Position numbers and translations under genes: made by a program
NCBI GenBank assembly: GCA_017622995.1
Contig: JAGAQA010000029.1
Coordinates: 34,876 to 98,875, forward strand
Origin: Oscillospiraceae bacterium
Lineage (GTDB): Bacteria; Bacillota; Clostridia; Oscillospirales; Oscillospiraceae
Length of the DNA stretch: 64,000 bases
Reading direction: 5' to 3'
Shown here: in pieces, positions 1-64,000 of the stretch
How positions within the stretch are numbered: position 1 is the stretch's first letter
Layout of the letters: every line of letters starts with the position of its first letter
The notes under the pieces: generated by a model
Told to the model about the DNA's origin: nothing
What the model saw: only the letters and a program-made list of their open reading frames with translations
The model's database searches: none

Positions 1-2
1 TC

Positions 3-293
3 CCGGGGGCGGATGTGTACCGGTTCGGTGGAGATGAATTTGCGGTTTTTATGGAAAAGCCCACGGCCCGGATTGCCGAAAAGCTTATCGCAGAGTTTCG
101 GGATGCGATGACCAGAAAAGCCGGCAAGGATCCTATTGATCCCGATGAAGCCATCGTTTCCTGCGGATATGCGCTGTATAATCCCGAAACAGACGCCAGC
201 TGTGAGGACATATTCAACAGAGCGGACAGAGATATGTACGAGGACAAAAATAGATTTTACGAAGTCAATCCGCATCTCAGGCAAAGGGGATAA
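3..293 (+). CDS. GGDEF domain protein, C-terminal part (truncated by window edge)
   Basis: The reading frame is open from the first bases of the window, so the gene starts upstream; 96 codons remain. It encodes the GGDEF signature in the context YRFGGDEFAVF, the active-site loop of diguanylate cyclases, which make cyclic di-GMP from two GTP. The residues after it (a helix, then an SCGYALY strand and an ADRDMYEDK helix) match the end of the GGDEF fold, and the protein stops about 25 residues later, so no EAL domain follows. Upstream sensory domains and any inhibitory RxxD site lie outside the window. The GTP:GTP active site looks intact. Confidence in the family is high; the signal it senses is unknown. 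Confidence 0.9.
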   Translation, partial: PGADVYRFGGDEFAVFMEKPTARIAEKLIAEFRDAMTRKAGKDPIDPDEAIVSCGYALYNPETDASCEDIFNRADRDMYEDKNRFYEVNPHLRQRG

Positions 294-407
294 AGCAATT
301 CCATTTCTTTCTTCCTCTGGGGGGAGCGGCGGGACTGCATATGTGAAAGCCCCATATGCGCGCGTATCCCCAGCCTGATTCAGGCCGCGCCGCGGCGGCC
401 GGTGCAA

Positions 408-449
408 GGAAAAAGGTGTGACCATGAAGTCATGGTCACACCTTTTTCC
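408..449. terminator. Bidirectional hairpin terminator
   Basis: A perfect 20-bp inverted repeat (408-427 with 430-449) centred on two bases, with A5 on the left arm and T5 on the right. It lies 33 bp past the stop of the minus-strand ABC operon and 115 bp past the GGDEF stop, so it can end both converging transcripts. Confidence 0.85.
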
Positions 450-481
450 TGTTTTATGAATCACCCTTGGCGGGCGGCTGG

Positions 482-1279
482 TTACTTCGTGCTGATGTCT
501 GCGCCGAAATACTTGTTGGAAAGGGCGCTGAGGGTTCCTTCCGCGCGCAGCTGCTCAATGGCCTGGCTGACGGCCTCCCGCAGGGCGGCGGAGCTTTCGC
601 CCTTCTGCATGGGAATGGCAACCTTGTTGGCCTCTTCCGAGGAGGCTACAATCTTGATCGCCGCGTCCGGGTGCTGGCCCAGGTAATCATAGAAGGATAC
701 ATCCGCATTCAGGGTGGCGTCTGCCCGGCCCTGGAGCACCATCTGAATGGTCTCATCCAGCGTGTCCACGCCGGAACAGGTGGCGCCATAGCTTTCCGCC
801 ATTTCCATATAGGTGCTGCCGATGGAGTTGGCAGTGGTTTTGCCCGCCAGGTCCTCAAAGGAATGGATAGTGTCGTTGTCGTTCTTCACCACCAGGGCGG
901 TGCGGATGTAGGCATAGGGGGTGCTGAAATCATAGGTCTGCTTCCGGGCTTCCGTTACATCCACGCCGTTGATGACCATATCATAGCGGCCGGCTTCCAC
1001 ACCGGCGAGCAGTCCGTCCCATTCGCCCTCAACAAAGGTGGCCTTTACCCCCAGCTTTTGGGCAATGGCCTGGCCCACCTCCACATCGTAGCCCACCAGG
1101 GCATCGCTGTCATCGTGGAAGGACCAGGGAGCCCAGTTGCCCTCCAGGGCGATGACCAGCTCACCTTTTTCCCGGATCTGGGCCAGACGGTCGGAAGAGG
1201 CCTGCTTTTTCCCGCAGGCACACAGTGCCGTAAGGGCCAGGCATACAGCCAGCAGCCCTGCAATTTTCTTTTTCATCAT
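482..1279 (-). CDS. Polar amino-acid ABC transporter, substrate-binding lipoprotein
   Basis: A 265-residue extracytoplasmic binding protein of the SBP_bac_3 family that delivers a polar amino acid (or close analogue) to the adjacent permease. The N-terminus MMKKKIAGLLAVCLALTALC followed by A-C is a lipoprotein signal with lipobox Cys22. The mature part has the family hallmarks: KGELVIALEGNWAPWSF, GYDVEVGQAIAQKLG, and the ligand region GRYDMVINGVDVTEARKQTYDFSTPY. An ATG at 1285 overlaps the stop of the ATPase gene as ATGA but abuts the AAAGGA ribosome site; the ATG at 1279 has a 6-nt spacer and is preferred. It is the last gene of a six-gene operon. The ligand cannot be read from sequence; the upstream esterases and ATP-grasp enzyme suggest a modified amino acid. 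Confidence 0.9.
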   Translation of the reverse strand: MMKKKIAGLLAVCLALTALCACGKKQASSDRLAQIREKGELVIALEGNWAPWSFHDDSDALVGYDVEVGQAIAQKLGVKATFVEGEWDGLLAGVEAGRYDMVINGVDVTEARKQTYDFSTPYAYIRTALVVKNDNDTIHSFEDLAGKTTANSIGSTYMEMAESYGATCSGVDTLDETIQMVLQGRADATLNADVSFYDYLGQHPDAAIKIVASSEEANKVAIPMQKGESSAALREAVSQAIEQLRAEGTLSALSNKYFGADISTK

Positions 1280-1281
1280 GT

Positions 1282-2037
1282 TCATTCCTTTCTCTCCTCG
1301 CCGAGGATGGTTTTCAGGAAGGCACGGGCGCGCTCCTGTTTGGGATTTTGGAAGAAAGCGGTTGGATCACTCTCTTCCACCACAACACCGCCCTCCATGA
1401 ATACCACCTTGGAGGATACATTTTTCGCAAAATTCATTTCGTGGGTTACCACCAGCATGGTCATGCCCTCCTGGGCAAGGGCCCGCATAACCGCCAGCAC
1501 CTCGCCGGTAAGCTCCGGATCCAGGGCGGAGGTGGGTTCATCGAAAAGGATGATTTCCGGGTCCGTGGCCAGAGCCCGGGCAATGGCCACCCGCTGCTGC
1601 TGACCGCCGGAGAGCTGATTGGGATAGGAATCCGCCCGATCGGCCATGCCCACCTTTTGGAGCATCCGCATACCAAGGGCGTTTGCCTGGTCTTTCGGCA
1701 TTTTTCGGCCGATGATCAGCCCTTCCGTCACGTTCTGCAGAGCGGTTTTGTTGCGGAACAGATTGTAGTTCTGAAATACAAAGGCGGTTTTCTTCCGCAG
1801 GGCGCCGATGTCCTTTCTGGTTGCGCCGTGGAGAGGGAACACCTCTCCGTCAAAAATCAGTTCCCCTTCATCCGCGGTTTCCAGAAAGTTGATGCAGCGC
1901 AGGAAGGTGGTTTTTCCGGAACCGCTGGGCCCCAGAATTGCCACCACGTCGCCTTTTTCCACCTCCAGGGACACACTCTTCAGAACTTCCAGCCCGTCAA
2001 AACACTTGCGAAGATTCCTGATTTGCAGCATTGCCAT
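1282..2037 (-). CDS. Polar amino-acid ABC transporter, ATP-binding protein
   Basis: A 251-residue cytoplasmic ATPase that powers amino-acid uptake, GlnQ/HisP type. Walker A is GPSGSGKT (residues 36-43), the Q-loop lies in FVFQNYNLF, the ABC signature is LSGGQQQR (about 143-150), Walker B is ILFDEPTSALD and the switch histidine is in VVTHEMNFA. Length is normal for the family. It starts one base after the permease stop and its own stop overlaps a possible ATG of the binding protein, so the three transporter genes are translated together. Confidence 0.95.
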   Translation of the reverse strand: MAMLQIRNLRKCFDGLEVLKSVSLEVEKGDVVAILGPSGSGKTTFLRCINFLETADEGELIFDGEVFPLHGATRKDIGALRKKTAFVFQNYNLFRNKTALQNVTEGLIIGRKMPKDQANALGMRMLQKVGMADRADSYPNQLSGGQQQRVAIARALATDPEIILFDEPTSALDPELTGEVLAVMRALAQEGMTMLVVTHEMNFAKNVSSKVVFMEGGVVVEESDPTAFFQNPKQERARAFLKTILGEERKE

Positions 2038-2038
2038 G

Positions 2039-2707
2039 TTAATTCGCTCCGTAAGAATTCAGTTTTTTCTCGCCCAGGGCCTGCAGCTTGGTGAGCACGG
2101 TGCAGAACAGCAGGTAAATGAGGGCAACCTCGATATACAGGGCCAGGTGCTCATAGTACCGGGAGGCAATGCGCTGGGTAACCATAAACATTTCCATCAC
2201 CGTAATGTTGGCGGCCAGGGAGGTGTCCTTCACCATGGAAATCAGGTTGTTGGAGAGGGAAGGAAAGGCGGTACGCATTGCCTGGGGGAGAATGATGCGC
2301 CGGATGGTCTGCATATAGGACATACCCACGCAGTACCCCGCTTCCAGCTGTCCTTTTGGTACGGATTCCAGGGCGGCCCGGATGGTTTCGGCACAGTAGG
2401 CCCCCTCGTTGATGGAAAATACCAGCACAGCCGAGGGAAAGGGATCCAGCATGACCCCCAGGTTGGGCAGACCGTAGAAGATCACATACAGCTGCACCAG
2501 CAGGGGCGTACCCCGGACCACCCAGATATAAAACCGGGCGATGCTCTTCAGTACCTTTACGTTTGCGAACTGCACCATGGCTGTAACCACCGCGATGACC
2601 AGCGCCAGTGAAAAGGAAATAACCGTCAGGGGGATGGTCATGGTCAGTCCCGGCAGCAGGATTTTCGGGAAGGAATCCAGCAGGATTCCCAGCAGTCGTT
2701 GATTCAA
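2039..2707 (-). CDS. Polar amino-acid ABC transporter, permease
   Basis: A 222-residue inner-membrane permease of the HisM/GlnP family. Several hydrophobic helices are visible, starting with LPGLTMTIPLTVISFSLALV. The EAA loop that docks on the ATPase is present as VPKGQLEAGYCVGMSYMQTIRRIILPQA. Only one permease gene is present, so the channel is probably a homodimer. It begins 18 bp after the ATP-grasp gene stop and is followed immediately by the ATPase. Confidence 0.93.
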   Translation of the reverse strand: MNQRLLGILLDSFPKILLPGLTMTIPLTVISFSLALVIAVVTAMVQFANVKVLKSIARFYIWVVRGTPLLVQLYVIFYGLPNLGVMLDPFPSAVLVFSINEGAYCAETIRAALESVPKGQLEAGYCVGMSYMQTIRRIILPQAMRTAFPSLSNNLISMVKDTSLAANITVMEMFMVTQRIASRYYEHLALYIEVALIYLLFCTVLTKLQALGEKKLNSYGAN

Positions 2708-2725
2708 AGCAAGCTCCTTTTGGTC

Positions 2726-3916
2726 TTACAGCTGTTCGGCCATATCCCGGTAGAACGCATCCAGTTCTTCCTGGGTATCAAAGTTTGCCACATACATCTG
2801 GTTGGCCATGGCGCCGGACAGGGCATCGGGGATCCGCCCGTTCATGACGATATGGCCTGCGTACTTCATCATGATTTCATAGTCGTCCAGCTTGTAGCGG
2901 TTGCCGTCCCGGCGGCCGTAGAAGGCGCAGAAATGGTGCGCACCCGTAGGCTTGGTGTTGCTGTCGAAGCAGACCATGTCCGCCCAGATCTTATACACGT
3001 CGGTTTCCTGGCTGTAGTTGTACATATCCGGGGTATAGCCGCCGGCAGGACGCATATTCACTTCCAGACCCAGCACATCGCCCTTCTTGCCCAGGCCCTC
3101 CTGATCCTCCGTCAGCACGAAGAATTCCAGATGGATGAACCGGCTCTTGACGCCGAAGGCCTTCACGGTCCGCAGACCGGCAGAGCGAATGTTGTCCGGC
3201 AGATCCTTGACCAGATAATAGACGGAGTCGCTGTTGTTGTTGACAATATCCATAATAGACCGGGGGGAGATGTTGCCGGACTCAAACAGAGGCTGTCCTT
3301 TGGAATCCACAATGGCGTCGTAGGTCTGCACATAGCCCCGGACAAACTCTTCCATGATGTACACGGTATCATCCTTGTGCTCCATAAAGAAGGCCAACTC
3401 CTCGTCGGACTGGAGCTTGTAGGTGTTGTTGGCGCCTACGCCGTTGTCGGGCTTGACCACAACGGGATAGCCCACGGTGTTTGCAAAATCCAGAGCGTCA
3501 TCCATCCCCTCGATCAGGTGATACCGGGCGGTGGGGAGACCTGCCTTGGCGTAGTATTCCTTCATGGCAGACTTATACTTGATTTTGCGCATATCGCAGT
3601 CCTTGGGACCGGTGGTGATGTTGAATTCGGTGCGCAGCCTGGCATCCCGCATGAGCCAGTATTCGTTGTTGGATTCCAGCCAGTCGATCTTGCCGTATTT
3701 GAAGGAGAAGAAGGCCACTGCCTTAAAGACCTCGTCGTAGTTTTCCAGGCTGGATACCTTGTAGTATTCATGAAGGCTGTCCCGCAGCTCCTGCAGCAGG
3801 TTTTCGTAGGGGCAGTCGCCGATGCCCAGAACCCGCATGCCGTTTTTCTTCAGCTCCGCGCAGAATTTCCAGTAGGTCATGGGAAAATTGGGGGAAATAA
3901 AAATAAAGTTTTTCAT
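2726..3916 (-). CDS. ATP-grasp carboxylate-amine ligase family protein
   Basis: A 396-residue cytoplasmic protein with an ATP-grasp fold, which joins a carboxylate to an amine or similar nucleophile through an acyl phosphate. Visible landmarks are the nucleotide-binding strand YPVVVKPDNGVGANNTYKL (about 150-170), the hinge YIMEEFVRGY and the Mg-binding LEVNMRPAGGYTPDMYNYS near residue 300. The N-terminal pre-ATP-grasp region starts FIFISPNFPMTYWKFC. It resembles amino-acid ligases and orphan ATP-grasp proteins often labelled as CPSase-like, but it is far too short to be CPSase and real carB lies elsewhere in this window. It sits between two esterase-fold genes and an amino-acid importer, so a small-molecule or dipeptide-type substrate is likely (inference). 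The substrate is not identifiable. Confidence 0.85.
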   Translation of the reverse strand: MKNFIFISPNFPMTYWKFCAELKKNGMRVLGIGDCPYENLLQELRDSLHEYYKVSSLENYDEVFKAVAFFSFKYGKIDWLESNNEYWLMRDARLRTEFNITTGPKDCDMRKIKYKSAMKEYYAKAGLPTARYHLIEGMDDALDFANTVGYPVVVKPDNGVGANNTYKLQSDEELAFFMEHKDDTVYIMEEFVRGYVQTYDAIVDSKGQPLFESGNISPRSIMDIVNNNSDSVYYLVKDLPDNIRSAGLRTVKAFGVKSRFIHLEFFVLTEDQEGLGKKGDVLGLEVNMRPAGGYTPDMYNYSQETDVYKIWADMVCFDSNTKPTGAHHFCAFYGRRDGNRYKLDDYEIMMKYAGHIVMNGRIPDALSGAMANQMYVANFDTQEELDAFYRDMAEQL

Positions 3917-3949
3917 AAGGAATGTCTCTCTTTCTGTATATTCAGGCTG

Positions 3950-4702
3950 TTATCCCAACAACCAAGGCAGGTAAGTTACCACCATTTTGTGCCACCAGGG
4001 CCAGTCGTGGTTTACGTCATGCCCCCAGTATTCAAACCGGGTGTGGATGCCCTTGCGGCAGCAGACCTCATCCAGCTTCCGGGTGCTTTCCAGCAAAATA
4101 TCCTCCCAGGCGCCCTGGCCCACTACCACCAGAGACTTCTGGCTGTTGTACATATTCATATAGGGATGATCCCAAGGCATATTGTTCAGGTAGAAAACGG
4201 GGCAGTTGTTGTAAACCAGATCGTCGCAGTAGCTGCCGAAGAATTCCTTGTTGTCGTAGAGACCGGAGATGGCGAAGCAGCCGCAGAACAGGTCGGGACG
4301 GCGGTAGTAGAAGTTGGCGGCGTGCATGGCGCCCATGGAGCAGCCAAAGGTGAGGATGCCCTGATCGTACCCGTTGCGCTCCCCGCTCAGATGCCTGATG
4401 TAGGGAACCAGTTCGTCCACAATGTAGTGGAAGTAGCGCTCGTGGTTTTCGATGCGCCAGCGGTTGTCGGCGCCCATGGCGGCCCAGGCCTCGTTGTCGA
4501 TGGAGTCGGCACAGTAAACGGTACACTGGCCGGACTCAATCCAGGGGGACCAGGTGGCGGGCATATTGTTCCCCTCAAAGTCGAAGAAACGGCCGCCCTG
4601 GCAGGGGAAAAACAGAACGGGCTTTCCGTAGGAGCCGTAGACCTTGAATTCCATGTCCCTTCTCAGATTGCTGCTGTAGTGCTTAAAATAACGTACTTCC
4701 AT
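3950..4702 (-). CDS. Esterase-fold alpha/beta hydrolase (second esterase of operon)
   Basis: A 250-residue protein with the putative-esterase (PF00756-like) alpha/beta-hydrolase fold and no signal peptide, so cytoplasmic. The nucleophile elbow is G-C-S-M-G with Ser122; candidate catalytic histidines are His228 or His232 in GHDVNHDWPWW. It is related to but clearly diverged from the esterase encoded just upstream (GSSMGG elbow), so the operon carries two non-identical paralogues. The start at 4702 has AGAGAGG seven bases upstream; an ATG at 4756 would overlap the previous gene and lacks a good site. The substrate is unknown. Family members include S-formylglutathione hydrolase, mycolyltransferases and siderophore esterases; nothing here selects among them. 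Confidence 0.85.
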   Translation of the reverse strand: MEVRYFKHYSSNLRRDMEFKVYGSYGKPVLFFPCQGGRFFDFEGNNMPATWSPWIESGQCTVYCADSIDNEAWAAMGADNRWRIENHERYFHYIVDELVPYIRHLSGERNGYDQGILTFGCSMGAMHAANFYYRRPDLFCGCFAISGLYDNKEFFGSYCDDLVYNNCPVFYLNNMPWDHPYMNMYNSQKSLVVVGQGAWEDILLESTRKLDEVCCRKGIHTRFEYWGHDVNHDWPWWHKMVVTYLPWLLG

Positions 4703-4740
4703 ACGGTTACCTCTCTTTGTAAGATTGAGAAAATAAAAGC

Positions 4741-5496
4741 TTAAACGCCCAGACACTCCATGAAAATCGGCACCTGTCTGGCCCAGGAGGCCTCACAGTG
4801 GGTGCCCTCCGGCACGATCCGGAAGGCCAGATTCACCCGCTTGGTCATCAGCAGGTGGCTGGTGGAGAACAGCGCCTCAGCGTTGGCGACGTGGTTGAAC
4901 ATCTCCTTGGCACCGTAGTCCAGATAGATGCAGGTGTCCCGGCGGATGTGGGCCCGGGCGATGAGCTCCAGCATTTTTCCGGGAGCCACCCACAGGCTGG
5001 GACTCAGACAGGCCGCCCGCTGGAAAACGTGATTAAAGGTGGTGGCGGCATACAGGGCCATGAGCCCGCCCATGCTGGAACCGGCGATGAGGGTGTTGCA
5101 CCGGTCCGGCAGGGTGCGGTAGGTGCTGTCAATATAAGGCTTCAGGTCGTTGATGAGCCAGTGCATATAATGCTTGCCCCGGCCCTTGATTTTTCCAAGC
5201 TCGGAATTTTCAAAGGTGACAGGAGAATATTCCTCCAGCCGGCCGTTGCCCACATAGTTGCACTCGATGCCTACCAGGATCAGCTGCTTGCCGCTCTCAT
5301 CCATATAGTCCTTCATGCCCCAGGAGGTGCCGTAGGTGGCGTCCTCGTCGAAAAATATATTGTGTCCGTCGAACAGATACATAACGGGGTAGCGCTTTTC
5401 GGGCTCCTGGGTGTAGCTTTCCGGCAGGTAAACATAGGCTCTGCGAACCTGGTCTCCGGAGAGCTGTGGAATGGTAATGTCCCATTTGATGACCAT
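4741..5496 (-). CDS. Esterase-fold alpha/beta hydrolase (first gene of operon)
   Basis: A 251-residue cytoplasmic hydrolase of the esterase D/Fes-like group. It has the typical start (AYVYLPESY then YPVMYLFDGHNIFFD), the nucleophile elbow G-S-S-M-G with Ser141, a possible acid at Asp193 in YLDYG and the catalytic His233 in GTHCEASW. It is the promoter-proximal gene of the six-gene operon, 38 bp ahead of the second esterase. The ribosome site AAGGAAGT lies 6 bases before the ATG. The resemblance to enterochelin-esterase-like proteins is at fold level only; no siderophore synthesis genes are nearby. Confidence 0.87.
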   Translation of the reverse strand: MVIKWDITIPQLSGDQVRRAYVYLPESYTQEPEKRYPVMYLFDGHNIFFDEDATYGTSWGMKDYMDESGKQLILVGIECNYVGNGRLEEYSPVTFENSELGKIKGRGKHYMHWLINDLKPYIDSTYRTLPDRCNTLIAGSSMGGLMALYAATTFNHVFQRAACLSPSLWVAPGKMLELIARAHIRRDTCIYLDYGAKEMFNHVANAEALFSTSHLLMTKRVNLAFRIVPEGTHCEASWARQVPIFMECLGV

Positions 5497-5556
5497 GAAA
5501 ATACTTCCTTCGTTCCTTGTAAAATATGGCAGTTTTTACCGCTTACTTAATATATC

Positions 5557-5585
5557 AGTATACGGGAAACCCCCGGCTTTGTCAA
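5557..5585 (-). promoter_or_regulatory. Sigma-A promoter of the esterase/ATP-grasp/ABC operon
   Basis: On the minus strand a consensus -35 TTGACA (5585-5580) is followed after exactly 17 bases by TATACT (5562-5557). Predicted transcription starts about 55 bp before the first esterase ATG. The -35 box lies inside the terminator hairpin of the preceding gene. Confidence 0.85.
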
Positions 5586-5597
5586 GAAAGCCGGGGG
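5570..5597 (-). terminator. Hairpin downstream of the PHP gene, overlapping the next promoter
   Basis: A perfect 11-bp stem (CCCCCGGCTTT at 5570-5580 and its complement at 5587-5597) with a 6-base loop, followed on the minus strand by a short TTT. It lies 71 bp past the PHP gene stop. Its loop and inner stem contain the TTGACA of the next operon. Confidence 0.65.
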
Positions 5598-5667
5598 AAA
5601 TCTGTAGCCTCAGCAAAAGCAAACGAACACCAGGGGTGTACAAATTGTGCAGGACATACAATTGCCG

Positions 5668-6456
5668 CTATTTGATTTTGTGAAAGATGGGCTGGCGGTC
5701 CTGGAAGGTACACACATAGCCGAAAATATCGCCCAGCAGCTTTTCCGCGGTATCACAGTACTGTCCCACCCGTTCACATCTGTGGGCATCGGAGCCCACG
5801 GTGACGATTTCACCGCCCAGCTCCTGGAACCGGCGGAAAAAGTCGATGGTTGGCAGGAAGCCCACACTGCGGTCTACGCCGCTGGTGTTCATTTCCAGTC
5901 CCTTGTCCTTGGCGGCCAGGGTTTTGAGAATTTCATCCAGCACCTCCCGGTGGGCGGCGTATTCCAGAGGAGACCGGGTGGGATTAAAGGGGGACTTCAT
6001 CAGAAAGGTCAGGTGGGCCAGAACATCAAAATCCTCATGGGTCTGTACCCGTTTCAGGGTTTCCTCCAGAAATTCCCGCTGGGCATCCCCGGGGATTTTT
6101 CCCTGCCAGTATTCCTTGAAGTAGACATCCAGGCCATGAACAAAGTGAACGCTGCCCAGTACAAAGTCATAGTGCCGCTGGCTGAGCTTTTGCAGGAGCA
6201 GGGATTGATTGTTCTCCAAAAGACCGAACTCCATGCCCCGGCGGATTTTCAGCCCGGGAACCTCCAGATGGTCGTATTCCTGATTGTAGCGGTTCACATC
6301 AAACATCATGGTCTGGCTTACGGCCAGAGGATCAAAATCCACGTGGTCCGTAAAGCAGATTTCCGTCAGCCCCTGCTTTGCGGCGGCATTGGCCAGCTCC
6401 AGGCCGCTGTCGTGACCGTCAAAGGATACGACGGAGTGAATATGATAGTCAAACAT
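5668..6456 (-). CDS. PHP-domain phosphatase, histidinol-phosphatase (HisJ) family
   Basis: A 262-residue metal-dependent phosphoesterase of the PHP superfamily. Motif I is DYHIHSVVSFDGHD near the N-terminus, then CFTDHVDFD, the central H in LGSVHFVHG, DVLAHLTFL and the C-terminal VTVGSDAHRCERVGQYCD. These are the metal-ligand histidines and aspartates of HisJ/HisK-type L-histidinol phosphatases. No other his genes are here, so a general phosphatase role is equally possible. The start overlaps the 3' end of mutY by 8 bp, which implies coupled translation. Confidence 0.88.
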   Translation of the reverse strand: MFDYHIHSVVSFDGHDSGLELANAAAKQGLTEICFTDHVDFDPLAVSQTMMFDVNRYNQEYDHLEVPGLKIRRGMEFGLLENNQSLLLQKLSQRHYDFVLGSVHFVHGLDVYFKEYWQGKIPGDAQREFLEETLKRVQTHEDFDVLAHLTFLMKSPFNPTRSPLEYAAHREVLDEILKTLAAKDKGLEMNTSGVDRSVGFLPTIDFFRRFQELGGEIVTVGSDAHRCERVGQYCDTAEKLLGDIFGYVCTFQDRQPIFHKIK

Positions 6457-7492
6457 GGCGTTCCTCCTCCCAGAACTGGCGGAAGGCGGTGGGCAGAGCA
6501 GCGGATTGCTCCAGCTCCTCCGGTGTCAGCCAGACGAACCGGGAATCCTTCCGGCTGACCTCCAGGAACACGCCTTCCATTTCCCAGATGATGTGGGTGA
6601 AAATATGCTTCCGATGAATGATTTTTTTCAGCTCAGTGGGTTCTACGCCCCATTCTTCCGCCTGCCGGAGGGCATCTCCCTGTTCCAGCCTGCCGGGGAC
6701 ATTGGGAAATTCCCACAGTCCTGCCAGCAGTCCCGTATCCCCCCGCTTGCCCAGGGCATAGGCGCCCTGACAGCGGAAGATGAAAACGGTTTTTTCCTCC
6801 CGGCGTTTCTCTTTTTTCGCTTTCTTCACAGGAAGCGTCTGGGCAGTACCCCTCCGGAAACCCAGACAGAACCCGCTGCAGGGACACAGGCCGCATTCCG
6901 GGGGCCGGTTGGGGCCGCACAGCGTGGCGCCCAGCTCCATCAGCGCCTGGGTAAAGGTGCCTGCTTCCCCGGGATAAACCGCGGCAAGCATATTGGTTAC
7001 CTTTTCCTTGGTCCCGGGAGCGTCAATGGGCGTGGGATCATCGGTCAGCCGGGAAACAAGCCGCAGCACATTGCCGTCCACCGCCGGCGTGGGGCTGTCA
7101 AAGGCAATGGAGCAGATGGCTCCGGCCGTGTAGGGACCAATGCCGGGAAGAGACAGGCAGACGCTGTGCTCCCGGGGGAAAACCCCGCCGTATTCCGACA
7201 CAATCACCTGGGCGGCTTTTTTCAGATTCCGGACCCGGCTGTAATAGCCCAATCCCTCCCAGAGCTTGTGAAGGGCATCGTCGTCACACCGGGCAAGGTC
7301 CGCAATGGTGGGAAGGGCGGACAGAAAACGGGCATAGTAGCCCTTTACGGCCTCAACCCGGGTCTGCTGCAGCATGATCTCCGATACCCAGATCCGGTAG
7401 GGGTCCTTTGTGTGCCGCCAGGGCAGATCCCGGGCGCAGCTGCGGTACCACTGGGGCAGCGTATCCGGAAGCTGGGAAAGGATGGCGTCCAT
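6449..7492 (-). CDS. mutY: A/G-specific adenine glycosylase
   Basis: A 347-residue base-excision repair enzyme that removes adenine mispaired with 8-oxoguanine. The N-terminal domain has SEIMLQQTRVE with catalytic Glu38, then a helix-hairpin-helix LPGIGPYTAGAICSIAF and the catalytic Asp in AVDGNVLRL. The [4Fe-4S] cysteines follow as C-x7-C-x2-C-x5-C (CGPNRPPECGLCPCSGFC), the seven-residue first gap being a Firmicute variant. The C-terminal NUDIX-like domain that recognises 8-oxoG is present. The ribosome site GGAGGAG precedes the ATG. Confidence 0.96.
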   Translation of the reverse strand: MDAILSQLPDTLPQWYRSCARDLPWRHTKDPYRIWVSEIMLQQTRVEAVKGYYARFLSALPTIADLARCDDDALHKLWEGLGYYSRVRNLKKAAQVIVSEYGGVFPREHSVCLSLPGIGPYTAGAICSIAFDSPTPAVDGNVLRLVSRLTDDPTPIDAPGTKEKVTNMLAAVYPGEAGTFTQALMELGATLCGPNRPPECGLCPCSGFCLGFRRGTAQTLPVKKAKKEKRREEKTVFIFRCQGAYALGKRGDTGLLAGLWEFPNVPGRLEQGDALRQAEEWGVEPTELKKIIHRKHIFTHIIWEMEGVFLEVSRKDSRFVWLTPEELEQSAALPTAFRQFWEEERHV

Positions 7493-7539
7493 GGGTGCTC
7501 CTCCTGAAAAAAGACAGACGTTTTTGTCGTTTCACCGCT

Positions 7540-7569
7540 ATTGTACAACAGAGGTTTTCCTGCTGTCAA
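7540..7569 (-). promoter_or_regulatory. Predicted mutY promoter
   Basis: Minus-strand TTGACA (7569-7564), an 18-base spacer and TACAAT (7545-7540), about 45 bp before the mutY ATG. Confidence 0.7.
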
Positions 7570-7828
7570 GAGGAGGAACGGCTGTACAGTTAGAAAACAA
7601 AATGGTAAAAACACAAAAAAAAACGGATAACGACAGCTTGCGGGGAGCGAGAGACACAAAACGGGCAAGACCTGGGATATGCAAAAATTTACAGCACAAA
7701 AACATGGAAATCTTTGGATAAATCAAAAATGGCAGAGATCATAAGGAAAAGTCAATGTACAAATTAGCAAAAAATGATAATTAAATTTAGATAAATCTCC
7801 AAAAATGATTTTTGCGTGCCGATAAATA
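7570..7828. other. AT-rich spacer between mutY and PTS promoters
   Basis: About 260 bp that are markedly AT-rich compared with the flanking genes. It holds only short, unconvincing reading frames. It may act as an upstream activating or curved-DNA region for the PTS promoter; no cre-type or antiterminator (RAT) sequence was recognised. Confidence 0.5.
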
Positions 7829-7857
7829 TTGACAACTTATGAACGTTGTGCTACTTT
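7829..7857 (+). promoter_or_regulatory. Predicted promoter of the PTS operon
   Basis: TTGACA (7829-7834), a 17-base spacer and TACTTT (7852-7857). The transcript would have a leader of about 145 nt before the IIA start; no known riboswitch was recognised in it. Confidence 0.7.
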
Positions 7858-8010
7858 ATTCCTGAAAAGAAGATTCCACGCCCGGTTGCAGATGCAGGAA
7901 CGGAAGGCAAGGACGCCAGCGCCGATCTGAAGCAGTATAGTCAGATAGGTGCTTTTTTCGTGGAAAGATTTCCTGCTCTGCCGTGCCGAATTGGAGAAAG
8001 GAACATAACT

Positions 8011-8496
8011 ATGGGTTTTTTCAGTAAACTTTTTGGTCAAAAGGGCGATGCGCTGTTCGCTCCGATGGCAGGTACTGCCGTGCCTGTGACAGAGGTGCCG
8101 GACCCCACTTTTTCTACCGGTATGCTGGGCGACGGCATTGCCATTGAGCCCACTGACGGCAAGGTGCTCGCTCCCTGCGACGCCACCGTAGACACCATGT
8201 TTGACACCGGCCATGCCGTGAGCCTGGTGGCGGACTGCGGTGCCGAGGTGCTGATCCATGTAGGTCTGGAGACAGTCGGTCTTCAGGGCAAGGGCTTTAC
8301 CATTCATGCTCAGAACGGTCAGAAGGTAAAAAAGGGCGACCTGCTGATTGAGGCGGATCTGGAGGCCATCAAGGCCGCGGGCCTCAATACCATCACCTCC
8401 GTGCTTGTCTGCAATTCCGGGGACTTCAAGAAGTTCGAAAAGAGCACCGGCTCCGCCGTAACGAATGACGATGTGGTCATTCGTCTGGCAAAGTAA
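8011..8496 (+). CDS. PTS glucose-type EIIA component
   Basis: A 161-residue cytoplasmic phosphocarrier that takes phosphate from HPr and passes it to EIIB. It has the IIA-Glc fold: LFAPMAGTAVPVTEVPDPTFSTGMLGDG, then the second active-site region with His83 in VLIHVGLETVGL and the closing ADLEAIKAAG helix. The ATG at 8011 is preceded by GGAGAAAGGA; longer in-frame starts upstream lack a ribosome site and add a non-homologous stretch. It is followed by the IICB gene after 109 bp that include a short GATCGT hairpin (8522-8542). In Gram-positive bacteria free IIA of this type often serves several sugars. Confidence 0.95.
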   Translation: MGFFSKLFGQKGDALFAPMAGTAVPVTEVPDPTFSTGMLGDGIAIEPTDGKVLAPCDATVDTMFDTGHAVSLVADCGAEVLIHVGLETVGLQGKGFTIHAQNGQKVKKGDLLIEADLEAIKAAGLNTITSVLVCNSGDFKKFEKSTGSAVTNDDVVIRLAK

Positions 8497-8605
8497 TCAT
8501 TTCCATTATTCAGGCCATGCGGATCGTTGTGGGCCGACGATCTTAATGATAGGCTGTGGCCGATATGCCGGTCACAAAAAGAAGAATCGAAGGAGGATTT
8601 TTTCT

Positions 8606-10099
8606 ATGATGAAATCTCTGCAGAAGCTCGGCAAGGCTCTGATGCTGCCTGTCGCTGTGCTTCCTATCTGCGGTATCCTGATGGGTCTGGGCTACGCTCT
8701 GGCTCCCGCCGTTATGGGTGCTGCCGGCGCCACCGAGGGCTTTGCCTATGTTTTGGGCTTCTTCCTCATTAAGGCTGGCGCTGCCGTTATCGACAACATG
8801 GCTCTGCTGTTCGCCATCGGCGTTGCCGTTGGTCTGGCAGAAGAGAACGACGGCACTGCTGGTCTGGCCGGCCTGGTTTCCTGGCTGATGATCACCACCC
8901 TGCTGTCTTCCGGCTCCGTGGCGACCATCGCTCCCAAGATGGTTGAGGATCCCGTCAAGGCTGTTGCCTTCGCAAAGATCGCCAACCCCTTCACCGGCAT
9001 CCTGGCCGGTATCATCGGCGCTCTGTGCTACAACAAGTTCAAGGGCACCAAGCTGCCTGATGTACTGGCCTTCTTCTCCGGCAAGCGCTCCGTCGCGATT
9101 GTCACCGGCGTTGTTTCCATCGTTGTTTCCGCGATCCTGCTGTTTGTATGGCCCGTGGTCTTCGGCGCTCTGGTTGCCGTGGGCAACGCCATCAAGGGCA
9201 TGGGCGTTGTGGGTGTTGGCCTGTACGCCTTCCTGAACCGTCTGCTGATCCCCACCGGCCTGCATCACGCTCTGAACAACGTGTTCTGGTTCGATACCAT
9301 CGGCCTGGGCGACCTGACTGCTTACTGGGGCGCTCTGGTTGAGGGCGACACCATGGCCAACGGCACCCTGATTGACTGGTCCGTGGGCTCCTACATGGCT
9401 GGCTTCTTCCCCTGCATGATGTTCGGTATTCCCGGTGCTGCCACCGCTATGATCGTTACCGCCAAGTCCAACAAGAGAAAGGCTACCATCGGCCTGGTTG
9501 GCGCGGCTGCTGTCTGTGCGTTCCTGTGCGGCGTTACCGAGCCCTTCGAGTTCGCTTTCATGTTCCTGGCATTCCCCCTGTACGTTGTCTACGCTGTTCT
9601 GTACGGTGTCTTCGCTGCCGTGACCGTGGGTCTGGGCTTCCGCGCCGGCTTCTGCTTCTCCGCCGGTGCTACTGACCTGCTGTTCTCCGCCAGCCTGCCC
9701 GCAGCTGCCAAGACCTGGCTGATCATCCCCACCGGTATCGCTGCCTTCGCCGTGTTCTTCGCCGTGTTCTACTTTGCCATCAAGAAGTGGGATCTGAAGA
9801 CCCCCGGCCGTGAGGACGATCAGGACGGCGAGATGAAGATCGAGCTGGCCAATGACGACTACACCGCAATGGCTTCCATCATTCTGGAAGGCCTGGGCGG
9901 CAAGGAGAACGTCACCTCCATCGATCACTGCATCACCCGTCTGCGTCTGGAAGTGAAGGACCGCCTGCTGGTCAACGAGGCTAAGATCAAGTCCTCCGGT
10001 GCCGCCGGTGTCATCCGCCCGGGCAAGACCGCTGTGCAGGTCATCATCGGACCCAAGGTTCAGTTTGTATACGAAGAGTTCAAGAAGCTCGCAAAGTAA
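8606..10099 (+). CDS. nagE: PTS glucose/N-acetylglucosamine-type EIICB transporter
   Basis: A 497-residue sugar permease-kinase. The IIC part (about 1-395) carries many membrane helices and the PTS motifs IPTGLHHALNNVFWFD and GVTEPFEFAF, which resemble NagE more than PtsG. The C-terminal IIB domain has the phosphorylated Cys442 in SIDHCITRLRLEV. The ATG at 8606 has AGGAGG nine bases upstream. Codon use is strongly biased toward a few codons, as in highly expressed genes. Substrate choice between glucose and GlcNAc is uncertain, so the symbol is tentative. No IIA domain is fused; it is supplied by the preceding gene. Confidence 0.9.
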   Translation: MMKSLQKLGKALMLPVAVLPICGILMGLGYALAPAVMGAAGATEGFAYVLGFFLIKAGAAVIDNMALLFAIGVAVGLAEENDGTAGLAGLVSWLMITTLLSSGSVATIAPKMVEDPVKAVAFAKIANPFTGILAGIIGALCYNKFKGTKLPDVLAFFSGKRSVAIVTGVVSIVVSAILLFVWPVVFGALVAVGNAIKGMGVVGVGLYAFLNRLLIPTGLHHALNNVFWFDTIGLGDLTAYWGALVEGDTMANGTLIDWSVGSYMAGFFPCMMFGIPGAATAMIVTAKSNKRKATIGLVGAAAVCAFLCGVTEPFEFAFMFLAFPLYVVYAVLYGVFAAVTVGLGFRAGFCFSAGATDLLFSASLPAAAKTWLIIPTGIAAFAVFFAVFYFAIKKWDLKTPGREDDQDGEMKIELANDDYTAMASIILEGLGGKENVTSIDHCITRLRLEVKDRLLVNEAKIKSSGAAGVIRPGKTAVQVIIGPKVQFVYEEFKKLAK

Positions 10100-10135
10100 G
10101 TTAAGCTGAATGCTGTGGCCCACACAGATACATCC

Positions 10136-10166
10136 ATCCCTCCGGCGAAAGCCGGAGGGATTTTTT
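10136..10166 (+). terminator. Terminator of the PTS operon
   Basis: Stem ATCCCTCCGGC / GCCGGAGGGAT with a GAAA loop followed by T6. Confidence 0.92.
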
Positions 10167-10200
10167 GCTTTTCAGGTGCTAGAAAATAACCAACGGATTT

Positions 10201-10313
10201 GTCATCCTGAGCGAGCGCAGCGAGTCGAAGGATCTTCTAGCTTCGCCCCGCAGTACAGTCAAATCACCGGAAAGATCCTTCGACTGCGCGCTTCGCGCTC
10301 CGCTCAGGATGAC
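10201..10313. repeat. Palindromic GTCATCCTGAGCG repeat (REP/MITE-like)
   Basis: The ends are inverted copies: GTCATCCTGAGCGAGCGCAG at 10201 and its near complement ending GCTCAGGATGAC at 10313, each carrying TCGAAGGATC or its complement inside. Repeats with this core are widespread in bacterial intergenic regions. No coding potential. Confidence 0.75.
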
Positions 10314-10384
10314 ATACGTTTCTGTGATTCCAGCGTTTACCGTATTTGGGCTCTTGATTCCCATTGTCAATTGTCAACTATCAA

Positions 10385-10414
10385 GGCCAGGTACGGAATT
10401 TTCCGTACCTGGCC
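10385..10414. terminator. Perfect 14-bp palindromic hairpin
   Basis: GGCCAGGTACGGAA at 10385-10398 pairs with 10401-10414 across a 2-base gap. It lacks a strong T-run on either side, so it could be a weak terminator or part of a repeat. Just before it (about 10363-10378) is a TTGTCAATTGTCAA tract also seen in two other intergenic sites. Confidence 0.5.
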
Positions 10415-10438
10415 CTTTGGTTTATGTTAATGCGTACT

Positions 10439-10570
10439 GAATAACGCAAAAAGCCTTGAAAGCCAAGGCTTTCCGGCAATCTTTGCGTTATTCGGGTGCA
10501 AGGATTTTGCGGCTTTGGCTACAAAACCCTTGCACCTGCTTTTCCTGCATGGTTCGCCATGCAGGAAAAG
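10439..10570. repeat. Three consecutive intergenic hairpins
   Basis: Hairpin A: a 12-bp outer stem GAATAACGCAAA (10439-10450 with 10482-10493) enclosing a second stem AAAGCCTTG/CAAGGCTTT. Hairpin B: GGTGCAAGG (10495-10503) with CCTTGCACC (10528-10536). Hairpin C: a 14-bp stem CTTTTCCTGCATGG with a TTCG loop (10539-10570). All are perfect. Hairpin C is 20 bp past the stop of the minus-strand permease and may terminate it. Confidence 0.7.
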
Positions 10571-10590
10571 CTACGCATTGATTGCAGACA

Positions 10591-11385
10591 TTATGTTAGA
10601 TTCAGCTTTCTGCTGGTCAGATAATAGATGGCGAAATAGCTGCCCGCCATCACCACCAGGGATGTAAGATCCATCACCGTCAATGAGCCTGCAAAGGTTT
10701 TCATGGCCGCGCTTCCCAGGAAGCAGCCAAAGCTGATGGACCTGAGTACCACCACGCCATAGTAAACAATCACAGCCATCAGGATGGGGTGCTTTTTCGC
10801 GACCATGGCGCCGATGGTCACCGCCAGCATCAGCAGCATCAGCTGGCTCAGGCACATGAGCAGCAGCATCAGCAGTACCCCCAGGATCTCCCCCAGGTGG
10901 GGAACCAGCTCCTGGAGCGCCTGGCCAAGGGAGGACCAGAACATGGCCCAGTCGGCCTTGCCCAGCTCCTGCCAGGGAAGCGCCAGAGACACAACCGCCA
11001 GCGCCAGAAACACCGCCCCGAAGGCCGCCAGGGTTGTGAGGAAAATATCCCAGGCGCTTACCAGGATGCCCGACAGCAGCAGCTGGTGATGATTCACCGG
11101 CAGAGTATAGGTAAGGTACCCCTCCTCCGTAAACCGGCTGCGGTAAAACCGCCACAGAGCATAGAAAATACTGGCTCCGCAGGACAAGGCCACGGCAATC
11201 ACGCAGGCCACCAGAAGAATCGTCAGCAGAACGAACAGGGCATTGGTCTGCGCGTAATCCGACATATAGAACAAGCCGAGACTTGCCGAGCCGATCAGCA
11301 GACCGGAAATCAGGATCACGGCACACAGCAGGCCAATGGTCTTCCGGCTGGCCCGCCACTCATTTTTCAGCAATTTGGCAAACAT
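10591..11385 (-). CDS. ABC transporter permease (ABC-2-like membrane protein)
   Basis: A 264-residue membrane protein with about six hydrophobic helices, starting MFAKLLKNEWRASRKTIGLL as is usual for permeases of GntR-linked ABC modules. It contains the cytoplasmic segment FTEEGYLTYTLPVNHHQLLLSG, typical of this group. It overlaps the end of its ATPase gene by 19 bp, so the two are translated together. The substrate is unknown; modules of this kind in Firmicutes often respond to envelope stress or peptide antibiotics (family knowledge, not shown here). Confidence 0.85.
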   Translation of the reverse strand: MFAKLLKNEWRASRKTIGLLCAVILISGLLIGSASLGLFYMSDYAQTNALFVLLTILLVACVIAVALSCGASIFYALWRFYRSRFTEEGYLTYTLPVNHHQLLLSGILVSAWDIFLTTLAAFGAVFLALAVVSLALPWQELGKADWAMFWSSLGQALQELVPHLGEILGVLLMLLLMCLSQLMLLMLAVTIGAMVAKKHPILMAVIVYYGVVVLRSISFGCFLGSAAMKTFAGSLTVMDLTSLVVMAGSYFAIYYLTSRKLNLT

Positions 11386-12080
11386 TTGAAAACCTCCCGA
11401 AACAGTTCATCCAGAGAAGAGCCGGTCTCCTCTCTCACCTCATCCGCCACACCCTGACGGATCACCTTGCCCTGGTACAGGAACAGATATTCATCCAGCA
11501 CCCGCTCCACATCGGAAATGAGGTGGGTGGAAATCAGCACCGTAGCAGTGGGGTCGTAGTTTGAAAGAATGGTATTGAGAATGTAATCCCGGGCAGCGGG
11601 GTCAACGCCGCCGATGGGCTCATCCAGAAGATACAGCTTTGCTCTGCGGGACATCACCAGCACCAGCTGCACCTTCTCCTGATTGCCCTTGGACAGGGTT
11701 TTCAGTCTGGCATCCGGATCGATTCCCAGGGCCCCGAGCATCTGTTCCGCCCGCTGACGGTCAAAGTCCCGATAGAAATCCTGGAAGGTATCCAGAATTT
11801 CCCGGGTCCGCTGCTGCCGGTTCAGATAGGTTTTATCCGGCAGATAGGATACCAGCGCCTTACTGGCAGGTCCGATGGGCTCACCGCAGACCCGAATCTC
11901 TCCGGAGCTGGGGGTCAGCAGGCCCGCTGCCAGCTTGATAAAGGTGGTTTTTCCGCTTCCGTTGGGTCCCAGCAGGCCCACAATTTTCCCCTGGGGCAGC
12001 TCCAGATCCAAGCCATCCAGTGCGGTTGTTTTCTGATAGCGTTTTGTCAGGCCCACGGCCTTTAATACACAGTTTTCCAT
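11367..12080 (-). CDS. ABC transporter ATP-binding protein (GntR-linked module)
   Basis: A 237-residue ATPase. Walker A is GPNGSGKT, the signature is LSKGNQEKVQL (the degenerate form common in BcrA/YtrB-type exporters), Walker B is LYLLDEPIGGVD and the switch histidine is in ISTHLISDVE. The start at 12080 is chosen because its ATG overlaps the stop of the GntR gene as TAATG and the protein then begins MENCVLKAVGLTKRYQ. A longer frame to 12167 would run into the regulator gene. Confidence 0.93.
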   Translation of the reverse strand: MENCVLKAVGLTKRYQKTTALDGLDLELPQGKIVGLLGPNGSGKTTFIKLAAGLLTPSSGEIRVCGEPIGPASKALVSYLPDKTYLNRQQRTREILDTFQDFYRDFDRQRAEQMLGALGIDPDARLKTLSKGNQEKVQLVLVMSRRAKLYLLDEPIGGVDPAARDYILNTILSNYDPTATVLISTHLISDVERVLDEYLFLYQGKVIRQGVADEVREETGSSLDELFREVFKCLPNC

Positions 12081-12451
12081 TATGCTTCCTCCTGTTCTTC
12101 CAAAAGCATTAACCGCTGAGCCGCCTGGGCCGGACTCAGTCCAAAGACCCGGAATTTTTCCGCGCACTCCCTGGCCAGCTCGGTTATGGTCTGTTCCTTC
12201 ATCTCTTCCAATATGGCTTCCTCCTCCGTTACCCTGCGGCCGCTGGTGCCGCCGCTGACCAGAAGTCCCTCCCGTTCCAGCTCCGTGAGCGCCCGTTGAA
12301 CGGTATTGGGATTCACCTGGGCCTGGGCCGCCAGATCCCGCACCGATGGGATTTTCTGCCCCGGCGACAGCTCTCCCGTGAGGATCCCGCCCCGGATCAG
12401 CGCCATGATCTGCTGGTATACCGGCCGATCTCCCACAAATTTCCAGTTCAT
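12080..12451 (-). CDS. GntR-family transcriptional regulator (YtrA subfamily)
   Basis: A 123-residue repressor-type protein: an N-terminal winged helix (PVYQQIMALIRGGILTGELSPGQKIPSVRDLAAQAQVNPNTVQRALTELEREGLL) and only a short C-terminal helical tail, which is the YtrA arrangement. It heads the operon with the ABC ATPase and permease and is coupled to the ATPase by a TAATG junction. A palindrome overlaps its own -10 box, which suggests autoregulation. Confidence 0.93.
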   Translation of the reverse strand: MNWKFVGDRPVYQQIMALIRGGILTGELSPGQKIPSVRDLAAQAQVNPNTVQRALTELEREGLLVSGGTSGRRVTEEEAILEEMKEQTITELARECAEKFRVFGLSPAQAAQRLMLLEEQEEA

Positions 12452-12468
12452 TGCTTCCTCCTTGTATT

Positions 12469-12516
12469 ATTGTATTAGTGTATTAATACAATAGCACTGC
12501 TCTTTCTCTTTGTCAA
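12469..12516 (-). promoter_or_regulatory. Promoter of the GntR/ABC operon with overlapping operator
   Basis: Minus-strand TTGACA (12516-12511), a 17-base spacer and TATTGT (12493-12488). A palindrome ATTGTATTA-N6-TAATACAAT (12469-12492) covers the -10 and start site, the expected place for a YtrA-type operator. Confidence 0.8.
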
Positions 12517-12533
12517 TACCCAAAATAAAGAAA

Positions 12534-12565
12534 TTTCCCAAAGCCGGGGGTTCGGCTTTGGGAAA
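12534..12565 (-). terminator. Terminator of the sensor operon (kinase/regulator/lipoprotein)
   Basis: Stem TTTCCCAAAGCC / GGCTTTGGGAAA with an 8-base loop, just past the stop of the binding lipoprotein and followed on the minus strand by a T-rich stretch. Confidence 0.85.
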
Positions 12566-12572
12566 CACATCT

Positions 12573-13547
12573 TTAGTATTCTCTGCCTGCGATCAGTTCT
12601 TCTGTGATGTTCGCCTGAACAAACATCCGCTCGTCGATATACTTATGCTTGGGCGGAACCTCCCCCTCTTCCATGGTCCGGACAATCTCCTCCGCCAGGG
12701 GGCCCAGCAGCGGGTTGCATTCTACCACCAGGGAGATTTCTCCGGCTCCGCAAAGCCGCAGCGCATTGGCGGTGGCGTCAAAGCAGATCACATCCACATC
12801 GGTGCCTACCCGGTATCCATGCTCCCGGAGGGCCTCTATGGCGCCGAAGGCTTCGTTGTCGTTTTCACAGTACACCACATCAAAGTCCTGACTGTTCGGC
12901 AAGGTATCCAGGTAGTCCCCCAGGGCCTCATAGGCTTTGGCCTGGGTAAAGTCCCCATCCAGGCAGGTGAGAATCTGCCAGTTCGGATGGCGGCGCACCG
13001 CCTCCTCCAGGGCCCGGGTACGGCCGATCTGGGCTGTGGAGCCCATGGTTCCCTGAATGTGGATGATCTCGATGGAGTCCGTCCGTTTGGCATAGCGGCT
13101 TTCCATCCACTTCACCGCGCTGACACCTTCCCCATAGAAATCCGACCCCACATGGGCCGCGTACAGGCTGTCATCCTCCACATCCGCCATACGGTCAACC
13201 AGAATTACGGGAATCCCCGCCTTCTTCGCCTCCTGCAGCACGGAATCCCAGCCGGTTTCACACAGGGGCATCAGCACAATGTAATCCACTTGCTGCTGAA
13301 TGAATTTTCTCACCGCTGTGATCTGGTTCTCCTGCTTTTGGCGGGCATCGGAAAACAGGAGCCGATAGCCCTTATCCTCCGAAAAGGCCGCTTTCATGGA
13401 CTCGGAATTGGCCACCCGCCAATCCGACTCTGCCCCCACCTGGGATATGCCCACCACCGTCATGGGGGGCTCTGTGGTTTCCTGGGGTTTTTCCGTGCAG
13501 CCGCACAGCAGCAGCATACTCAGCAGCACCGCAATCAGACGTTTCAT
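12573..13547 (-). CDS. Sugar-binding lipoprotein, probably a sensory partner of the kinase
   Basis: A 324-residue lipoprotein (signal MKRLIAVLLSMLLLCGC, Cys17) with a periplasmic-binding-protein fold of the ribose/galactofuranose type. It shares diagnostic stretches with the transporter binding protein at 21039-22076, such as IHIQGTMGSTAQIGR, YCENDNEAFGAIEAL and the lead VGISQVGAESDWRVANS. It is not next to permease genes; it is the third gene of a regulator-kinase-lipoprotein operon with a 4-bp overlap to the kinase. By analogy with XylFII-LytS-type systems it probably presents the sugar to the kinase rather than to a transporter (inference). Confidence 0.87.
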   Translation of the reverse strand: MKRLIAVLLSMLLLCGCTEKPQETTEPPMTVVGISQVGAESDWRVANSESMKAAFSEDKGYRLLFSDARQKQENQITAVRKFIQQQVDYIVLMPLCETGWDSVLQEAKKAGIPVILVDRMADVEDDSLYAAHVGSDFYGEGVSAVKWMESRYAKRTDSIEIIHIQGTMGSTAQIGRTRALEEAVRRHPNWQILTCLDGDFTQAKAYEALGDYLDTLPNSQDFDVVYCENDNEAFGAIEALREHGYRVGTDVDVICFDATANALRLCGAGEISLVVECNPLLGPLAEEIVRTMEEGEVPPKHKYIDERMFVQANITEELIAGREY

Positions 13548-14959
13548 GGGCGAGCCTCCTTTTCCGTGTAGGGTATCCGGGCGGTAACCGCAGTGCCCTC
13601 TCCCTCCCGGCTGGTAATCTCCAGGCCGTATTGGGGACCGAACTGGAGCCGCAGCCGCTGGTTTACCGCGGACAGGCCAAAACCCACCCTCTGGTCCGAC
13701 TCCATGGCGCCCCGCAGCTGTGCAAGGCGTTGGGCAGTCATGCCCACACCGTTGTCCGCCACCTGCAATACCACATGGTCCCCTTCCCGCCAGGCGGCAA
13801 TCCGGATCATGCCCTTTGCCCGTTTCAGCTTTATGCCGTGATACAGCGCGTTTTCAACCAGGGGCTGCAGGGTCAGCTTGGGAAGCATTGCCTTTGCAAG
13901 GCTCTGGTCAATCTCCATGCTGTATTCCAGAATATCCTTATAGCGGGCCTGCTGGATCTGCAGATAGCTGCGCACATGGCCCTCTTCCTCCGAAAGGGGG
14001 ATAACGTCCTCTCCCTTACTCAGGGAATGCCGGAAAAAGCTGGAGAGATTGGATACCATCTCCACCGCTTCCTGGGTCTTTTCGCCCTCGATGAGCCAGA
14101 CAATGGTATCCATGGTGTTATACAGAAAATGGGGATTGATCTGGGCCTGCAAAAGAGCCAGCTCTGTTCTGCGCAGGCTCTCCTGCTTTTCCCGGCTCTC
14201 CCGGATCTGGCTGTCCAGCCGGGCAATCATCTGCTCCATGCCAATGCTGAGGGTTTCAATTTCCCGGATTTCTGTCTGAATGGGAGGCTTTACCGCCAGG
14301 TTGCCCTCGGATACCGCCTCCGCCCGGTTGCACATATACACCAGGGGCGCCGCAATGGACCGGCTGAGCCGGATGCTGTAGCGCAGGGCAAAGACCACCG
14401 CCACCACCGTTACCACCGTAATGAGCACCACTTCCGTGGCGATCTGGGCGCTCACCCGCTGCTGGAGGGAGTTCAATTCCACCGCCTCGCAGTAGAGGTA
14501 ATTGTACATATACTCCTCTACCAGCGCGGTAAGCACATAGATATTGTTTTCCAGCTGGCTCAACCGGTCGTCGTAGTTTTCCGTGTCCTGAATCTGATAG
14601 ATCTTCTCCTCCAGATTTTCGCACAGATTCAGCACGCTGGAAATTGCCTGATGGCTGTCCTTCTGCACCGTGGTATCCAGCAATTGCTTTGCCAGCTCCT
14701 GGGCGGCGCGAACCTCCGGAATGGGCAGGCCCTCGGAATACTGACTTTCGATCACATAGTAATACATCTTCTGATCGATGTTGTTCTTAAACTCCTGGTT
14801 GAATTCCGAAGCCGTGGTCACGTTGTGCAGGAGTCTGGTGTAGTGGCTGTTGGAGCTGATGAGCATGGCAAGGGATGCCAGCAGAATGATCACCATCAGA
14901 AAGCTGACGGCCACAACCAGCTTGCGCAGCCGGCCCTGGAGAGATTCTGTCTTTTTCAT
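13544..14959 (-). CDS. Sensor histidine kinase, YesM/LytS-like
   Basis: A 471-residue membrane kinase. Helix 1 spans about 13-35, an outside domain of about 140 residues rich in helices follows, helix 2 spans about 174-192, then a HAMP-like linker. The His_kinase region has LQAQINPHFLYNTMDT with the phosphorylated His277. The ATPase domain shows the N box PLVENALYHG and the G boxes VADNGVGM and VGFGLSAVNQRL. Its gene overlaps the regulator upstream and the lipoprotein downstream by 4 bp each. The outside domain has no recognisable sensor fold, which fits sensing through the lipoprotein. Confidence 0.94.
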   Translation of the reverse strand: MKKTESLQGRLRKLVVAVSFLMVIILLASLAMLISSNSHYTRLLHNVTTASEFNQEFKNNIDQKMYYYVIESQYSEGLPIPEVRAAQELAKQLLDTTVQKDSHQAISSVLNLCENLEEKIYQIQDTENYDDRLSQLENNIYVLTALVEEYMYNYLYCEAVELNSLQQRVSAQIATEVVLITVVTVVAVVFALRYSIRLSRSIAAPLVYMCNRAEAVSEGNLAVKPPIQTEIREIETLSIGMEQMIARLDSQIRESREKQESLRRTELALLQAQINPHFLYNTMDTIVWLIEGEKTQEAVEMVSNLSSFFRHSLSKGEDVIPLSEEEGHVRSYLQIQQARYKDILEYSMEIDQSLAKAMLPKLTLQPLVENALYHGIKLKRAKGMIRIAAWREGDHVVLQVADNGVGMTAQRLAQLRGAMESDQRVGFGLSAVNQRLRLQFGPQYGLEITSREGEGTAVTARIPYTEKEARP

Positions 14960-16575
14960 CGTTTGTTCTTCCCCGCCCGGTAATCCCGGGGTGTGCAGCC
15001 CTGGGTCTTCTTAAACAGGAAGCTGAAATAGTGGGGGTCCTTGTAGCCCACCGCCAGCGCGATTTCGCCGGACCGCAGCTCCGAGGTCCGCAGCAGGTTT
15101 CTTGCCTTTTCCATCCGTTTGGCGGTCAGGTATTCCACGAAGGTGGTGTGCATTTCCTGGCTGAATACAGCGGACAGGTAGTTGGCACTGATGTTTACCT
15201 CCTGGGCCACCCGGTTCAGGGAAATATCATCGCTCTGGAAGTTGGCATCGATGTAATCCACCGCTTCCTTCAGCAGGCTGCGGTACTGGTTTCCCGCTGC
15301 CCGGTCCCGGATCTCAATGGTCCGCAGAAGCACATCGGAAAGATACCGTTTGAGATCGTCCACGGTTACATTCTGCCCCACCATGTCCAGGCAGCTGAGA
15401 CTGCCCAGAAAGTCCTGGGGCGCCGCCCCCAGCTTCTGCACAAACTCCGTGGCGCAAAACCTTACACTCAGCATGAGATACTGGCAGAAGGGGCCGGAGC
15501 TCAGGGCATCCCTCAGGCTTCCGATATAGCCATCCACAAAGCCGGATACCTCCTGGGCCGCGGCGTTTTCCAGTACGCCGGTAATCACCGCCGGGTTCAG
15601 CTTGCTCACATCCAGCTGGGAAAGGTCATGCTTTTCCCCGGTTCCGGTCAGGAAGCCCACGGTCTCCTCGGTGAAAATATGCTGGGAGGGGGCCACATAC
15701 CGGTAGGACCACAGACGGGATACCTGCCGGAAGCATTCCGGCAGGGCACTGAGCCGCTTTTGGGGCTTCCCGGCAGCTACATACCAGCTCAGGTCCGCGC
15801 CGTAGGTTTCATAGAGCTTCCGAACGGTATCCATGCACCGCTGGGTGTAGCCCTCAATACGATCCTCGTCTCCCTTAATAAGCACCGCATAGGTGGTGAG
15901 ATTCCACCGGAACAAAACATACTCCGGGTATTTGAGAAAGTGGGTCACAAGATTGTCCCGGATCAGGGCGCTGGTTTCGGAATAGCCAACCATGGCAGAC
16001 TGCTCCGGCATGGCGGAAATCAGGCAGATGGTATAGGCCTGGGCCCGCAGGTCCAGATCCAGCTTTTCCGCCCGCTGGTAGATCTCCGGAATGGTCAGAA
16101 GGCCGTTGACCATTTGCTCAAAGAATCGGCAGCGGGCATAGTCTTCGTAGTCCTGAGACTCCAGATGAAACTGGGCAATGTAATTCTGCTGGGCCCGCTC
16201 TCCTTCGATTTTCTGGCGCACCTCGTCCAGCACGGTAACCAGACTGCTTTTGGTAATGGGCTTCAGCAGATACCGCTCCACACCAATGGAAATGGCCTGC
16301 TGGGCGTATTCAAAATCATCGTAGCCGGAGAGAATGATGATCTTCATCTGGGGAAACTCCTGCAAAACCAGACGGCTCAGGGACAGGCCGTCCACAAAGG
16401 GCATCCGGATGTCGGTAATCAGCACATCCGGCTTGGTCTGGCGGATCATAGGCAAGGCCATTTCCCCGTCTGCCGCTTCTCCCACAAACTGATAACCGCA
16501 TCTGGCCCAGGGGACCGTTGCATGGAGCGTCTCCCGAATGATGCGCTCGTCCTCCACCAAAAAAACACGAAGCAT
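14956..16575 (-). CDS. Response regulator with AraC-type DNA-binding domain (YesN-like)
   Basis: A 539-residue regulator. The receiver domain (about 1-120) has the acidic pair in LVEDE, phosphoacceptor Asp55 in LITDIRMPF and the conserved Lys in LLKPITK. A long central region follows, as is normal for YesN proteins. The C-terminal AraC domain (about 435-539) has two helix-turn-helix units, SLNRVAQEVNISANYLSAVF and GEIALAVGYKDPHYFSFLFK. It is the first gene of the sensor operon and probably activates the neighbouring sugar importer (inference from location). Confidence 0.95.
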   Translation of the reverse strand: MLRVFLVEDERIIRETLHATVPWARCGYQFVGEAADGEMALPMIRQTKPDVLITDIRMPFVDGLSLSRLVLQEFPQMKIIILSGYDDFEYAQQAISIGVERYLLKPITKSSLVTVLDEVRQKIEGERAQQNYIAQFHLESQDYEDYARCRFFEQMVNGLLTIPEIYQRAEKLDLDLRAQAYTICLISAMPEQSAMVGYSETSALIRDNLVTHFLKYPEYVLFRWNLTTYAVLIKGDEDRIEGYTQRCMDTVRKLYETYGADLSWYVAAGKPQKRLSALPECFRQVSRLWSYRYVAPSQHIFTEETVGFLTGTGEKHDLSQLDVSKLNPAVITGVLENAAAQEVSGFVDGYIGSLRDALSSGPFCQYLMLSVRFCATEFVQKLGAAPQDFLGSLSCLDMVGQNVTVDDLKRYLSDVLLRTIEIRDRAAGNQYRSLLKEAVDYIDANFQSDDISLNRVAQEVNISANYLSAVFSQEMHTTFVEYLTAKRMEKARNLLRTSELRSGEIALAVGYKDPHYFSFLFKKTQGCTPRDYRAGKNKR

Positions 16576-16743
16576 AATTTCCCTCCGATATTCCTTTTTC
16601 TGGCTTTATTATATCAGATCCCCCAGTGGCAATGTGCACAAGCTTAAAGAACGGTTTTTGTAAATTATGCGCAGCTATTCATCCCCTCAACAGAGCTGTT
16701 TTCTGTTTTATAACAGATGTCACCTGATCATACAGCACAAATA

Positions 16744-16772
16744 TTGACAGCTGGGCGCATATATTGTATAAT
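16744..16772 (+). promoter_or_regulatory. Perfect consensus sigma-A promoter
   Basis: TTGACA (16744-16749), exactly 17 bases, TATAAT (16767-16772). It drives the small helix-turn-helix gene about 50 bp downstream. On the other strand, a TATAAT at 16613-16608 with a poor -35 may serve the response-regulator operon. Confidence 0.85.
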
Positions 16773-16821
16773 TTCAGGGAAAGATTTCTGTTATACTACA
16801 TCACCAGAGGAGTGAAGACGG

Positions 16822-17010
16822 ATGGCCGAAGGGCTGTTGTCTCGTTATATGGGAACAAAGGAAGCCTCTCTTCTTTGGGGGTATCCGCAGAACACCATCA
16901 GCCGTTGGTGTCAGCAGGGAAAGATCCCCGGCGCCCAGCAGACTGCACCCTGCAGTCCCTGGCTGATTCCAAAGGACGCCGTTTGTCCCATTGCAAAACC
17001 CCATAAATGA
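16822..17010 (+). CDS. Small helix-turn-helix protein (excisionase/MerR-like fold)
   Basis: A 62-residue protein whose core YMGTKEASLLWGYPQNTISRWCQQGKIPGAQQ is a HTH_17-type DNA-binding motif: KEAS helix, a turn, the recognition helix ending WCQQGKIPGA, then a WLIPKDA strand. Small stand-alone proteins of this type are common in Clostridia and mostly uncharacterised. The gene has a GGAG ribosome site, a perfect consensus promoter and its own terminator, so it is a single-gene unit. It lies between the sensor operon and the sugar importer operon. Function not known. Confidence 0.8.
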   Translation: MAEGLLSRYMGTKEASLLWGYPQNTISRWCQQGKIPGAQQTAPCSPWLIPKDAVCPIAKPHK

Positions 17011-17015
17011 ACGCC

Positions 17016-17045
17016 GCCCCCGCTGCCAGCGGGGGCTGTTCGTTT
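17016..17045 (+). terminator. Terminator of the small HTH gene
   Basis: Stem GCCCCCGCT / AGCGGGGGC with loop GCC (17016-17036) followed by a modest T-containing tail. Confidence 0.75.
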
Positions 17046-17060
17046 GGGTGGAGAAGGAGA

Positions 17061-17126
17061 CTTTTGTGAATTGACAATTGACAATTGATCTGACTCCTTT
17101 TCCTCAATAAACGCCCATAAAAAATC
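17061..17126. repeat. 66-bp dispersed repeat, copy 1
   Basis: Begins CTTTTGTGAATTGACAATTG and ends ACGCCCATAAAAAATC. A same-length collinear copy is at 37358-37423. Both copies abut the T-run side of a minus-strand terminator. Confidence 0.75.
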
Positions 17127-17155
17127 GCCATTACGGGGATTGCCCGCAATGGCGA
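17119..17155 (-). terminator. Terminator of the sugar ABC importer operon
   Basis: Stem TCGCCATT / AATGGCGA with an inner CGGG/CCCG pairing (17125-17155), followed on the minus strand by T6. Confidence 0.85.
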
Positions 17156-17168
17156 TTTTCTGGGTAAT

Positions 17169-18215
17169 TTACTTCTTTTCGTTCTTGCGCATGAGCACCA
17201 CGCTCTGGATTACCAGGAACAGGCAGATCATGGCTGCCACGGTGATGTTGGTCCACCAGGCTTCATCCAGGCCCAGGGACGCAACAATGTTCTTGATGGT
17301 GTTCAGGGACAATACGCCAAAGAACGTGCCCACCACATTTCCCACACCGCCGGTGAGCATGGTGCCGCCGATGATGGAGGAGGCGATGGCATTCATTTCC
17401 GCACCCGCCGCATGGCTGGGAGAGCCGGAACCGACGTGCATGAAGTACACAAAGCCGCCGATGCCCGCCAGGGTGCTGCACAGCAGATGGGCCAGGAACT
17501 TGGTCTTCTTCACGTTGATGCCCAGCATATTGGCGCTGGCCGCGTTGCCGCCCACCGCGTAGAAGCTGCGGCCCAGCTTGCCCCACTTCAGCAGGACAAA
17601 CAGCAGGATCACAACCAGGATGGCAATCACCACCCCCGGTTCCACATAGGCCGGAACGTATATTCCCCGCTTATTGATACTGCCCATGCCGGGGACATAA
17701 ACCCGGATGGCTTTCAGCGCCTGGAACCCCTCGTGGGCCACGTTAAACTGGGTGGAGTTGACAATGGTTGTCATGCCTTTGGCGAAGAACATACCGGCCA
17801 GGGACACAATGAAGGGCTGAATATCCAGGTAAGCAACCAGGAAGCCCTGAACCAGGCCAAAGGCAACGCCGATGCCCAGCGCAATGAGCAGAGCGGTAAA
17901 GACGCTGCCGCCCTTGTAGTCCAGATGGACGGCGCAGCTCATACACACCAGTGCCGTCAGCGTACCAACGGAAATATCAATGCCGCCGGTAATCATCACA
18001 ATGCTCATACCGCAGGACAGAATGATGAGGGCCGCGTTTTCATTGAGGATGTTGAAGAATGCCTGGGGCTTCCGGAAGCCGGCGCCCAGCACCACAACAG
18101 CCAGAACGTACATCAGAAGGAATACCACAATGGTGATGGTCAGCAGCAGGTTGGTATCGGACATACCGCCGCGTTTCGCCAAACGGCCATCTTTTACTGC
18201 AATTTTCGGTGCCAT
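17169..18215 (-). CDS. yjfF: Sugar ABC transporter permease (YjfF-like)
   Basis: A 348-residue membrane protein of the ribose/galactofuranose permease family (BPD_transp_2). It shows the family motifs GGIDISVGTLTALVCM, GLVQGFLVAYLDIQPFIVSLAGMFF and the EAA-like YAVGGNAASANMLGINVKKTKFLAH, and many hydrophobic helices. It is the last gene of the importer operon, one base after the second permease stop. Two different permeases in the order Q-R-T-F match the E. coli ytfQRT-yjfF galactofuranose importer (family knowledge). The substrate here is inferred only. Confidence 0.9.
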   Translation of the reverse strand: MAPKIAVKDGRLAKRGGMSDTNLLLTITIVVFLLMYVLAVVVLGAGFRKPQAFFNILNENAALIILSCGMSIVMITGGIDISVGTLTALVCMSCAVHLDYKGGSVFTALLIALGIGVAFGLVQGFLVAYLDIQPFIVSLAGMFFAKGMTTIVNSTQFNVAHEGFQALKAIRVYVPGMGSINKRGIYVPAYVEPGVVIAILVVILLFVLLKWGKLGRSFYAVGGNAASANMLGINVKKTKFLAHLLCSTLAGIGGFVYFMHVGSGSPSHAAGAEMNAIASSIIGGTMLTGGVGNVVGTFFGVLSLNTIKNIVASLGLDEAWWTNITVAAMICLFLVIQSVVLMRKNEKK

Positions 18216-18216
18216 A

Positions 18217-19344
18217 TCACTTTGCCTCCTTTGCAGTCTTCTTGGATGCGGCAGACTTCATCGCCTTGCCCATCTTCTCACGAACCACAGGAGCCGACAT
18301 AACCACCAGCAGGATGACCACCACAGCCTTGTAGGCGGGCAGCGCATCGGAGGCCACATTGAACTTATACAGTGTGGTGGTAAGGAACTGAATTACGTAG
18401 GCACCCAGAATGGAGCCCCACATATTGAACTTGCCACCGCTCAGCGCATTGCCGCCCAGCGCCACCGCCAGAATGGCGTCCATTTCGATGTCCTTGGCAA
18501 TGACGGAATAGTTGATGGAGGAAATCCGGCTGACCTTGATAAGACCTGCCACAGCCACGCACAGACCCAGGATCACATAGGTAATGAACTTCACAAAAGC
18601 GGGGTCAATGCCGTTCAGGCGGGAGGAATGGCTGTTGATGCCGACGGACTGGGTCAGCAGACCCAGAGTGGTGAATTTCAGCACCAGCATGATGACAATC
18701 ACGCAGGCGATGGCAATAAACACCGGAGTGGGCACCGGGATTCCGGGAATAAAATTGCCGAAATAGCCGAAGCTGGCGTCCGAAATAATGGGCAGCTGGT
18801 TGTTGTTGATCCAGGCGGCGATGGAACGGCCTGCCGTGAACAGGATCAGGGTGGCGACCATGGGCTGAATCTTAAAGTAGGCAACCAGGGTGCCGTTGAA
18901 GGCGCCGAAAAGCATACTCACAGCGCAGGCAGCCAGGAAAGCAACAATAATGGGGGCCTGCATGGTTTCGGGACGGGCGCCCTGATTGCCGCAGAGAATG
19001 CGCAGAATCACGGAACCGGCAATGGCGATGTTGGCGCCAACGGAAATATCCTGTCCGCCGGAGGCGGCGGTAACCAGGGTCATGCCGATGGCCAGGATCA
19101 CCAGCTCGGAGGCGTTGTTGAGAATGGTAATCAGATAGCCGGACAGCACGGGATCGCCATTGCTGTTCTGGCCCAGGGTAATCTTAAAGAAGCCGGGGTC
19201 CGCAATCAGGTTAAACAGTACCAGCAGCAGCAGTGCCGCCACAGGAATGAAAATCTGATTGGAGGCCAGCTCTTTGAATTTCGCGCCGAAGGTCTTCTTC
19301 TCCGGAGAAGCCAATTTGGTCATATCAGTTTTCACCTCCTGCAA
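18217..19344 (-). CDS. ytfT: Sugar ABC transporter permease (YtfT-like)
   Basis: A 375-residue permease of the same family as its downstream neighbour, with an N-terminal cytoplasmic tail of about 28 residues. It carries AASGGQDISVGANIAIAGSVI, FNGTLVAYFKIQPMVATLILFTAGRSIA and the coupling loop TQSVGINSHSSRLNGIDPAFVKF, and ends in a Lys-rich tail (KSAASKKTAKEAK). Its start overlaps the ATPase gene by 20 bp. Confidence 0.9.
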   Translation of the reverse strand: MQEVKTDMTKLASPEKKTFGAKFKELASNQIFIPVAALLLLVLFNLIADPGFFKITLGQNSNGDPVLSGYLITILNNASELVILAIGMTLVTAASGGQDISVGANIAIAGSVILRILCGNQGARPETMQAPIIVAFLAACAVSMLFGAFNGTLVAYFKIQPMVATLILFTAGRSIAAWINNNQLPIISDASFGYFGNFIPGIPVPTPVFIAIACVIVIMLVLKFTTLGLLTQSVGINSHSSRLNGIDPAFVKFITYVILGLCVAVAGLIKVSRISSINYSVIAKDIEMDAILAVALGGNALSGGKFNMWGSILGAYVIQFLTTTLYKFNVASDALPAYKAVVVILLVVMSAPVVREKMGKAMKSAASKKTAKEAK

Positions 19345-20836
19345 TGGTTGCCATGATCTTGGTCTGGCTCAGATCGTCACCGGAAAGCTCGCCTACCAGC
19401 TTGCGGTCACGCATGACCATCAGGCGGGAGCAGGTGCGGAGCATCTCATCGATCTCGGAGGAGATGAAGGTAACGCTCTTGCCTTCCCCGGCCAGCTTCA
19501 GCACCAGCTTCTGAATTTCGATCTTGGTGCCCACATCAATGCCCCGGGTGGGCTCGTCCAGAATCAGGTACTTGGGATTGGTCAGCAGCCAGCGGGCCAG
19601 AATCACCTTCTGCTGGTTGCCGCCGGAAAGCTGCTTGATGGGGGTATCGGAAGAGGCCGTCTTGATCTCCAGCAGCTTGATGTATTCATCGGCAAAGGCT
19701 TCCGCCTGTGCTCTGGAGAAGGGCTTAAAGAAGCCCTTCATCACCTGCAGGGCCAGAATGATGTTTTCCCGGACGGACAGATCCCCTACAATGCCGTCCT
19801 GCTTCCGGTCTTCGGGCAGATAGCCGATGCCATGCTTCATGGCATCCAGCGGCTTGTGAATCTTGACCTTTTCGCCGTCCATGAACACTTCGCCGCCGGT
19901 CTTCTTATCGGCGCCGAAAATGGCACGGACGCATTCGCTTCGGCCGGAACCCAGCAGGCCGGTGAAGCCGTTGACCTCGCCCTTGTGGATGTTGAAGTCA
20001 AAGGGCTTGATGCCCTCCGCGCTGCTGAGGCCCTTTGCCTCCAGCACAGGCGTACCCAGATCCACCGCGGCTGCATCACTGTCATTTTTGATGGAGGCCA
20101 TGTCATCCAGCTCTTTGCCCAGCATCTTAGAAACCAGCTGGACCCGGGGCAGATCCTCAATGATGTACTCGCCCACCAGCTGTCCGTCCCGCAGAACCGT
20201 AATGCGGTCGCAGACCTCGTAAACCTGATCCAGGAAGTGGGTAACAAAGATGATGCCCACGCCCTTGGCCTTCAGGTCCCGCATCAGCTTGAAGAGCTTT
20301 TCCACTTCCTGCTCGTCCAGAGAGGAGGTGGGCTCGTCCAGGATCAGAACCTTGCAGTCCATATCCACAGCCCGGGCAATGGCCACCATCTGCTGCACGG
20401 CGATGGAGCAGCTGCCTAGCTGCTGGGTAGGTACTGCCGGAATATCCAGGGCTTCCAGAAGTTTTCCGGCGCCCTCGTTCATCTTCTTCCAGTTGGTCAG
20501 GGCGCCCTTGGTTCTGCCTATATACATATTCTCCGCCACCGTCAGGTTGGGGCAGAGGGTAATTTCCTGATAAACCGTACTGATGCCCGCGTTCTGGGCA
20601 TCCTGAGGTGAGCGGATGGAAACCGCTCCTTCGTGGCCCTCGATAAAGATCTCACCGCCGTCCTTTTCATAGACGCCGGTAAGCACTTTGATGAGGGTGG
20701 ATTTGCCTGCGCCGTTTTCGCCCATCAGCGCGTGGATTTCGCCCTGTCTCAGCGTAAAATCCACATTCTGCAGAGCCTTGACGCCGGGGAAGTATTTGCA
20801 AATGCCGCGCATTTCCAATACTGCGCTGTCCTGCAT
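19325..20836 (-). CDS. ytfR: Sugar ABC transporter ATP-binding protein (YtfR/MglA-like, two ABC domains)
   Basis: About 503 residues with two fused nucleotide-binding domains, the pattern of ribose/galactose/galactofuranose importers. Domain 1 has Walker A GENGAGKST, Walker B LILDEPTSSLDE; domain 2 has the altered GLLGSGRSE in place of Walker A, signature LSGGNQQKV and Walker B LILDEPTRGIDVG. The ATG at 20836 has GGAGG eight bases upstream and gives MQDSAVLEMRGICKYFPG; an ATG at 20863 with AAAGGA is a possible alternative that adds nine residues. It follows the binding-protein gene after a hairpin-containing gap. Confidence 0.93.
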   Translation of the reverse strand: MQDSAVLEMRGICKYFPGVKALQNVDFTLRQGEIHALMGENGAGKSTLIKVLTGVYEKDGGEIFIEGHEGAVSIRSPQDAQNAGISTVYQEITLCPNLTVAENMYIGRTKGALTNWKKMNEGAGKLLEALDIPAVPTQQLGSCSIAVQQMVAIARAVDMDCKVLILDEPTSSLDEQEVEKLFKLMRDLKAKGVGIIFVTHFLDQVYEVCDRITVLRDGQLVGEYIIEDLPRVQLVSKMLGKELDDMASIKNDSDAAAVDLGTPVLEAKGLSSAEGIKPFDFNIHKGEVNGFTGLLGSGRSECVRAIFGADKKTGGEVFMDGEKVKIHKPLDAMKHGIGYLPEDRKQDGIVGDLSVRENIILALQVMKGFFKPFSRAQAEAFADEYIKLLEIKTASSDTPIKQLSGGNQQKVILARWLLTNPKYLILDEPTRGIDVGTKIEIQKLVLKLAGEGKSVTFISSEIDEMLRTCSRLMVMRDRKLVGELSGDDLSQTKIMATIAGGEN

Positions 20837-20981
20837 ATTGTTTGCCTCCATTCTCTGTGCCATGAAAGTCCTTTCGCGGGGGTGGCTGTAGGCCCTCCAA
20901 TCATCCGGTCCTTGCCGCCCAAATACGCACCTGACGGGCGGCCATTGGCCGCCCCCACGCTTTTCGGTCCGGTGCGTGAAA

Positions 20982-21014
20982 GGCACGCGGTGCGGCCTAG
21001 CCGAACCGCGTGCC
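20982..21014 (-). terminator. Intercistronic hairpin between binding protein and ATPase genes
   Basis: GGCACGCGGT (20982-20991) pairs with ACCGCGTGCC (21005-21014) around a self-complementary GCGGCCTAGCCGA loop. No T-run follows, so it more likely stabilises or partly attenuates the mRNA after the binding-protein gene than terminates it. A second palindrome (GGGCGGCC/GGCCGCCC, about 20936-20954) lies just beyond. Confidence 0.6.
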
Positions 21015-21038
21015 GAAGCAATCGCTTAAATTATCGGA

Positions 21039-22076
21039 TCAGATGCCGTAGCTGTCAACGTCAGCCTGGGTGATGGTGGAAGCGTCAAAGCCCTTCTCTT
21101 CCATGATGATGGTCTTCTCAGCGGGGGTGCCGCCGGCTTCCAGAGTAGCGATGATGTCGCTGATGTAGCTGGACTGGAAGGGGTTGCACTGGCCGTCGTA
21201 GTTCCATGCGCCCTTCAGCAGCTCTTCCAGGGCCCACTTGTTGCAGTCGAAGCCCATGACGATGACATCGCCGTCAACACCGTGGGTGATACCGGCAGCA
21301 TCCAGAGCAGCAACGGCGCCCTTGGCCATGTCGTCGTTCTCAGCGTAGATTACGTTGAATTCCTTGCCGGAGTCGATGACAGCCTGAACGATCTGCTGCG
21401 CGTTCTCAGCGTTCCACTCAGCGGTCTGCTGGGTAACGATGTTCCAGTTGTCCTTCTCGGCAACCATCTTGTCCAGAGCGCCGGAACGGCCGATCTGAGC
21501 GGCGGAGCCCATAACACCCTGAATGTGGATCACGTTGTAAACGTCCTTGTTCTGGGAGGCCAGCCAGTTAACAGCGGTCTCGCCTTCCTTGGCCATGTCG
21601 GAAACGATGGAAGCGGCGTACAGGCTGGGATCAGCATCGATGGTACGGTCGAACAGGATGACCTGGATGCCGGCGTCCTGAGCGTCCTTCAGAACGGTGT
21701 CCCAACCGGAGGTGCCAGCGGCGGACAGCAGCAGGTAGTCAACCTCGTCCTGGATGAACTTCTGAGCGGCAGCGATCTGCTCCTCGTTCTTCAGGGAGTA
21801 AGCGAAGGAAGCGTCGTAGCCGTTTTCCTTGGTGAAGGTCTTCTTCAGGTCGGCGTCGTTTGCGGTACGGTAGCCGGACTCGTTGGGGTCGTTGTTGATG
21901 ATGCCGACCTTGATCAGGGCGGGCTCAGCAGCGGGGGCTTCAGCAGCGGGGGCCTCGGTAGCAGCGGGGGCCTCAGTAGCGGGAGCCTGCGTAGCGGCAG
22001 GCGCACTGTTGCCGCCGCAGGCGGCCAGTGCCAGAACCATGGTCAGAACCAGCAGCATGCTAAGAATCTTTTTCAT
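21039..22076 (-). CDS. ytfQ: Sugar ABC transporter substrate-binding lipoprotein (YtfQ-like)
   Basis: A 345-residue lipoprotein (signal to LAAC, Cys20) followed by an Ala/Pro/Thr/Glu-rich tether (about 24-52) and a ribose/galactofuranose-type binding domain. Landmarks are VGIINNDPNESGYRTANDAD, the ligand-contact VILFDRTIDADPSLYA, HIQGVMGSAAQIGRSGALD and VIYAENDDMAKGAVAALDAAG. It is the first gene of the importer operon, the one expected to be most abundant, and the hairpin after it would favour that. Codon use is strongly biased as in highly expressed genes. Confidence 0.92.
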   Translation of the reverse strand: MKKILSMLLVLTMVLALAACGGNSAPAATQAPATEAPAATEAPAAEAPAAEPALIKVGIINNDPNESGYRTANDADLKKTFTKENGYDASFAYSLKNEEQIAAAQKFIQDEVDYLLLSAAGTSGWDTVLKDAQDAGIQVILFDRTIDADPSLYAASIVSDMAKEGETAVNWLASQNKDVYNVIHIQGVMGSAAQIGRSGALDKMVAEKDNWNIVTQQTAEWNAENAQQIVQAVIDSGKEFNVIYAENDDMAKGAVAALDAAGITHGVDGDVIVMGFDCNKWALEELLKGAWNYDGQCNPFQSSYISDIIATLEAGGTPAEKTIIMEEKGFDASTITQADVDSYGI

Positions 22077-22156
22077 GTTTTGTTTTCCTCAACTTTCTTA
22101 AAATGGATTTGGAGCCGCCGCCATGTTGCCATCGGCCAGCGGGATCCTTTGCTTGC

Positions 22157-22185
22157 ATTAAAGCACGTTTTTTTCGGTTCGTCAA
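22157..22185 (-). promoter_or_regulatory. Promoter of the sugar importer operon
   Basis: Minus-strand TTGACG (22185-22180), 17 bases, TTTAAT (22162-22157), about 80 bp before the lipoprotein ATG. Confidence 0.75.
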
Positions 22186-22536
22186 TAGACTTTGGTGCAG
22201 ATTGCATAAGTTTGTGCCTTTATATAATACAACTTTTTTACCATTCGCTCAATTTGAATACAAATTATCTTAATACCCTCTTAATAATTTCATTTGGTTT
22301 GTTTTCTTACGGTCTCTGTCTCTCTTTGGTTTGAAATTTTACTGTCTCTTTTCCGATGTTTTACAGAATGTGCTTTGGACAATCTGCACACAAACCGTCA
22401 AAAGTGTGTTCTTCTTTCCGGAAAAGTTCAAAAATTTATGTTCCGCTGCCGGATTATTCCCGGTGAAAAGAAGAAACCGTGGATTTCTTCCGGCTCCGCA
22501 GCAGGAATCTCAGTAGGAAAACAAACAAGTTTTCCC
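22186..22536. other. AT-rich divergent regulatory region of the sugar locus
   Basis: About 350 bp without a gene between the importer and the GntR-LacI regulator. Two inverted repeats look like operators: AATTTG-AATA-CAAATT at 22251-22266, resembling the AraR box of Bacillus, and GGAAAAC-N6-GTTTTCC at 22516-22535, directly upstream of the regulator -35 box. Nothing else was recognised. Confidence 0.5.
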
Positions 22537-22565
22537 TGCACATTTCCCTGGATATCTGCTATAAT
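22537..22565 (+). promoter_or_regulatory. Promoter of the GntR-LacI regulator gene
   Basis: TATAAT (22560-22565) with a weak TGCACA (22537-22542) 17 bases upstream. Confidence 0.55.
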
Positions 22566-22617
22566 GTAGACAAATGAACGGAAGTTGTTCCAGCTTTCCA
22601 AAAGGGGGTGCGTCAAT

Positions 22618-23688
22618 TTGGCCGCAAAATACGAACAACTGGCCTCCATCCTCCGCAGTGAGGTCCAGCAGATCCTCCGCCAGGGGGGCTCCAAGCTTGC
22701 CACGGAGGCTGAATTGTCCGAGCGCTACCATATGAGCCGGCAGACTGTCCGCCACGCGCTGAAGCTGTTGGAGGAGGAAAACCTCATTGAGCGCCGACAG
22801 GGCAGCGGCTCCTACATCCGGCAGGCAGGCCGGGCCGATGATGTACACCAGATCGCCGTCATCACCACTTTTTTGGATGACTATATTTTCCCTTCCATTC
22901 TTCACGATGTACAGTCCTCCTTTGCCGAGGCCGGCTACAGCACCCTGGTATTCGCCACGGAGAACAAGGTCAGCCGGGAGCGGGAAATCCTTCTGAAGCT
23001 TCTGGACAAGGCCGTCAGTGCCATACTGGTAGAGGGCTCCAAAACCGCTCTGCCCACCCCGAACAGCGACCTCTATGAACTGCTGAAGGCGAAACGCATT
23101 CCGGTTCTCTTTCTTCACGGAATCTACAGCAATCTCCAGGGCTTTCCCTGCCTGCTGGACGACAACTTCGCCGGCGGCTATCAGCTGGGCCAGTACCTGC
23201 TGAACGCCGGTCACAGCCGGGTAGCGGGCATTTTCAAAAGTGACGATATTCAGGGTCCTCAGCGCTACCACGGTCTCATCTGCGCCCTGCGGGACGGCCA
23301 GGCCGCCATCCCGGACGACAGCTTTTTCTGGTACGACAGCCAGGACCGGGCCGCTTTGCTCAGCTCCCCCCGCTGTGAACTGCTGGACAGCTTTATCCGT
23401 CACCGTCTGGGCCAGGCCACCGCTGTGGTCTGCTACAACGACGAAATTGCCCACCTGCTCATCAAGCGCCTTTTGGAACTGGGCCGCGCCGTTCCCGAGG
23501 AGGTAGCGGTTGTAAGCTTTGACAACAGCTTTTACAGCCAGGTGGGGCCGGTTCCCATCACCTCCCTGGGCCACCGCAGCGGCCGCACCGGCCGCACCGC
23601 GGCAAAGCTGCTGCTGGATATTCTCGCCGGGAAGCAGACGGCTCCGCCTCCTCTGGAATGGGAGCTTTCCCGCCGTCAAAGCGGCTGA
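22618..23688 (+). CDS. GntR-LacI hybrid transcriptional regulator (AraR-like)
   Basis: A 356-residue regulator. The N-terminal winged helix of the GntR type (AAKYEQLASILRSEV, then LATEAELSERYHMSRQTVRHALKLLEEENLIERRQGSGSYI) is joined to a LacI-type sugar-binding domain (QIAVITTFLDDYIFPSILHDVQSSF, DDNFAGGYQLGQYLLNAGH, VVCYNDEIAHLLIKRL, VVSFDNSFYSQVGPVPITSL). This is the architecture of AraR. The start is taken as TTG 22618 with GGGGG nine bases upstream; a TTG at 22585 is in frame but has no ribosome site. It is divergent from the sugar importer and is its likely repressor. Confidence 0.9.
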   Translation: MAAKYEQLASILRSEVQQILRQGGSKLATEAELSERYHMSRQTVRHALKLLEEENLIERRQGSGSYIRQAGRADDVHQIAVITTFLDDYIFPSILHDVQSSFAEAGYSTLVFATENKVSREREILLKLLDKAVSAILVEGSKTALPTPNSDLYELLKAKRIPVLFLHGIYSNLQGFPCLLDDNFAGGYQLGQYLLNAGHSRVAGIFKSDDIQGPQRYHGLICALRDGQAAIPDDSFFWYDSQDRAALLSSPRCELLDSFIRHRLGQATAVVCYNDEIAHLLIKRLLELGRAVPEEVAVVSFDNSFYSQVGPVPITSLGHRSGRTGRTAAKLLLDILAGKQTAPPPLEWELSRRQSG

Positions 23689-23737
23689 ACCCCTGTCCGT
23701 CAGGGCCTCCCCTTGCCGGACAGCACCTCCATTGAAA

Positions 23738-23774
23738 ACGCCGCCTGCTGCAAATCTGTTGCAGCAGGCGGCGT
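23738..23774. terminator. Bidirectional terminator
   Basis: A 16-bp perfect stem (23738-23753 with 23759-23774, 5-base loop) between the converging regulator and DUF4340 genes. T-rich on the minus-strand side. Confidence 0.85.
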
Positions 23775-23804
23775 AATTTGTTGCGTCCGGGATCAAGCGA
23801 TGCC

Positions 23805-23836
23805 GTTTCAATTGAAAGACTACTTTCAATTGAAAC
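23805..23836. repeat. Double palindrome TTTCAATTGAAA
   Basis: Two copies of the self-palindromic TTTCAATTGAAA sit in a larger 14-bp inverted repeat (GTTTCAATTGAAAG, ACTA, complement). It lies 6 bp past the DUF4340 stop. It could be a hairpin at the mRNA end or a protein-binding pair. Confidence 0.65.
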
Positions 23837-23842
23837 ATCGTA

Positions 23843-25192
23843 TTACAGCACCAGTTTTGTAATGGCCTCGTAGAGGGCCGATACATCCGCCCGGTTTACA
23901 AGAACGGTGGACGTTCCGTTCAAAGTAACCAGGCAGTCCTCAGCCGTATTCCGGTAGAAACAGAGCTCCACCTCCGGGAACCGGCTGTTATCCTGGGAAA
24001 CCGTAATTTTCAGCTCCTGGGCATGGCTGGGCTCCATTCCGGCAGCGGAAGCCCTGGGCACCATGGAAGTGATGCTTTCCAGCACCGGGCCCAGCTCCGC
24101 TTCTTCCCCATTCAGGAGCCAATAGGTCTCCTGCTCCCCCTCCTGGGTTTCTTCCGCGGCCTCCTGCTGCTGCTTACCCCGGACAGCCGGGGTGAACACA
24201 TAGCGCTCCCCTGCCAGCTCCGCTGTGACGGCCGCAGCCTTGCTCCAATCCATCAGCAGCACCTCATTGGGGTACAGGCCCTCCGGGTCCGCCTCCAGGA
24301 GGGCATTCACATCTTCCGCATCCATCCAGTAGATGACCCTGGAATCGTTCATCCGGGCGTAATACTGGCCGGAAACCGCCGTGCCCACCTCCAAGGTATA
24401 GGTTCCCCGCTCCGGCTGGGAATAACGAATTGTCAGCCGCAGGGTGGGATCCTCCAGGCCAAACAGGCTCAGATCCTCCGCCTTGTATTCCGCGCATCCT
24501 TCCCAGGTCATATCCGTACCATGCCGGATGAGCGTCTCCGTGTTCTCCGTATCCAGAGGGGTCGTTCCCACAAACCAGATATAGTCCTCACTGTAGCAAA
24601 GATTCTCCCCCTGCCGGTTTTGAATGATCAGAGGTTCCTTTCCCTTCCGTTCCAGCGTGATGGTTTCCAGGGTCTCCATAGTGGGCGCTGTTTCCTGTTT
24701 TACCAGATCCAGCAGGGAATACCGGAACGGGGTCAGAATGTCATCCGCGGTAATATAGACCTTGCCGTCGCCTGTGGAAAAGTAACGCCCTCCATCCATG
24801 GCCGCGTCGCTTCCAATCCGCAGCTCCATACTGCCTGCCTCCACCCGGCACAAGGGAGAGGCCAGGCCATAGCTTTGCGCAGACACGCCCTGGTCTATGG
24901 TTTTGGTGGCGCTGAGGGCTGCCAGCGTATCCAGCATGGCGGTGATTTTCTTTTCATCCAGAGGGAACGCGGGGTCCGCCTCATAGATCCAGCTGCCCTC
25001 CTGTTTCACAAAGGTCAGCTTTTCTTCCCCCTCCACCGTCAGGCGGTCCAGGTTTTGCGTATCCAGCCCCAGGGAAGCCCCGGCGGTCTCCTCCGTGTTC
25101 TGTTTCTCCGGAATTCTGGAGGCCAGGGGCACCAGTGCCGCCAGCACTGCCAGCAGCGCCAGCATCCAAAGAAGTGTTCTGCGTTTCTTCAT
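23843..25192 (-). CDS. DUF4340 domain protein, membrane-anchored
   Basis: A 449-residue protein: an N-terminal membrane anchor (KKRRTLLWMLALLAVLAALVPLA) and a long extracytoplasmic part of repeated beta-rich units (for example LTVEGEEKLTFVKQEGSWIYEADPAFPLDEKKI, and SYGLASPLCRVEAGSMELRIG), the DUF4340 pattern. Such proteins regularly follow a GldG-like gene and an ABC permease/ATPase pair; the joint function is unknown in non-gliding bacteria. It overlaps the GldG-like gene by 4 bp and ends the operon. Confidence 0.85.
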   Translation of the reverse strand: MKKRRTLLWMLALLAVLAALVPLASRIPEKQNTEETAGASLGLDTQNLDRLTVEGEEKLTFVKQEGSWIYEADPAFPLDEKKITAMLDTLAALSATKTIDQGVSAQSYGLASPLCRVEAGSMELRIGSDAAMDGGRYFSTGDGKVYITADDILTPFRYSLLDLVKQETAPTMETLETITLERKGKEPLIIQNRQGENLCYSEDYIWFVGTTPLDTENTETLIRHGTDMTWEGCAEYKAEDLSLFGLEDPTLRLTIRYSQPERGTYTLEVGTAVSGQYYARMNDSRVIYWMDAEDVNALLEADPEGLYPNEVLLMDWSKAAAVTAELAGERYVFTPAVRGKQQQEAAEETQEGEQETYWLLNGEEAELGPVLESITSMVPRASAAGMEPSHAQELKITVSQDNSRFPEVELCFYRNTAEDCLVTLNGTSTVLVNRADVSALYEAITKLVL

Positions 25193-26628
25193 CTGCGTTT
25201 CCTCCGAATAACCAAGACAATTCCCACAGCCAGCACCGTCCCGGGAATCAGCGCCAGAACCACAGCGCTCAGGATACCGGCAGTGGTATCCGGCATGGTA
25301 AGATAGCTGACACTGAGACTCTTGGGATGGATGGTCACGCTCTGCTCCTGGTCACAAAGCCAGTTCAGGGCATTCAGGAACAGATCCTGATTGCCGCCGG
25401 AGACCCGGGCATTGGCCTGCTCATCCGTAATGCCCGCGGAGCCGATCCACACCAGACGGCTTTCCAGTCCGTCATCCAGGGTCTTTGTGGAGGCCGCCGC
25501 CAGGGAGAAGGGGCCGTCAATGTCCCCCTCCTCCTTTTCGTAGGTTTCCAGCTTGTAGCCTGCCAGCTTGGAATAGGCCTTGGAGGAGGTGCTCAGCAGC
25601 GCCGTTGCGCTGACGTTGTCCGGCAGATCCGTTTTCACCGTCAGGCCCTGGGCCACCGGCAGCAGGCAGTAGTAGTTCTCCTCCAAAAGCGGATTGGTAA
25701 TGGCGTGGGATTCCAGATCCGGCATCAGATAGTAGGGTGTGGCCAGGGCATAGTAATTGCCGTTGCCCTCCAATACAATGCCCTCGTTGGCGGTAATGCC
25801 GTAGCCTTCCAGCAGCGCTTCCAGTTTTTCCGGCCGCTGCTTTCTGGGCGGCTGGGAAATATACAGCAGGTTCCCCCCGTTATTGAGGTAGCTTTCCAGC
25901 ACCTCCAGCTCTTCCTGGGTAAAGTCGCTGTCCGGGGTGTTGATGAACACCATCCCGGCATCTTCCGGAATGGCCTGCACCGTCAGCAGGGACAGCTGCC
26001 TGGTTTCCAGATTGGCTCTCGTCACCGCGTCCGAATACCCGGTTCCCAGCTTTCCTTCCCCGTGGCCGGTGGTCAGGTAAATCACCGGCAGCGTTTCGCT
26101 GGTCACATAGGCAATGGCCCCGGTGAGCACCTGTTCCCCGGCAAACTCCGTCTGGTATTGACCGGTGGTGTAGTAGCTTTCCATATTGTAGACATAGATG
26201 TCGTAGTAGCTCAGATACCGGTATCGCTCTCCGGCTACCACCACCAGGGAATTGTTGACCCCCTGGGTAACGCCGTATTGGCCGAGAAAATCCGGATATA
26301 CATCCGGGTCCCGCTTGATCACCGTCAGGCGATCACTCAGGGCGCTGTACCGGTTCAGCAGCTGCTCCAGGGTCACGTCCTCCTGCCCGGCCTGCACCAC
26401 CCAGTAAACCGTTGTGTCCTCCCCCAGATTCTCCACCAGTTCTTCACTCTGCCGGGAAAGGGTAAAGAGCCCTGCTTCCGTAACATCCTTCCGGGTCAGG
26501 CTTTCCGGCAGGGCCGCGGCCAGCAGATTCACGGCAATGACAATGGCCAGGGTCAGGGCGCAAACCAGAATGCTGTAGCCGCCCGCCCGGAAGGAGCGGC
26601 TGCGGAAATCGGAAAAGAGATTTTTCAT
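25189..26628 (-). CDS. GldG-like ABC-associated membrane protein
   Basis: A 479-residue protein with a membrane helix near each end (GGYSILVCALTLAIVIAVNLLAAAL near 17-41; ILSAVVLALIPGTVLAVGIVLVI at the C-terminus followed by RRKRR) and a large outside domain. The middle includes YLTTGHGEGKLGTG, MVFINTPDSDFTQEELEVLESYLNNGGNLLYI, the ABC_transp_aux/GldG-type fold. It overlaps both neighbours by 4 bp (ATGA junctions). In Bacteroidetes homologues join GldA/GldF for gliding; here it must do something else. Confidence 0.87.
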   Translation of the reverse strand: MKNLFSDFRSRSFRAGGYSILVCALTLAIVIAVNLLAAALPESLTRKDVTEAGLFTLSRQSEELVENLGEDTTVYWVVQAGQEDVTLEQLLNRYSALSDRLTVIKRDPDVYPDFLGQYGVTQGVNNSLVVVAGERYRYLSYYDIYVYNMESYYTTGQYQTEFAGEQVLTGAIAYVTSETLPVIYLTTGHGEGKLGTGYSDAVTRANLETRQLSLLTVQAIPEDAGMVFINTPDSDFTQEELEVLESYLNNGGNLLYISQPPRKQRPEKLEALLEGYGITANEGIVLEGNGNYYALATPYYLMPDLESHAITNPLLEENYYCLLPVAQGLTVKTDLPDNVSATALLSTSSKAYSKLAGYKLETYEKEEGDIDGPFSLAAASTKTLDDGLESRLVWIGSAGITDEQANARVSGGNQDLFLNALNWLCDQEQSVTIHPKSLSVSYLTMPDTTAGILSAVVLALIPGTVLAVGIVLVIRRKRR

Positions 26629-27491
26629 TCACTCCACCTCCGCTTCTCCATCGCTTCCACAGTCAATACCAGGAAAAGGGCAATGACCGTCAGATCATAC
26701 ACCACCGCGGTCCAGTCGAACACGCCGGTAACAAAGGTATAGAATCTGGAAAACAGGGACAGTTCCCGAATCACCGACGCGAAAAGGCCCTCAAATACGC
26801 TGGCCCTCCAGGCGTAGACCAACAGATTCCCCGCCAGAGCCAGCATGGTCAGCACTGCGGAAAACACCGCGTTTTTCGTCATGGAATAGATGCCGAAGCC
26901 CACCAGAATCACAATGGCGCCAAAGGCCGCCAGGGATGCCGCGGCCGTACCCGGCACCAATTCCGCCAGGCTTTCCAGAAAGTAGTTGAGGAGCATCACC
27001 ACAAAGCACAGTCCCGCTGCCACGCTCTGGCTCTCCGTTACGGAGGAGATAAACAGGCCAATGGCCAGCAGCGCCGCCCCCAGGAAGAAGAAGCCCGTTA
27101 AGGCCGCGTAGGCTGCCTCCATGGGCACCTGGCCAAAGAGCTTCAGCGCCAGGGGGTACAGCCCCAGAATGGCAACCGGAAGCAAAAACTGGGTTACCAG
27201 CGCCAGGTATTTCCCCACCACCACCTGGGTCATGGTCAGGGGCAGGGCATAGAGCAGCTGCTCGGTTTTCTGGTGCCGCTCCTCGGCCAGAGTGCGCATG
27301 GTCACCACCGGAATGATAATGATAAACAGGAAGCTGATGCTTTGCAGAACCAGTTCAAAGTTTGCCAGGCGCATACTGATGTTGTAGGCCATGGTGTAGA
27401 TGCCGCCAAACAGCAGCAGAAAGGCGCTGAACACATAGGCCGTAAGGCCGGTAAAGGCAGAGCTCAGCTCATGCCGGTAAACAGATCCCAT
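26625..27491 (-). CDS. ABC-2 type permease (GldF-like)
   Basis: A 288-residue membrane protein with six or so helices, starting MGSVYRHELSSAFTGLTAYVFSAFLLLFGGIYTM and containing the conserved cytoplasmic EERHQKTEQLLYALPLTMTQVVVGKYLA. This is the ABC-2 permease type that pairs with GldA-like ATPases. It begins two bases after the ATPase gene and overlaps the GldG-like gene by 4 bp. Confidence 0.9.
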   Translation of the reverse strand: MGSVYRHELSSAFTGLTAYVFSAFLLLFGGIYTMAYNISMRLANFELVLQSISFLFIIIIPVVTMRTLAEERHQKTEQLLYALPLTMTQVVVGKYLALVTQFLLPVAILGLYPLALKLFGQVPMEAAYAALTGFFFLGAALLAIGLFISSVTESQSVAAGLCFVVMLLNYFLESLAELVPGTAAASLAAFGAIVILVGFGIYSMTKNAVFSAVLTMLALAGNLLVYAWRASVFEGLFASVIRELSLFSRFYTFVTGVFDWTAVVYDLTVIALFLVLTVEAMEKRRWSE

Positions 27492-27493
27492 AG

Positions 27494-28432
27494 TTACGCC
27501 TCCTTTCCGCCGGTGAGCTCCAGGAAGATATCTTCCAGGCTGGCCTTGGCCGGTGTCAGGCGCAGCAGCGGCAGCTTTTCGTCACAAAAGCGGAAGAAAA
27601 CCGCTTTGGAAAGATTTTCCAGGTTCTCTTTCCCCGTTTCCAGCCGCGCCCAGGCGTGTTTGTCGGCCGTCTCTCCCACGGTCAGTCCGGTAACCCCCGG
27701 CAGGTTCCCCAGGATTTTTTCCAGGCGTTCCGGCTGTGTGTCCGCTTCCAGCTCCAGGGCGGTTCCGCCGGTAAGCAGTCTTTCCAGATTGTCCGGTGTA
27801 TCGCAGGCCACCAGCTTTCCCCTGGAAAGAATCAGGATGCTGTCGCACACCGCCTGCACCTCGCTGAGAATGTGGCTGGACAGGATGACGGTTTTGTTTT
27901 CTCCCAGCTTCTGGATCAGTTCCCGGATCTCCGTAATCTGCCGGGGGTCCAGGCCCACAGTGGGCTCGTCCAGAATGATGATGTCTGGATCCCCCAGAAT
28001 GGCCTGGGCGATACCCACACGCTGCCGGTAACCCTTGGACAGGTTGCGGATCAGCCGGTCTTTCACATCCGTGATCTGGGTCAGGGCCATCACCCGCTCC
28101 AGTTCGCCCGGAACATCTCCGACGCCCTTTGCCCGGGCCACAAAGCGCAGATATTCCTCCGGTGTCCGGTCCATGTACAGGGGCGGAAGCTCCGGCAGAT
28201 ACCCCAGGTGCTTCTTGGCGGCCATGGGATCCTCAAAAATATCCACACCGTCAATACGGACCTGGCCGGAGGTAGCGGCAAGGCACCCGGTCAAGATGTT
28301 CATGGTTGTGGATTTTCCCGCGCCATTGGGCCCCAAAAGGCCATAGATCTGTCCTTCCGGGATGGTAAAGGACAGATCATCCAGCGCCAAATGACTTCCG
28401 TATCGTTTGGTCAGATGAGATACTTCGATCAA
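27494..28432 (-). CDS. ABC transporter ATP-binding protein (GldA-like)
   Basis: A 312-residue ATPase. Walker A is GPNGAGKST, signature LSKGYRQRVGIAQA, Walker B IIILDEPTVGLDPRQ, switch His in LSSHILSEVQ, followed by a C-terminal regulatory extension of about 100 residues. The start is a TTG at 28432 with GAAGGAGG seven bases upstream, giving MIEVSHLTKRYGSHLALDD; the frame extends further upstream only as non-homologous sequence. First gene of the four-gene operon. Confidence 0.92.
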   Translation of the reverse strand: MIEVSHLTKRYGSHLALDDLSFTIPEGQIYGLLGPNGAGKSTTMNILTGCLAATSGQVRIDGVDIFEDPMAAKKHLGYLPELPPLYMDRTPEEYLRFVARAKGVGDVPGELERVMALTQITDVKDRLIRNLSKGYRQRVGIAQAILGDPDIIILDEPTVGLDPRQITEIRELIQKLGENKTVILSSHILSEVQAVCDSILILSRGKLVACDTPDNLERLLTGGTALELEADTQPERLEKILGNLPGVTGLTVGETADKHAWARLETGKENLENLSKAVFFRFCDEKLPLLRLTPAKASLEDIFLELTGGKEA

Positions 28433-28597
28433 GGCAATGCCTCCTTCGTAAATAGTCACAACAATTCTAGGCAGATTTGCTGAAAGAAACCTGAAAAAAC
28501 ATCCTTTGATCTGTAAATTTTTTGTGAAGGAACCGGCAGGAAACGGCAAAAACAGAAGGCTGCTCTGTGCTAGGATAAGGCCATAGGAGGTGTTTTT

Positions 28598-29158
28598 ATG
28601 CGCAAAGGGATTCTGTTTTTGGTTCTTGCTCTGTTCCTCGTCACCCCCGTCTCGGCGGAAATTGCCTTTGGACCGGGGGCAGAGGGTGTTCTCTATTCCG
28701 GGGATGGGGTGGCGGAGCTGCACGCCCTCTTCGGCAGCGCGCTGGCAATCAGTCCCGGGGAAACGCTGCGGGAATCCGCGCTGATCTGTCTGGAGGGAGG
28801 GGGACGGCTGTATCTGGAATGTCAGGAGCTTCCGCCCAGTCTGACGGAGCTCCACCTGACCGTCTGCGGTGAAGCACCTATTTTCGACGGCAGGCTGGGG
28901 GACTGCAGCTGGGTCTACCTGGGGAATTTCCCCGCGGGCACCCGGGAGCCGGTGGTGTTCACCCTGTCCGTCCCCAAAAACCTGAGCCGTCAGGGTCAGC
29001 TGGACTGGCAAAAGCTCCGCTGGAAACTCCTGGCGGAAGCGCCCCAGCTTCCCGCCACCGGAGACCGTTTTCACCCCATGGCTGCCCTTGGTGTGGCTTT
29101 CTTCAGCGCCGCGGGGCTTGCGGCGCTGCTGCGAAAGAAGGAATTTTTCGCCGGATAA
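28598..29158 (+). CDS. Small cell-wall-anchored surface protein (LPATG sorting signal)
   Basis: A 186-residue secreted protein. A signal peptide MRKGILFLVLALFLVTPVSA is followed by a short beta-rich ectodomain with no recognised family, then LPATG at 151-155, a hydrophobic helix (159-177) and the positive tail RKK: a complete sortase sorting signal. It should be cut between Thr and Gly and linked to peptidoglycan. AGGAGG lies nine bases before the ATG. It is divergent from the Gld-like ABC operon and has its own terminator. No sortase gene is in the window. Confidence 0.85.
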   Translation: MRKGILFLVLALFLVTPVSAEIAFGPGAEGVLYSGDGVAELHALFGSALAISPGETLRESALICLEGGGRLYLECQELPPSLTELHLTVCGEAPIFDGRLGDCSWVYLGNFPAGTREPVVFTLSVPKNLSRQGQLDWQKLRWKLLAEAPQLPATGDRFHPMAALGVAFFSAAGLAALLRKKEFFAG

Positions 29159-29162
29159 ACGC

Positions 29163-29191
29163 AAAAAAGCTGTCATTGCGACAGCTTTTTT
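29163..29191. terminator. Bidirectional terminator between surface protein and sfsA
   Basis: Perfect AAAAAAGCTGTC / GACAGCTTTTTT stem with a 5-base loop serving both converging genes. Confidence 0.92.
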
Positions 29192-29206
29192 GTGTGATAG
29201 AGCCTC

Positions 29207-29884
29207 TCACAGCTTCACCGGAACAGCCCTTTGCAGCTCCATGCTCTGGGGCGTCACCCTGCAGTCCATGGCCAGAACCACAACCCCTGCTTGGGCGGCT
29301 TCCCGAAGGGCCTTCCCGAAATCCGGGTCCGTGGTGTCATTGGGGTGCAGGAACCGCACATCCTCCATCTGGATGACAAACAGCACATAGGCGCCGTACC
29401 CTTCCCCCGCCGCTCTGGCCAGGCCCCGCAGATGCTTGGCCCCCCGCTCCGTTGGGGCATCGGGGAAGGCGCATACCCCCTCTGTTTCCAGGGTAACCCC
29501 CTTCACCTCCAAAAAGCACTGCTTTCCGTCCTTTTGAAAGGAAAAATCGAACCGGGAATCCCCATGTACGGTTTCGGGTCTTAAATCGGAGATTTCCCCC
29601 AGTCCGCCGGAAGCAAGCCACTGGCCTGCCGCGGCGTTGGGCGCCTGGGAGTCCATGTTGATGAGCCGCTGGCCTTTTTCCACGCAGATGAGATCGTATT
29701 TTGTCTTCCGGGCCGGGTTATCCGACTCCTGACACCATACCCGGCACCCGGGCACCAGAAGCTCCCGGCACCGGCCGGTGTTCTTGACATGGACGGTGCA
29801 GGTTTCCCCTCCGAGCTGCACGTGGGCAATGAAACGGTTGGGCCGGTCCAGGAACGTCCCCGGAACCATATGATCATACTTCAT
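29207..29884 (-). CDS. sfsA: SfsA family protein (sugar fermentation stimulation / nuclease-like)
   Basis: A 225-residue protein with the SfsA pattern: PGTFLDRPNRFIAHV, the VHVKNTGRCRELL motif, RKTKYDLICVEK, the nuclease-like SRFDFSFQ and CFLEVKGVTLE (D and E-x-K of the PD-(D/E)xK type), and FPDAPTERGAKHLRGL. SfsA was named from maltose use in E. coli and has a nuclease-like fold; its real role is unsettled. Here it is the last gene of a glycosyltransferase operon and overlaps the gene before it by 4 bp. Confidence 0.94.
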   Translation of the reverse strand: MKYDHMVPGTFLDRPNRFIAHVQLGGETCTVHVKNTGRCRELLVPGCRVWCQESDNPARKTKYDLICVEKGQRLINMDSQAPNAAAGQWLASGGLGEISDLRPETVHGDSRFDFSFQKDGKQCFLEVKGVTLETEGVCAFPDAPTERGAKHLRGLARAAGEGYGAYVLFVIQMEDVRFLHPNDTTDPDFGKALREAAQAGVVVLAMDCRVTPQSMELQRAVPVKL

Positions 29885-30903
29885 CCGTTCTTCACCCACC
29901 GGCGCAGATTCCCCAGCCACCGAATACAGGTGCCCATCAGGCAGAGGATTCCATAATGGCAGCCCTTCATCAGGCGCAGGGCAGCATCCTTCCGTGGGGC
30001 TGTGGAAATCACCATGGCGTAAAATTCGTCCCGGTTGATTTCCTCCAGCAGACGGCCGCGATTTTTTGCCGTGGTTCGGAACTTGGCCACCAGCCACACC
30101 TGGAACCGGGTCAGCCGCCGGAGCCAGCTCCCGTATTCCGCGAAGTCCGCTTCCGTCCATACGTTCTGGCTTTTGAGAAATTCCCAGCAGGTCCGGGGAA
30201 CCAGAGAGCTGCACGCGTACTTTTCATAATTGAGATCGTTGGTGGCAGACCGGGGATTGATGGCATAGTTATAGAGGCTGTCCTTCAGAAACACCGCCCT
30301 GCGGCAGTGCGCATACATGGGAATGCTTTGCAGCAGGTCTTCCCCAAACCGGACGGGGTAATACTCCTCCACACCTTCCGGCGGCAGCAGGGAAACCGAC
30401 ACCGCTTTTTTCCACAGCGGATTGTACCAGCCGTCCTGGAAGACGATTTTATAGAGCTGCCGCTTTTCTTCCACCCTGCCGACAAAGGCCATCTCCACCG
30501 GGAAGGGCCGCAGAACCCGGTCCTGCCAGACCTGGTCTTCTCCGATGAACACCATATCGCAGTCTTCCCTTTGGGCCGCCGCGGCAATGGTTTCCAGCGC
30601 ATTGGGCTTCAGGCTGTCGTCCGCGTCCAGAAAGACCGCCCAGTCCTCCTTTTCCGCCTCCTTCAGGCAGCGTTCAATGGCTGCCCGTCGGGCGCCATAG
30701 GGGCCGGTGTTTTGCTGATGGATCACCGTTACCCGGGAATCCTCGGCGGCCGCTTTGTCGCACAGGGCGGCAGAGCCGTCGGTGGAACCGTCATTCACCA
30801 GAATAATCCGGAAATTCTGCACCGTCTGGGAAAATACGGAGTCCAGGCATTGCGCAAGAAAGGCCTCCACCTGGTACACAGGGATCAGAATGTAGAAGGT
30901 CAT
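29881..30903 (-). CDS. Glycosyltransferase family 2
   Basis: A 340-residue cytoplasmic GT-A glycosyltransferase: MTFYILIPVYQVEAFLAQCLDSVFSQT, the nucleotide-binding LVNDGSTDGS, QQNTGPYGARRAA, and the metal-binding DxD as FLDADDSL. The start at 30903 overlaps the previous stop as ATGA with GGGAGGGAG upstream. The second half contains GEDLLQSIPMYAHCRR, typical of polysaccharide GT2 enzymes. Sugar and acceptor are unknown. Confidence 0.92.
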   Translation of the reverse strand: MTFYILIPVYQVEAFLAQCLDSVFSQTVQNFRIILVNDGSTDGSAALCDKAAAEDSRVTVIHQQNTGPYGARRAAIERCLKEAEKEDWAVFLDADDSLKPNALETIAAAAQREDCDMVFIGEDQVWQDRVLRPFPVEMAFVGRVEEKRQLYKIVFQDGWYNPLWKKAVSVSLLPPEGVEEYYPVRFGEDLLQSIPMYAHCRRAVFLKDSLYNYAINPRSATNDLNYEKYACSSLVPRTCWEFLKSQNVWTEADFAEYGSWLRRLTRFQVWLVAKFRTTAKNRGRLLEEINRDEFYAMVISTAPRKDAALRLMKGCHYGILCLMGTCIRWLGNLRRWVKNG

Positions 30904-31976
30904 AAGCTCCCTCCCAGCCACATGGTCTCGCAAAGCCACACATACCGGCGGAACCGGCCCTTTCGCAGGGCCGCCGCCAGGGGGGCGTACTTTTCCATTA
31001 CGGGAATGTTCTCAAAATAGGTTTCATACAGCTGCCGCTGGGCAAGGAACACGGAATAATGGCAGTTTTTCCCCAGTTTCCGGGTCCGGTGGTAGGTCAG
31101 CAGCACCATATGCAGAAAGTGGGCACAGGAGGCTTCGTCATGATGTAGTCCAAAGCTTTCCCGCTCCCGCAGCAGCCTTCTTGTGACATACAGGCTTTCC
31201 AGCGCCTTGGGCTGGCCCTGGGAAGCCGCCGACACCCCCTGGGGGTTCAGCAGATACCGGAACACCGGTGCCGACACGGTATAAACCCTTCCGGCCAGGG
31301 GAAACAGAATCTGGCAGATAATGGAATCCTCATACCAGTACCCCACCGGAAACTGAAGGGAGGCAAACAGCCGCCTGCGGAAGATCTTGCCGCAGGTCAT
31401 ACCGGGGATTGTGTAGGGATTCTCCGCCTGTCCCTCCGGGAAAAGCCGCCCGGGCCGCTCCTCCCCTTCCGGGGTGACGCACAGATAGCCTCCGGCAACG
31501 ATGTCGGCATCCTGCCTTTTGGCCTGGGTCAGCAGGGCTTCCAGGGCTCCGGGGCACATGGTATCATCACTGTCGTGAAACAGGATATATTCGCCGTGAC
31601 ACAGGGAAAGTCCTGTATTCCGGGCGCCGGAATGGCCCTGATTTTCCTGCCGGTGGAGTACCACCCGGGGATCTCCCCGGAACTGCGCCAGAATCTCCGG
31701 GGTTTCATCCGTGGAGCCGTCGTCGATGACCACCGCTTCCAGGGTGAAGCTCCCCTGTTGATCCAGCACGGACTGTATGCTTTTTTTCAGGTATGGAGCA
31801 TTGTTATAGCAGGGGATGATCACGCTGATGTCAACGCTGCTGTCCTGCCACTGGGCCGGACGCTCCACGCGGCAGCTGCCGCCGGTGTCCTGCCAGATGG
31901 AATCCAGCGCGGTCTCTTTTCGGGGGCTCAGCAGGTTACGAAGCGCCACAGTCCCCTCACGCAAAAGTCTGTTCAT
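30900..31976 (-). CDS. Glycosyltransferase family 2
   Basis: A 358-residue enzyme with about 48 extra residues before the GT-A core (DISVIIPCYNNAPYLKKSIQSVL). It has VIDDGSTDETPEIL, ENQGHSGARNTGL, the DxD-like LFHDSDDTM, and YEDSIICQILF in the catalytic half. It overlaps both neighbours by 4 bp. Similar to, but not a close copy of, the next GT2; both probably add sugars in the same surface glycan. Confidence 0.92.
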   Translation of the reverse strand: MNRLLREGTVALRNLLSPRKETALDSIWQDTGGSCRVERPAQWQDSSVDISVIIPCYNNAPYLKKSIQSVLDQQGSFTLEAVVIDDGSTDETPEILAQFRGDPRVVLHRQENQGHSGARNTGLSLCHGEYILFHDSDDTMCPGALEALLTQAKRQDADIVAGGYLCVTPEGEERPGRLFPEGQAENPYTIPGMTCGKIFRRRLFASLQFPVGYWYEDSIICQILFPLAGRVYTVSAPVFRYLLNPQGVSAASQGQPKALESLYVTRRLLRERESFGLHHDEASCAHFLHMVLLTYHRTRKLGKNCHYSVFLAQRQLYETYFENIPVMEKYAPLAAALRKGRFRRYVWLCETMWLGGSL

Positions 31977-33055
31977 GGTTTTCTTCCCTTCTGCTCATAG
32001 AGTTCCTCATAACGGCGGGCCATTTCCTCTGCGCCAAATGCCTGGGCTGCCCGGCGGGCATGTTCCCCCATGGCCTGCCGGGTCTCTTCATCCCGGGCCA
32101 GGGTCATCACCGCCTGGGCTAGGGCCTGGGCCGTGGGCTCGATGAGGATGCCGGCCTTCCCGTCCTCCACCATATCCCGCAGGCCGCCCACATCGGAAGC
32201 GATGACGGGCAGGCCGGTTCCCATGGCCTCGATTACCGTCATAGGGAACCCCTCCCACCTGGAAGGCAGCACAAACAGATCCGATTGGCTCATAGGCACA
32301 AACACATTGTCGGTGACACCCTCAAAGCGCACCTGGCTGTCAATGCCCAGAGACGCTACCTTTTCCTGAATCTCCTCCATCCGGGGACCCTCTCCAAAAA
32401 AGCGCACCCGGGCGGATAGCCCCCGCTGATTCAGAAGAACCAGGGCATCCAGAATCGCCTCATGGTTCTTTTGGGGATAGAACCTGCCCACATGGATCAG
32501 TTCCACCGGATCGTGCAGGCTGTAATCGGTTTTGACCTGGCACCGGCTCAAATCAATGCCGTTGCGCACCACGGGAATCTGCCCCTCCGGCAGACCATAG
32601 AGCCTTACGATGGAGTCCCGGATCTGGGGGCTCAGGGCAACCGGCAGCGCTTTCCCCTGCCGGAAGAGGAAACGGCCGATTTTTTGGTCCAGGGAAACCG
32701 CCTCCTGCTCTGCCTGGTTGTGGATGGTGTGGATCATCGGCACGCCTGTGAAGGTCAGCGCCGCGTATTTCAGGGCGTGCAGATGGGTATGGAGCACCTG
32801 GGGCCGTTCCCGGCGAATCAGCGCTCTGAGCCTGCCCACGCAGCCCAGGTCCATGCCGGGCTTTTTGTCCAGGTAGCGCACATCCACACCGGCCTCCGCA
32901 AGCTGCCGGGTGATCTGGGTGGGAATGGAAGACAGGCTGGCGGCCACCACCTGATGGCCCATGGCGGCAAGAGCCTTGCACAGCCCCGCGCACATGGTTT
33001 CCGCGCCGCCCACCTCAAAGCTGGGAACAATCTGCATGATTTTCATGGTCTTCAC
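31973..33055 (-). CDS. Glycosyltransferase family 4 (GT-B)
   Basis: A 360-residue retaining glycosyltransferase. The N-terminal Rossmann half begins KIMQIVPSFEVGGAETMCAGLCKAL and contains VLHTHLHALKYAAL; the C-terminal half has ELIHVGRFYPQKNHEAIL and the donor-binding E-x7-E region RWEGFPMTVIEAMGTGLPVIASDVGG. It is the second of four linked glycosyltransferases and overlaps each neighbour by 4 bp. Confidence 0.93.
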   Translation of the reverse strand: MKTMKIMQIVPSFEVGGAETMCAGLCKALAAMGHQVVAASLSSIPTQITRQLAEAGVDVRYLDKKPGMDLGCVGRLRALIRRERPQVLHTHLHALKYAALTFTGVPMIHTIHNQAEQEAVSLDQKIGRFLFRQGKALPVALSPQIRDSIVRLYGLPEGQIPVVRNGIDLSRCQVKTDYSLHDPVELIHVGRFYPQKNHEAILDALVLLNQRGLSARVRFFGEGPRMEEIQEKVASLGIDSQVRFEGVTDNVFVPMSQSDLFVLPSRWEGFPMTVIEAMGTGLPVIASDVGGLRDMVEDGKAGILIEPTAQALAQAVMTLARDEETRQAMGEHARRAAQAFGAEEMARRYEELYEQKGRKP

Positions 33056-34101
33056 CTCTCAAAGCCGTAGGCAAGCCGGAGCTGCTGCTTGTAGGTTTCC
33101 AGGTTCAGAAGTACCTCCGCCTTTCGGAGGGTCCCTTCGCTGAGCCTTTCCCGCAGAGCCCCATCCTTCAGGATCTCCGCACAGCGGTCCGCCAGAGCCT
33201 CGTCCGTCTCCTCCAGAAAGCCGGTGACCCCCGGATCCACCAGATCGCAGAGGCCGTCCACCGGCGTGGAGACTATGGGCGTCCCCAGGGCCATGGCCTC
33301 CAGGGCGCACATGGGGGTGCCCTCCCAAAGGGAGGTCATGATCATCAGCTTTGCTCTTTTCAGCAGCCCGTAGGCGTTATTCTGATAGCCCAGCATATGG
33401 ATGTGATCCCGGGCAGGGCTTTCCTGAATGGCGGCCCGGACCGTTTCTTCCATATCTCCCTTGCCCACGATGGCGGCCTGAAGCCGGGGATACCGGTTCT
33501 GCACCAGCTCCAGAACCCGCACCAGACGCAGAGGGTTCTTGGGCTGGGACATCCGGCCCAGGAACAGAATATCGTAGTTCTCCTGGAGCCCGGCGCTGTC
33601 CGCTTTCCGGAGCAGGTCCCCGGGGTCAATCACATTGCGCAGAACGCTGCTCTTCTGCTTTACACTGCCGTAAAACCGGTAGCTCGTCATGGCCGACGGG
33701 GACACCCAGAAAATGTGCCGGATTTTCCCCGAGGCAAGCTGGAAAAGCACCGTTTTGGGGGAAATCTTCCGGGAATCGAAGCCATTGTTGTGGATGTGGG
33801 AGATGAGCGGCGTTTTGCCGCAGGCCGCGGCGGCAGCCACAGATGCCTTCATATCATGAGCGTGGACCAGATCCGGCCGGACCTGCCGGATGGCTCTGCG
33901 GATTTCCCCGGGGGTTACCGACGCAATGGGGAAAAAGATCACATTCCGCGCCTCCAGTGCTTCCCGGATGGGCCCCTCCGGGGAGGCATAGACCATATCG
34001 ATTTCTCCCCGGAACATCTCCACAATCTGGCAGACCATATTCTCGGCTCCGCTGAAAAACACATCGCTTAAGATATGCAGCACCCTTGGCTTTCTGTCCA
34101 T
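33052..34101 (-). CDS. Glycosyltransferase family 4 (GT-B), first gene of glycan operon
   Basis: A 349-residue GT-B enzyme: KPRVLHILSDVFFSGAENMVCQI, DLVHAHDMKASVAA, ILFLGRMSQPKNPLRLV and the donor-binding LWEGTPMCALEAMALGTPIVST. The start at 34101 has GGAGG eight bases upstream; the frame is open to 34233 but that part crosses the upstream terminator and promoter. It resembles capsule/EPS-type transferases. The operon contains no flippase or polymerase. Confidence 0.92.
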   Translation of the reverse strand: MDRKPRVLHILSDVFFSGAENMVCQIVEMFRGEIDMVYASPEGPIREALEARNVIFFPIASVTPGEIRRAIRQVRPDLVHAHDMKASVAAAAACGKTPLISHIHNNGFDSRKISPKTVLFQLASGKIRHIFWVSPSAMTSYRFYGSVKQKSSVLRNVIDPGDLLRKADSAGLQENYDILFLGRMSQPKNPLRLVRVLELVQNRYPRLQAAIVGKGDMEETVRAAIQESPARDHIHMLGYQNNAYGLLKRAKLMIMTSLWEGTPMCALEAMALGTPIVSTPVDGLCDLVDPGVTGFLEETDEALADRCAEILKDGALRERLSEGTLRKAEVLLNLETYKQQLRLAYGFER

Positions 34102-34131
34102 ATCCGCCACCTCCTGACTGTTTCTGGCTAC

Positions 34132-34160
34132 ACTATAGCATATGTAAGCAGGAAAGTCAC
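34132..34160 (-). promoter_or_regulatory. Promoter of the glycosyltransferase operon
   Basis: Minus-strand GTGACT (34160-34155), 17 bases, TATAGT (34137-34132), directly after the terminator of the ABC module. Confidence 0.6.
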
Positions 34161-34162
34161 GC

Positions 34163-34201
34163 AAAAAAGCCCCCTCCCCAGGGATTCCCCGGGAAGGGGG
34201 C
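34163..34201 (-). terminator. Terminator of the second GntR/ABC module
   Basis: GCCCCCTTCCC... pairs with ...GGGGAGGGGGC (34169-34201) and is followed on the minus strand by T6 (34168-34163). Confidence 0.92.
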
Positions 34202-34219
34202 AAAACTGACAGTTCTGGG

Positions 34220-36007
34220 TCAGCCTTTTGCATCCATATACTCCCCCTCGTGGGTGACCAGCCACCGCAGGGTATGGGCGGTGTTTTCGTTTATCGGGAA
34301 CCAGATGTAATAGTAGTCGTCCTCCCGGCCGCCCTGAATGCTCAGATCCCCCAGGTTTTCCACGCTCTGACTGGTGCCGTAGGTCTCATCCCAGAAGCTG
34401 TAGTTGAGAAGCGTCCCCTCCCGGGAATCCATCATCATGGCGTCGCACAGTCCGTCGCGGTCCTCGAAGTCCACCGTCCGGTAACTGCCGTCCTCGTCCT
34501 GGGCGTACATTCCGTACATCACATACTCCGCCCGATCGATTTTCTCCCGCAGCTCCGCTTCCGTGCAGCCCAGGGACAGCTCCGGGGCGGACATGACCTT
34601 CATGAATTCGGGAGAGCTGTAGAAATCCCTGCGCAGGGCATAGCGCCGGGCCATTGTCCGGCCGTTTTCCAGCTTGTATTCCAGCCGGACGTTAAAATAT
34701 GCCCCCGGCTTCCAGCAGCTTGTTTTTTGCAGCAGCGCGTCCCGCACCTGATCCTGCCAGCCGTTGAGGGATTCCCGGTGGTAGGAAAGAATCGCCTGGA
34801 TCTTCTCCCGGTCCGTCACCTCCAGGGGCTTCCGGCCGTAATTTCCATTTACCGGCTCCACGGTTACGGACATCACCTGGTTCTCCTGGGGCACCCGGCG
34901 GATCACCTTGAATACGTCGGTATAGATGCCGCAGACCGTCAGTGCGCACAGCACCAGAATCCCCGCCAGGGGCAGAAGCAGTCGCTTGCGGAACACCCGG
35001 GTGGTGCGCCGCAGGAGCATCAGCCCGGAGACATAGCCCACAATCAACCCCAGTGGGAGGAAGAAATACTGGGAGACCGCTTCAAAATCCATCAGGCTCA
35101 CCCCCAGGTGGATGAAAGCCGCCACCATCAGGGTGTTCATCACCAGAAACACCGGTGCCAGCCCCGGATAGGCCAACAGGTCCCCGGCGCTTTCCAGCTT
35201 CCGTCGGCGGTACAGGAACTGGGCAAGGGCGATGAGCCCCACCCCCACCAGAGCACAGGCCATGGCAGGCACCCAAAGTCTGCCCCGCTCCATGCCGTCA
35301 TAGTAATAGATGCTGGCGGTAGGCGTGTCCAGATAGTGTTCCAGCGGGGTAAAGTAGCTTCCCCGGTACATCACCACTGTGGGGCAGATATTGGCCATCC
35401 AGTTGACGTTTGCCTCTGTGCCGTAGGTCAGAGGGGTGAAGACCTGCGCGCAGAACCAATACACCAATATGGAAAAGAAATTGAGCATTCCGTAGGCAAG
35501 TACCATGCCCATCCGGTTGCCCGCCAGCTGCACGGCAACCAATGCAGCACCCAGATAAAACAGGTACTGCAGGCACGCCGCCGCCAGGGTCATCAGCGGC
35601 GCGGCGGCAATCTCTCCGGGCACCATCAGCGCGGCAAGAGAATAGACCAGCACATTGGGCACAATGGCAAACAGCACACCGGAAACCAGGTGTGCGCCGA
35701 AGAAGCCGTCCCGGGTTACGGGCATGGCGTGCAGAGAGTTGCACAGCCTTGGTGTCAGAAGATCCCCCCACAGGGCCTGTACTACCGCCAGGGCATAAAA
35801 GCCGTTGATGAACACCATATGCCCCGCCCGGGCGGAAAACAGCCGCACCATTTCCGCGTAGGCATACTCGGGGCTCTCCCCGGGGGCACGGATGCACATC
35901 AGAGTGAGCAGGGCCAGCATCAGTGTGTAGCCGCCCCAGAGAGGCGCGTAGCGGACGATGTCCGTTTTCAGTACGGTTTTGTTACAGAAGGATACTTTCA
36001 GTCTCAT
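34220..36007 (-). CDS. ABC transporter permease with extracytoplasmic C-terminal domain
   Basis: A 595-residue membrane protein. About ten hydrophobic segments fill residues 20-390, including MVFINGFYALAVVQALWGDLLTPRLCNSLHAMPVTRDGFFGAHLVSG. The remaining C-terminal 220 residues are soluble, beginning after TVCGIYTDVFKVIRRVP, and probably outside. The layout fits large permeases linked to YtrA-type regulators (possibly DUF6449). The start at 36007 has GGAGG eight bases upstream; the coding region overlaps the ATPase gene by 26 bp. Substrate unknown. Confidence 0.82.
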   Translation of the reverse strand: MRLKVSFCNKTVLKTDIVRYAPLWGGYTLMLALLTLMCIRAPGESPEYAYAEMVRLFSARAGHMVFINGFYALAVVQALWGDLLTPRLCNSLHAMPVTRDGFFGAHLVSGVLFAIVPNVLVYSLAALMVPGEIAAAPLMTLAAACLQYLFYLGAALVAVQLAGNRMGMVLAYGMLNFFSILVYWFCAQVFTPLTYGTEANVNWMANICPTVVMYRGSYFTPLEHYLDTPTASIYYYDGMERGRLWVPAMACALVGVGLIALAQFLYRRRKLESAGDLLAYPGLAPVFLVMNTLMVAAFIHLGVSLMDFEAVSQYFFLPLGLIVGYVSGLMLLRRTTRVFRKRLLLPLAGILVLCALTVCGIYTDVFKVIRRVPQENQVMSVTVEPVNGNYGRKPLEVTDREKIQAILSYHRESLNGWQDQVRDALLQKTSCWKPGAYFNVRLEYKLENGRTMARRYALRRDFYSSPEFMKVMSAPELSLGCTEAELREKIDRAEYVMYGMYAQDEDGSYRTVDFEDRDGLCDAMMMDSREGTLLNYSFWDETYGTSQSVENLGDLSIQGGREDDYYYIWFPINENTAHTLRWLVTHEGEYMDAKG

Positions 36008-36863
36008 GAGACCCACCTCCCACTTCATAAATAAAGATCTCTTCCAGAGACAGGGGGAGAATATCAAAGTACGCCGGGTTCACCCGCTCTACAGCTGCCT
36101 GCACCTGGGGTATGGAGCCCCGGACGATGTAGGTATTGAGCCGTCCGGAGGAGGCTTTGTGGAGAATCTCCAATCCTTCCGGAGCGTCTCCCACCATTTG
36201 CAGCTTGACCGTACTGCCCTGCATGTCCGAAAGGCTCCGCTCCGCCAGCATTTTGCCGGCCTTCATAATACCCACATGGTCGCAGATGTCTTCCAGCTCC
36301 CGCAGATTGTGAGAGGATACCAAAACCGTTGTCTCCCGGCGGGCCACATCATCCAGAATCAGGCTCCACACCTGCCGCCGCATAACCGGGTCCAGGCCGT
36401 CCACCGGCTCATCCAGAATCAGCACCTGGGCCTGCGTGGACAGAGCCAGGTGAAACGCCGCCTGCTTCTGCATGCCCTTGCTGAAGCGCCGGATGGGGCT
36501 CTTTTGGGGCAGAGTGAACACAGCCTGAAGCTCCCGGAACCGTTTTTCATCAAACTGGGGGTAGATGCCGGAATAATAGGTCTTCATGTCCAGAAGGCTG
36601 GCCCCAGGAAAGTAGAAGGGCTCATCTGCCACACAGCAGATTTTTTCCTTTGCCAGAAGGTTTTCATCAATGGGCTGACCGTTCAGGGTCACGGTTCCGC
36701 TGTCTGCCCGATAAACGCCGGTCAGGTGACGGATCGCCGTGGTTTTCCCCGCGCCGTTGGGGCCAACCAGGCCGTAGACAGCGCCTCTGGGTACCCTTAA
36801 GGTCAGGCCGTCCAGTGCTTTCTGCACACCGAAGGTTTTGTACACTTCCTTCATTTCAAGCAT
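35982..36863 (-). CDS. ABC transporter ATP-binding protein (second GntR module)
   Basis: A 293-residue ATPase: Walker A GPNGAGKTT, a degenerate signature FSKGMQKQAAF, Walker B VLILDEPVDGLDP, switch His VSSHNLRELE and a C-terminal extension. The degenerate signature is usual in YtrB-like proteins. Its start overlaps the GntR gene by 8 bp and its end overlaps the permease by 26 bp. Confidence 0.93.
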   Translation of the reverse strand: MLEMKEVYKTFGVQKALDGLTLRVPRGAVYGLVGPNGAGKTTAIRHLTGVYRADSGTVTLNGQPIDENLLAKEKICCVADEPFYFPGASLLDMKTYYSGIYPQFDEKRFRELQAVFTLPQKSPIRRFSKGMQKQAAFHLALSTQAQVLILDEPVDGLDPVMRRQVWSLILDDVARRETTVLVSSHNLRELEDICDHVGIMKAGKMLAERSLSDMQGSTVKLQMVGDAPEGLEILHKASSGRLNTYIVRGSIPQVQAAVERVNPAYFDILPLSLEEIFIYEVGGGSHETESILL

Positions 36864-37221
36864 GGTTCTCTTCCTCCGTAAGCTTCTCGATCAGTTCCCG
36901 GGTGGTGTAGCCCATAGCCAACAGCTTTTTTGCCGTGTCCTCAAACTGCCGCAGGAGCCTGATTTCCTCCCGGGGATCCGCCATGGGTACCCCGCAGACA
37001 AAGCAGCCCTTCCCAGGCACGGTGGCAATCCAACCCTCTATTTCCAATTGCCGGTAGGCCCGCTGGATGGTATTGGGGTTGATGGACAGCTCCACCGCCA
37101 GCTCCCGTACACTGGGGAGCTTATCCCCCTTTTGCAGAACCCCGGCAGAAATCTGGTGACAGATCCCGTCGGTGATCTGAGCATAAATGGGTCGAATATC
37201 CCGATAATCCAGATGCAGCAT
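36856..37221 (-). CDS. GntR-family transcriptional regulator (YtrA subfamily)
   Basis: A 121-residue regulator with the winged helix PIYAQITDGICHQISAGVLQKGDKLPSVRELAVELSINPNTIQRAYRQLEIEGWI and a short helical tail. It is paralogous in plan to the regulator at 12080-12451. The start at 37221 has AAGGAGGG six bases upstream; the frame to 37293 covers the promoter and is not used. First gene of the module. Confidence 0.93.
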   Translation of the reverse strand: MLHLDYRDIRPIYAQITDGICHQISAGVLQKGDKLPSVRELAVELSINPNTIQRAYRQLEIEGWIATVPGKGCFVCGVPMADPREEIRLLRQFEDTAKKLLAMGYTTRELIEKLTEEENHA

Positions 37222-37241
37222 AGCGTCCCTCCTTTGAAAGC

Positions 37242-37293
37242 GTATGAACTGTACTAATACGGTCAATATAGCACCCCATTTCTGAACCGTCAA
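37242..37293 (-). promoter_or_regulatory. Promoter and probable operator of the second GntR/ABC module
   Basis: Minus-strand TTGACG (37293-37288), 17 bases, TATATT (37270-37265). Just downstream (37242-37260) is an imperfect palindrome GTAT-N11-ATAC over the expected start site, a candidate YtrA operator. Confidence 0.7.
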
Positions 37294-37357
37294 TAGGAAT
37301 GGAGGAATCTTCAGGAAATCTTAAACATCCGGCAACGCTTTGGGTGACAATCGGGTG

Positions 37358-37423
37358 CTTTTGTGAATTGACAATTGACAATTCGCAAAATCTCCCTTTC
37401 TCCAACCACGCCCACAAAAAATC
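37358..37423. repeat. 66-bp dispersed repeat, copy 2
   Basis: Begins CTTTTGTGAATTGACAATTG and ends CGCCCACAAAAAATC; same length and order as 17061-17126, also at the T-run side of a minus-strand terminator. Confidence 0.75.
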
Positions 37424-37445
37424 CACACCGGGAATCCCGGTGTGG
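37415..37445 (-). terminator. Terminator of the DUF1576 gene
   Basis: CCACACCGGG / CCCGGTGTGG with loop AAT (37423-37445) followed on the minus strand by ATTTTTT. Confidence 0.92.
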
Positions 37446-37454
37446 AGAAAGCGT

Positions 37455-38792
37455 TTATTTCGCAAGCTTCTTTGCAGCCCGTTCCTCTTTGCTGGGAAGC
37501 AGGTTTTCCACGGTGGGCATAAACAGCAGGCAGATCAGGGCCGCCGTAAAGCCGCCGTTGTACAGGCAGAAGCCGCCGTGCATATTGGGCACCGAGGTAA
37601 CCAGCAGGAAATGGGCCAGTCCAAAGACAATGCCTAGGCCCCAGCCGTACTTATCCACAACGGGAGACAGGCCGTTGGAATAACAGGCACCCACCAGGAT
37701 GCTCTGGGAGGCAATGAAGTTCGCATAGGTTCCGCCAACAGGACCGGCCAGCTTTTCACAGACAAAGGCGCCGATGATGTAGCCTGCCAGCATGGGCCAG
37801 GTGTTCAGAGGATGGGAGCCGGAATTGCAGGTTGCCAGCATACAGAACATGACGCCGAAAGTGACACCGTTGAAGCTGGCGCCAACCAGGTTGTAGTAGC
37901 CCAGGATGAACAGGCCAAATACGCCGAAGTTCATCAGGAACACGTCGGTGCCCAGGGTGCCGCTGACGCTGGCCACCCGTTTGCCGGAGGAGATAAAATC
38001 CCAATACTTTTTTGGCGTGCAGCCCATGAGCAGTGCCACCGCAATGGCGATGCCGTAAACCGTGATGCAGAACACATTGGCAAGCATCCGGGAAGCGATC
38101 TGCAGCGTCTCACCGGGAAGGGCGCTGGGAAGGGCCACGCCCAGGGTCTTGAACAGCATTGCCTGGGTCATAAACGCAATCATGCCCACAGGCAGCGCCG
38201 CGCTGTACAGGTCAAAGCCCTTGTGAACAGTGGGCGAGTGGGAAAGACCCGCGGGAACCAGGAAGCCGATGAAGAGGCCTACCACAACGGCCAGAATGCC
38301 CCCCAACAGGTTGAACCCCACCACCTCCGCGCCGGGATAGCGGACCAGCAGGTCGGAAATCAGGGGGGCAATACCGGTGGTAAAGAGCATGGCGGTAACA
38401 CTGCCCTTGAGGGGCTGCTTTTTCACCGCGCAGTACAGCATGGCGCCCAGGATGGTGGGCCAGACGTTGAGAATGTTGATGCCCCAGGAGCCGAAGCCAA
38501 TGGTCAGGAGGCAGGCCAGGGTGGCAACGGCATTCATTTCCGCCCCAAAAACCACATAGAGCCCCAGGCACAGAAAGCCCACCAGTCCCATGTTCAGCAG
38601 GGTTCCGGCGTAGCCGCCGATGGCGAAGCAGTTGCCCGGGATCTTGCAGGGCTGGCTCAGGATTCTTCCCAGTCCGGACAGCATATCCGCCCGGTCCGGC
38701 ACAAGGAAAGCGGCAATAAGGAACGCTGCGGAGAAAGCCCCCACAACCCATTTGAGGAAGTCGCTTTCTGACAGATTTTTGATTTTTTTCAT
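37455..38792 (-). CDS. DUF1576 family membrane protein
   Basis: A 445-residue polytopic membrane protein with about a dozen hydrophobic segments and a duplicated feel: GNCFAIGGYAGTLLNMGLVGFLCLGLYVVFGAE early, and a later GYYNLVGASFNGVTFGVMFCMLATCNSGSHPLNTWPMLAGYIIGAF. It fits DUF1576, an uncharacterised family with transporter-like topology. The start at 38792 has AGGTGA upstream. It lies 75 bp after folD in the same direction, with a hairpin between (about 38830-38849), so it may be read through from the one-carbon operon. A role in folate, formate or related transport is possible but unproven. Confidence 0.8.
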   Translation of the reverse strand: MKKIKNLSESDFLKWVVGAFSAAFLIAAFLVPDRADMLSGLGRILSQPCKIPGNCFAIGGYAGTLLNMGLVGFLCLGLYVVFGAEMNAVATLACLLTIGFGSWGINILNVWPTILGAMLYCAVKKQPLKGSVTAMLFTTGIAPLISDLLVRYPGAEVVGFNLLGGILAVVVGLFIGFLVPAGLSHSPTVHKGFDLYSAALPVGMIAFMTQAMLFKTLGVALPSALPGETLQIASRMLANVFCITVYGIAIAVALLMGCTPKKYWDFISSGKRVASVSGTLGTDVFLMNFGVFGLFILGYYNLVGASFNGVTFGVMFCMLATCNSGSHPLNTWPMLAGYIIGAFVCEKLAGPVGGTYANFIASQSILVGACYSNGLSPVVDKYGWGLGIVFGLAHFLLVTSVPNMHGGFCLYNGGFTAALICLLFMPTVENLLPSKEERAAKKLAK

Positions 38793-38867
38793 ATATTCAC
38801 CTACTAGAAACGGAGCCGCCCGGGACGCAGCCGGTAAAGGCTGCATCCGCAGGCGGCAGGACGTTTC

Positions 38868-39743
38868 TCAGAGCTTCTCCGCAGCCTCCACCACATGCTT
38901 CATCAGCACAGAGGTGGTCACGCTGCCCACGCCGCCGGGAACGGGGGTGATGGCGTCCACAATGGGCTCAACCTCATCAAACTTTGCGTCACCGGCAATA
39001 CCGCCCAAACCACCCTTGGCGTTGGGCTTGTTTGCATCCCAGTTGATGGACACGTCAATGACCACCTGGCCGGGACGGACATATTCCTTGGTCAGGGAGT
39101 TCAGCACACCGGCAGCGGACACGATGATGTCCGCGTTCCTGCAGATTTCCGCGGTGTTCACGGTCTTGGTGTGGCAGACGGTGACGGTGGCATTCTTGCC
39201 CATGAGCATCATGGCAGCGGGCTTGCCCACAACCAGGCTGCGGCCGATGACAACCGCGTTCTTACCCTTGCAGTCGATGCCATAGTAGTCCAGAATCTCC
39301 ATACAGGCAGCGGGGGTGCAGGGGGCGTAGCCCAGGGAAAGGCCCTCGAACACACCGGCGTTACTCATATGGGTCATGCAGTCCATATCCTTTCTGGGAT
39401 CCAGACGGTTGCAGATCTCGTTCTGATCTGCCTTCAGGTGCTTGGGCAGGGGCCGGAACATGAGCACGCCGTGGATGGAATCATCGGCATTCACCTGATC
39501 GATGACCGCCAGCACATCGGCCTTGGTGGCGTCGGCGGGCAGCTCAAACTTCTTGACCTCCACACCCACCAGCTCGGCGCGCTTGGTAGCGCCCTTCTCG
39601 TAGCTCACATCACTGGGGTCCGCGCCCACACGGATGATGCCCAGGGTGGGGACAACGCCCTTCTCCCTCAGGGCGGCGGTTCTCACTTGCAGATTGGCAT
39701 TCAGGGCATCGGTAACTTCCTTGCCCAGCAGCAGCTTCGCCAT
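38868..39743 (-). CDS. folD: Methylene-THF dehydrogenase / methenyl-THF cyclohydrolase
   Basis: A 291-residue bifunctional enzyme that interconverts 5,10-methylene-, methenyl- and 10-formyl-tetrahydrofolate using NADP. It has VGADPSDVSYEKGATKRAELVGV with the catalytic Tyr and Lys region, the PLPKHL loop, and the NADP-binding GKNAVVIGRSLVVGKPAAMMLM and the closing TPVPGGVGSVTTSVLMKH. Slightly unusual is YEKGATKRA where many FolDs have YVxxKxKA, but the lysine is retained. It follows fchA by 21 bp. Confidence 0.95.
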   Translation of the reverse strand: MAKLLLGKEVTDALNANLQVRTAALREKGVVPTLGIIRVGADPSDVSYEKGATKRAELVGVEVKKFELPADATKADVLAVIDQVNADDSIHGVLMFRPLPKHLKADQNEICNRLDPRKDMDCMTHMSNAGVFEGLSLGYAPCTPAACMEILDYYGIDCKGKNAVVIGRSLVVGKPAAMMLMGKNATVTVCHTKTVNTAEICRNADIIVSAAGVLNSLTKEYVRPGQVVIDVSINWDANKPNAKGGLGGIAGDAKFDEVEPIVDAITPVPGGVGSVTTSVLMKHVVEAAEKL

Positions 39744-39764
39744 AATATGATTTCCTCCTATTTC

Positions 39765-40385
39765 TTATTGGCCGAACAGGGCCTTGACGCTGTTGAAAAT
39801 TTCATCAGCCATGGGGCAATATTTCGTGAGCATTCCGCCTGCCTTTGCGTTCATCTCCTCGGCGACTTCCCGGTTCTTGAGGGACTTGGTGTTGATGAAC
39901 ACATTGAGGGAAGCGGCCTGCAATGCTGCCTTGCAGCACACGGCGGCGCAGCCCGCATCGGAAACGGCCAGACGGCTGCCCTTGGCGGCGAAGACGGAGA
40001 TGTATTCAATGGCCTGGCAGCTCAGCTCCATAATGTGCATGGGCACGGCGCAGGCGGTGACGGTGGCCTCTTCCAGAATGGTATCCCGGTTGGGATCATC
40101 CTTGGGAATGCCGTAGGCCTTGGCCAGAGGAACGAATCCCTTGTCATCGGCTTCCACCTGATCCAGCAACTCCTTCTGCAGGGCATCACACTTGGCCTTC
40201 AGGTCCAGGATCTCTTCCTGCACATCGGCATACTTCTTTTTACCCACCGTCAGGGAGCCAACCATATTGCCCAGAGCGGTGCCGATGGCGCCCACCAGGG
40301 CAGCCGCGCCGCCGCCGCCGGGGGCGGGAGCATCGGAGGCCAGGACTTCCACAAACCTGCGGCAGGATTCCATAGTCATATCCAT
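39765..40385 (-). CDS. fchA: Methenyl-THF cyclohydrolase / cyclodeaminase family protein
   Basis: A 206-residue helical protein of the formiminotransferase-cyclodeaminase family (FchA). The start MESCRRFVEVLASDAPAPGGGGAAALVGAIGTALGNMVGSLTVGKKKY carries the family PGGGSAAA-type loop. In acetogens and related Clostridia FchA acts as methenyl-THF cyclohydrolase; the neighbouring folD and fhs support this role. It begins 268 bp after fhs, with a terminator-like hairpin between. Confidence 0.93.
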   Translation of the reverse strand: MDMTMESCRRFVEVLASDAPAPGGGGAAALVGAIGTALGNMVGSLTVGKKKYADVQEEILDLKAKCDALQKELLDQVEADDKGFVPLAKAYGIPKDDPNRDTILEEATVTACAVPMHIMELSCQAIEYISVFAAKGSRLAVSDAGCAAVCCKAALQAASLNVFINTKSLKNREVAEEMNAKAGGMLTKYCPMADEIFNSVKALFGQ

Positions 40386-40412
40386 AAAATTGTACGCTCC
40401 TTATTTCAAGTG

Positions 40413-40442
40413 AAAAGCGCAGGCGGCGGTGGCCGCCTGCGC
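40413..40442 (-). terminator. Hairpin between fhs and fchA
   Basis: A perfect 11-bp GC-rich stem (40417-40427 with 40432-40442, 4-base loop) followed on the minus strand by TTTT. It would end or attenuate the fhs transcript before fchA. The rest of the 267-bp gap holds an imperfect inverted repeat (about 40544-40592, ends GGAATC/GATTCC) and no gene. Confidence 0.75.
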
Positions 40443-40652
40443 TCAGGTGCTCGGTATTATGGGAACTACCCTTGTGCTTTCCACAAGGAAGCTCCGGTTC
40501 AATCAGCAAGTGCTGGCAGGGAGAGATTTTGGTTCAGACAAAGGAATCAAAAGCGAAGGAATACTTTGTGTATTTCGAGCTTTGGATTCCGCATGACTGG
40601 GCCAAAAGATCCCCTGTCCGGCCGCAGATGATTGAAGTGGAGTTTCCGCTAC

Positions 40653-42329
40653 TTAGAACAGGCCGGAAATCTTGCCGTTCTCGTCCACGTCGATCCGCTC
40701 AGCAGCGGGGACCTTGGGCAGGCCGGGCATGGTCATGATCTCGCCGGTCAGCGCAACCAGGAAGCCGGCACCGGCGGAAACCTTGACGTTCCGAACGGTG
40801 ATGGTGAAGCCCTCGGGGGCGCCCAGCTTGGTCTGATCGTCGGTGAAGGAGTACTGAGTCTTGGCCATGCAGATGGGCATCTTGTCGTAGCCCAGCTCGG
40901 TCAGGGTCTTGATCTGCTTCTCCGCGTTGGCGGTGAAGACCACGCCGTCGCCATGATAGATCTTCTTGACAATGGCCTCGATCTTATCCTTGATGGGAGC
41001 GTTTACATCGTAGCTGAAGGTGAAGTCATTGGGCAGTTCGCACAGACGGACAACTTCCTTGGCCAGCTCGATGCCGCCTTCGCCGCCCTTTGCCCAAACT
41101 TCGGACAGGACCACGTTGACGCCCAGCTCCTTGCACTTCTCTTCCACCAGCTTCAGCTCGGCCTCGGTATCCAGGGGGAACCGGTTGATGGCAACCACGC
41201 AGGGCAGCTTGTAAACCTTGGTGATGTTCTCCACGTGACGCAGCAGGTTGGGCAGGCCCTTCTCCAGAGCCTCCAGGTTCTCCTTGCCGGTCTCGGCCTT
41301 GGGCACGCCGCCGTTGTACTTGAGGGCCCGGACGGTGGCAACCAGAACCACACAGTTGGGCTTCAGGCCAGCCATGCGGCACTTGATGTCCAGGAACTTC
41401 TCAGCGCCCAGGTCAGCACCGAAGCCGGCCTCGGTAACGGCGTAGTCACCCAGCTTCAGAGCGATCTTGGTCGCGGTGACGGAGTTGCAGCCGTGGGCAA
41501 TGTTGGCGAAGGGACCGCCATGTACGAATGCGGGGGTATGCTCCAGGGTCTGAACCAGGTTGGGCTTCAGAGCATCCTTCAGCAGAGCGGCCATAGCGCC
41601 CTGTGCATTCAGGTCACCGGCGGTGACGGGCTTGCCGTCCCGGGTGTAGGCAACCACCAGGCGGGCAAGGCGGGCCTTCAGGTCATTGATGTCGGAAGCC
41701 AGGCACAGAACAGCCATGACTTCGGAAGCAACGGTGATGTCGTAGCCATCCTCACGGGGTACGCCGTTGGTCTTGCCGCCCAGGCCGTCAACGACGAAGC
41801 GGAGCTGACGGTCGTTCATGTCCACGCAGCGGCGCCATACGATCTGACGGGGGTCGATGTTCAGAGCATTGCCCTGATAGATGTGGTTATCCAGCATAGC
41901 GGCCAGCAGGTTGTTGGCAGCGCCGATTGCGTGGAAGTCACCGGTGAAGTGCAGGTTGATGTCCTCCATGGGGACAACCTGAGCGTAGCCGCCGCCGGCA
42001 GCACCGCCCTTAACGCCAAACACAGGGCCCAGGGAGGGCTCACGCAGGGCAACGATGACATTCTTGCCGATCTTCTTCAGGCCGTCAGCCAGACCAACAT
42101 TGGTAGTGGTCTTGCCTTCGCCGGCGGGAGTGGGGTTGATGGCGGTAACCAGAACCAGCTTGCCGTCGGGCTTGTCAGCCATGTCCTTCAGGATGTTGTA
42201 GTCAACCTTTGCCTTGTACTTGCCGTACTGCTCCAGATACTTCTCGTCCACACCGGCGGTCTTGGCGACCTCGGTAATGGGCTGCATAACGGTTTCCTGT
42301 GCGATTTCGATGTCAGTTTTGAATCCCAT
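40653..42329 (-). CDS. fhs: Formate-tetrahydrofolate ligase
   Basis: A 558-residue enzyme that makes 10-formyl-THF from formate, ATP and THF. It has the P-loop-like [59 protein letters not shown], and [17 protein letters not shown], all diagnostic. The start at 42329 gives [10 protein letters not shown] with GGAG ten bases upstream. Together with fchA and folD it forms the formate-to-methylene-THF branch used in glycine/serine or purine metabolism. No acetyl-CoA synthase genes are present here. Confidence 0.96.
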
Positions 42330-42436
42330 GTTAATCATTCTCCTTGTATTGTGTAATCGGCACCCTGCCGTTGGAATGGCCCGGGTACATACAGGACTTA
42401 TGCGGGTCGCCGTTGGGGTGACTCTCCGCACGCTTG
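42330..42436 (-). other. 5' leader of fhs, structured, unassigned
   Basis: About 107 nt between the operator palindrome and the fhs start. It contains a 6-bp stem GTGCGG/CCGCAT, two CCAACGGC boxes and a CGGCA-GGG-TGCCG hairpin. It matches neither the THF nor the ZTP riboswitch cores that I know. Confidence 0.4.
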
Positions 42437-42490
42437 CATTCGGTACTTAAGTACCGAATGAAGCATATCACTTTTTTATTCCAATGTCAA
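42437..42490 (-). promoter_or_regulatory. fhs promoter with a 24-bp perfect palindrome over the start site
   Basis: Minus-strand TTGACA (42490-42485), 17 bases, TATGCT (42467-42462). Directly downstream a perfect palindrome with arms CATTCGGTACTT (42437-42460) covers the predicted transcription start, the position of a repressor operator. No regulator gene is adjacent. Confidence 0.8.
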
Positions 42491-42723
42491 TAGGATACGA
42501 AGATTTTCCCCGTATTCTTCCAATTTTTTTCGCAGAAATAATCCCCTCGTTTTTGTGCATATTTCCTTCCGATCGATGTAATTCAGACGAAAAATCGCTG
42601 TTTTCCCTCTTTTATCTTCATAAGTATGGGTTTTGCCCCACCGGTATCCCCCTTGTTTTTGTGCAGAGCGGGTTGGAAGCCTGCCGCGGCTGTCCTCCGC
42701 CTTTTCGCCGCGGATAGCCAGGT
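42491..42723. other. Spacer without recognised gene
   Basis: About 230 bp between the fhs promoter and the PAP2 terminator, AT-rich at its fhs end. No convincing reading frame or motif seen. Confidence 0.5.
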
Positions 42724-42756
42724 AAAAAAACCGGCCGCCTCACAGGAGGCGGCCGG
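42724..42756 (-). terminator. Terminator of the envelope operon
   Basis: CCGGCCGCCT / AGGCGGCCGG, 6-base loop (42731-42756), followed on the minus strand by T7. Confidence 0.93.
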
Positions 42757-42761
42757 GGAAA

Positions 42762-43367
42762 TCATTCCGCGTACTTGCCGTTATAAACCCATTTCTTGTA
42801 GATGAGGTTTACCAGGAAGTTGCCCAGCAGGCCAAAGGCGATGCCCAGCACCAGGCTTACCAGCACGTCGGTCGGATAGTGGACATACAGATAAAGCCTC
42901 GAGAAGGCAATCAGAATAGCCAGCACCGTTGCGGGGATGCCCATGCGCTTATCATGGAGCAGCAGCACTGTACAGGCTTCAAAGGAAGCGATGGTATGTC
43001 CCGAGGGGAAGGAAAAATCATGCTGTGCAGATATGAGCAGCGTAATTTCTCTTCCAAATTCCTGCAGCTGGAAATCGTATGGACGGATGCGGGCTACCAG
43101 GGGCTTCAGGGTGATGTTGCACACCACCAGGCCCAGAACCAGGGCCATGCCCATGGAAAAGCCGGTTTTGCGGTACTTGGCAAAGAACAGCAGCAGAACA
43201 GCAATTCCGATCCAGAACACGCCGCCGTCACCGAACAGGGTGACAATGGGCATTGTTTTGTCCAGGAAGGTGCACTGCATGGTTTCCTGGATCCAGTCCA
43301 GGATGGGCAGGTCAAAGGATACTGCCACAGAGTTTAGCATGGTTTGCAGGGCCGTGAACATAGGCAT
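42762..43367 (-). CDS. PAP2-family membrane phosphatase
   Basis: A 201-residue membrane protein with the three phosphatase motifs: K-P-L-V-A-R-I-R-P (motif 1), FSFPSGHTIASFEA (motif 2) and SRLYLYVHYPTDVLVSL (motif 3). Such enzymes include undecaprenyl-diphosphate phosphatases and phosphatidylglycerophosphatases. As the last gene of an operon with a polyprenyl-type glycosyltransferase, lipid-carrier recycling is a reasonable role (inference). It starts 13 bp after the upstream gene. Confidence 0.92.
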   Translation of the reverse strand: MPMFTALQTMLNSVAVSFDLPILDWIQETMQCTFLDKTMPIVTLFGDGGVFWIGIAVLLLFFAKYRKTGFSMGMALVLGLVVCNITLKPLVARIRPYDFQLQEFGREITLLISAQHDFSFPSGHTIASFEACTVLLLHDKRMGIPATVLAILIAFSRLYLYVHYPTDVLVSLVLGIAFGLLGNFLVNLIYKKWVYNGKYAE

Positions 43368-43380
43368 CTCCTCTTATTTC

Positions 43381-45060
43381 TTATTCCGTTGCTTCGGTGG
43401 CTTCTGCCGCGGCAGCCGCATCCTCAAACAGAGGATACAGGGTCATGGGCTCCAGCGTGGTGCCGGCAGGGATCGTCACCTTTCCGTTTTCGTCGGGCGT
43501 GAAGACGATGGTCAGCTCCTTGCGGCCGCCCTCGTTGCTCTCCTTATACCAGCCGGAGAAGACCTTTCCTTCCGGCGCGGACAGCACCGGCGTGGTCAGG
43601 ACAGACTCGTCGGTCCGGAAGAAATCATCCACCAGGGTAACGCCGTTGTTGTCGATAAAGGTCAGCCGTACCTTGCCCACGGGCTTGGTCACATCCTCAT
43701 TGGTCATGCCGTAGCACTTCCAGGCGCCGTCCTTCTTCCGGAAGAACAGAGCTACATCCACTTCGTAATCCGTGGTGTTGCCATCCTTCAGGGTCGCGTT
43801 CATGGTAATATGACCACGGGCAGAGAACAGGTCATCGGTATACTTGCAGTAATCGGTGACGGATTCATTCATGAACCGGTGACCGCGGTCGGTATTCCAG
43901 TCGGTGACCGCCTTGATGATATCTTTATACGCATCACCGTTTGTATCATAATATATTGCTAGGTTCTTTCTTGCATCAGTTGCCTTAATCATGAATTCGG
44001 CGTATGCCTTCATTGCGCCGATAACGCAGTTCTGCTCCTCGGCGGTAATGGTATTGGACTCGGTCTGCTCCATAAACATGCCCTTTTCCTCATCGTAGGT
44101 CACGGGCATCTCTGCGCCGGTCTGATCCTTCACGGTGACGGTGGGCTTGACCATGAGGCCATCGATGCGCTGGATGCAGGTCTTTGCACCGGTGGTGCCG
44201 ATGGGCAGGAACTCCTCAGCGGAGGTGGAGGTGATCTGGATGGTAAAGCTATCGTCCAGGGCAACGCCATTGACATAAGCGGTATGTCCATCCACCTTCT
44301 GGATGAGGTAGCCATCCTCCCGGGCAAAGAACAGTTCCACCTTGCCGAACTGCCAGTCGGGAATATCGGTTTTCTTTTCCTGCTTGCCCTCCAGGGTGAA
44401 GGAGGCGATTCGCTCATCCCCCAGCTTGACAAAATATTTCTTGTCGCCGGACAGGCCTGCGGAGGTTTCCACAAAGGTCAGGGGGTTATCTCCCACCTTT
44501 TCGGTCATGTAGGCAACAAAGGCATCCTTTCCTTCATAGGCGGTATCCTGAATGCCTGCCAGATCGTAGAGCTTGCCCCAGTCGGGAGCGCCAAACAGCT
44601 CGTCAAATACCTCCTGGCACTTGACGGTGGGCTGGGCTGCCTCGTAATCCACCAGCCAGTTATCCAGCCAGTTGAGCCCCAGGAAGGTGCCGCCCACAAA
44701 AATGGCGATGAACAGGAAATACAGGGTATAGAAAATGATGGAATCCAGATGGGGGCCCTTTTTCTGGGGCTTTGCCACCTGTCCGCGCTGCATATTGGGA
44801 TAGGGGTTCTGGGGTCGCTGGCCGCCGTAGGGCGCCTGCTGGGGTCTGCCCCCGTTGGGCGCGGGCCGCTGGCCGTTTTGCACCGGCCGCTGCTGGGCTC
44901 CGCCGCCCGGAGTCTGGGGACGGGCCTGGGGCATCTGGGCCTTTGCCGCCTCGGAAGCGCTCTGGTGGGGCTTATACACCTGGCGGGGCGCCTCCTGCTC
45001 GGGAGCGGGGGTGCTGGACCGCGCGGCGCGGTTCTTTGCTTCAAATTTTCCCTGATACAT
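43381..45060 (-). CDS. Membrane-anchored extracytoplasmic protein of unknown function
   Basis: A 559-residue protein. Residues 1-105 are a disordered Pro/Gln/Gly-rich cytoplasmic tail with repeats like GGRPQQAPYGGQRPQNP; one membrane helix follows (SIIFYTLYFLFIAIFVGGTFLGLNW, about 107-131); the rest is outside, beta-rich, with no family I recognise. The C-terminal part VFSGWYKESNEGGRKEL...TLEPMTLYPLFE resembles an InlB/Listeria-Bacteroides B-repeat. It ends in an Ala/Glu/Thr-rich tail without an LPxTG motif. It lies between the phosphodiester glycosidase and PAP2 genes with gaps of 13-14 bp, so it belongs to the envelope operon. Confidence 0.82.
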   Translation of the reverse strand: MYQGKFEAKNRAARSSTPAPEQEAPRQVYKPHQSASEAAKAQMPQARPQTPGGGAQQRPVQNGQRPAPNGGRPQQAPYGGQRPQNPYPNMQRGQVAKPQKKGPHLDSIIFYTLYFLFIAIFVGGTFLGLNWLDNWLVDYEAAQPTVKCQEVFDELFGAPDWGKLYDLAGIQDTAYEGKDAFVAYMTEKVGDNPLTFVETSAGLSGDKKYFVKLGDERIASFTLEGKQEKKTDIPDWQFGKVELFFAREDGYLIQKVDGHTAYVNGVALDDSFTIQITSTSAEEFLPIGTTGAKTCIQRIDGLMVKPTVTVKDQTGAEMPVTYDEEKGMFMEQTESNTITAEEQNCVIGAMKAYAEFMIKATDARKNLAIYYDTNGDAYKDIIKAVTDWNTDRGHRFMNESVTDYCKYTDDLFSARGHITMNATLKDGNTTDYEVDVALFFRKKDGAWKCYGMTNEDVTKPVGKVRLTFIDNNGVTLVDDFFRTDESVLTTPVLSAPEGKVFSGWYKESNEGGRKELTIVFTPDENGKVTIPAGTTLEPMTLYPLFEDAAAAAEATEATE

Positions 45061-45074
45061 TTTCCGCGCCCCCT

Positions 45075-46262
45075 TTATTTAACCATCCAGAAGTCAGGCA
45101 TTCTTCTGGGCTCAGACTGCAGAACGGAATAGCTGTTGATCATCTGGACCTGCCCGGCTTCGCCGTAGCGGCCCTCGGTATCCCGATAGTACATGATGGA
45201 GGAGGAGCCGCCGTCCATGTTGCAGGCATTGACCGCGCCGTACTCCTGGAGAATATCAATAATGTCCTTATAGGTGGCGCCGATGGAACCTGCCTGACGG
45301 CCGTCCGCACAGACAAAGATCACCGCGCCGTCTGCACGTTGGCCCATGGCGGTACGGGGGTTGTAGCCGGAGTTGCCGGAGTAGACCTCCTGGTTCACCT
45401 CGCCGTTGATAATCAGCACGGGACCGAACTCACAGCCGTCCCGGATGTTCTGCTCAACAGCCTGAGCGGCGGTCATGCTCTTGGCAACCACCATCTTGTC
45501 GTCCTTGTTGAAGCCGCAGAAGCCCTCTTCGGGAACCATGCCCTTGTAAATGTCGGAAACCACCTTGCCGCCGGAAACCGTCAGGCCCGCGGGAATGGAG
45601 CCCACGGTGGCATTGGCGGTGCCGTCATCGTTGAAGGCGCCGGCATTGATCACGGCGGTGATGTCCGGGTACTGATTCATCACCTGGTTCAGCCGGATAC
45701 CGGGGTTGCTCTCGGAGAAACCGGAAGCGTTGGAGCCGTTGTGCTCATAGGAAACGCCCAGGCTCACCCGGGCAGGGTCCCGAACAATCATAATGTGCGC
45801 ATTGAAGGTCTTGCCCTTATATTCCTCAATCCGAATACCGTCGGCATAGTTGTCCCACTCGTGGCTGTCGCCGGAAGCAACGGAGCCGCCCCGATTGATG
45901 ACGATCTGGTCCAGGTCGGTGGTTTCTTCCGTCATCTGGCCCTTACCGGCATTGCGGATCTCGTCCACCGCTTCCTCACCGATGAACAGGGCGGGAATCC
46001 ACTTGGTAGCGCTGGGCTCCAGCAGGGACATGGTGAGCACCCGCTTGGCCTCCTCGGAGGGGCCGTCAAAAATGTGCCGCATAACAAGCGTCAGCGCGCC
46101 CACCACCAGGAAGATGACGGTGAACAGCAGCAGGAAAAACCGGCGGATGATCCGGCCCAGAAGCCCGCTGCCCTTTTTCTTGGGGGGCTTCACGGAAACA
46201 TTGGCCTGATTGGGATACCCGGTGTTTTTCCCGGGGCCCTGGGGAGTTACTTTATCTCGCAT
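45075..46262 (-). CDS. Phosphodiester glycosidase family protein (NAGPA domain), membrane-anchored
   Basis: A 395-residue protein. A cytoplasmic Lys-rich stretch and a membrane helix (RFFLLLFTVIFLVVGALTLVM, about 40-60) are followed by an outside domain of the NAGPA/phosphodiester-glycosidase type: AVINAGAFNDDGTANATVG, GPVLIINGEVNQEV, NPRTAMGQRADGAVIFVCADGR and AVNACNMDGGSSSIMYY. Family members cleave sugar-1-phosphodiesters. The start at 46262 has GAGG eight bases upstream and lies 10 bp after the GT2-GtrA gene. It could trim or mature a teichoic-acid-like polymer (inference). Confidence 0.9.
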   Translation of the reverse strand: MRDKVTPQGPGKNTGYPNQANVSVKPPKKKGSGLLGRIIRRFFLLLFTVIFLVVGALTLVMRHIFDGPSEEAKRVLTMSLLEPSATKWIPALFIGEEAVDEIRNAGKGQMTEETTDLDQIVINRGGSVASGDSHEWDNYADGIRIEEYKGKTFNAHIMIVRDPARVSLGVSYEHNGSNASGFSESNPGIRLNQVMNQYPDITAVINAGAFNDDGTANATVGSIPAGLTVSGGKVVSDIYKGMVPEEGFCGFNKDDKMVVAKSMTAAQAVEQNIRDGCEFGPVLIINGEVNQEVYSGNSGYNPRTAMGQRADGAVIFVCADGRQAGSIGATYKDIIDILQEYGAVNACNMDGGSSSIMYYRDTEGRYGEAGQVQMINSYSVLQSEPRRMPDFWMVK

Positions 46263-46272
46263 GACAAATACC

Positions 46273-47373
46273 TCACTGGTCGTTTTTGGATACGGCAAAG
46301 ACCCAGCGCTGCTGGATCGTATAGCTCAGAAAATACAGGCACACCATCACAATGACATACCACAATGTACGAATCCCACCGGCTGTTTCACTGATCCGCA
46401 GCAGTCTGAACAGTCCGTTGGTGAGCAGCATCTGGGCAGCCATCTGAGGCACTGCCAGCAGATAATAGCGCAGCATGGCTTTCCCCGTCTTCACGCCCGA
46501 TTGGAATACCAGCTTTTTGTTCAGAAAGAAGTTGAGCAGGGAGGATACCGCTCTGGCGCCCACATAGGGAACCGTGGCATGAATCACAGCGGCTGCCCCC
46601 CGAAGGGCCCAATCGAGAAGGGCAAACACTCCCGTGTCCACGCAGGCGCAGACCGCGGAAGAAAGGGTATAGCGGAAGAAATGGGCAAGAATCAGCTTGT
46701 AAATCCGCCAGGAATCCTTGATGGCATGGAAATGGGAGCTTTTGTTCTCCTCAATATACACGGTGCGGATGCTAACCTCTTCATAGGGGATGCCCATGGT
46801 CTTCATGGCCAGCAGCATATTGGTTTCGTACTCGAACCGGTCGCCGTAAACCGTCAGGAATTTTTCAACCGCGTCCCTGGGAATCGCCCGCAGACCGGTC
46901 TGGGTATCGGACAGGGTCATGCCGCAGAAGAGCTTGAAGACCAGAGAGGTGGTGTGATTGCCGAACCGGCTTCTGGCAGGCACCTCGGGGCCGGTGAAAT
47001 CCCGGCAGCCCAGCACCACATTCCCGGTTTCCAGCATCCGCTGGCAGCAGGCTCTGGTATCCTCCGGGTGGTGCTGATTGTCTCCGTCCACGGTGACAAC
47101 GCCCAGGCCCTGGGGCCGGTTTTCCAGAAACCAGGCAAAGGCCGTTTTCAGCGCCGCGCCCTTTCCCCGGTTCACCTCATGGTGCAGCAGGGTAATCTCT
47201 TTATGCTTCTGCGCCGCGTTTTGGAAACGGGGCAGGTTTTCCGGCTTGGAGCCGTCATTCACCAGAATGATGTCCGTAAATCCATATTCCAGGAGACCGT
47301 CGATTACGGCATCCAGCTTTTCGTCCGGGTCCAGAGAGGGCAGAACCACGGAAACCTGAGAAAGATCCAGCAT
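46273..47373 (-). CDS. GT2 glycosyltransferase fused to GtrA-type membrane domain
   Basis: A 366-residue fusion. The N-terminal 230 residues are a polyprenyl-phosphate (DPM1-like) GT2: SVVLPSLDPDEKLDAVIDGL, ILVNDGSKPENLP, NRGKGAALKTAF, VTVDGDNQHHPED with the DxD, and SDTQTGLRAIP. The C-terminal 130 residues are a four-helix GtrA domain (FFRYTLSSAVCACVDTGVFALLDWAL, GARAVSSLLNFFLNKKLVF). Together they can make a lipid-linked sugar and move it across the membrane. First gene of the envelope operon. Confidence 0.93.
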   Translation of the reverse strand: MLDLSQVSVVLPSLDPDEKLDAVIDGLLEYGFTDIILVNDGSKPENLPRFQNAAQKHKEITLLHHEVNRGKGAALKTAFAWFLENRPQGLGVVTVDGDNQHHPEDTRACCQRMLETGNVVLGCRDFTGPEVPARSRFGNHTTSLVFKLFCGMTLSDTQTGLRAIPRDAVEKFLTVYGDRFEYETNMLLAMKTMGIPYEEVSIRTVYIEENKSSHFHAIKDSWRIYKLILAHFFRYTLSSAVCACVDTGVFALLDWALRGAAAVIHATVPYVGARAVSSLLNFFLNKKLVFQSGVKTGKAMLRYYLLAVPQMAAQMLLTNGLFRLLRISETAGGIRTLWYVIVMVCLYFLSYTIQQRWVFAVSKNDQ

Positions 47374-47425
47374 AGATACGCCTCTTTTTTCGAATTTCTT
47401 GATGATAGCATGGTTATCTCACGGT

Positions 47426-47453
47426 ATTATAGCATATTCCTTTCATTTTGCAA
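47426..47453 (-). promoter_or_regulatory. Promoter of the envelope operon
   Basis: Minus-strand TTGCAA (47453-47448), 16 bases, TATAAT (47431-47426), about 50 bp before the GT2-GtrA start. Confidence 0.7.
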
Positions 47454-47610
47454 AGTGCTTTCTCAAAGTTTAAGAAATATTTCCGTTTTTCGCAGGTTTC
47501 TCCTATTTTCCCCTTAAGCGCCAAAGCAATCCCCGCCTTTTTCTGGGAAATGCGTGAAGTGGCCAAACACAGTCAAATTCTGATATGCTCATTTCCCGCT
47601 CCGCCCTCGC

Positions 47611-47640
47611 TTGACTTTTTTGTGACAAATCTCCTATAAT
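47611..47640 (+). promoter_or_regulatory. Promoter of the acyltransferase gene
   Basis: TTGACT (47611-47616), 18 bases, TATAAT (47635-47640), 32 bp before the ATG. Confidence 0.75.
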
Positions 47641-47671
47641 GTAATAAAAAGCATCCGGGAGGACGGAGCAT

Positions 47672-48979
47672 ATGAAAACCACTGTCAGACAGCTTCCATA
47701 TTCCGAAGTTCAGGCGCTGCCTCTGCCGCCCCACCGGGCTCCCCGAAAGCCCGGCATCGCCCTGCGCACCCTTATCTATGGGCTCAGCGGTTTTGCTCTG
47801 GCCGGAACCGGCTTTCGCTGCGAAACCAACGAGCTGTCCAAAATTCCAAAGGAGCAGCCCTGCCTGATTTTTATGAACCACTCCTGCTTCCTGGACCTGT
47901 CCATTGTCAGCAGGCTTTTCTATCCCCGTCCCTACGCCATTGTGTGCACCAGCGACGGCTTTGTGGGGATGCATGGCGCCATGGAGCACCTGATGCGCTC
48001 CATCGGCTGCATTCCCACCCGAAAATTCGTCACCGATCTGCAGCTGGTGCGGGACATTGAATACTGCCTGAAAACCCTGAAAATCAGTGTGCTCATGTAC
48101 CCGGAGGCCAGCTATTCCTTTGACGGCACCGCCACGCCTCTGCCCAGGAAAATGGGAGTGCTGCTGAAAAAGTTCGGCGTTCCCCTGATGATGGTGTCCA
48201 CCCAGGGCGCATTTTCCCGGAATCCCCTGTACAACGAACTGAAGGTGCGCAAAGCCGTACCCGTATCCGCCAGTGTCCGCTGCCTGTACACGCCCGAGGA
48301 AATCAAAGCGAAAACCGTGCAGGAGCTGTCCGACGGGCTGGACAAAGCCTTCACCTTTGACCACTTCCGGTGGCAGAAGGAACAGAGGCTCTCCATCACC
48401 GATCCCACCCGGGCGGACGGCCTGCACCGGATCCTTTACAAATGCCCCCACTGCGGCGCCGAAGGAACCACCCTGGGCAAGGGTGACCGTCTGACCTGCG
48501 GAAGCTGCGGCAAGGAATGGATCCTCACGCCCCTGGGCCAGCTGGAGGCCACGGAGGGGGAAACGGAGTTTTCCCACATCCCGGACTGGTACGCCTGGGA
48601 ACGGGAAAATGTACGCCGGGAAATACTGGCTGGCACCTACCGGCTGGAAGCGGATGTGGATATTGCCGTGATGCGGGACTACAGGGCCATCTATCAGGTG
48701 GGCTCCGGCCACCTGACCCACGACTGCACCGGCTTTTCCCTGACGGGCTGTGACGGAACCCTCCGCTACAGTCAGAGCCCCACCGCCTCCTATGGGCTCT
48801 ACGCCGACTACTACTGGTACGAGCTGGGCGACATGGTGTGCATCGGCAATCAGGATTTCCTATACTACTGCTTCCCCAAGACCCCCACCCCCGTGGCCAA
48901 GCCCAGGCTTGCGGCAGAGGAGCTGTATAAGCTGTGCAAGGGACGGAGGAAAGCGTTGGCAAGGGACACCGTTGGTTGA
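47672..48979 (+). CDS. PlsC-like acyltransferase with C-terminal zinc ribbon
   Basis: A 435-residue protein. The N-terminal half is a glycerol-3-phosphate/lysophosphatidate acyltransferase domain with the catalytic NHSCFLD (HX4D, His70 and Asp75), a GCIPTRKF block and the MYPEASYSFDGT block. After residue 255 comes a zinc ribbon with Cys258, Cys261, Cys276 and Cys279 (CPHC...CGSC), then about 145 residues with no known family (beta-rich, YYWYELGDMVCIG). PlsC enzymes acylate lipid precursors at the membrane; the extra C-terminal part is unusual. It has its own promoter and a GGAGG site. Confidence 0.87.
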   Translation: MKTTVRQLPYSEVQALPLPPHRAPRKPGIALRTLIYGLSGFALAGTGFRCETNELSKIPKEQPCLIFMNHSCFLDLSIVSRLFYPRPYAIVCTSDGFVGMHGAMEHLMRSIGCIPTRKFVTDLQLVRDIEYCLKTLKISVLMYPEASYSFDGTATPLPRKMGVLLKKFGVPLMMVSTQGAFSRNPLYNELKVRKAVPVSASVRCLYTPEEIKAKTVQELSDGLDKAFTFDHFRWQKEQRLSITDPTRADGLHRILYKCPHCGAEGTTLGKGDRLTCGSCGKEWILTPLGQLEATEGETEFSHIPDWYAWERENVRREILAGTYRLEADVDIAVMRDYRAIYQVGSGHLTHDCTGFSLTGCDGTLRYSQSPTASYGLYADYYWYELGDMVCIGNQDFLYYCFPKTPTPVAKPRLAAEELYKLCKGRRKALARDTVG

Positions 48980-48995
48980 GGAAAGGGTTCTTTTG

Positions 48996-49260
48996 TTGAT
49001 TAAGGAAAATGCGCCGCAGGCGCCTTGCCTTCCCCCGGGGGGAAGGTGGCTCGCCCGCAAGGGCGAGACGGATGAGGAACTCGGGCGGCTACACTCCGAT
49101 TTTTGGGAAGGTTGGTACTTTTTCTTAGCTGACAGGCCAGAATAAGTTCCAACCTTGCTGATCCGGAAAGGTTTCTGCCCGCAATCCTCATCAGTCAGCT
49201 TCGCTGACAGCTTCCCCCCGGGGGAAGCCAAGGCGCCCTGCGGGCGCACTCCTTAATCAG
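48996..49260. mobile_element. MITE-like element with long terminal inverted repeats
   Basis: About 265 bp without coding capacity. The left end TTGATTAAGGA...GCGCCTTGCCTTCCCCC and the right end complement CTGATTAAGGA...GCGCCTTGGCTTCCCCC match over roughly 60 bp, including CCCGGGGGGAAG and GATGAGGA. Inner hairpins (GCTCGCCCGCAAGGGCGAG; GTCAGCTTCGCTGAC) are present. Elements of this look recur in Faecalibacterium-like genomes. No clear target-site duplication was found. Confidence 0.75.
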
Positions 49261-49291
49261 CTATATCCCCCTTTCCCCCACTAACCACAAC

Positions 49292-49317
49292 AGCCCCCGG
49301 GATTTCTCCCGGGGGCT
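49292..49317 (-). terminator. Terminator of the groESL operon
   Basis: AGCCCCCGGGA / TCCCGGGGGCT with a TTTC loop, 11 bp past the groEL stop. Confidence 0.85.
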
Positions 49318-49327
49318 TCAATATGGC

Positions 49328-51252
<1,925 letters not shown>

Positions 51253-51317
51253 AATAATTCCTCCATACTTAGGTATTTAGACTGTCGGAGGAGGCCCTCC
51301 GGCGATGATCTACAATC

Positions 51318-51376
51318 TTAGCACTCACTCTTCCCGAGTGCTAAGCTATCATATACCACCCAGGCAAAAAATGCAA
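51318..51376 (-). promoter_or_regulatory. groESL promoter with CIRCE operator
   Basis: Minus-strand TTGCAT (51376-51371), 17 bases, TATGAT (51353-51348), then a perfect CIRCE, TTAGCACTC-N9-GAGTGCTAA (51318-51344), the binding site of the HrcA repressor. hrcA itself is not in the window. Confidence 0.95.
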
Positions 51377-51405
51377 GAGGGAAAATCACATTTTCCGTAA
51401 ATAAA

Positions 51406-52386
51406 TTATGAACCATTTTTTACCATTTCAGACAAGGCCAGCAAATTGGCATCCGTCAGGCCGGGCAGGGTGTAGGCGCCGTCCAGCAGGGCATCCACAT
51501 TCTGCGCGTCGTTTTCAATCTCCTTGGACATGAGCTGAGCGGTCTCCAGAGCATCTCCGCCCAGCACGCACACCAGCAGCACACAGGAAAGCAGGAATTT
51601 CACCCTGGCAATCAGGTCGAAATCCGAGATAGCCTGGAGCCAGTAGCGGGAGATAAAATAACGCAGCATGGCCCGGTCTTCCTTTTGGAGCCTTCTGGGG
51701 CAGGGGTGCTTCAGCCGGTTTTCCCAGGCCGGGGTGAGGATCTCCAGCCTCCGGAACACATCCAGAAAGACTTCCACATCCCCATTTCCCGGGAAATCGG
51801 GAATGCTTTCCGGATCAAAGCCGGTTTCGGCTCCGCCATCCAGCAGCTCCTGAACATAGAGTCCATAATAAAGCAGGGAAGCAATGGGGTTCTCCGCCTC
51901 CGTAAGGCCCATCGCTTCCTCCCGGGTTTGCAGAAGCAGGGCCATGGTTTCTTCCTCCCGGTCATCGGAGGCAGGTTTTTCGCCGTCACAAACCCAATTC
52001 CAGCTTTCCCGGGACAGCAGGATCCGCGCCGCCTCCGGGCAGCTGAGCTCCAGCCCAAATTCCACAAAGCCGCCGTAATCATGGGTCAGTCTGGGGAACT
52101 CCCGGCAGGTTTTGCAAAGGGCCTGCTCTCCCAGCTCCGCCTGAATGCGGCAAAGGCCGTCAGAGCGCCACATGGGGCAGCGGCCATTCTCCAGCGTCAG
52201 GTAAGTCTCGCCCTCGTCCTCCTGCAAAAAGAGGCGCAGCCGGTCCCCCAGCTCCCCGGGAAGGGACCGGTAAAGGGCCGCTTTCTCCCCATCCACCGCC
52301 ACATCCCACTCCTTGCAGCAGCTGTCGGGGCATTGGGCCGCGATGCAGTGGAAATCATCATAAAAGGAAGGCTTTCGGATCCACAT
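51406..52386 (-). CDS. FliB-like cysteine-rich protein (flagellin lysine-N-methylase family)
   Basis: A 326-residue protein with the FliB/YkgJ cysteine pattern: FHCIAAQCPDSCCKEWDVAVD near residue 10, then GRCPMWRSDGLCRIQ, ALCKTCREFPR and LSCPEAAR. These cysteines probably hold a metal or iron-sulfur site. FliB methylates flagellin lysines in Salmonella, but homologues occur in many non-motile Clostridia and no flagellar gene is here, so the label is a family name, not a function. The start at 52386 (MWIRKPSF) has GGAG seven bases upstream; the ATG at 52392 is too close to it. Confidence 0.87.
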   Translation of the reverse strand: MWIRKPSFYDDFHCIAAQCPDSCCKEWDVAVDGEKAALYRSLPGELGDRLRLFLQEDEGETYLTLENGRCPMWRSDGLCRIQAELGEQALCKTCREFPRLTHDYGGFVEFGLELSCPEAARILLSRESWNWVCDGEKPASDDREEETMALLLQTREEAMGLTEAENPIASLLYYGLYVQELLDGGAETGFDPESIPDFPGNGDVEVFLDVFRRLEILTPAWENRLKHPCPRRLQKEDRAMLRYFISRYWLQAISDFDLIARVKFLLSCVLLVCVLGGDALETAQLMSKEIENDAQNVDALLDGAYTLPGLTDANLLALSEMVKNGS

Positions 52387-52410
52387 ATCCATTCTCCTTA
52401 ACACACGAAT

Positions 52411-52436
52411 CCCCGCCGTCATTCCTGGCGGCGGGG
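52411..52436 (-). terminator. GC-rich hairpin between the DivIVA-like and FliB-like genes
   Basis: CCCCGCCG / CGGCGGGG stem, 10-base loop, with little T-run. It lies in a 57-bp gap and may only attenuate. Confidence 0.55.
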
Positions 52437-52443
52437 AGAAGCA

Positions 52444-53007
52444 TTATTCCTGTTTCGGTTTCAGCCGGTTAATGGTGTCCGCCGCGTCCTGCAAGGCCAG
52501 ACGGCTGGCGGAAATGGCAGCCTGCAGGGTATCCAGCTGGGAGCTGACCTGCTGGGAGATGCCGGTAACCTGCCGGATGGCCCCCTCTACCCGGTTGGAG
52601 GCCTGATTCAGCACCGCTCCGGTCTGGGCATACACCAAGTTCGCCCGCTCCCGGGCAACCCGTTCCGCCCGCTCCGCCCGGCGGTAGGCCTCCAGCTCCT
52701 GGCTGGAATCCATCCGGGCGCCGGAAAGCTGCACCTCCGCCAGGCGCTGGTCTTCGTCCCGCCGGCGCAGTGCCTCGTCCCGTTCCTTTATCAGCGCCTG
52801 GATTTTTTCTTCCAGCTCCGCGTTTTTCGCTTCCAGCTCCTGGATGCGGCCGGATTCCTCCTGGGCCTCTGCCTTTCTGCGCAGATTCTCCAGATCGGTA
52901 TTCAGCTGGTTCAGCTGGGCGGTATGCTGATTGTTCAGGTATTCCAGATACCGGGCCACATCCTGCCGGTTAAATCCCCGCAGGGAAGAGCGAAAATTCA
53001 GGCTCAT
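52444..53007 (-). CDS. DivIVA-like coiled-coil protein
   Basis: A 187-residue protein. The first 30 residues (LNFRSSLRGFNRQDVARYLEYLNNQ) match the DivIVA lipid-binding domain with FxxxLRGFNRxDV; then a long coiled coil (about 30-130, rich in E/K/R/Q) and a helical tail. DivIVA-family proteins mark cell poles or septa and recruit division or envelope factors. This is a short family member and lacks a clear link to division genes here. Confidence 0.85.
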   Translation of the reverse strand: MSLNFRSSLRGFNRQDVARYLEYLNNQHTAQLNQLNTDLENLRRKAEAQEESGRIQELEAKNAELEEKIQALIKERDEALRRRDEDQRLAEVQLSGARMDSSQELEAYRRAERAERVARERANLVYAQTGAVLNQASNRVEGAIRQVTGISQQVSSQLDTLQAAISASRLALQDAADTINRLKPKQE

Positions 53008-53042
53008 AGACGATCTCTCCGGTCTTTTTTCAATTTTTCTCC

Positions 53043-53071
53043 ATTATAGCACAGGTTTTTCCGGAACACAA
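53043..53071 (-). promoter_or_regulatory. Promoter of the DivIVA-like gene
   Basis: Minus-strand TTGTGT (53071-53066), 17 bases, TATAAT (53048-53043), about 35 bp before the start codon. Confidence 0.65.
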
Positions 53072-53143
53072 TCCCAATTCGCTGAAAAATCCGATTTCCG
53101 CGGCTTCAAAAAACGGACGCCCGCAATTGGTCTGACCCCCGGA

Positions 53144-54184
53144 TCAGCGGAATACCATATTGGCAAAGATCCGTTCCATCCGGGCGTTGGGGAACCGGCT
53201 GTCGATAAACGCCCAGAAGGCATTTGCCGCCGGGATCATATCCACCCGCTGGGACCAGCGGAACACCGCCAAAAGGGTGACAACGCAGTCAAATACAAAG
53301 AACGCTGTCAGCGCCCAGGTCAGGATTTTTCCAACCCGGTTGGGAATCTTCAGAATCAGCTCCGCCATCATGGGGTACAGGGTTTTCACCCAGAACACAC
53401 CCAGAAAGCCCCAGAAAACGGAATAGATCAGGCAGATACGGCCATTGATGTTAAAGGGCATATGGCTGTAGTCCCAGCTGACGGAGCCAAAGAGCAGCTC
53501 CTGGGCCCAGGAGCAGAAGTATTCCAGAGCGCTTCCCACCAGAAAGCCCCCCAGAAAGGACAGCCACTTTCCCCGGTTCCGGTAGCGGTACAGCGCAATG
53601 GTCAAAACCAGGGCACCGGCGCCATAGACCATATTAAAGGGCCCATACACCAGCCCCGCCCGGCTCTCCATGTAGCCATTGGTCAGCAGGCACCACAGCA
53701 GCTCAATCACCACGCCGCCAAAGCAGCCGATAAAGCACACCAGCAGGAGCTTATACAGATTCATGCCGGAGGCGAAGTGTCCGCTGCGGGTCTCCTCCAG
53801 ATCGATGACGGAGTTGGCAGGAGGCTTCAGGCGGGAATGGGGCTGCCGGGTCAGGTCGTCCCACCGGGCGGAGAGCTCATCGTAGTTTTCCAGTAGCTTC
53901 TGATTGGCTTTGGCGACATTCACCGCGGCCCGCCGCTGAGAGCGCAGCCGGGTCATCACCGCTTTGCCGAAGGCCTCCGGTTCCTGTGTCTGGGCCAGAT
54001 CCTCGTACAGGCTCCGCAGTCCCGTCTGCTGCGCCTCCAGGGTTTCCAGCAGCGCGATGCTCTGGGCCTCCTCCGGCCCAACCACATCCTGCTCGGTTAT
54101 GGCATCGTATTCCCGCAGAGCCTTCTTCCACTGCTTCACCTTTTCCCGGGCAAGGGGCTTGCCCGCGTTTCTATTGCGGAACAT
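53144..54184 (-). CDS. CmpB-family membrane protein with N-terminal cytoplasmic domain
   Basis: A 346-residue protein. The first 145 residues are soluble and helical (KVKQWKKALREYDAITEQDVVGPEEAQSIALLETLEAQQTGL). The rest is a polytopic domain of the family labelled putative ABC transporter permease (CmpB, PF06541-like): LVCFIGCFGGVVIELLWCLLTNGYMESRAGLVYGPFNMVYGAGALVLTI, ALEYFCSWAQELLFGSVSWDYSHMPFNINGRICLIYSVFWGFLGVFWV. Function unknown. A paralogue without the N-terminal domain is encoded divergently. Confidence 0.85.
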   Translation of the reverse strand: MFRNRNAGKPLAREKVKQWKKALREYDAITEQDVVGPEEAQSIALLETLEAQQTGLRSLYEDLAQTQEPEAFGKAVMTRLRSQRRAAVNVAKANQKLLENYDELSARWDDLTRQPHSRLKPPANSVIDLEETRSGHFASGMNLYKLLLVCFIGCFGGVVIELLWCLLTNGYMESRAGLVYGPFNMVYGAGALVLTIALYRYRNRGKWLSFLGGFLVGSALEYFCSWAQELLFGSVSWDYSHMPFNINGRICLIYSVFWGFLGVFWVKTLYPMMAELILKIPNRVGKILTWALTAFFVFDCVVTLLAVFRWSQRVDMIPAANAFWAFIDSRFPNARMERIFANMVFR

Positions 54185-54355
54185 GGAATCGTTCCTTTCT
54201 GTCTCAAAATCTCCGGCATTTTATCCGGTGAAGCGAAAGGGAATCTCAACAGAGTATGAACAAATTGTAAAATTAGCAAAAAGAAAGAATTGTGTTGACT
54301 TGCGGGATTTTCCGTGGTAAAACAGGGAAAAACGCTGAAAAACGGAGGAATATTT

Positions 54356-55108
54356 ATGAGCATCTTCCTGACTCTGGCATCCCTGTTTTTTGTGGGCAGC
54401 GTGCTGGGCTGGGTATTGGAGCTGCTGTTCCGGAACATTGTACACAAAAACAAGAAATGGGTGAACCCCGGCTTCTGTACCGGGCCGTATCTGCCCATTT
54501 ACGGCTTTGGGCTGTGTACGCTGTATTTGCTTGCCTCTCTTGAGAAATACGGTATGATCACCAATCCCCTTCTCAACAAGCTGGTTCTCTTTGCCGCCAT
54601 GGCCGTAGGCATGACCCTTATCGAGTACATAGCCGGTATCTTCTGTCTGAAATACTTCAAGGTCATGCTGTGGGACTACTCCGATCAGTGGGGAAATATT
54701 CAGGGCCTGATCTGCCCCCTGTTCTCCTTCTTCTGGGCGGTGCTGGGGGCATTGTACTACTTCCTGATTCACCCCTATATTCTGGGCGCCCTGGACTGGC
54801 TGGCCCGGAACCTGGCCTTCTCCTTCTTCATCGGAATGTTCTTCGGCGTGTTTATCATCGATGTATGCCACTCCGCCAATCTGGTGGTCAAGCTCAAGGC
54901 TCTGGCTGAGGAGAACCAGATCGTGGTGCGCTACGAAGCCGTCAAAAAGCACATCCGGGAGAATTTTGAGGAAAACCGATTCAAATACAATTTCTTCCGG
55001 CCCTTCCATGATGAGCATTCTCTGGAGGAGCGTCTGAAGGAAATGCGGGAAAAGCTGGAAAAACTGGAAATGCGCAGCCGCAAGGCAAGAAAAAGCGAAG
55101 AAGTGTAA
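54356..55108 (+). CDS. CmpB-family membrane protein
   Basis: A 250-residue polytopic membrane protein with the same core blocks as its divergent neighbour: FVGSVLGWVLELLFRNIVHKNKKWVNPGFCTGPYLPIYGFG, IEYIAGIFCLKYFKVMLWDYSDQWGNIQGLICPLFSFFWAVLGALYYF. It ends in a charged coiled-coil tail (ERLKEMREKLEKLEMRSRKARKSEE). The start at 54356 has GGAGG seven bases upstream. A TTGACT at 54295-54300 with a weak TAAAAC may be its promoter. Function unknown. Confidence 0.87.
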   Translation: MSIFLTLASLFFVGSVLGWVLELLFRNIVHKNKKWVNPGFCTGPYLPIYGFGLCTLYLLASLEKYGMITNPLLNKLVLFAAMAVGMTLIEYIAGIFCLKYFKVMLWDYSDQWGNIQGLICPLFSFFWAVLGALYYFLIHPYILGALDWLARNLAFSFFIGMFFGVFIIDVCHSANLVVKLKALAEENQIVVRYEAVKKHIRENFEENRFKYNFFRPFHDEHSLEERLKEMREKLEKLEMRSRKARKSEEV

Positions 55109-55110
55109 AC

Positions 55111-55147
55111 GATCCCCGCTGCATGAGAATGAAATGCAGCGGGGATC
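55111..55147. terminator. Bidirectional terminator
   Basis: A perfect 14-bp stem GATCCCCGCTGCAT (55111-55124 with 55134-55147) between converging genes. Confidence 0.85.
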
Positions 55148-55150
55148 CGA

Positions 55151-56914
55151 TTATTTCAGGTCTTCCAAAGCCAGTGCGTTCTGTGTGTTGTACAGGTCCG
55201 CGTAGACGCCGCCCTTTTGGAGCAGCTCCTGGTGGGTGCCTACCTCCGTAATATAGCCATCGGAAATGGACACAATCCGGCTGGCGCCCCGAATGGTGCT
55301 GAGCCGGTGGGCAATGATCAGGGTGGTCCGGCCCTGGGACAGACGGTCAAAGGCCCGCTGGATCTTCGCTTCCGTCACGGAATCCAGAGCGGAGGTCGCT
55401 TCATCCAGAATCAGAATGGCGGGGTCCATCAGGAAAATCCGGGCAATGGCAACCCGCTGCTTCTGTCCGCCGGAAAGCAGGGTTCCCCGTTCACCCACAT
55501 AGGTCTCAAACCCATGGGGCATGGCCTGAATGTCCTCATAAATCTCCGCCCGTTTCGCGGCCTGGATCACCTCCTCGTCCGTGGCATCCGGCCGCCCATA
55601 GCGGATATTCTCCAGAATGGTGTCGGCAAACAGGAAGACCTCCTGCTGCACAATGCCGATGGTCTTATGCAAACTTTTCTGGCGAATGTTTCGCACATCC
55701 ACGCCGTCAATGGTAATGCTGCCGCCGGTGACATCGTAGAACCGGGGAATCAGCTGACACAGGGTGCTCTTGCCGCCGCCGGAGGGGCCCACGATGGCAA
55801 TGGTCTCCCCGGGCTGAACCTCCAGGCTCACATCGTGGAGCACTGCCAGGTCACCATCGTAGGCAAAGGACACATGGTCCACCCGGATCTCCCCCCGGAC
55901 GTCCCCCAGCTCCTTTGCCTCCGGGCAATCCCGGATGGTGGGTTCCCTGCGCATGATCTCCATAAACCGGTTGAGGCCCGCGAAGCCGTTGGCAAAAAGC
56001 TCCGAGAAGGTGGAGAGCTTACGCATGGGGCTCACAAAGGTGGCGATATACAGGCTGAAGGTAATCAGATCCCGGTAGTCCAGCCGCCCCTTGAGAATCA
56101 TATACCCACCCACTGCAATGACCACCACATTCATGCTGGTGAGAAACAGCTCCATGGAGCTGCTGAATAGGCCCATGGCCCGATAGAAGGAGCGCTTGGA
56201 GGTCCTGTACACCTTGTTGGCGGCATCGAACCGGGCAACCTCCACATCCTCGTTTCCAAAGGCCTTGGCCGTGCGGATGCCGGAAAGGCTGGATTCAATC
56301 TCCGTATTGATGTGTCCGGTTTTCTGCTTCACCGCCACGGACACCCGGCTCATATTGCTGCGCATGGCCATAATGACCACAATAAAAACAGGGATCAGAA
56401 TGCCCACAACCAGCGCCAGCTCCCAGCGGATGGTGGCCATCACAATCAGGGCGCCGATGATGGTTACGGCAGAGGTCAGCAGATCCTCCGGGCCGTGGTG
56501 GGCAAGCTCCGTCAGCTCAAACAGGTCGGAGGTCAGCCGGCTCATCAGCTGGCCGGTACGGTTCGCGTCATAAAAATCATAGCTGAGCTCCTGCATATGC
56601 CGGAACAGATCCGCGCGGATGTCCGCCTCTACCCGGATGCCGAAGGTATGGCCGAAATAACACACAATGTAGTTGAGCACGGACCGCAGAACATAAAAAA
56701 CCATGGCCGTGGCCATCAGGGCAAAGAACACCTGGTACTTTCCGTTGGGCAGCAGATCATACAGGGATTTCCGGGTCACCAGGGGGAAGGCCAGATCGAT
56801 GAGGGCGATCAGCACCGCGCAGGTGATGTCCACGGCGAACAGGCGTTTATGATTTCCGAAGTAATGAAGAAACACCCGCAAGGGGCTCTTCTTCCGGTAT
56901 TCTTCCGTTGTCAT
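55151..56914 (-). CDS. ABC exporter, fused permease-ATPase (MsbA/LmrA type)
   Basis: A 587-residue half-transporter that acts as a dimer. Six helices lie in residues 20-310 (first KRLFAVDITCAVLIALIDLAFPLV), with the DANRTGQLMSRLTSDLFELTEL coupling region. The ATPase part has Walker A GPSGGGKST, Q-loop GIVQQEVFLF, signature LSGGQKQR, Walker B AILILDEATSALD and switch His IIAHRLST. The start at 56914 has AAAGGAG upstream. Substrate could be lipid, peptide or drug. It is a single gene, divergent from the pseudouridine synthase. Confidence 0.94.
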   Translation of the reverse strand: MTTEEYRKKSPLRVFLHYFGNHKRLFAVDITCAVLIALIDLAFPLVTRKSLYDLLPNGKYQVFFALMATAMVFYVLRSVLNYIVCYFGHTFGIRVEADIRADLFRHMQELSYDFYDANRTGQLMSRLTSDLFELTELAHHGPEDLLTSAVTIIGALIVMATIRWELALVVGILIPVFIVVIMAMRSNMSRVSVAVKQKTGHINTEIESSLSGIRTAKAFGNEDVEVARFDAANKVYRTSKRSFYRAMGLFSSSMELFLTSMNVVVIAVGGYMILKGRLDYRDLITFSLYIATFVSPMRKLSTFSELFANGFAGLNRFMEIMRREPTIRDCPEAKELGDVRGEIRVDHVSFAYDGDLAVLHDVSLEVQPGETIAIVGPSGGGKSTLCQLIPRFYDVTGGSITIDGVDVRNIRQKSLHKTIGIVQQEVFLFADTILENIRYGRPDATDEEVIQAAKRAEIYEDIQAMPHGFETYVGERGTLLSGGQKQRVAIARIFLMDPAILILDEATSALDSVTEAKIQRAFDRLSQGRTTLIIAHRLSTIRGASRIVSISDGYITEVGTHQELLQKGGVYADLYNTQNALALEDLK

Positions 56915-56948
56915 TCTCTTTCTCCTTTGAAAAGCAATTTTTCTTATT

Positions 56949-56977
56949 AGTATAGCATTTTTCGGTGGAATATGCAA
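56949..56977 (-). promoter_or_regulatory. Promoter of the ABC exporter gene
   Basis: Minus-strand TTGCAT (56977-56972), 17 bases, TATACT (56954-56949). The -35 box lies in the left arm of an inverted repeat shared with the divergent promoter. Confidence 0.75.
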
Positions 56978-57003
56978 AGGGGAAAATGACCGTTGCATAT
57001 TCC
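56967..57003. promoter_or_regulatory. Inverted repeat spanning two divergent -35 boxes
   Basis: GGAATATGCAA (56967-56977), 15 bases, TTGCATATTCC (56993-57003). Each arm contains the -35 of one of the two divergent promoters. Confidence 0.6.
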
Positions 57004-57020
57004 GCAAACTGTGCTATAGT
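56993..57020 (+). promoter_or_regulatory. Promoter of the pseudouridine synthase gene
   Basis: TTGCAT (56993-56998), 16 bases, TATAGT (57015-57020), 21 bp before the ATG. Confidence 0.7.
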
Positions 57021-57041
57021 TATGAAAAACAGGAGGCGGCT

Positions 57042-57629
57042 ATGGAAATACTATTTCAGGATCCCGGCATCGTTGTCTGCCGGAAGGAAGCGGGAATGGA
57101 TTCGGAACACGACATCCCCCAGTCCCTCAAAGCGATACTGGGCGGAGAGATTCTTCCGGTGCACCGGCTGGACCGGGGCACCGCCGGACTGATGGTCTAC
57201 GCCCGCGGGAAGCAGGCCGCGGCGGCTCTGAGCCAGGCCATAGCCGATGGGGCCTTTCAAAAAGAATACCTGGCCCTTGTCCACGGCTGCCCACCGGAAA
57301 CGGGCACCTGGGAGGATCTGCTTTTTAAGGACAGCCGGAAGAATAAGGTCTTTGTGGTCAAGCGTCCCCGGGCCGGGGTCCGGGCCGCAAAGCTGCGCTA
57401 TCAGGTAATCCGTCCGGGGGAAGAAAGCCTTGTAAGGGTCTTTCTGGAAACCGGCCGCAGCCATCAGATACGGGTGCAGTTTTCCTCCAGAGGCTACCCT
57501 CTGGTGGGTGACCACAAATACGGCAGCCGTGCCAAACAGACGGAACCCCTGCTTTTCTCCGCTGCCCTGAGCTTCCCCTGGAAAGGGCAGACACTTCGGT
57601 TTGAGTCCGTCCCCCAGTGGGCAGAATAA
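57042..57629 (+). CDS. RluA-family pseudouridine synthase
   Basis: A 195-residue RNA-modifying enzyme without an S4 domain, the short RluA-type form. The catalytic motif is VHRLDRGTAGLMVYAR, followed by FQKEYLALVHG and LLETGRSHQIRVQ-type RVFLETGRSHQIRVQFSSRGYPLVGDHKYGS. The aspartate in HRLD is intact. The exact uridine target in rRNA or tRNA cannot be read from sequence. AGGAGG precedes the ATG and a strong terminator follows. Confidence 0.93.
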   Translation: MEILFQDPGIVVCRKEAGMDSEHDIPQSLKAILGGEILPVHRLDRGTAGLMVYARGKQAAAALSQAIADGAFQKEYLALVHGCPPETGTWEDLLFKDSRKNKVFVVKRPRAGVRAAKLRYQVIRPGEESLVRVFLETGRSHQIRVQFSSRGYPLVGDHKYGSRAKQTEPLLFSAALSFPWKGQTLRFESVPQWAE

Positions 57630-57631
57630 GC

Positions 57632-57660
57632 GAAACCGCCCGGGTGTCCCGGGCGGTTTC
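57632..57660 (+). terminator. Terminator of the pseudouridine synthase gene
   Basis: GAAACCGCCCGGG / CCCGGGCGGTTTC with loop TGT. Confidence 0.9.
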
Positions 57661-57873
57661 CTGTTTGGAAATAGAAGAAAAAAAGAGGAGTTTGTTGGTG
57701 TTCCTATATGTAATCGAATGGGGAAGCTGCTTTCTTTCCCTTTCGTGCCTTTATCATAAATGGGGAAAATGAACCGGCTTTAACCGGAATGCAAAGATCC
57801 TGTAACCGATTTATGAATATTTTTCCAAGGGGCTGCCCTTGGAATCAATTTCTTCTTTTCCGCGGATTGGAAA
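57661..57873. other. Spacer upstream of the purF promoter
   Basis: About 210 bp without a gene; mildly AT-rich. One hairpin CCAAGGG-GCTG-CCCTTGG (57829-57846) is visible. Nothing else recognised. Confidence 0.5.
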
Positions 57874-57902
57874 TTGACATCGTTTCACGCCTGTGCTATA
57901 AT
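57874..57902 (+). promoter_or_regulatory. Perfect consensus promoter of the purF-carAB operon
   Basis: TTGACA (57874-57879), 17 bases, TATAAT (57897-57902). Predicted start about 57909. Confidence 0.9.
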
Positions 57903-57908
57903 GCGCGT

Positions 57909-57982
57909 AATGAGCAAAGGCGCTCGTTTTCGTCAGGAATTGACTGATTCCGGGCGCTAACGGCTTCTTTTGCTCTTTTTTA
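57909..57982 (+). ncRNA. Structured purF leader ending in an intrinsic terminator (attenuator candidate)
   Basis: The 5' GAGCAAA (57912-57918) pairs with TTTGCTC (57969-57975), which is followed by T6. Inside, GGCGCT can pair with GGGCGCT and a GGAAT/ATTCC hairpin (57936-57951) forms the tip. The same region also encodes an open frame of 16 codons (57910-57960). No known purine or PRPP riboswitch core was recognised. Transcription of purF must pass this terminator. Confidence 0.6.
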
Positions 57983-58063
57983 GTTTGTGAATATCGCTAA
58001 AAACATTTTTGATTTTTCCCTTGTTTTTGGCATATGCGCTGTGAAAAAGAACAGGAGGCACCT

Positions 58064-59500
58064 ATGGCAGAGCTACATGAAGAATGCGGCGTGTTCGGCA
58101 TTTATTCTCCATCCGTACAAAATCTGGCAAGTCTTTGCTACTATGGGCTTTTTGCCCTTCAGCATCGGGGTCAGGAGAGCTGCGGCATCGTCGTCAATGA
58201 CGACGGTGTATTTTCCGTCCACAAGGATCTGGGGCTTCTTTCCGATGTGTTCGATCGGGAAACGCTTCAGAAGTTCCCCCAGGGCACCATTTCCGTGGGG
58301 CACGTCCGTTACGGCACCACCGGCGGCACCAACCAGGCCAACACCCAGCCCATTGTGATCAACCATATGAAAGGCAAAATGGCACTGGCCCATAACGGGA
58401 ATATCAGCAACGCCCTGGAGCTGCGCACCCGGCTGGAATTGGGCGGCGCACTGTTCCACGGCACCTCGGACACGGAGATTATCGCCTATATTGTGGCGCA
58501 GCAGCGCCTGAAGTCCCCCTCCATTGAAGCGGCCGTCAGCAAGGCTATGGATTCATTAGAGGGGGCTTTTTCCGTGGTTCTGATGTCCTCCACCAAGCTC
58601 ATTGCCCTGCGGGATCCCCACGGCTTTCGCCCCCTGTGCATGGGCACCCTGGAGGACGGCAGCATCGTGTTTGCCTCCGAAAGTTGTGCGCTTCATGCTG
58701 TAGGCGCCGCCTTCCAGCGGGATCTGCTGCCCGGTGAAATCATCACCGTAGACGAAGACGGCATCCGCACTGACCGCAGCCACTGCGGCATCCGGCCCAA
58801 AACCATGTGTATTTTCGAATACATCTACTTTGCCCGGTCCGACTCCCTTCTGGACGGTGTCAGCGTCCACGAAGCCCGGAAAACCGCCGGTCAGATTCTT
58901 GCCCGGCGGCACCCGGTGGAGGCGGATCTGGTTGTGGGCGTCCCGGATTCCGGTCTGGACGCCGCGCTGGGCTACGCCCAGGAATCCGGCATTCCCTTCA
59001 GTCTGGGGTTCCTGAAAAACCGCTACATCGGCCGCACCTTTATTTCCCCCGGTCAGGGCAACCGGCTGGATCTGGTGAAGCTGAAGCTCAGCCCCATTGA
59101 ATCGGAGGTTCGGGGCAAACGGGTGGTGCTGATTGACGACTCCATCGTCCGCGGCACCACCAGCGGGCAGATTGTCAATCTGCTGCGCTCCGCAGGCGCT
59201 ACGCAGGTGCATATGCGCATCTCCTCGCCTCCCTTCCGGAACCCCTGCTATTACGGCACCGATATTGATTCCCGGGACCATCTGATCGCCTGCCAGCATT
59301 CCATTGAAGAGATCCGGGAGCTGATCGGTGCGGATTCCCTGGGTTACCTTCCCTTGGAGGATCTGAAAGAGCTGATCGGCAGCATCGCATTTTGCAGCGC
59401 CTGCTTCTCGGGCAATTACCCCACACCCATTCCGGCGGATACCGCCAAGGATAAATTTGAGGCCCCACTGTCCGCCCGCAGAAAGGAGAACAAAACGTGA
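58064..59500 (+). CDS. purF: Amidophosphoribosyltransferase
   Basis: A 478-residue enzyme for the first step of purine synthesis: glutamine plus PRPP to phosphoribosylamine. The N-terminal Ntn domain starts after a short propeptide (MAELHEE) at Cys8, with YGLFALQHRGQESCGIV and GHVRYGTTG. The PRPP site is VVLIDDSIVRGTTS. Four cysteines (in KTMCIFEY, NPCYYG, FCSACF) fit the [4Fe-4S] type found in Bacillus. The start at 58064 has AGGAGG nearby. It heads the operon with carA, whose GTG overlaps the purF stop. Confidence 0.96.
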   Translation: MAELHEECGVFGIYSPSVQNLASLCYYGLFALQHRGQESCGIVVNDDGVFSVHKDLGLLSDVFDRETLQKFPQGTISVGHVRYGTTGGTNQANTQPIVINHMKGKMALAHNGNISNALELRTRLELGGALFHGTSDTEIIAYIVAQQRLKSPSIEAAVSKAMDSLEGAFSVVLMSSTKLIALRDPHGFRPLCMGTLEDGSIVFASESCALHAVGAAFQRDLLPGEIITVDEDGIRTDRSHCGIRPKTMCIFEYIYFARSDSLLDGVSVHEARKTAGQILARRHPVEADLVVGVPDSGLDAALGYAQESGIPFSLGFLKNRYIGRTFISPGQGNRLDLVKLKLSPIESEVRGKRVVLIDDSIVRGTTSGQIVNLLRSAGATQVHMRISSPPFRNPCYYGTDIDSRDHLIACQHSIEEIRELIGADSLGYLPLEDLKELIGSIAFCSACFSGNYPTPIPADTAKDKFEAPLSARRKENKT

Positions 59501-60583
59501 AAACAATCGACCGAAAGCTCGTCCTGGAGGACGGCAGCGAATATTACGGCTACGGCTTCGGAAGCTACACGGACCGGGTGTGTGAAATCGTTTTCAACAC
59601 CTCCATGTCCGGCTACCAGGAAATCGTTTCCGACCTGAGCTATACCGACCAGATGGTGGTAATGACCTATCCCCTGATCGGCAACTATGGTATGGCAGAG
59701 GATGACTACGAGTGCAAATTCCCCAGCATCGGCGGAATTGTGTGCTATGACTATAACGACACCCCTTCCAACTTCCGCTGGGTAAAGACCCTCTCCGAGC
59801 TGTTGGAGGAATACGGCATTCCCGGCATCTCCGGCATCGATACCCGGCAGCTCACCCGGAGCATTCGGGATTTCGGCTCCCGGAGAGTTCTGATTACCGC
59901 CCCGGAAACCCCTGCGGCGGAGGCACTGAAAATCATTGCCGATACGCCGGTGCCCAGAGACGCGGTTTCCCGGGTCAGCTGCAAAAAGCGCTGGTATTCC
60001 CGGACGGCGGATGCCAAATACAACGTAGTGGCCATTGACTGCGGCATGAAGCTGAACATCGTCCGCAGCCTGAACCAGTTTGGCTGCAATGTGACGGTGG
60101 TCCCCTACAACACCCCGGTGGAGGAGATTCTTTACCTGAAGCCCGACGGTATTTTCCTGTCCAACGGCCCCGGAGATCCCCAGGATGTGGGGGAAGTGAT
60201 TGAAACCGTCCGGGCTCTGAAGGGCAGGCTCCCCATCTTCGGCATCTGCCTGGGCCACCAGATTTTGTCTCTTGCCTACGGCGGGGATACCTATAAGCTG
60301 AAATTTGGCCACCGGGGCGGCAACCACCCTGTAAAGAACCTTGCCACCTCCAAAATTGAAATCACGGCTCAGAACCACAGCTATGCCGTTGTTCCGGAGA
60401 GTCTGGAAAACACGCCTTTGCAGGTCACCCACATCAATCTGCTGGACAACACCATCGAGGGCGTTGCCTGCCTGGAAGACCGGGCCTTCAGCGTCCAGTA
60501 TCACCCGGAAAGCGCCCCCGGTCCCCAGGACAGCCGTTACCTGTTCCGGCAATTCATTGACTTTATGGAGGAGGGCAAACGCC

Positions 60584-60591
<8 letters not shown>
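59497..60591 (+). CDS. carA: Carbamoyl-phosphate synthase small (glutaminase) subunit
   Basis: A 364-residue subunit that releases ammonia from glutamine for CarB. The N-terminal CPSase domain has LEDGSEYYGYGFG and NTSMSGYQEIVSDLSYTDQ; the glutaminase domain has FLSNGPGDPQDV, catalytic Cys in FGICLGHQILSLAYG and the His/Glu in SVQYHPESAPGP. The start is GTG in a GTGA junction with purF, with AAGGAG upstream. It overlaps carB by 8 bp. Confidence 0.96.
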
Positions 60592-63763
<3,172 letters not shown>

Positions 63764-63770
63764 TGCGCAT

Positions 63771-63806
63771 TCCCCCTGGAAGCAACGCTTCCAGGGGGAC
63801 TTTTCA
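63771..63806 (+). terminator. Terminator of the purF-carAB operon
   Basis: TCCCCCTGGAAGC / GCTTCCAGGGGGA with loop AAC (63771-63799), followed by CTTTTC. Confidence 0.9.
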
Positions 63807-63863
63807 TGCACAAAAAAATTTTGTCCTGCCGCCGCAGCAGTCCGTCGGACTGTCACAAACAGA

Positions 63864-63893
63864 AAAAACCTCCTACTTTCGTAGGAGGTTTTT
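63864..63893. terminator. Terminator of the rRNA operon
   Basis: AAAAACCTCCTAC / GTAGGAGGTTTTT with a TTTC loop, right after the 5S gene (minus strand). Symmetric, so it can also stop read-through from carB. Confidence 0.9.
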
Positions 63894-63898
63894 GTGTT

Positions 63899-64000
63899 GG
63901 CATTACCTATCTTCCCGGCAAGTCACCCTGCAAGTATTGTCGGCGCGAACGAGCTTAACTTCTGTGTTCGGGATGGGAACAGGTGGACCCTCGCCGCAAT
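63899..64000 (-). rRNA. rrf: 5S ribosomal RNA, 3' part (truncated by window edge)
   Basis: The minus strand reads through the 5S core CCACCTGTTCCCATCCCGAA, CACAGAAGTTAAGCTC and the 3' part with GGGTGACTTGCCGGGAAGATAG and GTAATGCC. About 102 of roughly 117 nt are in the window; the 5' end and the rest of the rRNA operon lie beyond 64000. Confidence 0.95.

Follow-up and report, generated by a model that had tools for sequence, protein, structure and literature searches.

A patchily distributed esterase-esterase-ATP-grasp gene cassette in Clostridia, next to a putative cystine-type importer

Genes and signals at the locus

The window, a 64,000-nucleotide stretch of a contig from an Oscillospiraceae bacterium, carries an array of six minus-strand genes from position 5496 to position 482, and all six open reading frames described in an earlier sequence-only reading are present. 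The esterase gene est1 (5496-4741) is followed by a second esterase gene, est2 (4702-3950, with an ATG start; the mechanical ORF opens at GTG 4756), and by the gene for an ATP-grasp ligase of 396 aa (3916-2726). Behind these, and outside the conserved cassette described below, lie the genes of a cystine-type ABC importer: the permease (2707-2039, TTG start, Pfam BPD_transp_1), the ATPase (2037-1282, ABC_tran) and a family 3 substrate-binding lipoprotein, SBP (1285-482, SBP_bac_3). Recomputed from coordinates, the intergenic gaps are 38, 33, 18 and 1 bp, with a 4-bp overlap at the last junction, in agreement with the spacing given earlier. The near-consensus promoter claimed for the array is found as a pattern match, sigma-70-like, at 5585-5557 on the minus strand (TTGACA-17-TATACT, 11 of 12 consensus matches), and co-transcription of the six genes in the window is likely. 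An 11-bp GC-rich hairpin at 5570-5597, minus strand (energy z-score -3.8), is probably the terminator of the PHP gene behind which it lies; its loop takes in all but one base of the six-base -35 box. Past the SBP stop codon, a hairpin with a 20-bp stem (407-450, minus strand, energy z-score -9.5) is a probable bidirectional terminator.

Purifying selection acts on all six genes. Estimates of dN/dS, each made against one close relative (locus L001 or L002; both for the ligase), are about 0.07-0.17, and the genes are therefore maintained sequences rather than chance ORFs.

Both esterases belong to Pfam family Esterase (PF00756, cut-off 22 bits), est1 with 95.1 bits and est2 with 33.5. The serines noted earlier, Ser141 in est1 and Ser122 in est2, are intact and form part of triads that do not vary: Ser141/Glu198/His233 in 85 of 85 distinct copies of est1, and Ser122/Glu200/His232 in 101 of 101 distinct full copies of est2, a count that leaves out two partial copies. 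Structural matches to est1 include esterase 8z91, ferulic acid esterases and BES/IroE-like hydrolases, whereas est2 has one weak PDB match only (5vol, E 4.6e-4) and no NCBIfam match; est2 is a divergent PF00756 hydrolase and the partner of the ATP-grasp gene. The pair thus resembles CE1 ferulic acid/carbohydrate esterases and enterochelin/bacillibactin-type esterases in the matches of est1 and in the Pfam scores of both proteins, but differs from them in having no visible signal peptide and in being genetically tied to an ATP-grasp gene. The earlier statement that none of the three enzymes carries a signal peptide agrees with our own judgement, made by eye.

The ligase belongs to the ATP-grasp superfamily by profile match and by its conserved Lys, Glu and Asn residues. 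For the window protein the Pfam matches are weak, and PF02786 is the sole model to pass among five ATP-grasp Pfam models (24.4 bits, cut-off 19.8); ATP-grasp_4 matches 27 of 28 family members at E <= 1e-3; and none of the NCBIfam ligase models shown approaches its cut-off. Identity between the window ligase and those of the more distant aligned loci is 62-67%. The motif LEVNMRPAGG, at residues 284-293, is intact, and K115, K155, E285, N287 and R289 do not vary in any of the 120 distinct copies; E189 is found in 118, with Gln189 in the two distant copies L086 and L134, the latter also having Ser at 259. The roles of these six residues are presumably those known from ATP-grasp chemistry. The best solved structure by sequence is the L-amino acid ligase PDB 4wd3, which we take to be RizA (residues 24-291, E 3.4e-10), nearly tied with a purine-pathway (PurD-type) ligase at E 4.3e-10. 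An ATP-grasp core is shared with 4wd3 and other carboxylate-amine ligases; similarity to L-amino acid ligase (Lal) is distant, however, and the window family differs in having a partner hydrolase in most carriers. Naming a substrate from the fold proved not possible.

The cassette and the importer in Clostridia

The conserved functional unit at this locus is a self-contained three-enzyme cassette, independent of the importer. The order est1-est2-ATP-grasp is kept in 75 of 80 Clostridia loci, with median gaps of 39 and 58 bp; these are the best 80 of 555 matches, and the sample is accordingly biased to close relatives. The flanks are shuffled, with 38 upstream contexts in 74 loci and 40 downstream contexts in 68. 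When two called genes on each side are considered, no neighbour family appears in more than 11 of 101 loci; four of the 101 duplicate another locus. Carriage within the genus is patchy, at 15 of 25 members and 7 of 10 near-complete genomes; part of this pattern may be only apparent, because many genomes of the genus are incomplete. We infer that the cassette is horizontally mobile. Either esterase may stand alone beside the ligase, est1 in L056, L109 and L111 and est2 elsewhere, as expected if the two have similar roles. Thiamine genes (L110), a lipoate ligase (L108, L112) and a DAHP synthase (L083), names partly assigned by eye, occur as neighbours in only one or two cases each and are treated as chance.

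The importer behaves otherwise. It lies directly behind the ligase in only one of the 80 related loci, that of the closest sister, L001 (ligase 89% identical), while at least 1.2 kb of downstream sequence is present in 68 of them. Ligase and SBP occur together in only two of the 25 genus genomes, one of which, G506, has them on separate contigs. Gene calls are unreliable in GC-rich loci such as L115 and L117, and the absence of the importer was rechecked by tblastn: among 126 stretches, relatives of the permease or SBP are found only in the window, L001, L013, L113 (the separate contig of G506), L114 (from G488, a genome without the ligase) and L139 (an SBP match of 22% identity only). The set in L013 is a divergent amino-acid-type ABC system (34-43% identity) in opposite orientation, and its end lies some 2.4 kb upstream of est1. 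L022 has a partial ATPase gene (58% identity), likewise in opposite orientation, some 1.3 kb downstream of the ligase. The ordered esterase-esterase-ATP-grasp-importer set proposed earlier is thus conserved for its three enzymes and not for its six genes; failure of the set to stay together, which that proposal had named as counting against it, is seen for the six-gene array and not for the enzymes.

Among NCBIfam models, those for the cystine importer proteins TcyJ, TcyL and TcyN give the three subunits their highest scores, 176.8, 224.7 and 307.6 bits, but all three fall below the curated equivalog cut-offs (PRK11260, 312; PRK15100, 300; PRK11264, 406), so the importer is cystine-like rather than a formal family member. 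The best solved match of the SBP, aligned over residues 27-266 with no large gaps, is PDB 2yln (E 8e-53), which we take to be the gonococcal cystine receptor. The importer thus looks like a cystine-type uptake system of its own, which a recent rearrangement has probably brought into co-transcription with the enzymes in the window.

The est2 and ATP-grasp pair across phyla, and HD-GYP fusions

In a phylum-wide sample of 299 genomes, the ligase is found in ten, the window's own included, and est2 adjoins it in all ten, in either gene order. Two of 196 genomes in the class sample have est2, both among the three ligase carriers. The pair also occurs on two rhizobial replicons. Trees of ligase and est2 agree in their main groups. 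In both, with support of 100/100 and 99/97, the same two Bacillota genomes form a group with Sinorhizobium and Pararhizobium. We take est2 plus ATP-grasp to be the older core of the cassette. The pairing is strong and not absolute, because ligase copies with no adjoining est1 or est2 match exist: L063, L086, L128 (from G691, a genome in which no est2 is found at E <= 1e-10), the short fecal contigs L141 and L142, and L120-L125.

The last six are fusions. In one genus, and in that genus only among the matches listed, an HD-GYP protein of the c-di-GMP phosphodiesterase type is either fused to the ligase or encoded after it. The motif HHER(G/C)DGSGYP stands in the C-terminal half of all six fused copies, and HD_5 matches the five scanned at E 1e-22 to 4e-26. 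These features are shared with HD-GYP phosphodiesterases, the fusion to this ATP-grasp enzyme being the difference; a literature search for such fusions gave as its sole match a paper on jumbo phages. The fused ligases keep the main catalytic residues. Phe87 and His126 occur in all six and in no other of the 120 distinct copies, and N84 or E85 is also changed in four of the six, as if these ligases had been retuned to another ligand. The fusion and adjacency hint at second-messenger signalling, and the fusion offers a concrete hypothesis tying the product of the ligase to it. In one locus only, L048, est2 and ligase are separated by a hybrid histidine kinase. GGDEF-motif genes, counted after dropping frames antisense to the module, lie near it in the window, L047, L057 and perhaps L041, of 121 loci; a general link between GGDEF proteins and the module is not seen.

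What the enzymes may do together

On balance, we consider it probable that the mobile est1-est2-ATP-grasp cassette, with est2 and ligase as its core, encodes a ligase and cytosolic esterases acting on one acyl group. The ATP-grasp enzyme would turn a carboxylic acid into its acyl phosphate and couple the activated acid to an amine or some other nucleophile. The esterases, in the same cytosol, would act where that acid is bound as an ester or through a related acyl linkage. Most likely in detail, the two esterases would free the acid from two different esters, after which the ligase would conjugate it. The literature search, at the level of listings, found no description of such a pathway, in keeping with the earlier remark that none was known for this gene set. 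A conserved ligase with an esterase partner, patchy in gut Clostridia, other Bacillota and rhizobia, would be an apparently undescribed metabolic step, and with so few genes it could be tested directly in a heterologous host.

A more doubtful possibility is that the ligase makes a conjugate, amide or ester, that the esterases cleave again; the operon would then control how much of a small molecule, perhaps a signal, is present. The close proximity of ligase and hydrolase in most carriers fits this, as do the HD-GYP proteins and the kinase of L048, but opposite reactions expressed together would be futile unless regulated, and each of these signalling partners is confined to one genus or one locus, with GGDEF genes scarce near the module. 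It is unlikely that est2 and the ATP-grasp enzyme make and control a new small conjugate serving as an intracellular signal or regulator in Bacillota and Pseudomonadota at least, with an HD-GYP protein recruited, duplicated and fused onto the ligase in one genus, wiring the pathway to cyclic-di-nucleotide signalling. Modification of a peptide or protein by the ligase, with trimming of the product by the esterases, is improbable: ATP-grasp ligases do modify peptides in graspetide clusters, but a survey of ORFs of at least 70 aa found no recurrent neighbour, and the two gaps among the three genes in the window are too small for a precursor. Also improbable is the pathway of the sequence-only reading, in which an amino-acid conjugate is imported, hydrolysed in the cytoplasm and re-ligated by the products of all six genes. 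The shared strand, the short gap before the permease with no minus-strand terminator listed there, the identical arrangement in L001 and the amino-acid-type ABC genes near the module in L013 and L022 speak for it; the scarcity of the importer beside the ligase and across the 126 stretches led us to reject it, and nothing points to conjugate import, since the importer scores best against cystine importers. Of that reading, the functional partnership of esterases and ATP-grasp enzyme survives and the importer's place in the pathway does not. In the reading we prefer, the acyl-group cassette, the importer has no part.

Two further identities were rejected, anti-phage defence with no PADLOC-DB match for est1, est2 or ligase at E <= 0.01, and phage carriage with no relative in viral contigs; three records labelled as phage are unverified, short contigs of fecal origin, and inspection of their called genes by eye showed no recognisable phage gene. 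RNA-family matches in the window at E <= 1 are to implausible families and far under cut-offs, and a scan of 20 loci at gathering scores found no riboswitch or T-box upstream of the module. In the same scan, L037 and L060 show tRNA genes about 100 bp downstream of the ligase; further tRNA genes lie elsewhere in L042, L101 and L105, L101 also has a 5S rRNA, and the match in L044 is an FMN riboswitch some 3 kb downstream of the ligase.

A three-gene cassette in changing surroundings

A scan with one genome per species returned 555 stretches carrying relatives of the ATP-grasp ligase, and the best 80 of the 555 were analyzed, with gene order scored by profiles of the three enzymes. The two PF00756 hydrolases est1 and est2 and the ligase (5496-4741, 4702-3950 and 3916-2726 in the window, all on the minus strand) follow one another in this order in 74 of the 80 loci, and in a 75th, L052, with est2 in two pieces. 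Among the other five, L028 lacks est1, L056 lacks est2, L063 has the ligase alone, and L001 and L016 stop too short to be scored. The gap between est1 and est2 does not exceed 300 bp in 74 of the 75 loci; for est2 and the ligase this holds in 69. Flanks vary: upstream, 74 loci fall into 38 unrelated contexts, the largest shared by 10 loci, and downstream, 68 loci fall into 40, the largest shared by 17. Over 101 loci, of which L115, L116, L118 and L119 repeat the ligase, est1 and est2 sequences of L006, L019, L008 and L030, the commonest neighbor family (two called genes each side) reaches 11 loci, and only 37 called same-strand genes fall within the module or at most 160 bp from it. Because the trio is conserved, its flanks are not, and inserted genes are few, the trio is a self-contained cassette.

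The MutY-like and PHP genes upstream of the cassette in the window (5668-7492, minus strand) both adjoin it in 9 of the 80 loci by tblastn, a position that marks a lineage-specific site. In L037 (7221-7291) and L060 (7288-7361) the ligase gene is followed, after about 100 bp, by a tRNA gene, a possible insertion site. An est2 split into frames or pieces beside an intact ligase (L052 5180-5929, L105 6194-6938) represents a broken gene or an assembly error.

Neither esterase accompanies the ligase in L063, L086 or L128, nor in the fusions L120-L125, nor on L141 and L142, which are short contigs; the genome of L128 gave no est2 match at E <= 1e-10. The ligase has est1 but no est2 in L056, L109 and L111. 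Next to est1 in L111 is a third alpha/beta hydrolase (Hydrolase_4), and the genome that yielded L109 encodes a second ligase elsewhere, with est2 (L110).

The operon and its importer

Re-reading the window bore out the six minus-strand genes and the gaps between them, and the serine elbows of est1 and est2, the LEVNMRPAGG loop of the ligase and the promoter-like site ahead of est1 are all present as the sequence-only reading described them. Computed dN/dS is about 0.07-0.17 in each of the six genes. The -35 box sits inside the loop, which contains most of it, of a hairpin with an 11-bp stem (5570-5597) located 3' of the PHP gene, so the operon seems to begin where the preceding unit stops; terminator and promoter apparently use the same bases. 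A hairpin with a 20-bp stem (407-450) closes the operon. Convergent with it, plus-strand positions 1-293 encode the C-terminus of a protein of the GGDEF (diguanylate cyclase) type, seen as a longer frame in L136 (2611-3669).

The proposal that esterases, ligase and importer form one ordered set held for the three enzymes, together in 75 of 80 loci, and failed for the importer (permease 2707-2039, ATPase 2037-1282, substrate-binding lipoprotein 1285-482, minus strand). Among the 80 loci, 68 of which extend at least 1.2 kb downstream, it lies behind the ligase only in L001, from Pseudoflavonifractor sp. MSJ-30, whose ligase is 89% identical. Amino-acid-type ABC genes on the opposite strand occur upstream in L013 (34-43% identity) and downstream in L022 (part of an ATPase, 58%). 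Relatives of the permease or binding protein were found by tblastn, over 126 stretches, only in the window, L001, L013, L113, L114 (from G488, a genome where no ligase was found) and L139 (22%). In the window's genus, the ligase occurs in 15 of 25 genomes and the binding protein in 3 (E <= 1e-40); both occur only in the window's own genome and G506, where they are on different contigs (the importer's being L113) and other genes follow the ligase. Permease, ATPase and binding protein each score best against cystine importer models, yet under the curated cut-offs, and among solved structures the binding protein is closest to 2yln, which we take to be a cystine receptor. The importer is treated here as a putative cystine-type system that moved in behind the cassette.

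Spread of the est2-ligase pair

Within the cassette, est2 and the ligase are read as the ancient core. The ligase occurs in 10 of 299 genomes sampled phylum-wide; est2 adjoins it, in either order, in all 10, the window's own included (in L105 as two overlapping frames), and est1 is present in 3. Of 196 genomes in a class sample, 3 have the ligase, and the only 2 with est2 are among these 3. Two bacterial families carry the ligase in 21 of 148 genomes (f29) and 75 of 189 (f35, some copies being fragments only), est2 adjacency being read there in the loci taken out. Within the window's genus, 7 of 10 members at least 90% complete have the ligase; such patchy carriage, in a genus where many genomes are incomplete, points to an accessory, mobile trait.

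Matches spanning 80% or more of the ligase occur in four plasmid records. In those of Peptoclostridium acidaminophilum, Sinorhizobium sp. RAC02 and Pararhizobium qamdonense, est2 is directly behind the ligase; that of Massilia litorea has no est2, and an aminotransferase and a methyltransferase precede the ligase. This stretch (L086 5875-9176), a 31% identical ATP-grasp gene after class III aminotransferase and SAM-dependent methyltransferase genes, is a possible biosynthetic cluster. The main groups of the ligase and est2 trees agree, including two rhizobia with two f29 Bacillota genomes, whereas finer branches differ, as in the placement of L037; the very divergent row G292 is unsafely placed. 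This agreement suggests that the pair crossed phyla as a unit. Relatives of est2 (29-33% identity) in Rhizobium and Thiodictyon (L087-L089) have no ligase match within 12.7 kb; in the two Rhizobium records, by eye, a likely second esterase gene of acetyl-xylan type stands beside them.

Chemistry and lineage-specific partners

Conservation was counted on distinct full-length copies, with residue roles presumed from family knowledge. Est1 retains Ser141, Glu198 and His233 in 85 of 85 copies, and est2 retains Ser122, Glu200 and His232 in 101 of 101 (L052 and L105, both partial, not being counted). In the ligase, K115, K155, E285, N287 and R289 are the same in all 120 copies; E189 (Gln in L134 and L086) and R259 each hold in 118, and E190 in 116. 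Similarity links est1 to ferulic acid esterases and to esterases of the enterochelin type, while est2 has a single weak solved relative. Among solved structures the ligase is closest to an L-amino acid ligase and to PurD, in roughly equal degree. From this intact family chemistry we infer ligation by a cytosolic enzyme that would form an acyl-phosphate.

That the three enzyme genes form a functional unit, with esterases and ligase as partners, is well supported. In the preferred reading the esterases would work on the same acyl group as the ligase, most likely supplying its acid, although this direction of flow is a guess that we hold as rather doubtful. The main rival reading has the ligase build the very conjugate that the esterases cleave. 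A literature search found no description of an esterase and ATP-grasp pairing, which may still exist in print.

In genus g381 of f35, the ligase is linked to an HD-GYP protein in 10 of 11 genomes: as a full-length fusion of about 795 aa in 7, and as a separate gene directly behind a stand-alone ligase in 7, with one about 2 kb off in G796 (counts from the matches listed; L120-L127, L138 and L139 read directly). Among the matches listed for the 189 f35 genomes, close copies of this protein (at least 61% identity) occur only in g381; more distant relatives are common across the family, and no HD-GYP motif was seen in the other f35 loci taken out (L100-L104, L128-L130, L135). All six fused ligases read carry W87F and G126H, found in no other distinct copy; N84 or E85 is altered in four, residue G161 in L124, and residue G292 in L120 and L124. 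In L048 (3128-5980) est2 is separated from the ligase gene by a PAS hybrid histidine kinase of 950 aa, which carries two receiver domains. Both associations are lineage-specific and therefore a hint only. Across the g381 loci (L120-L125, L126, L127, L138, L139) the ligase is fused to the HD-GYP protein or directly followed by it, and two fusions lie, by eye, near flagellar-looking genes, CsrA/FliW-like in L120 and flagellin-like in L121.
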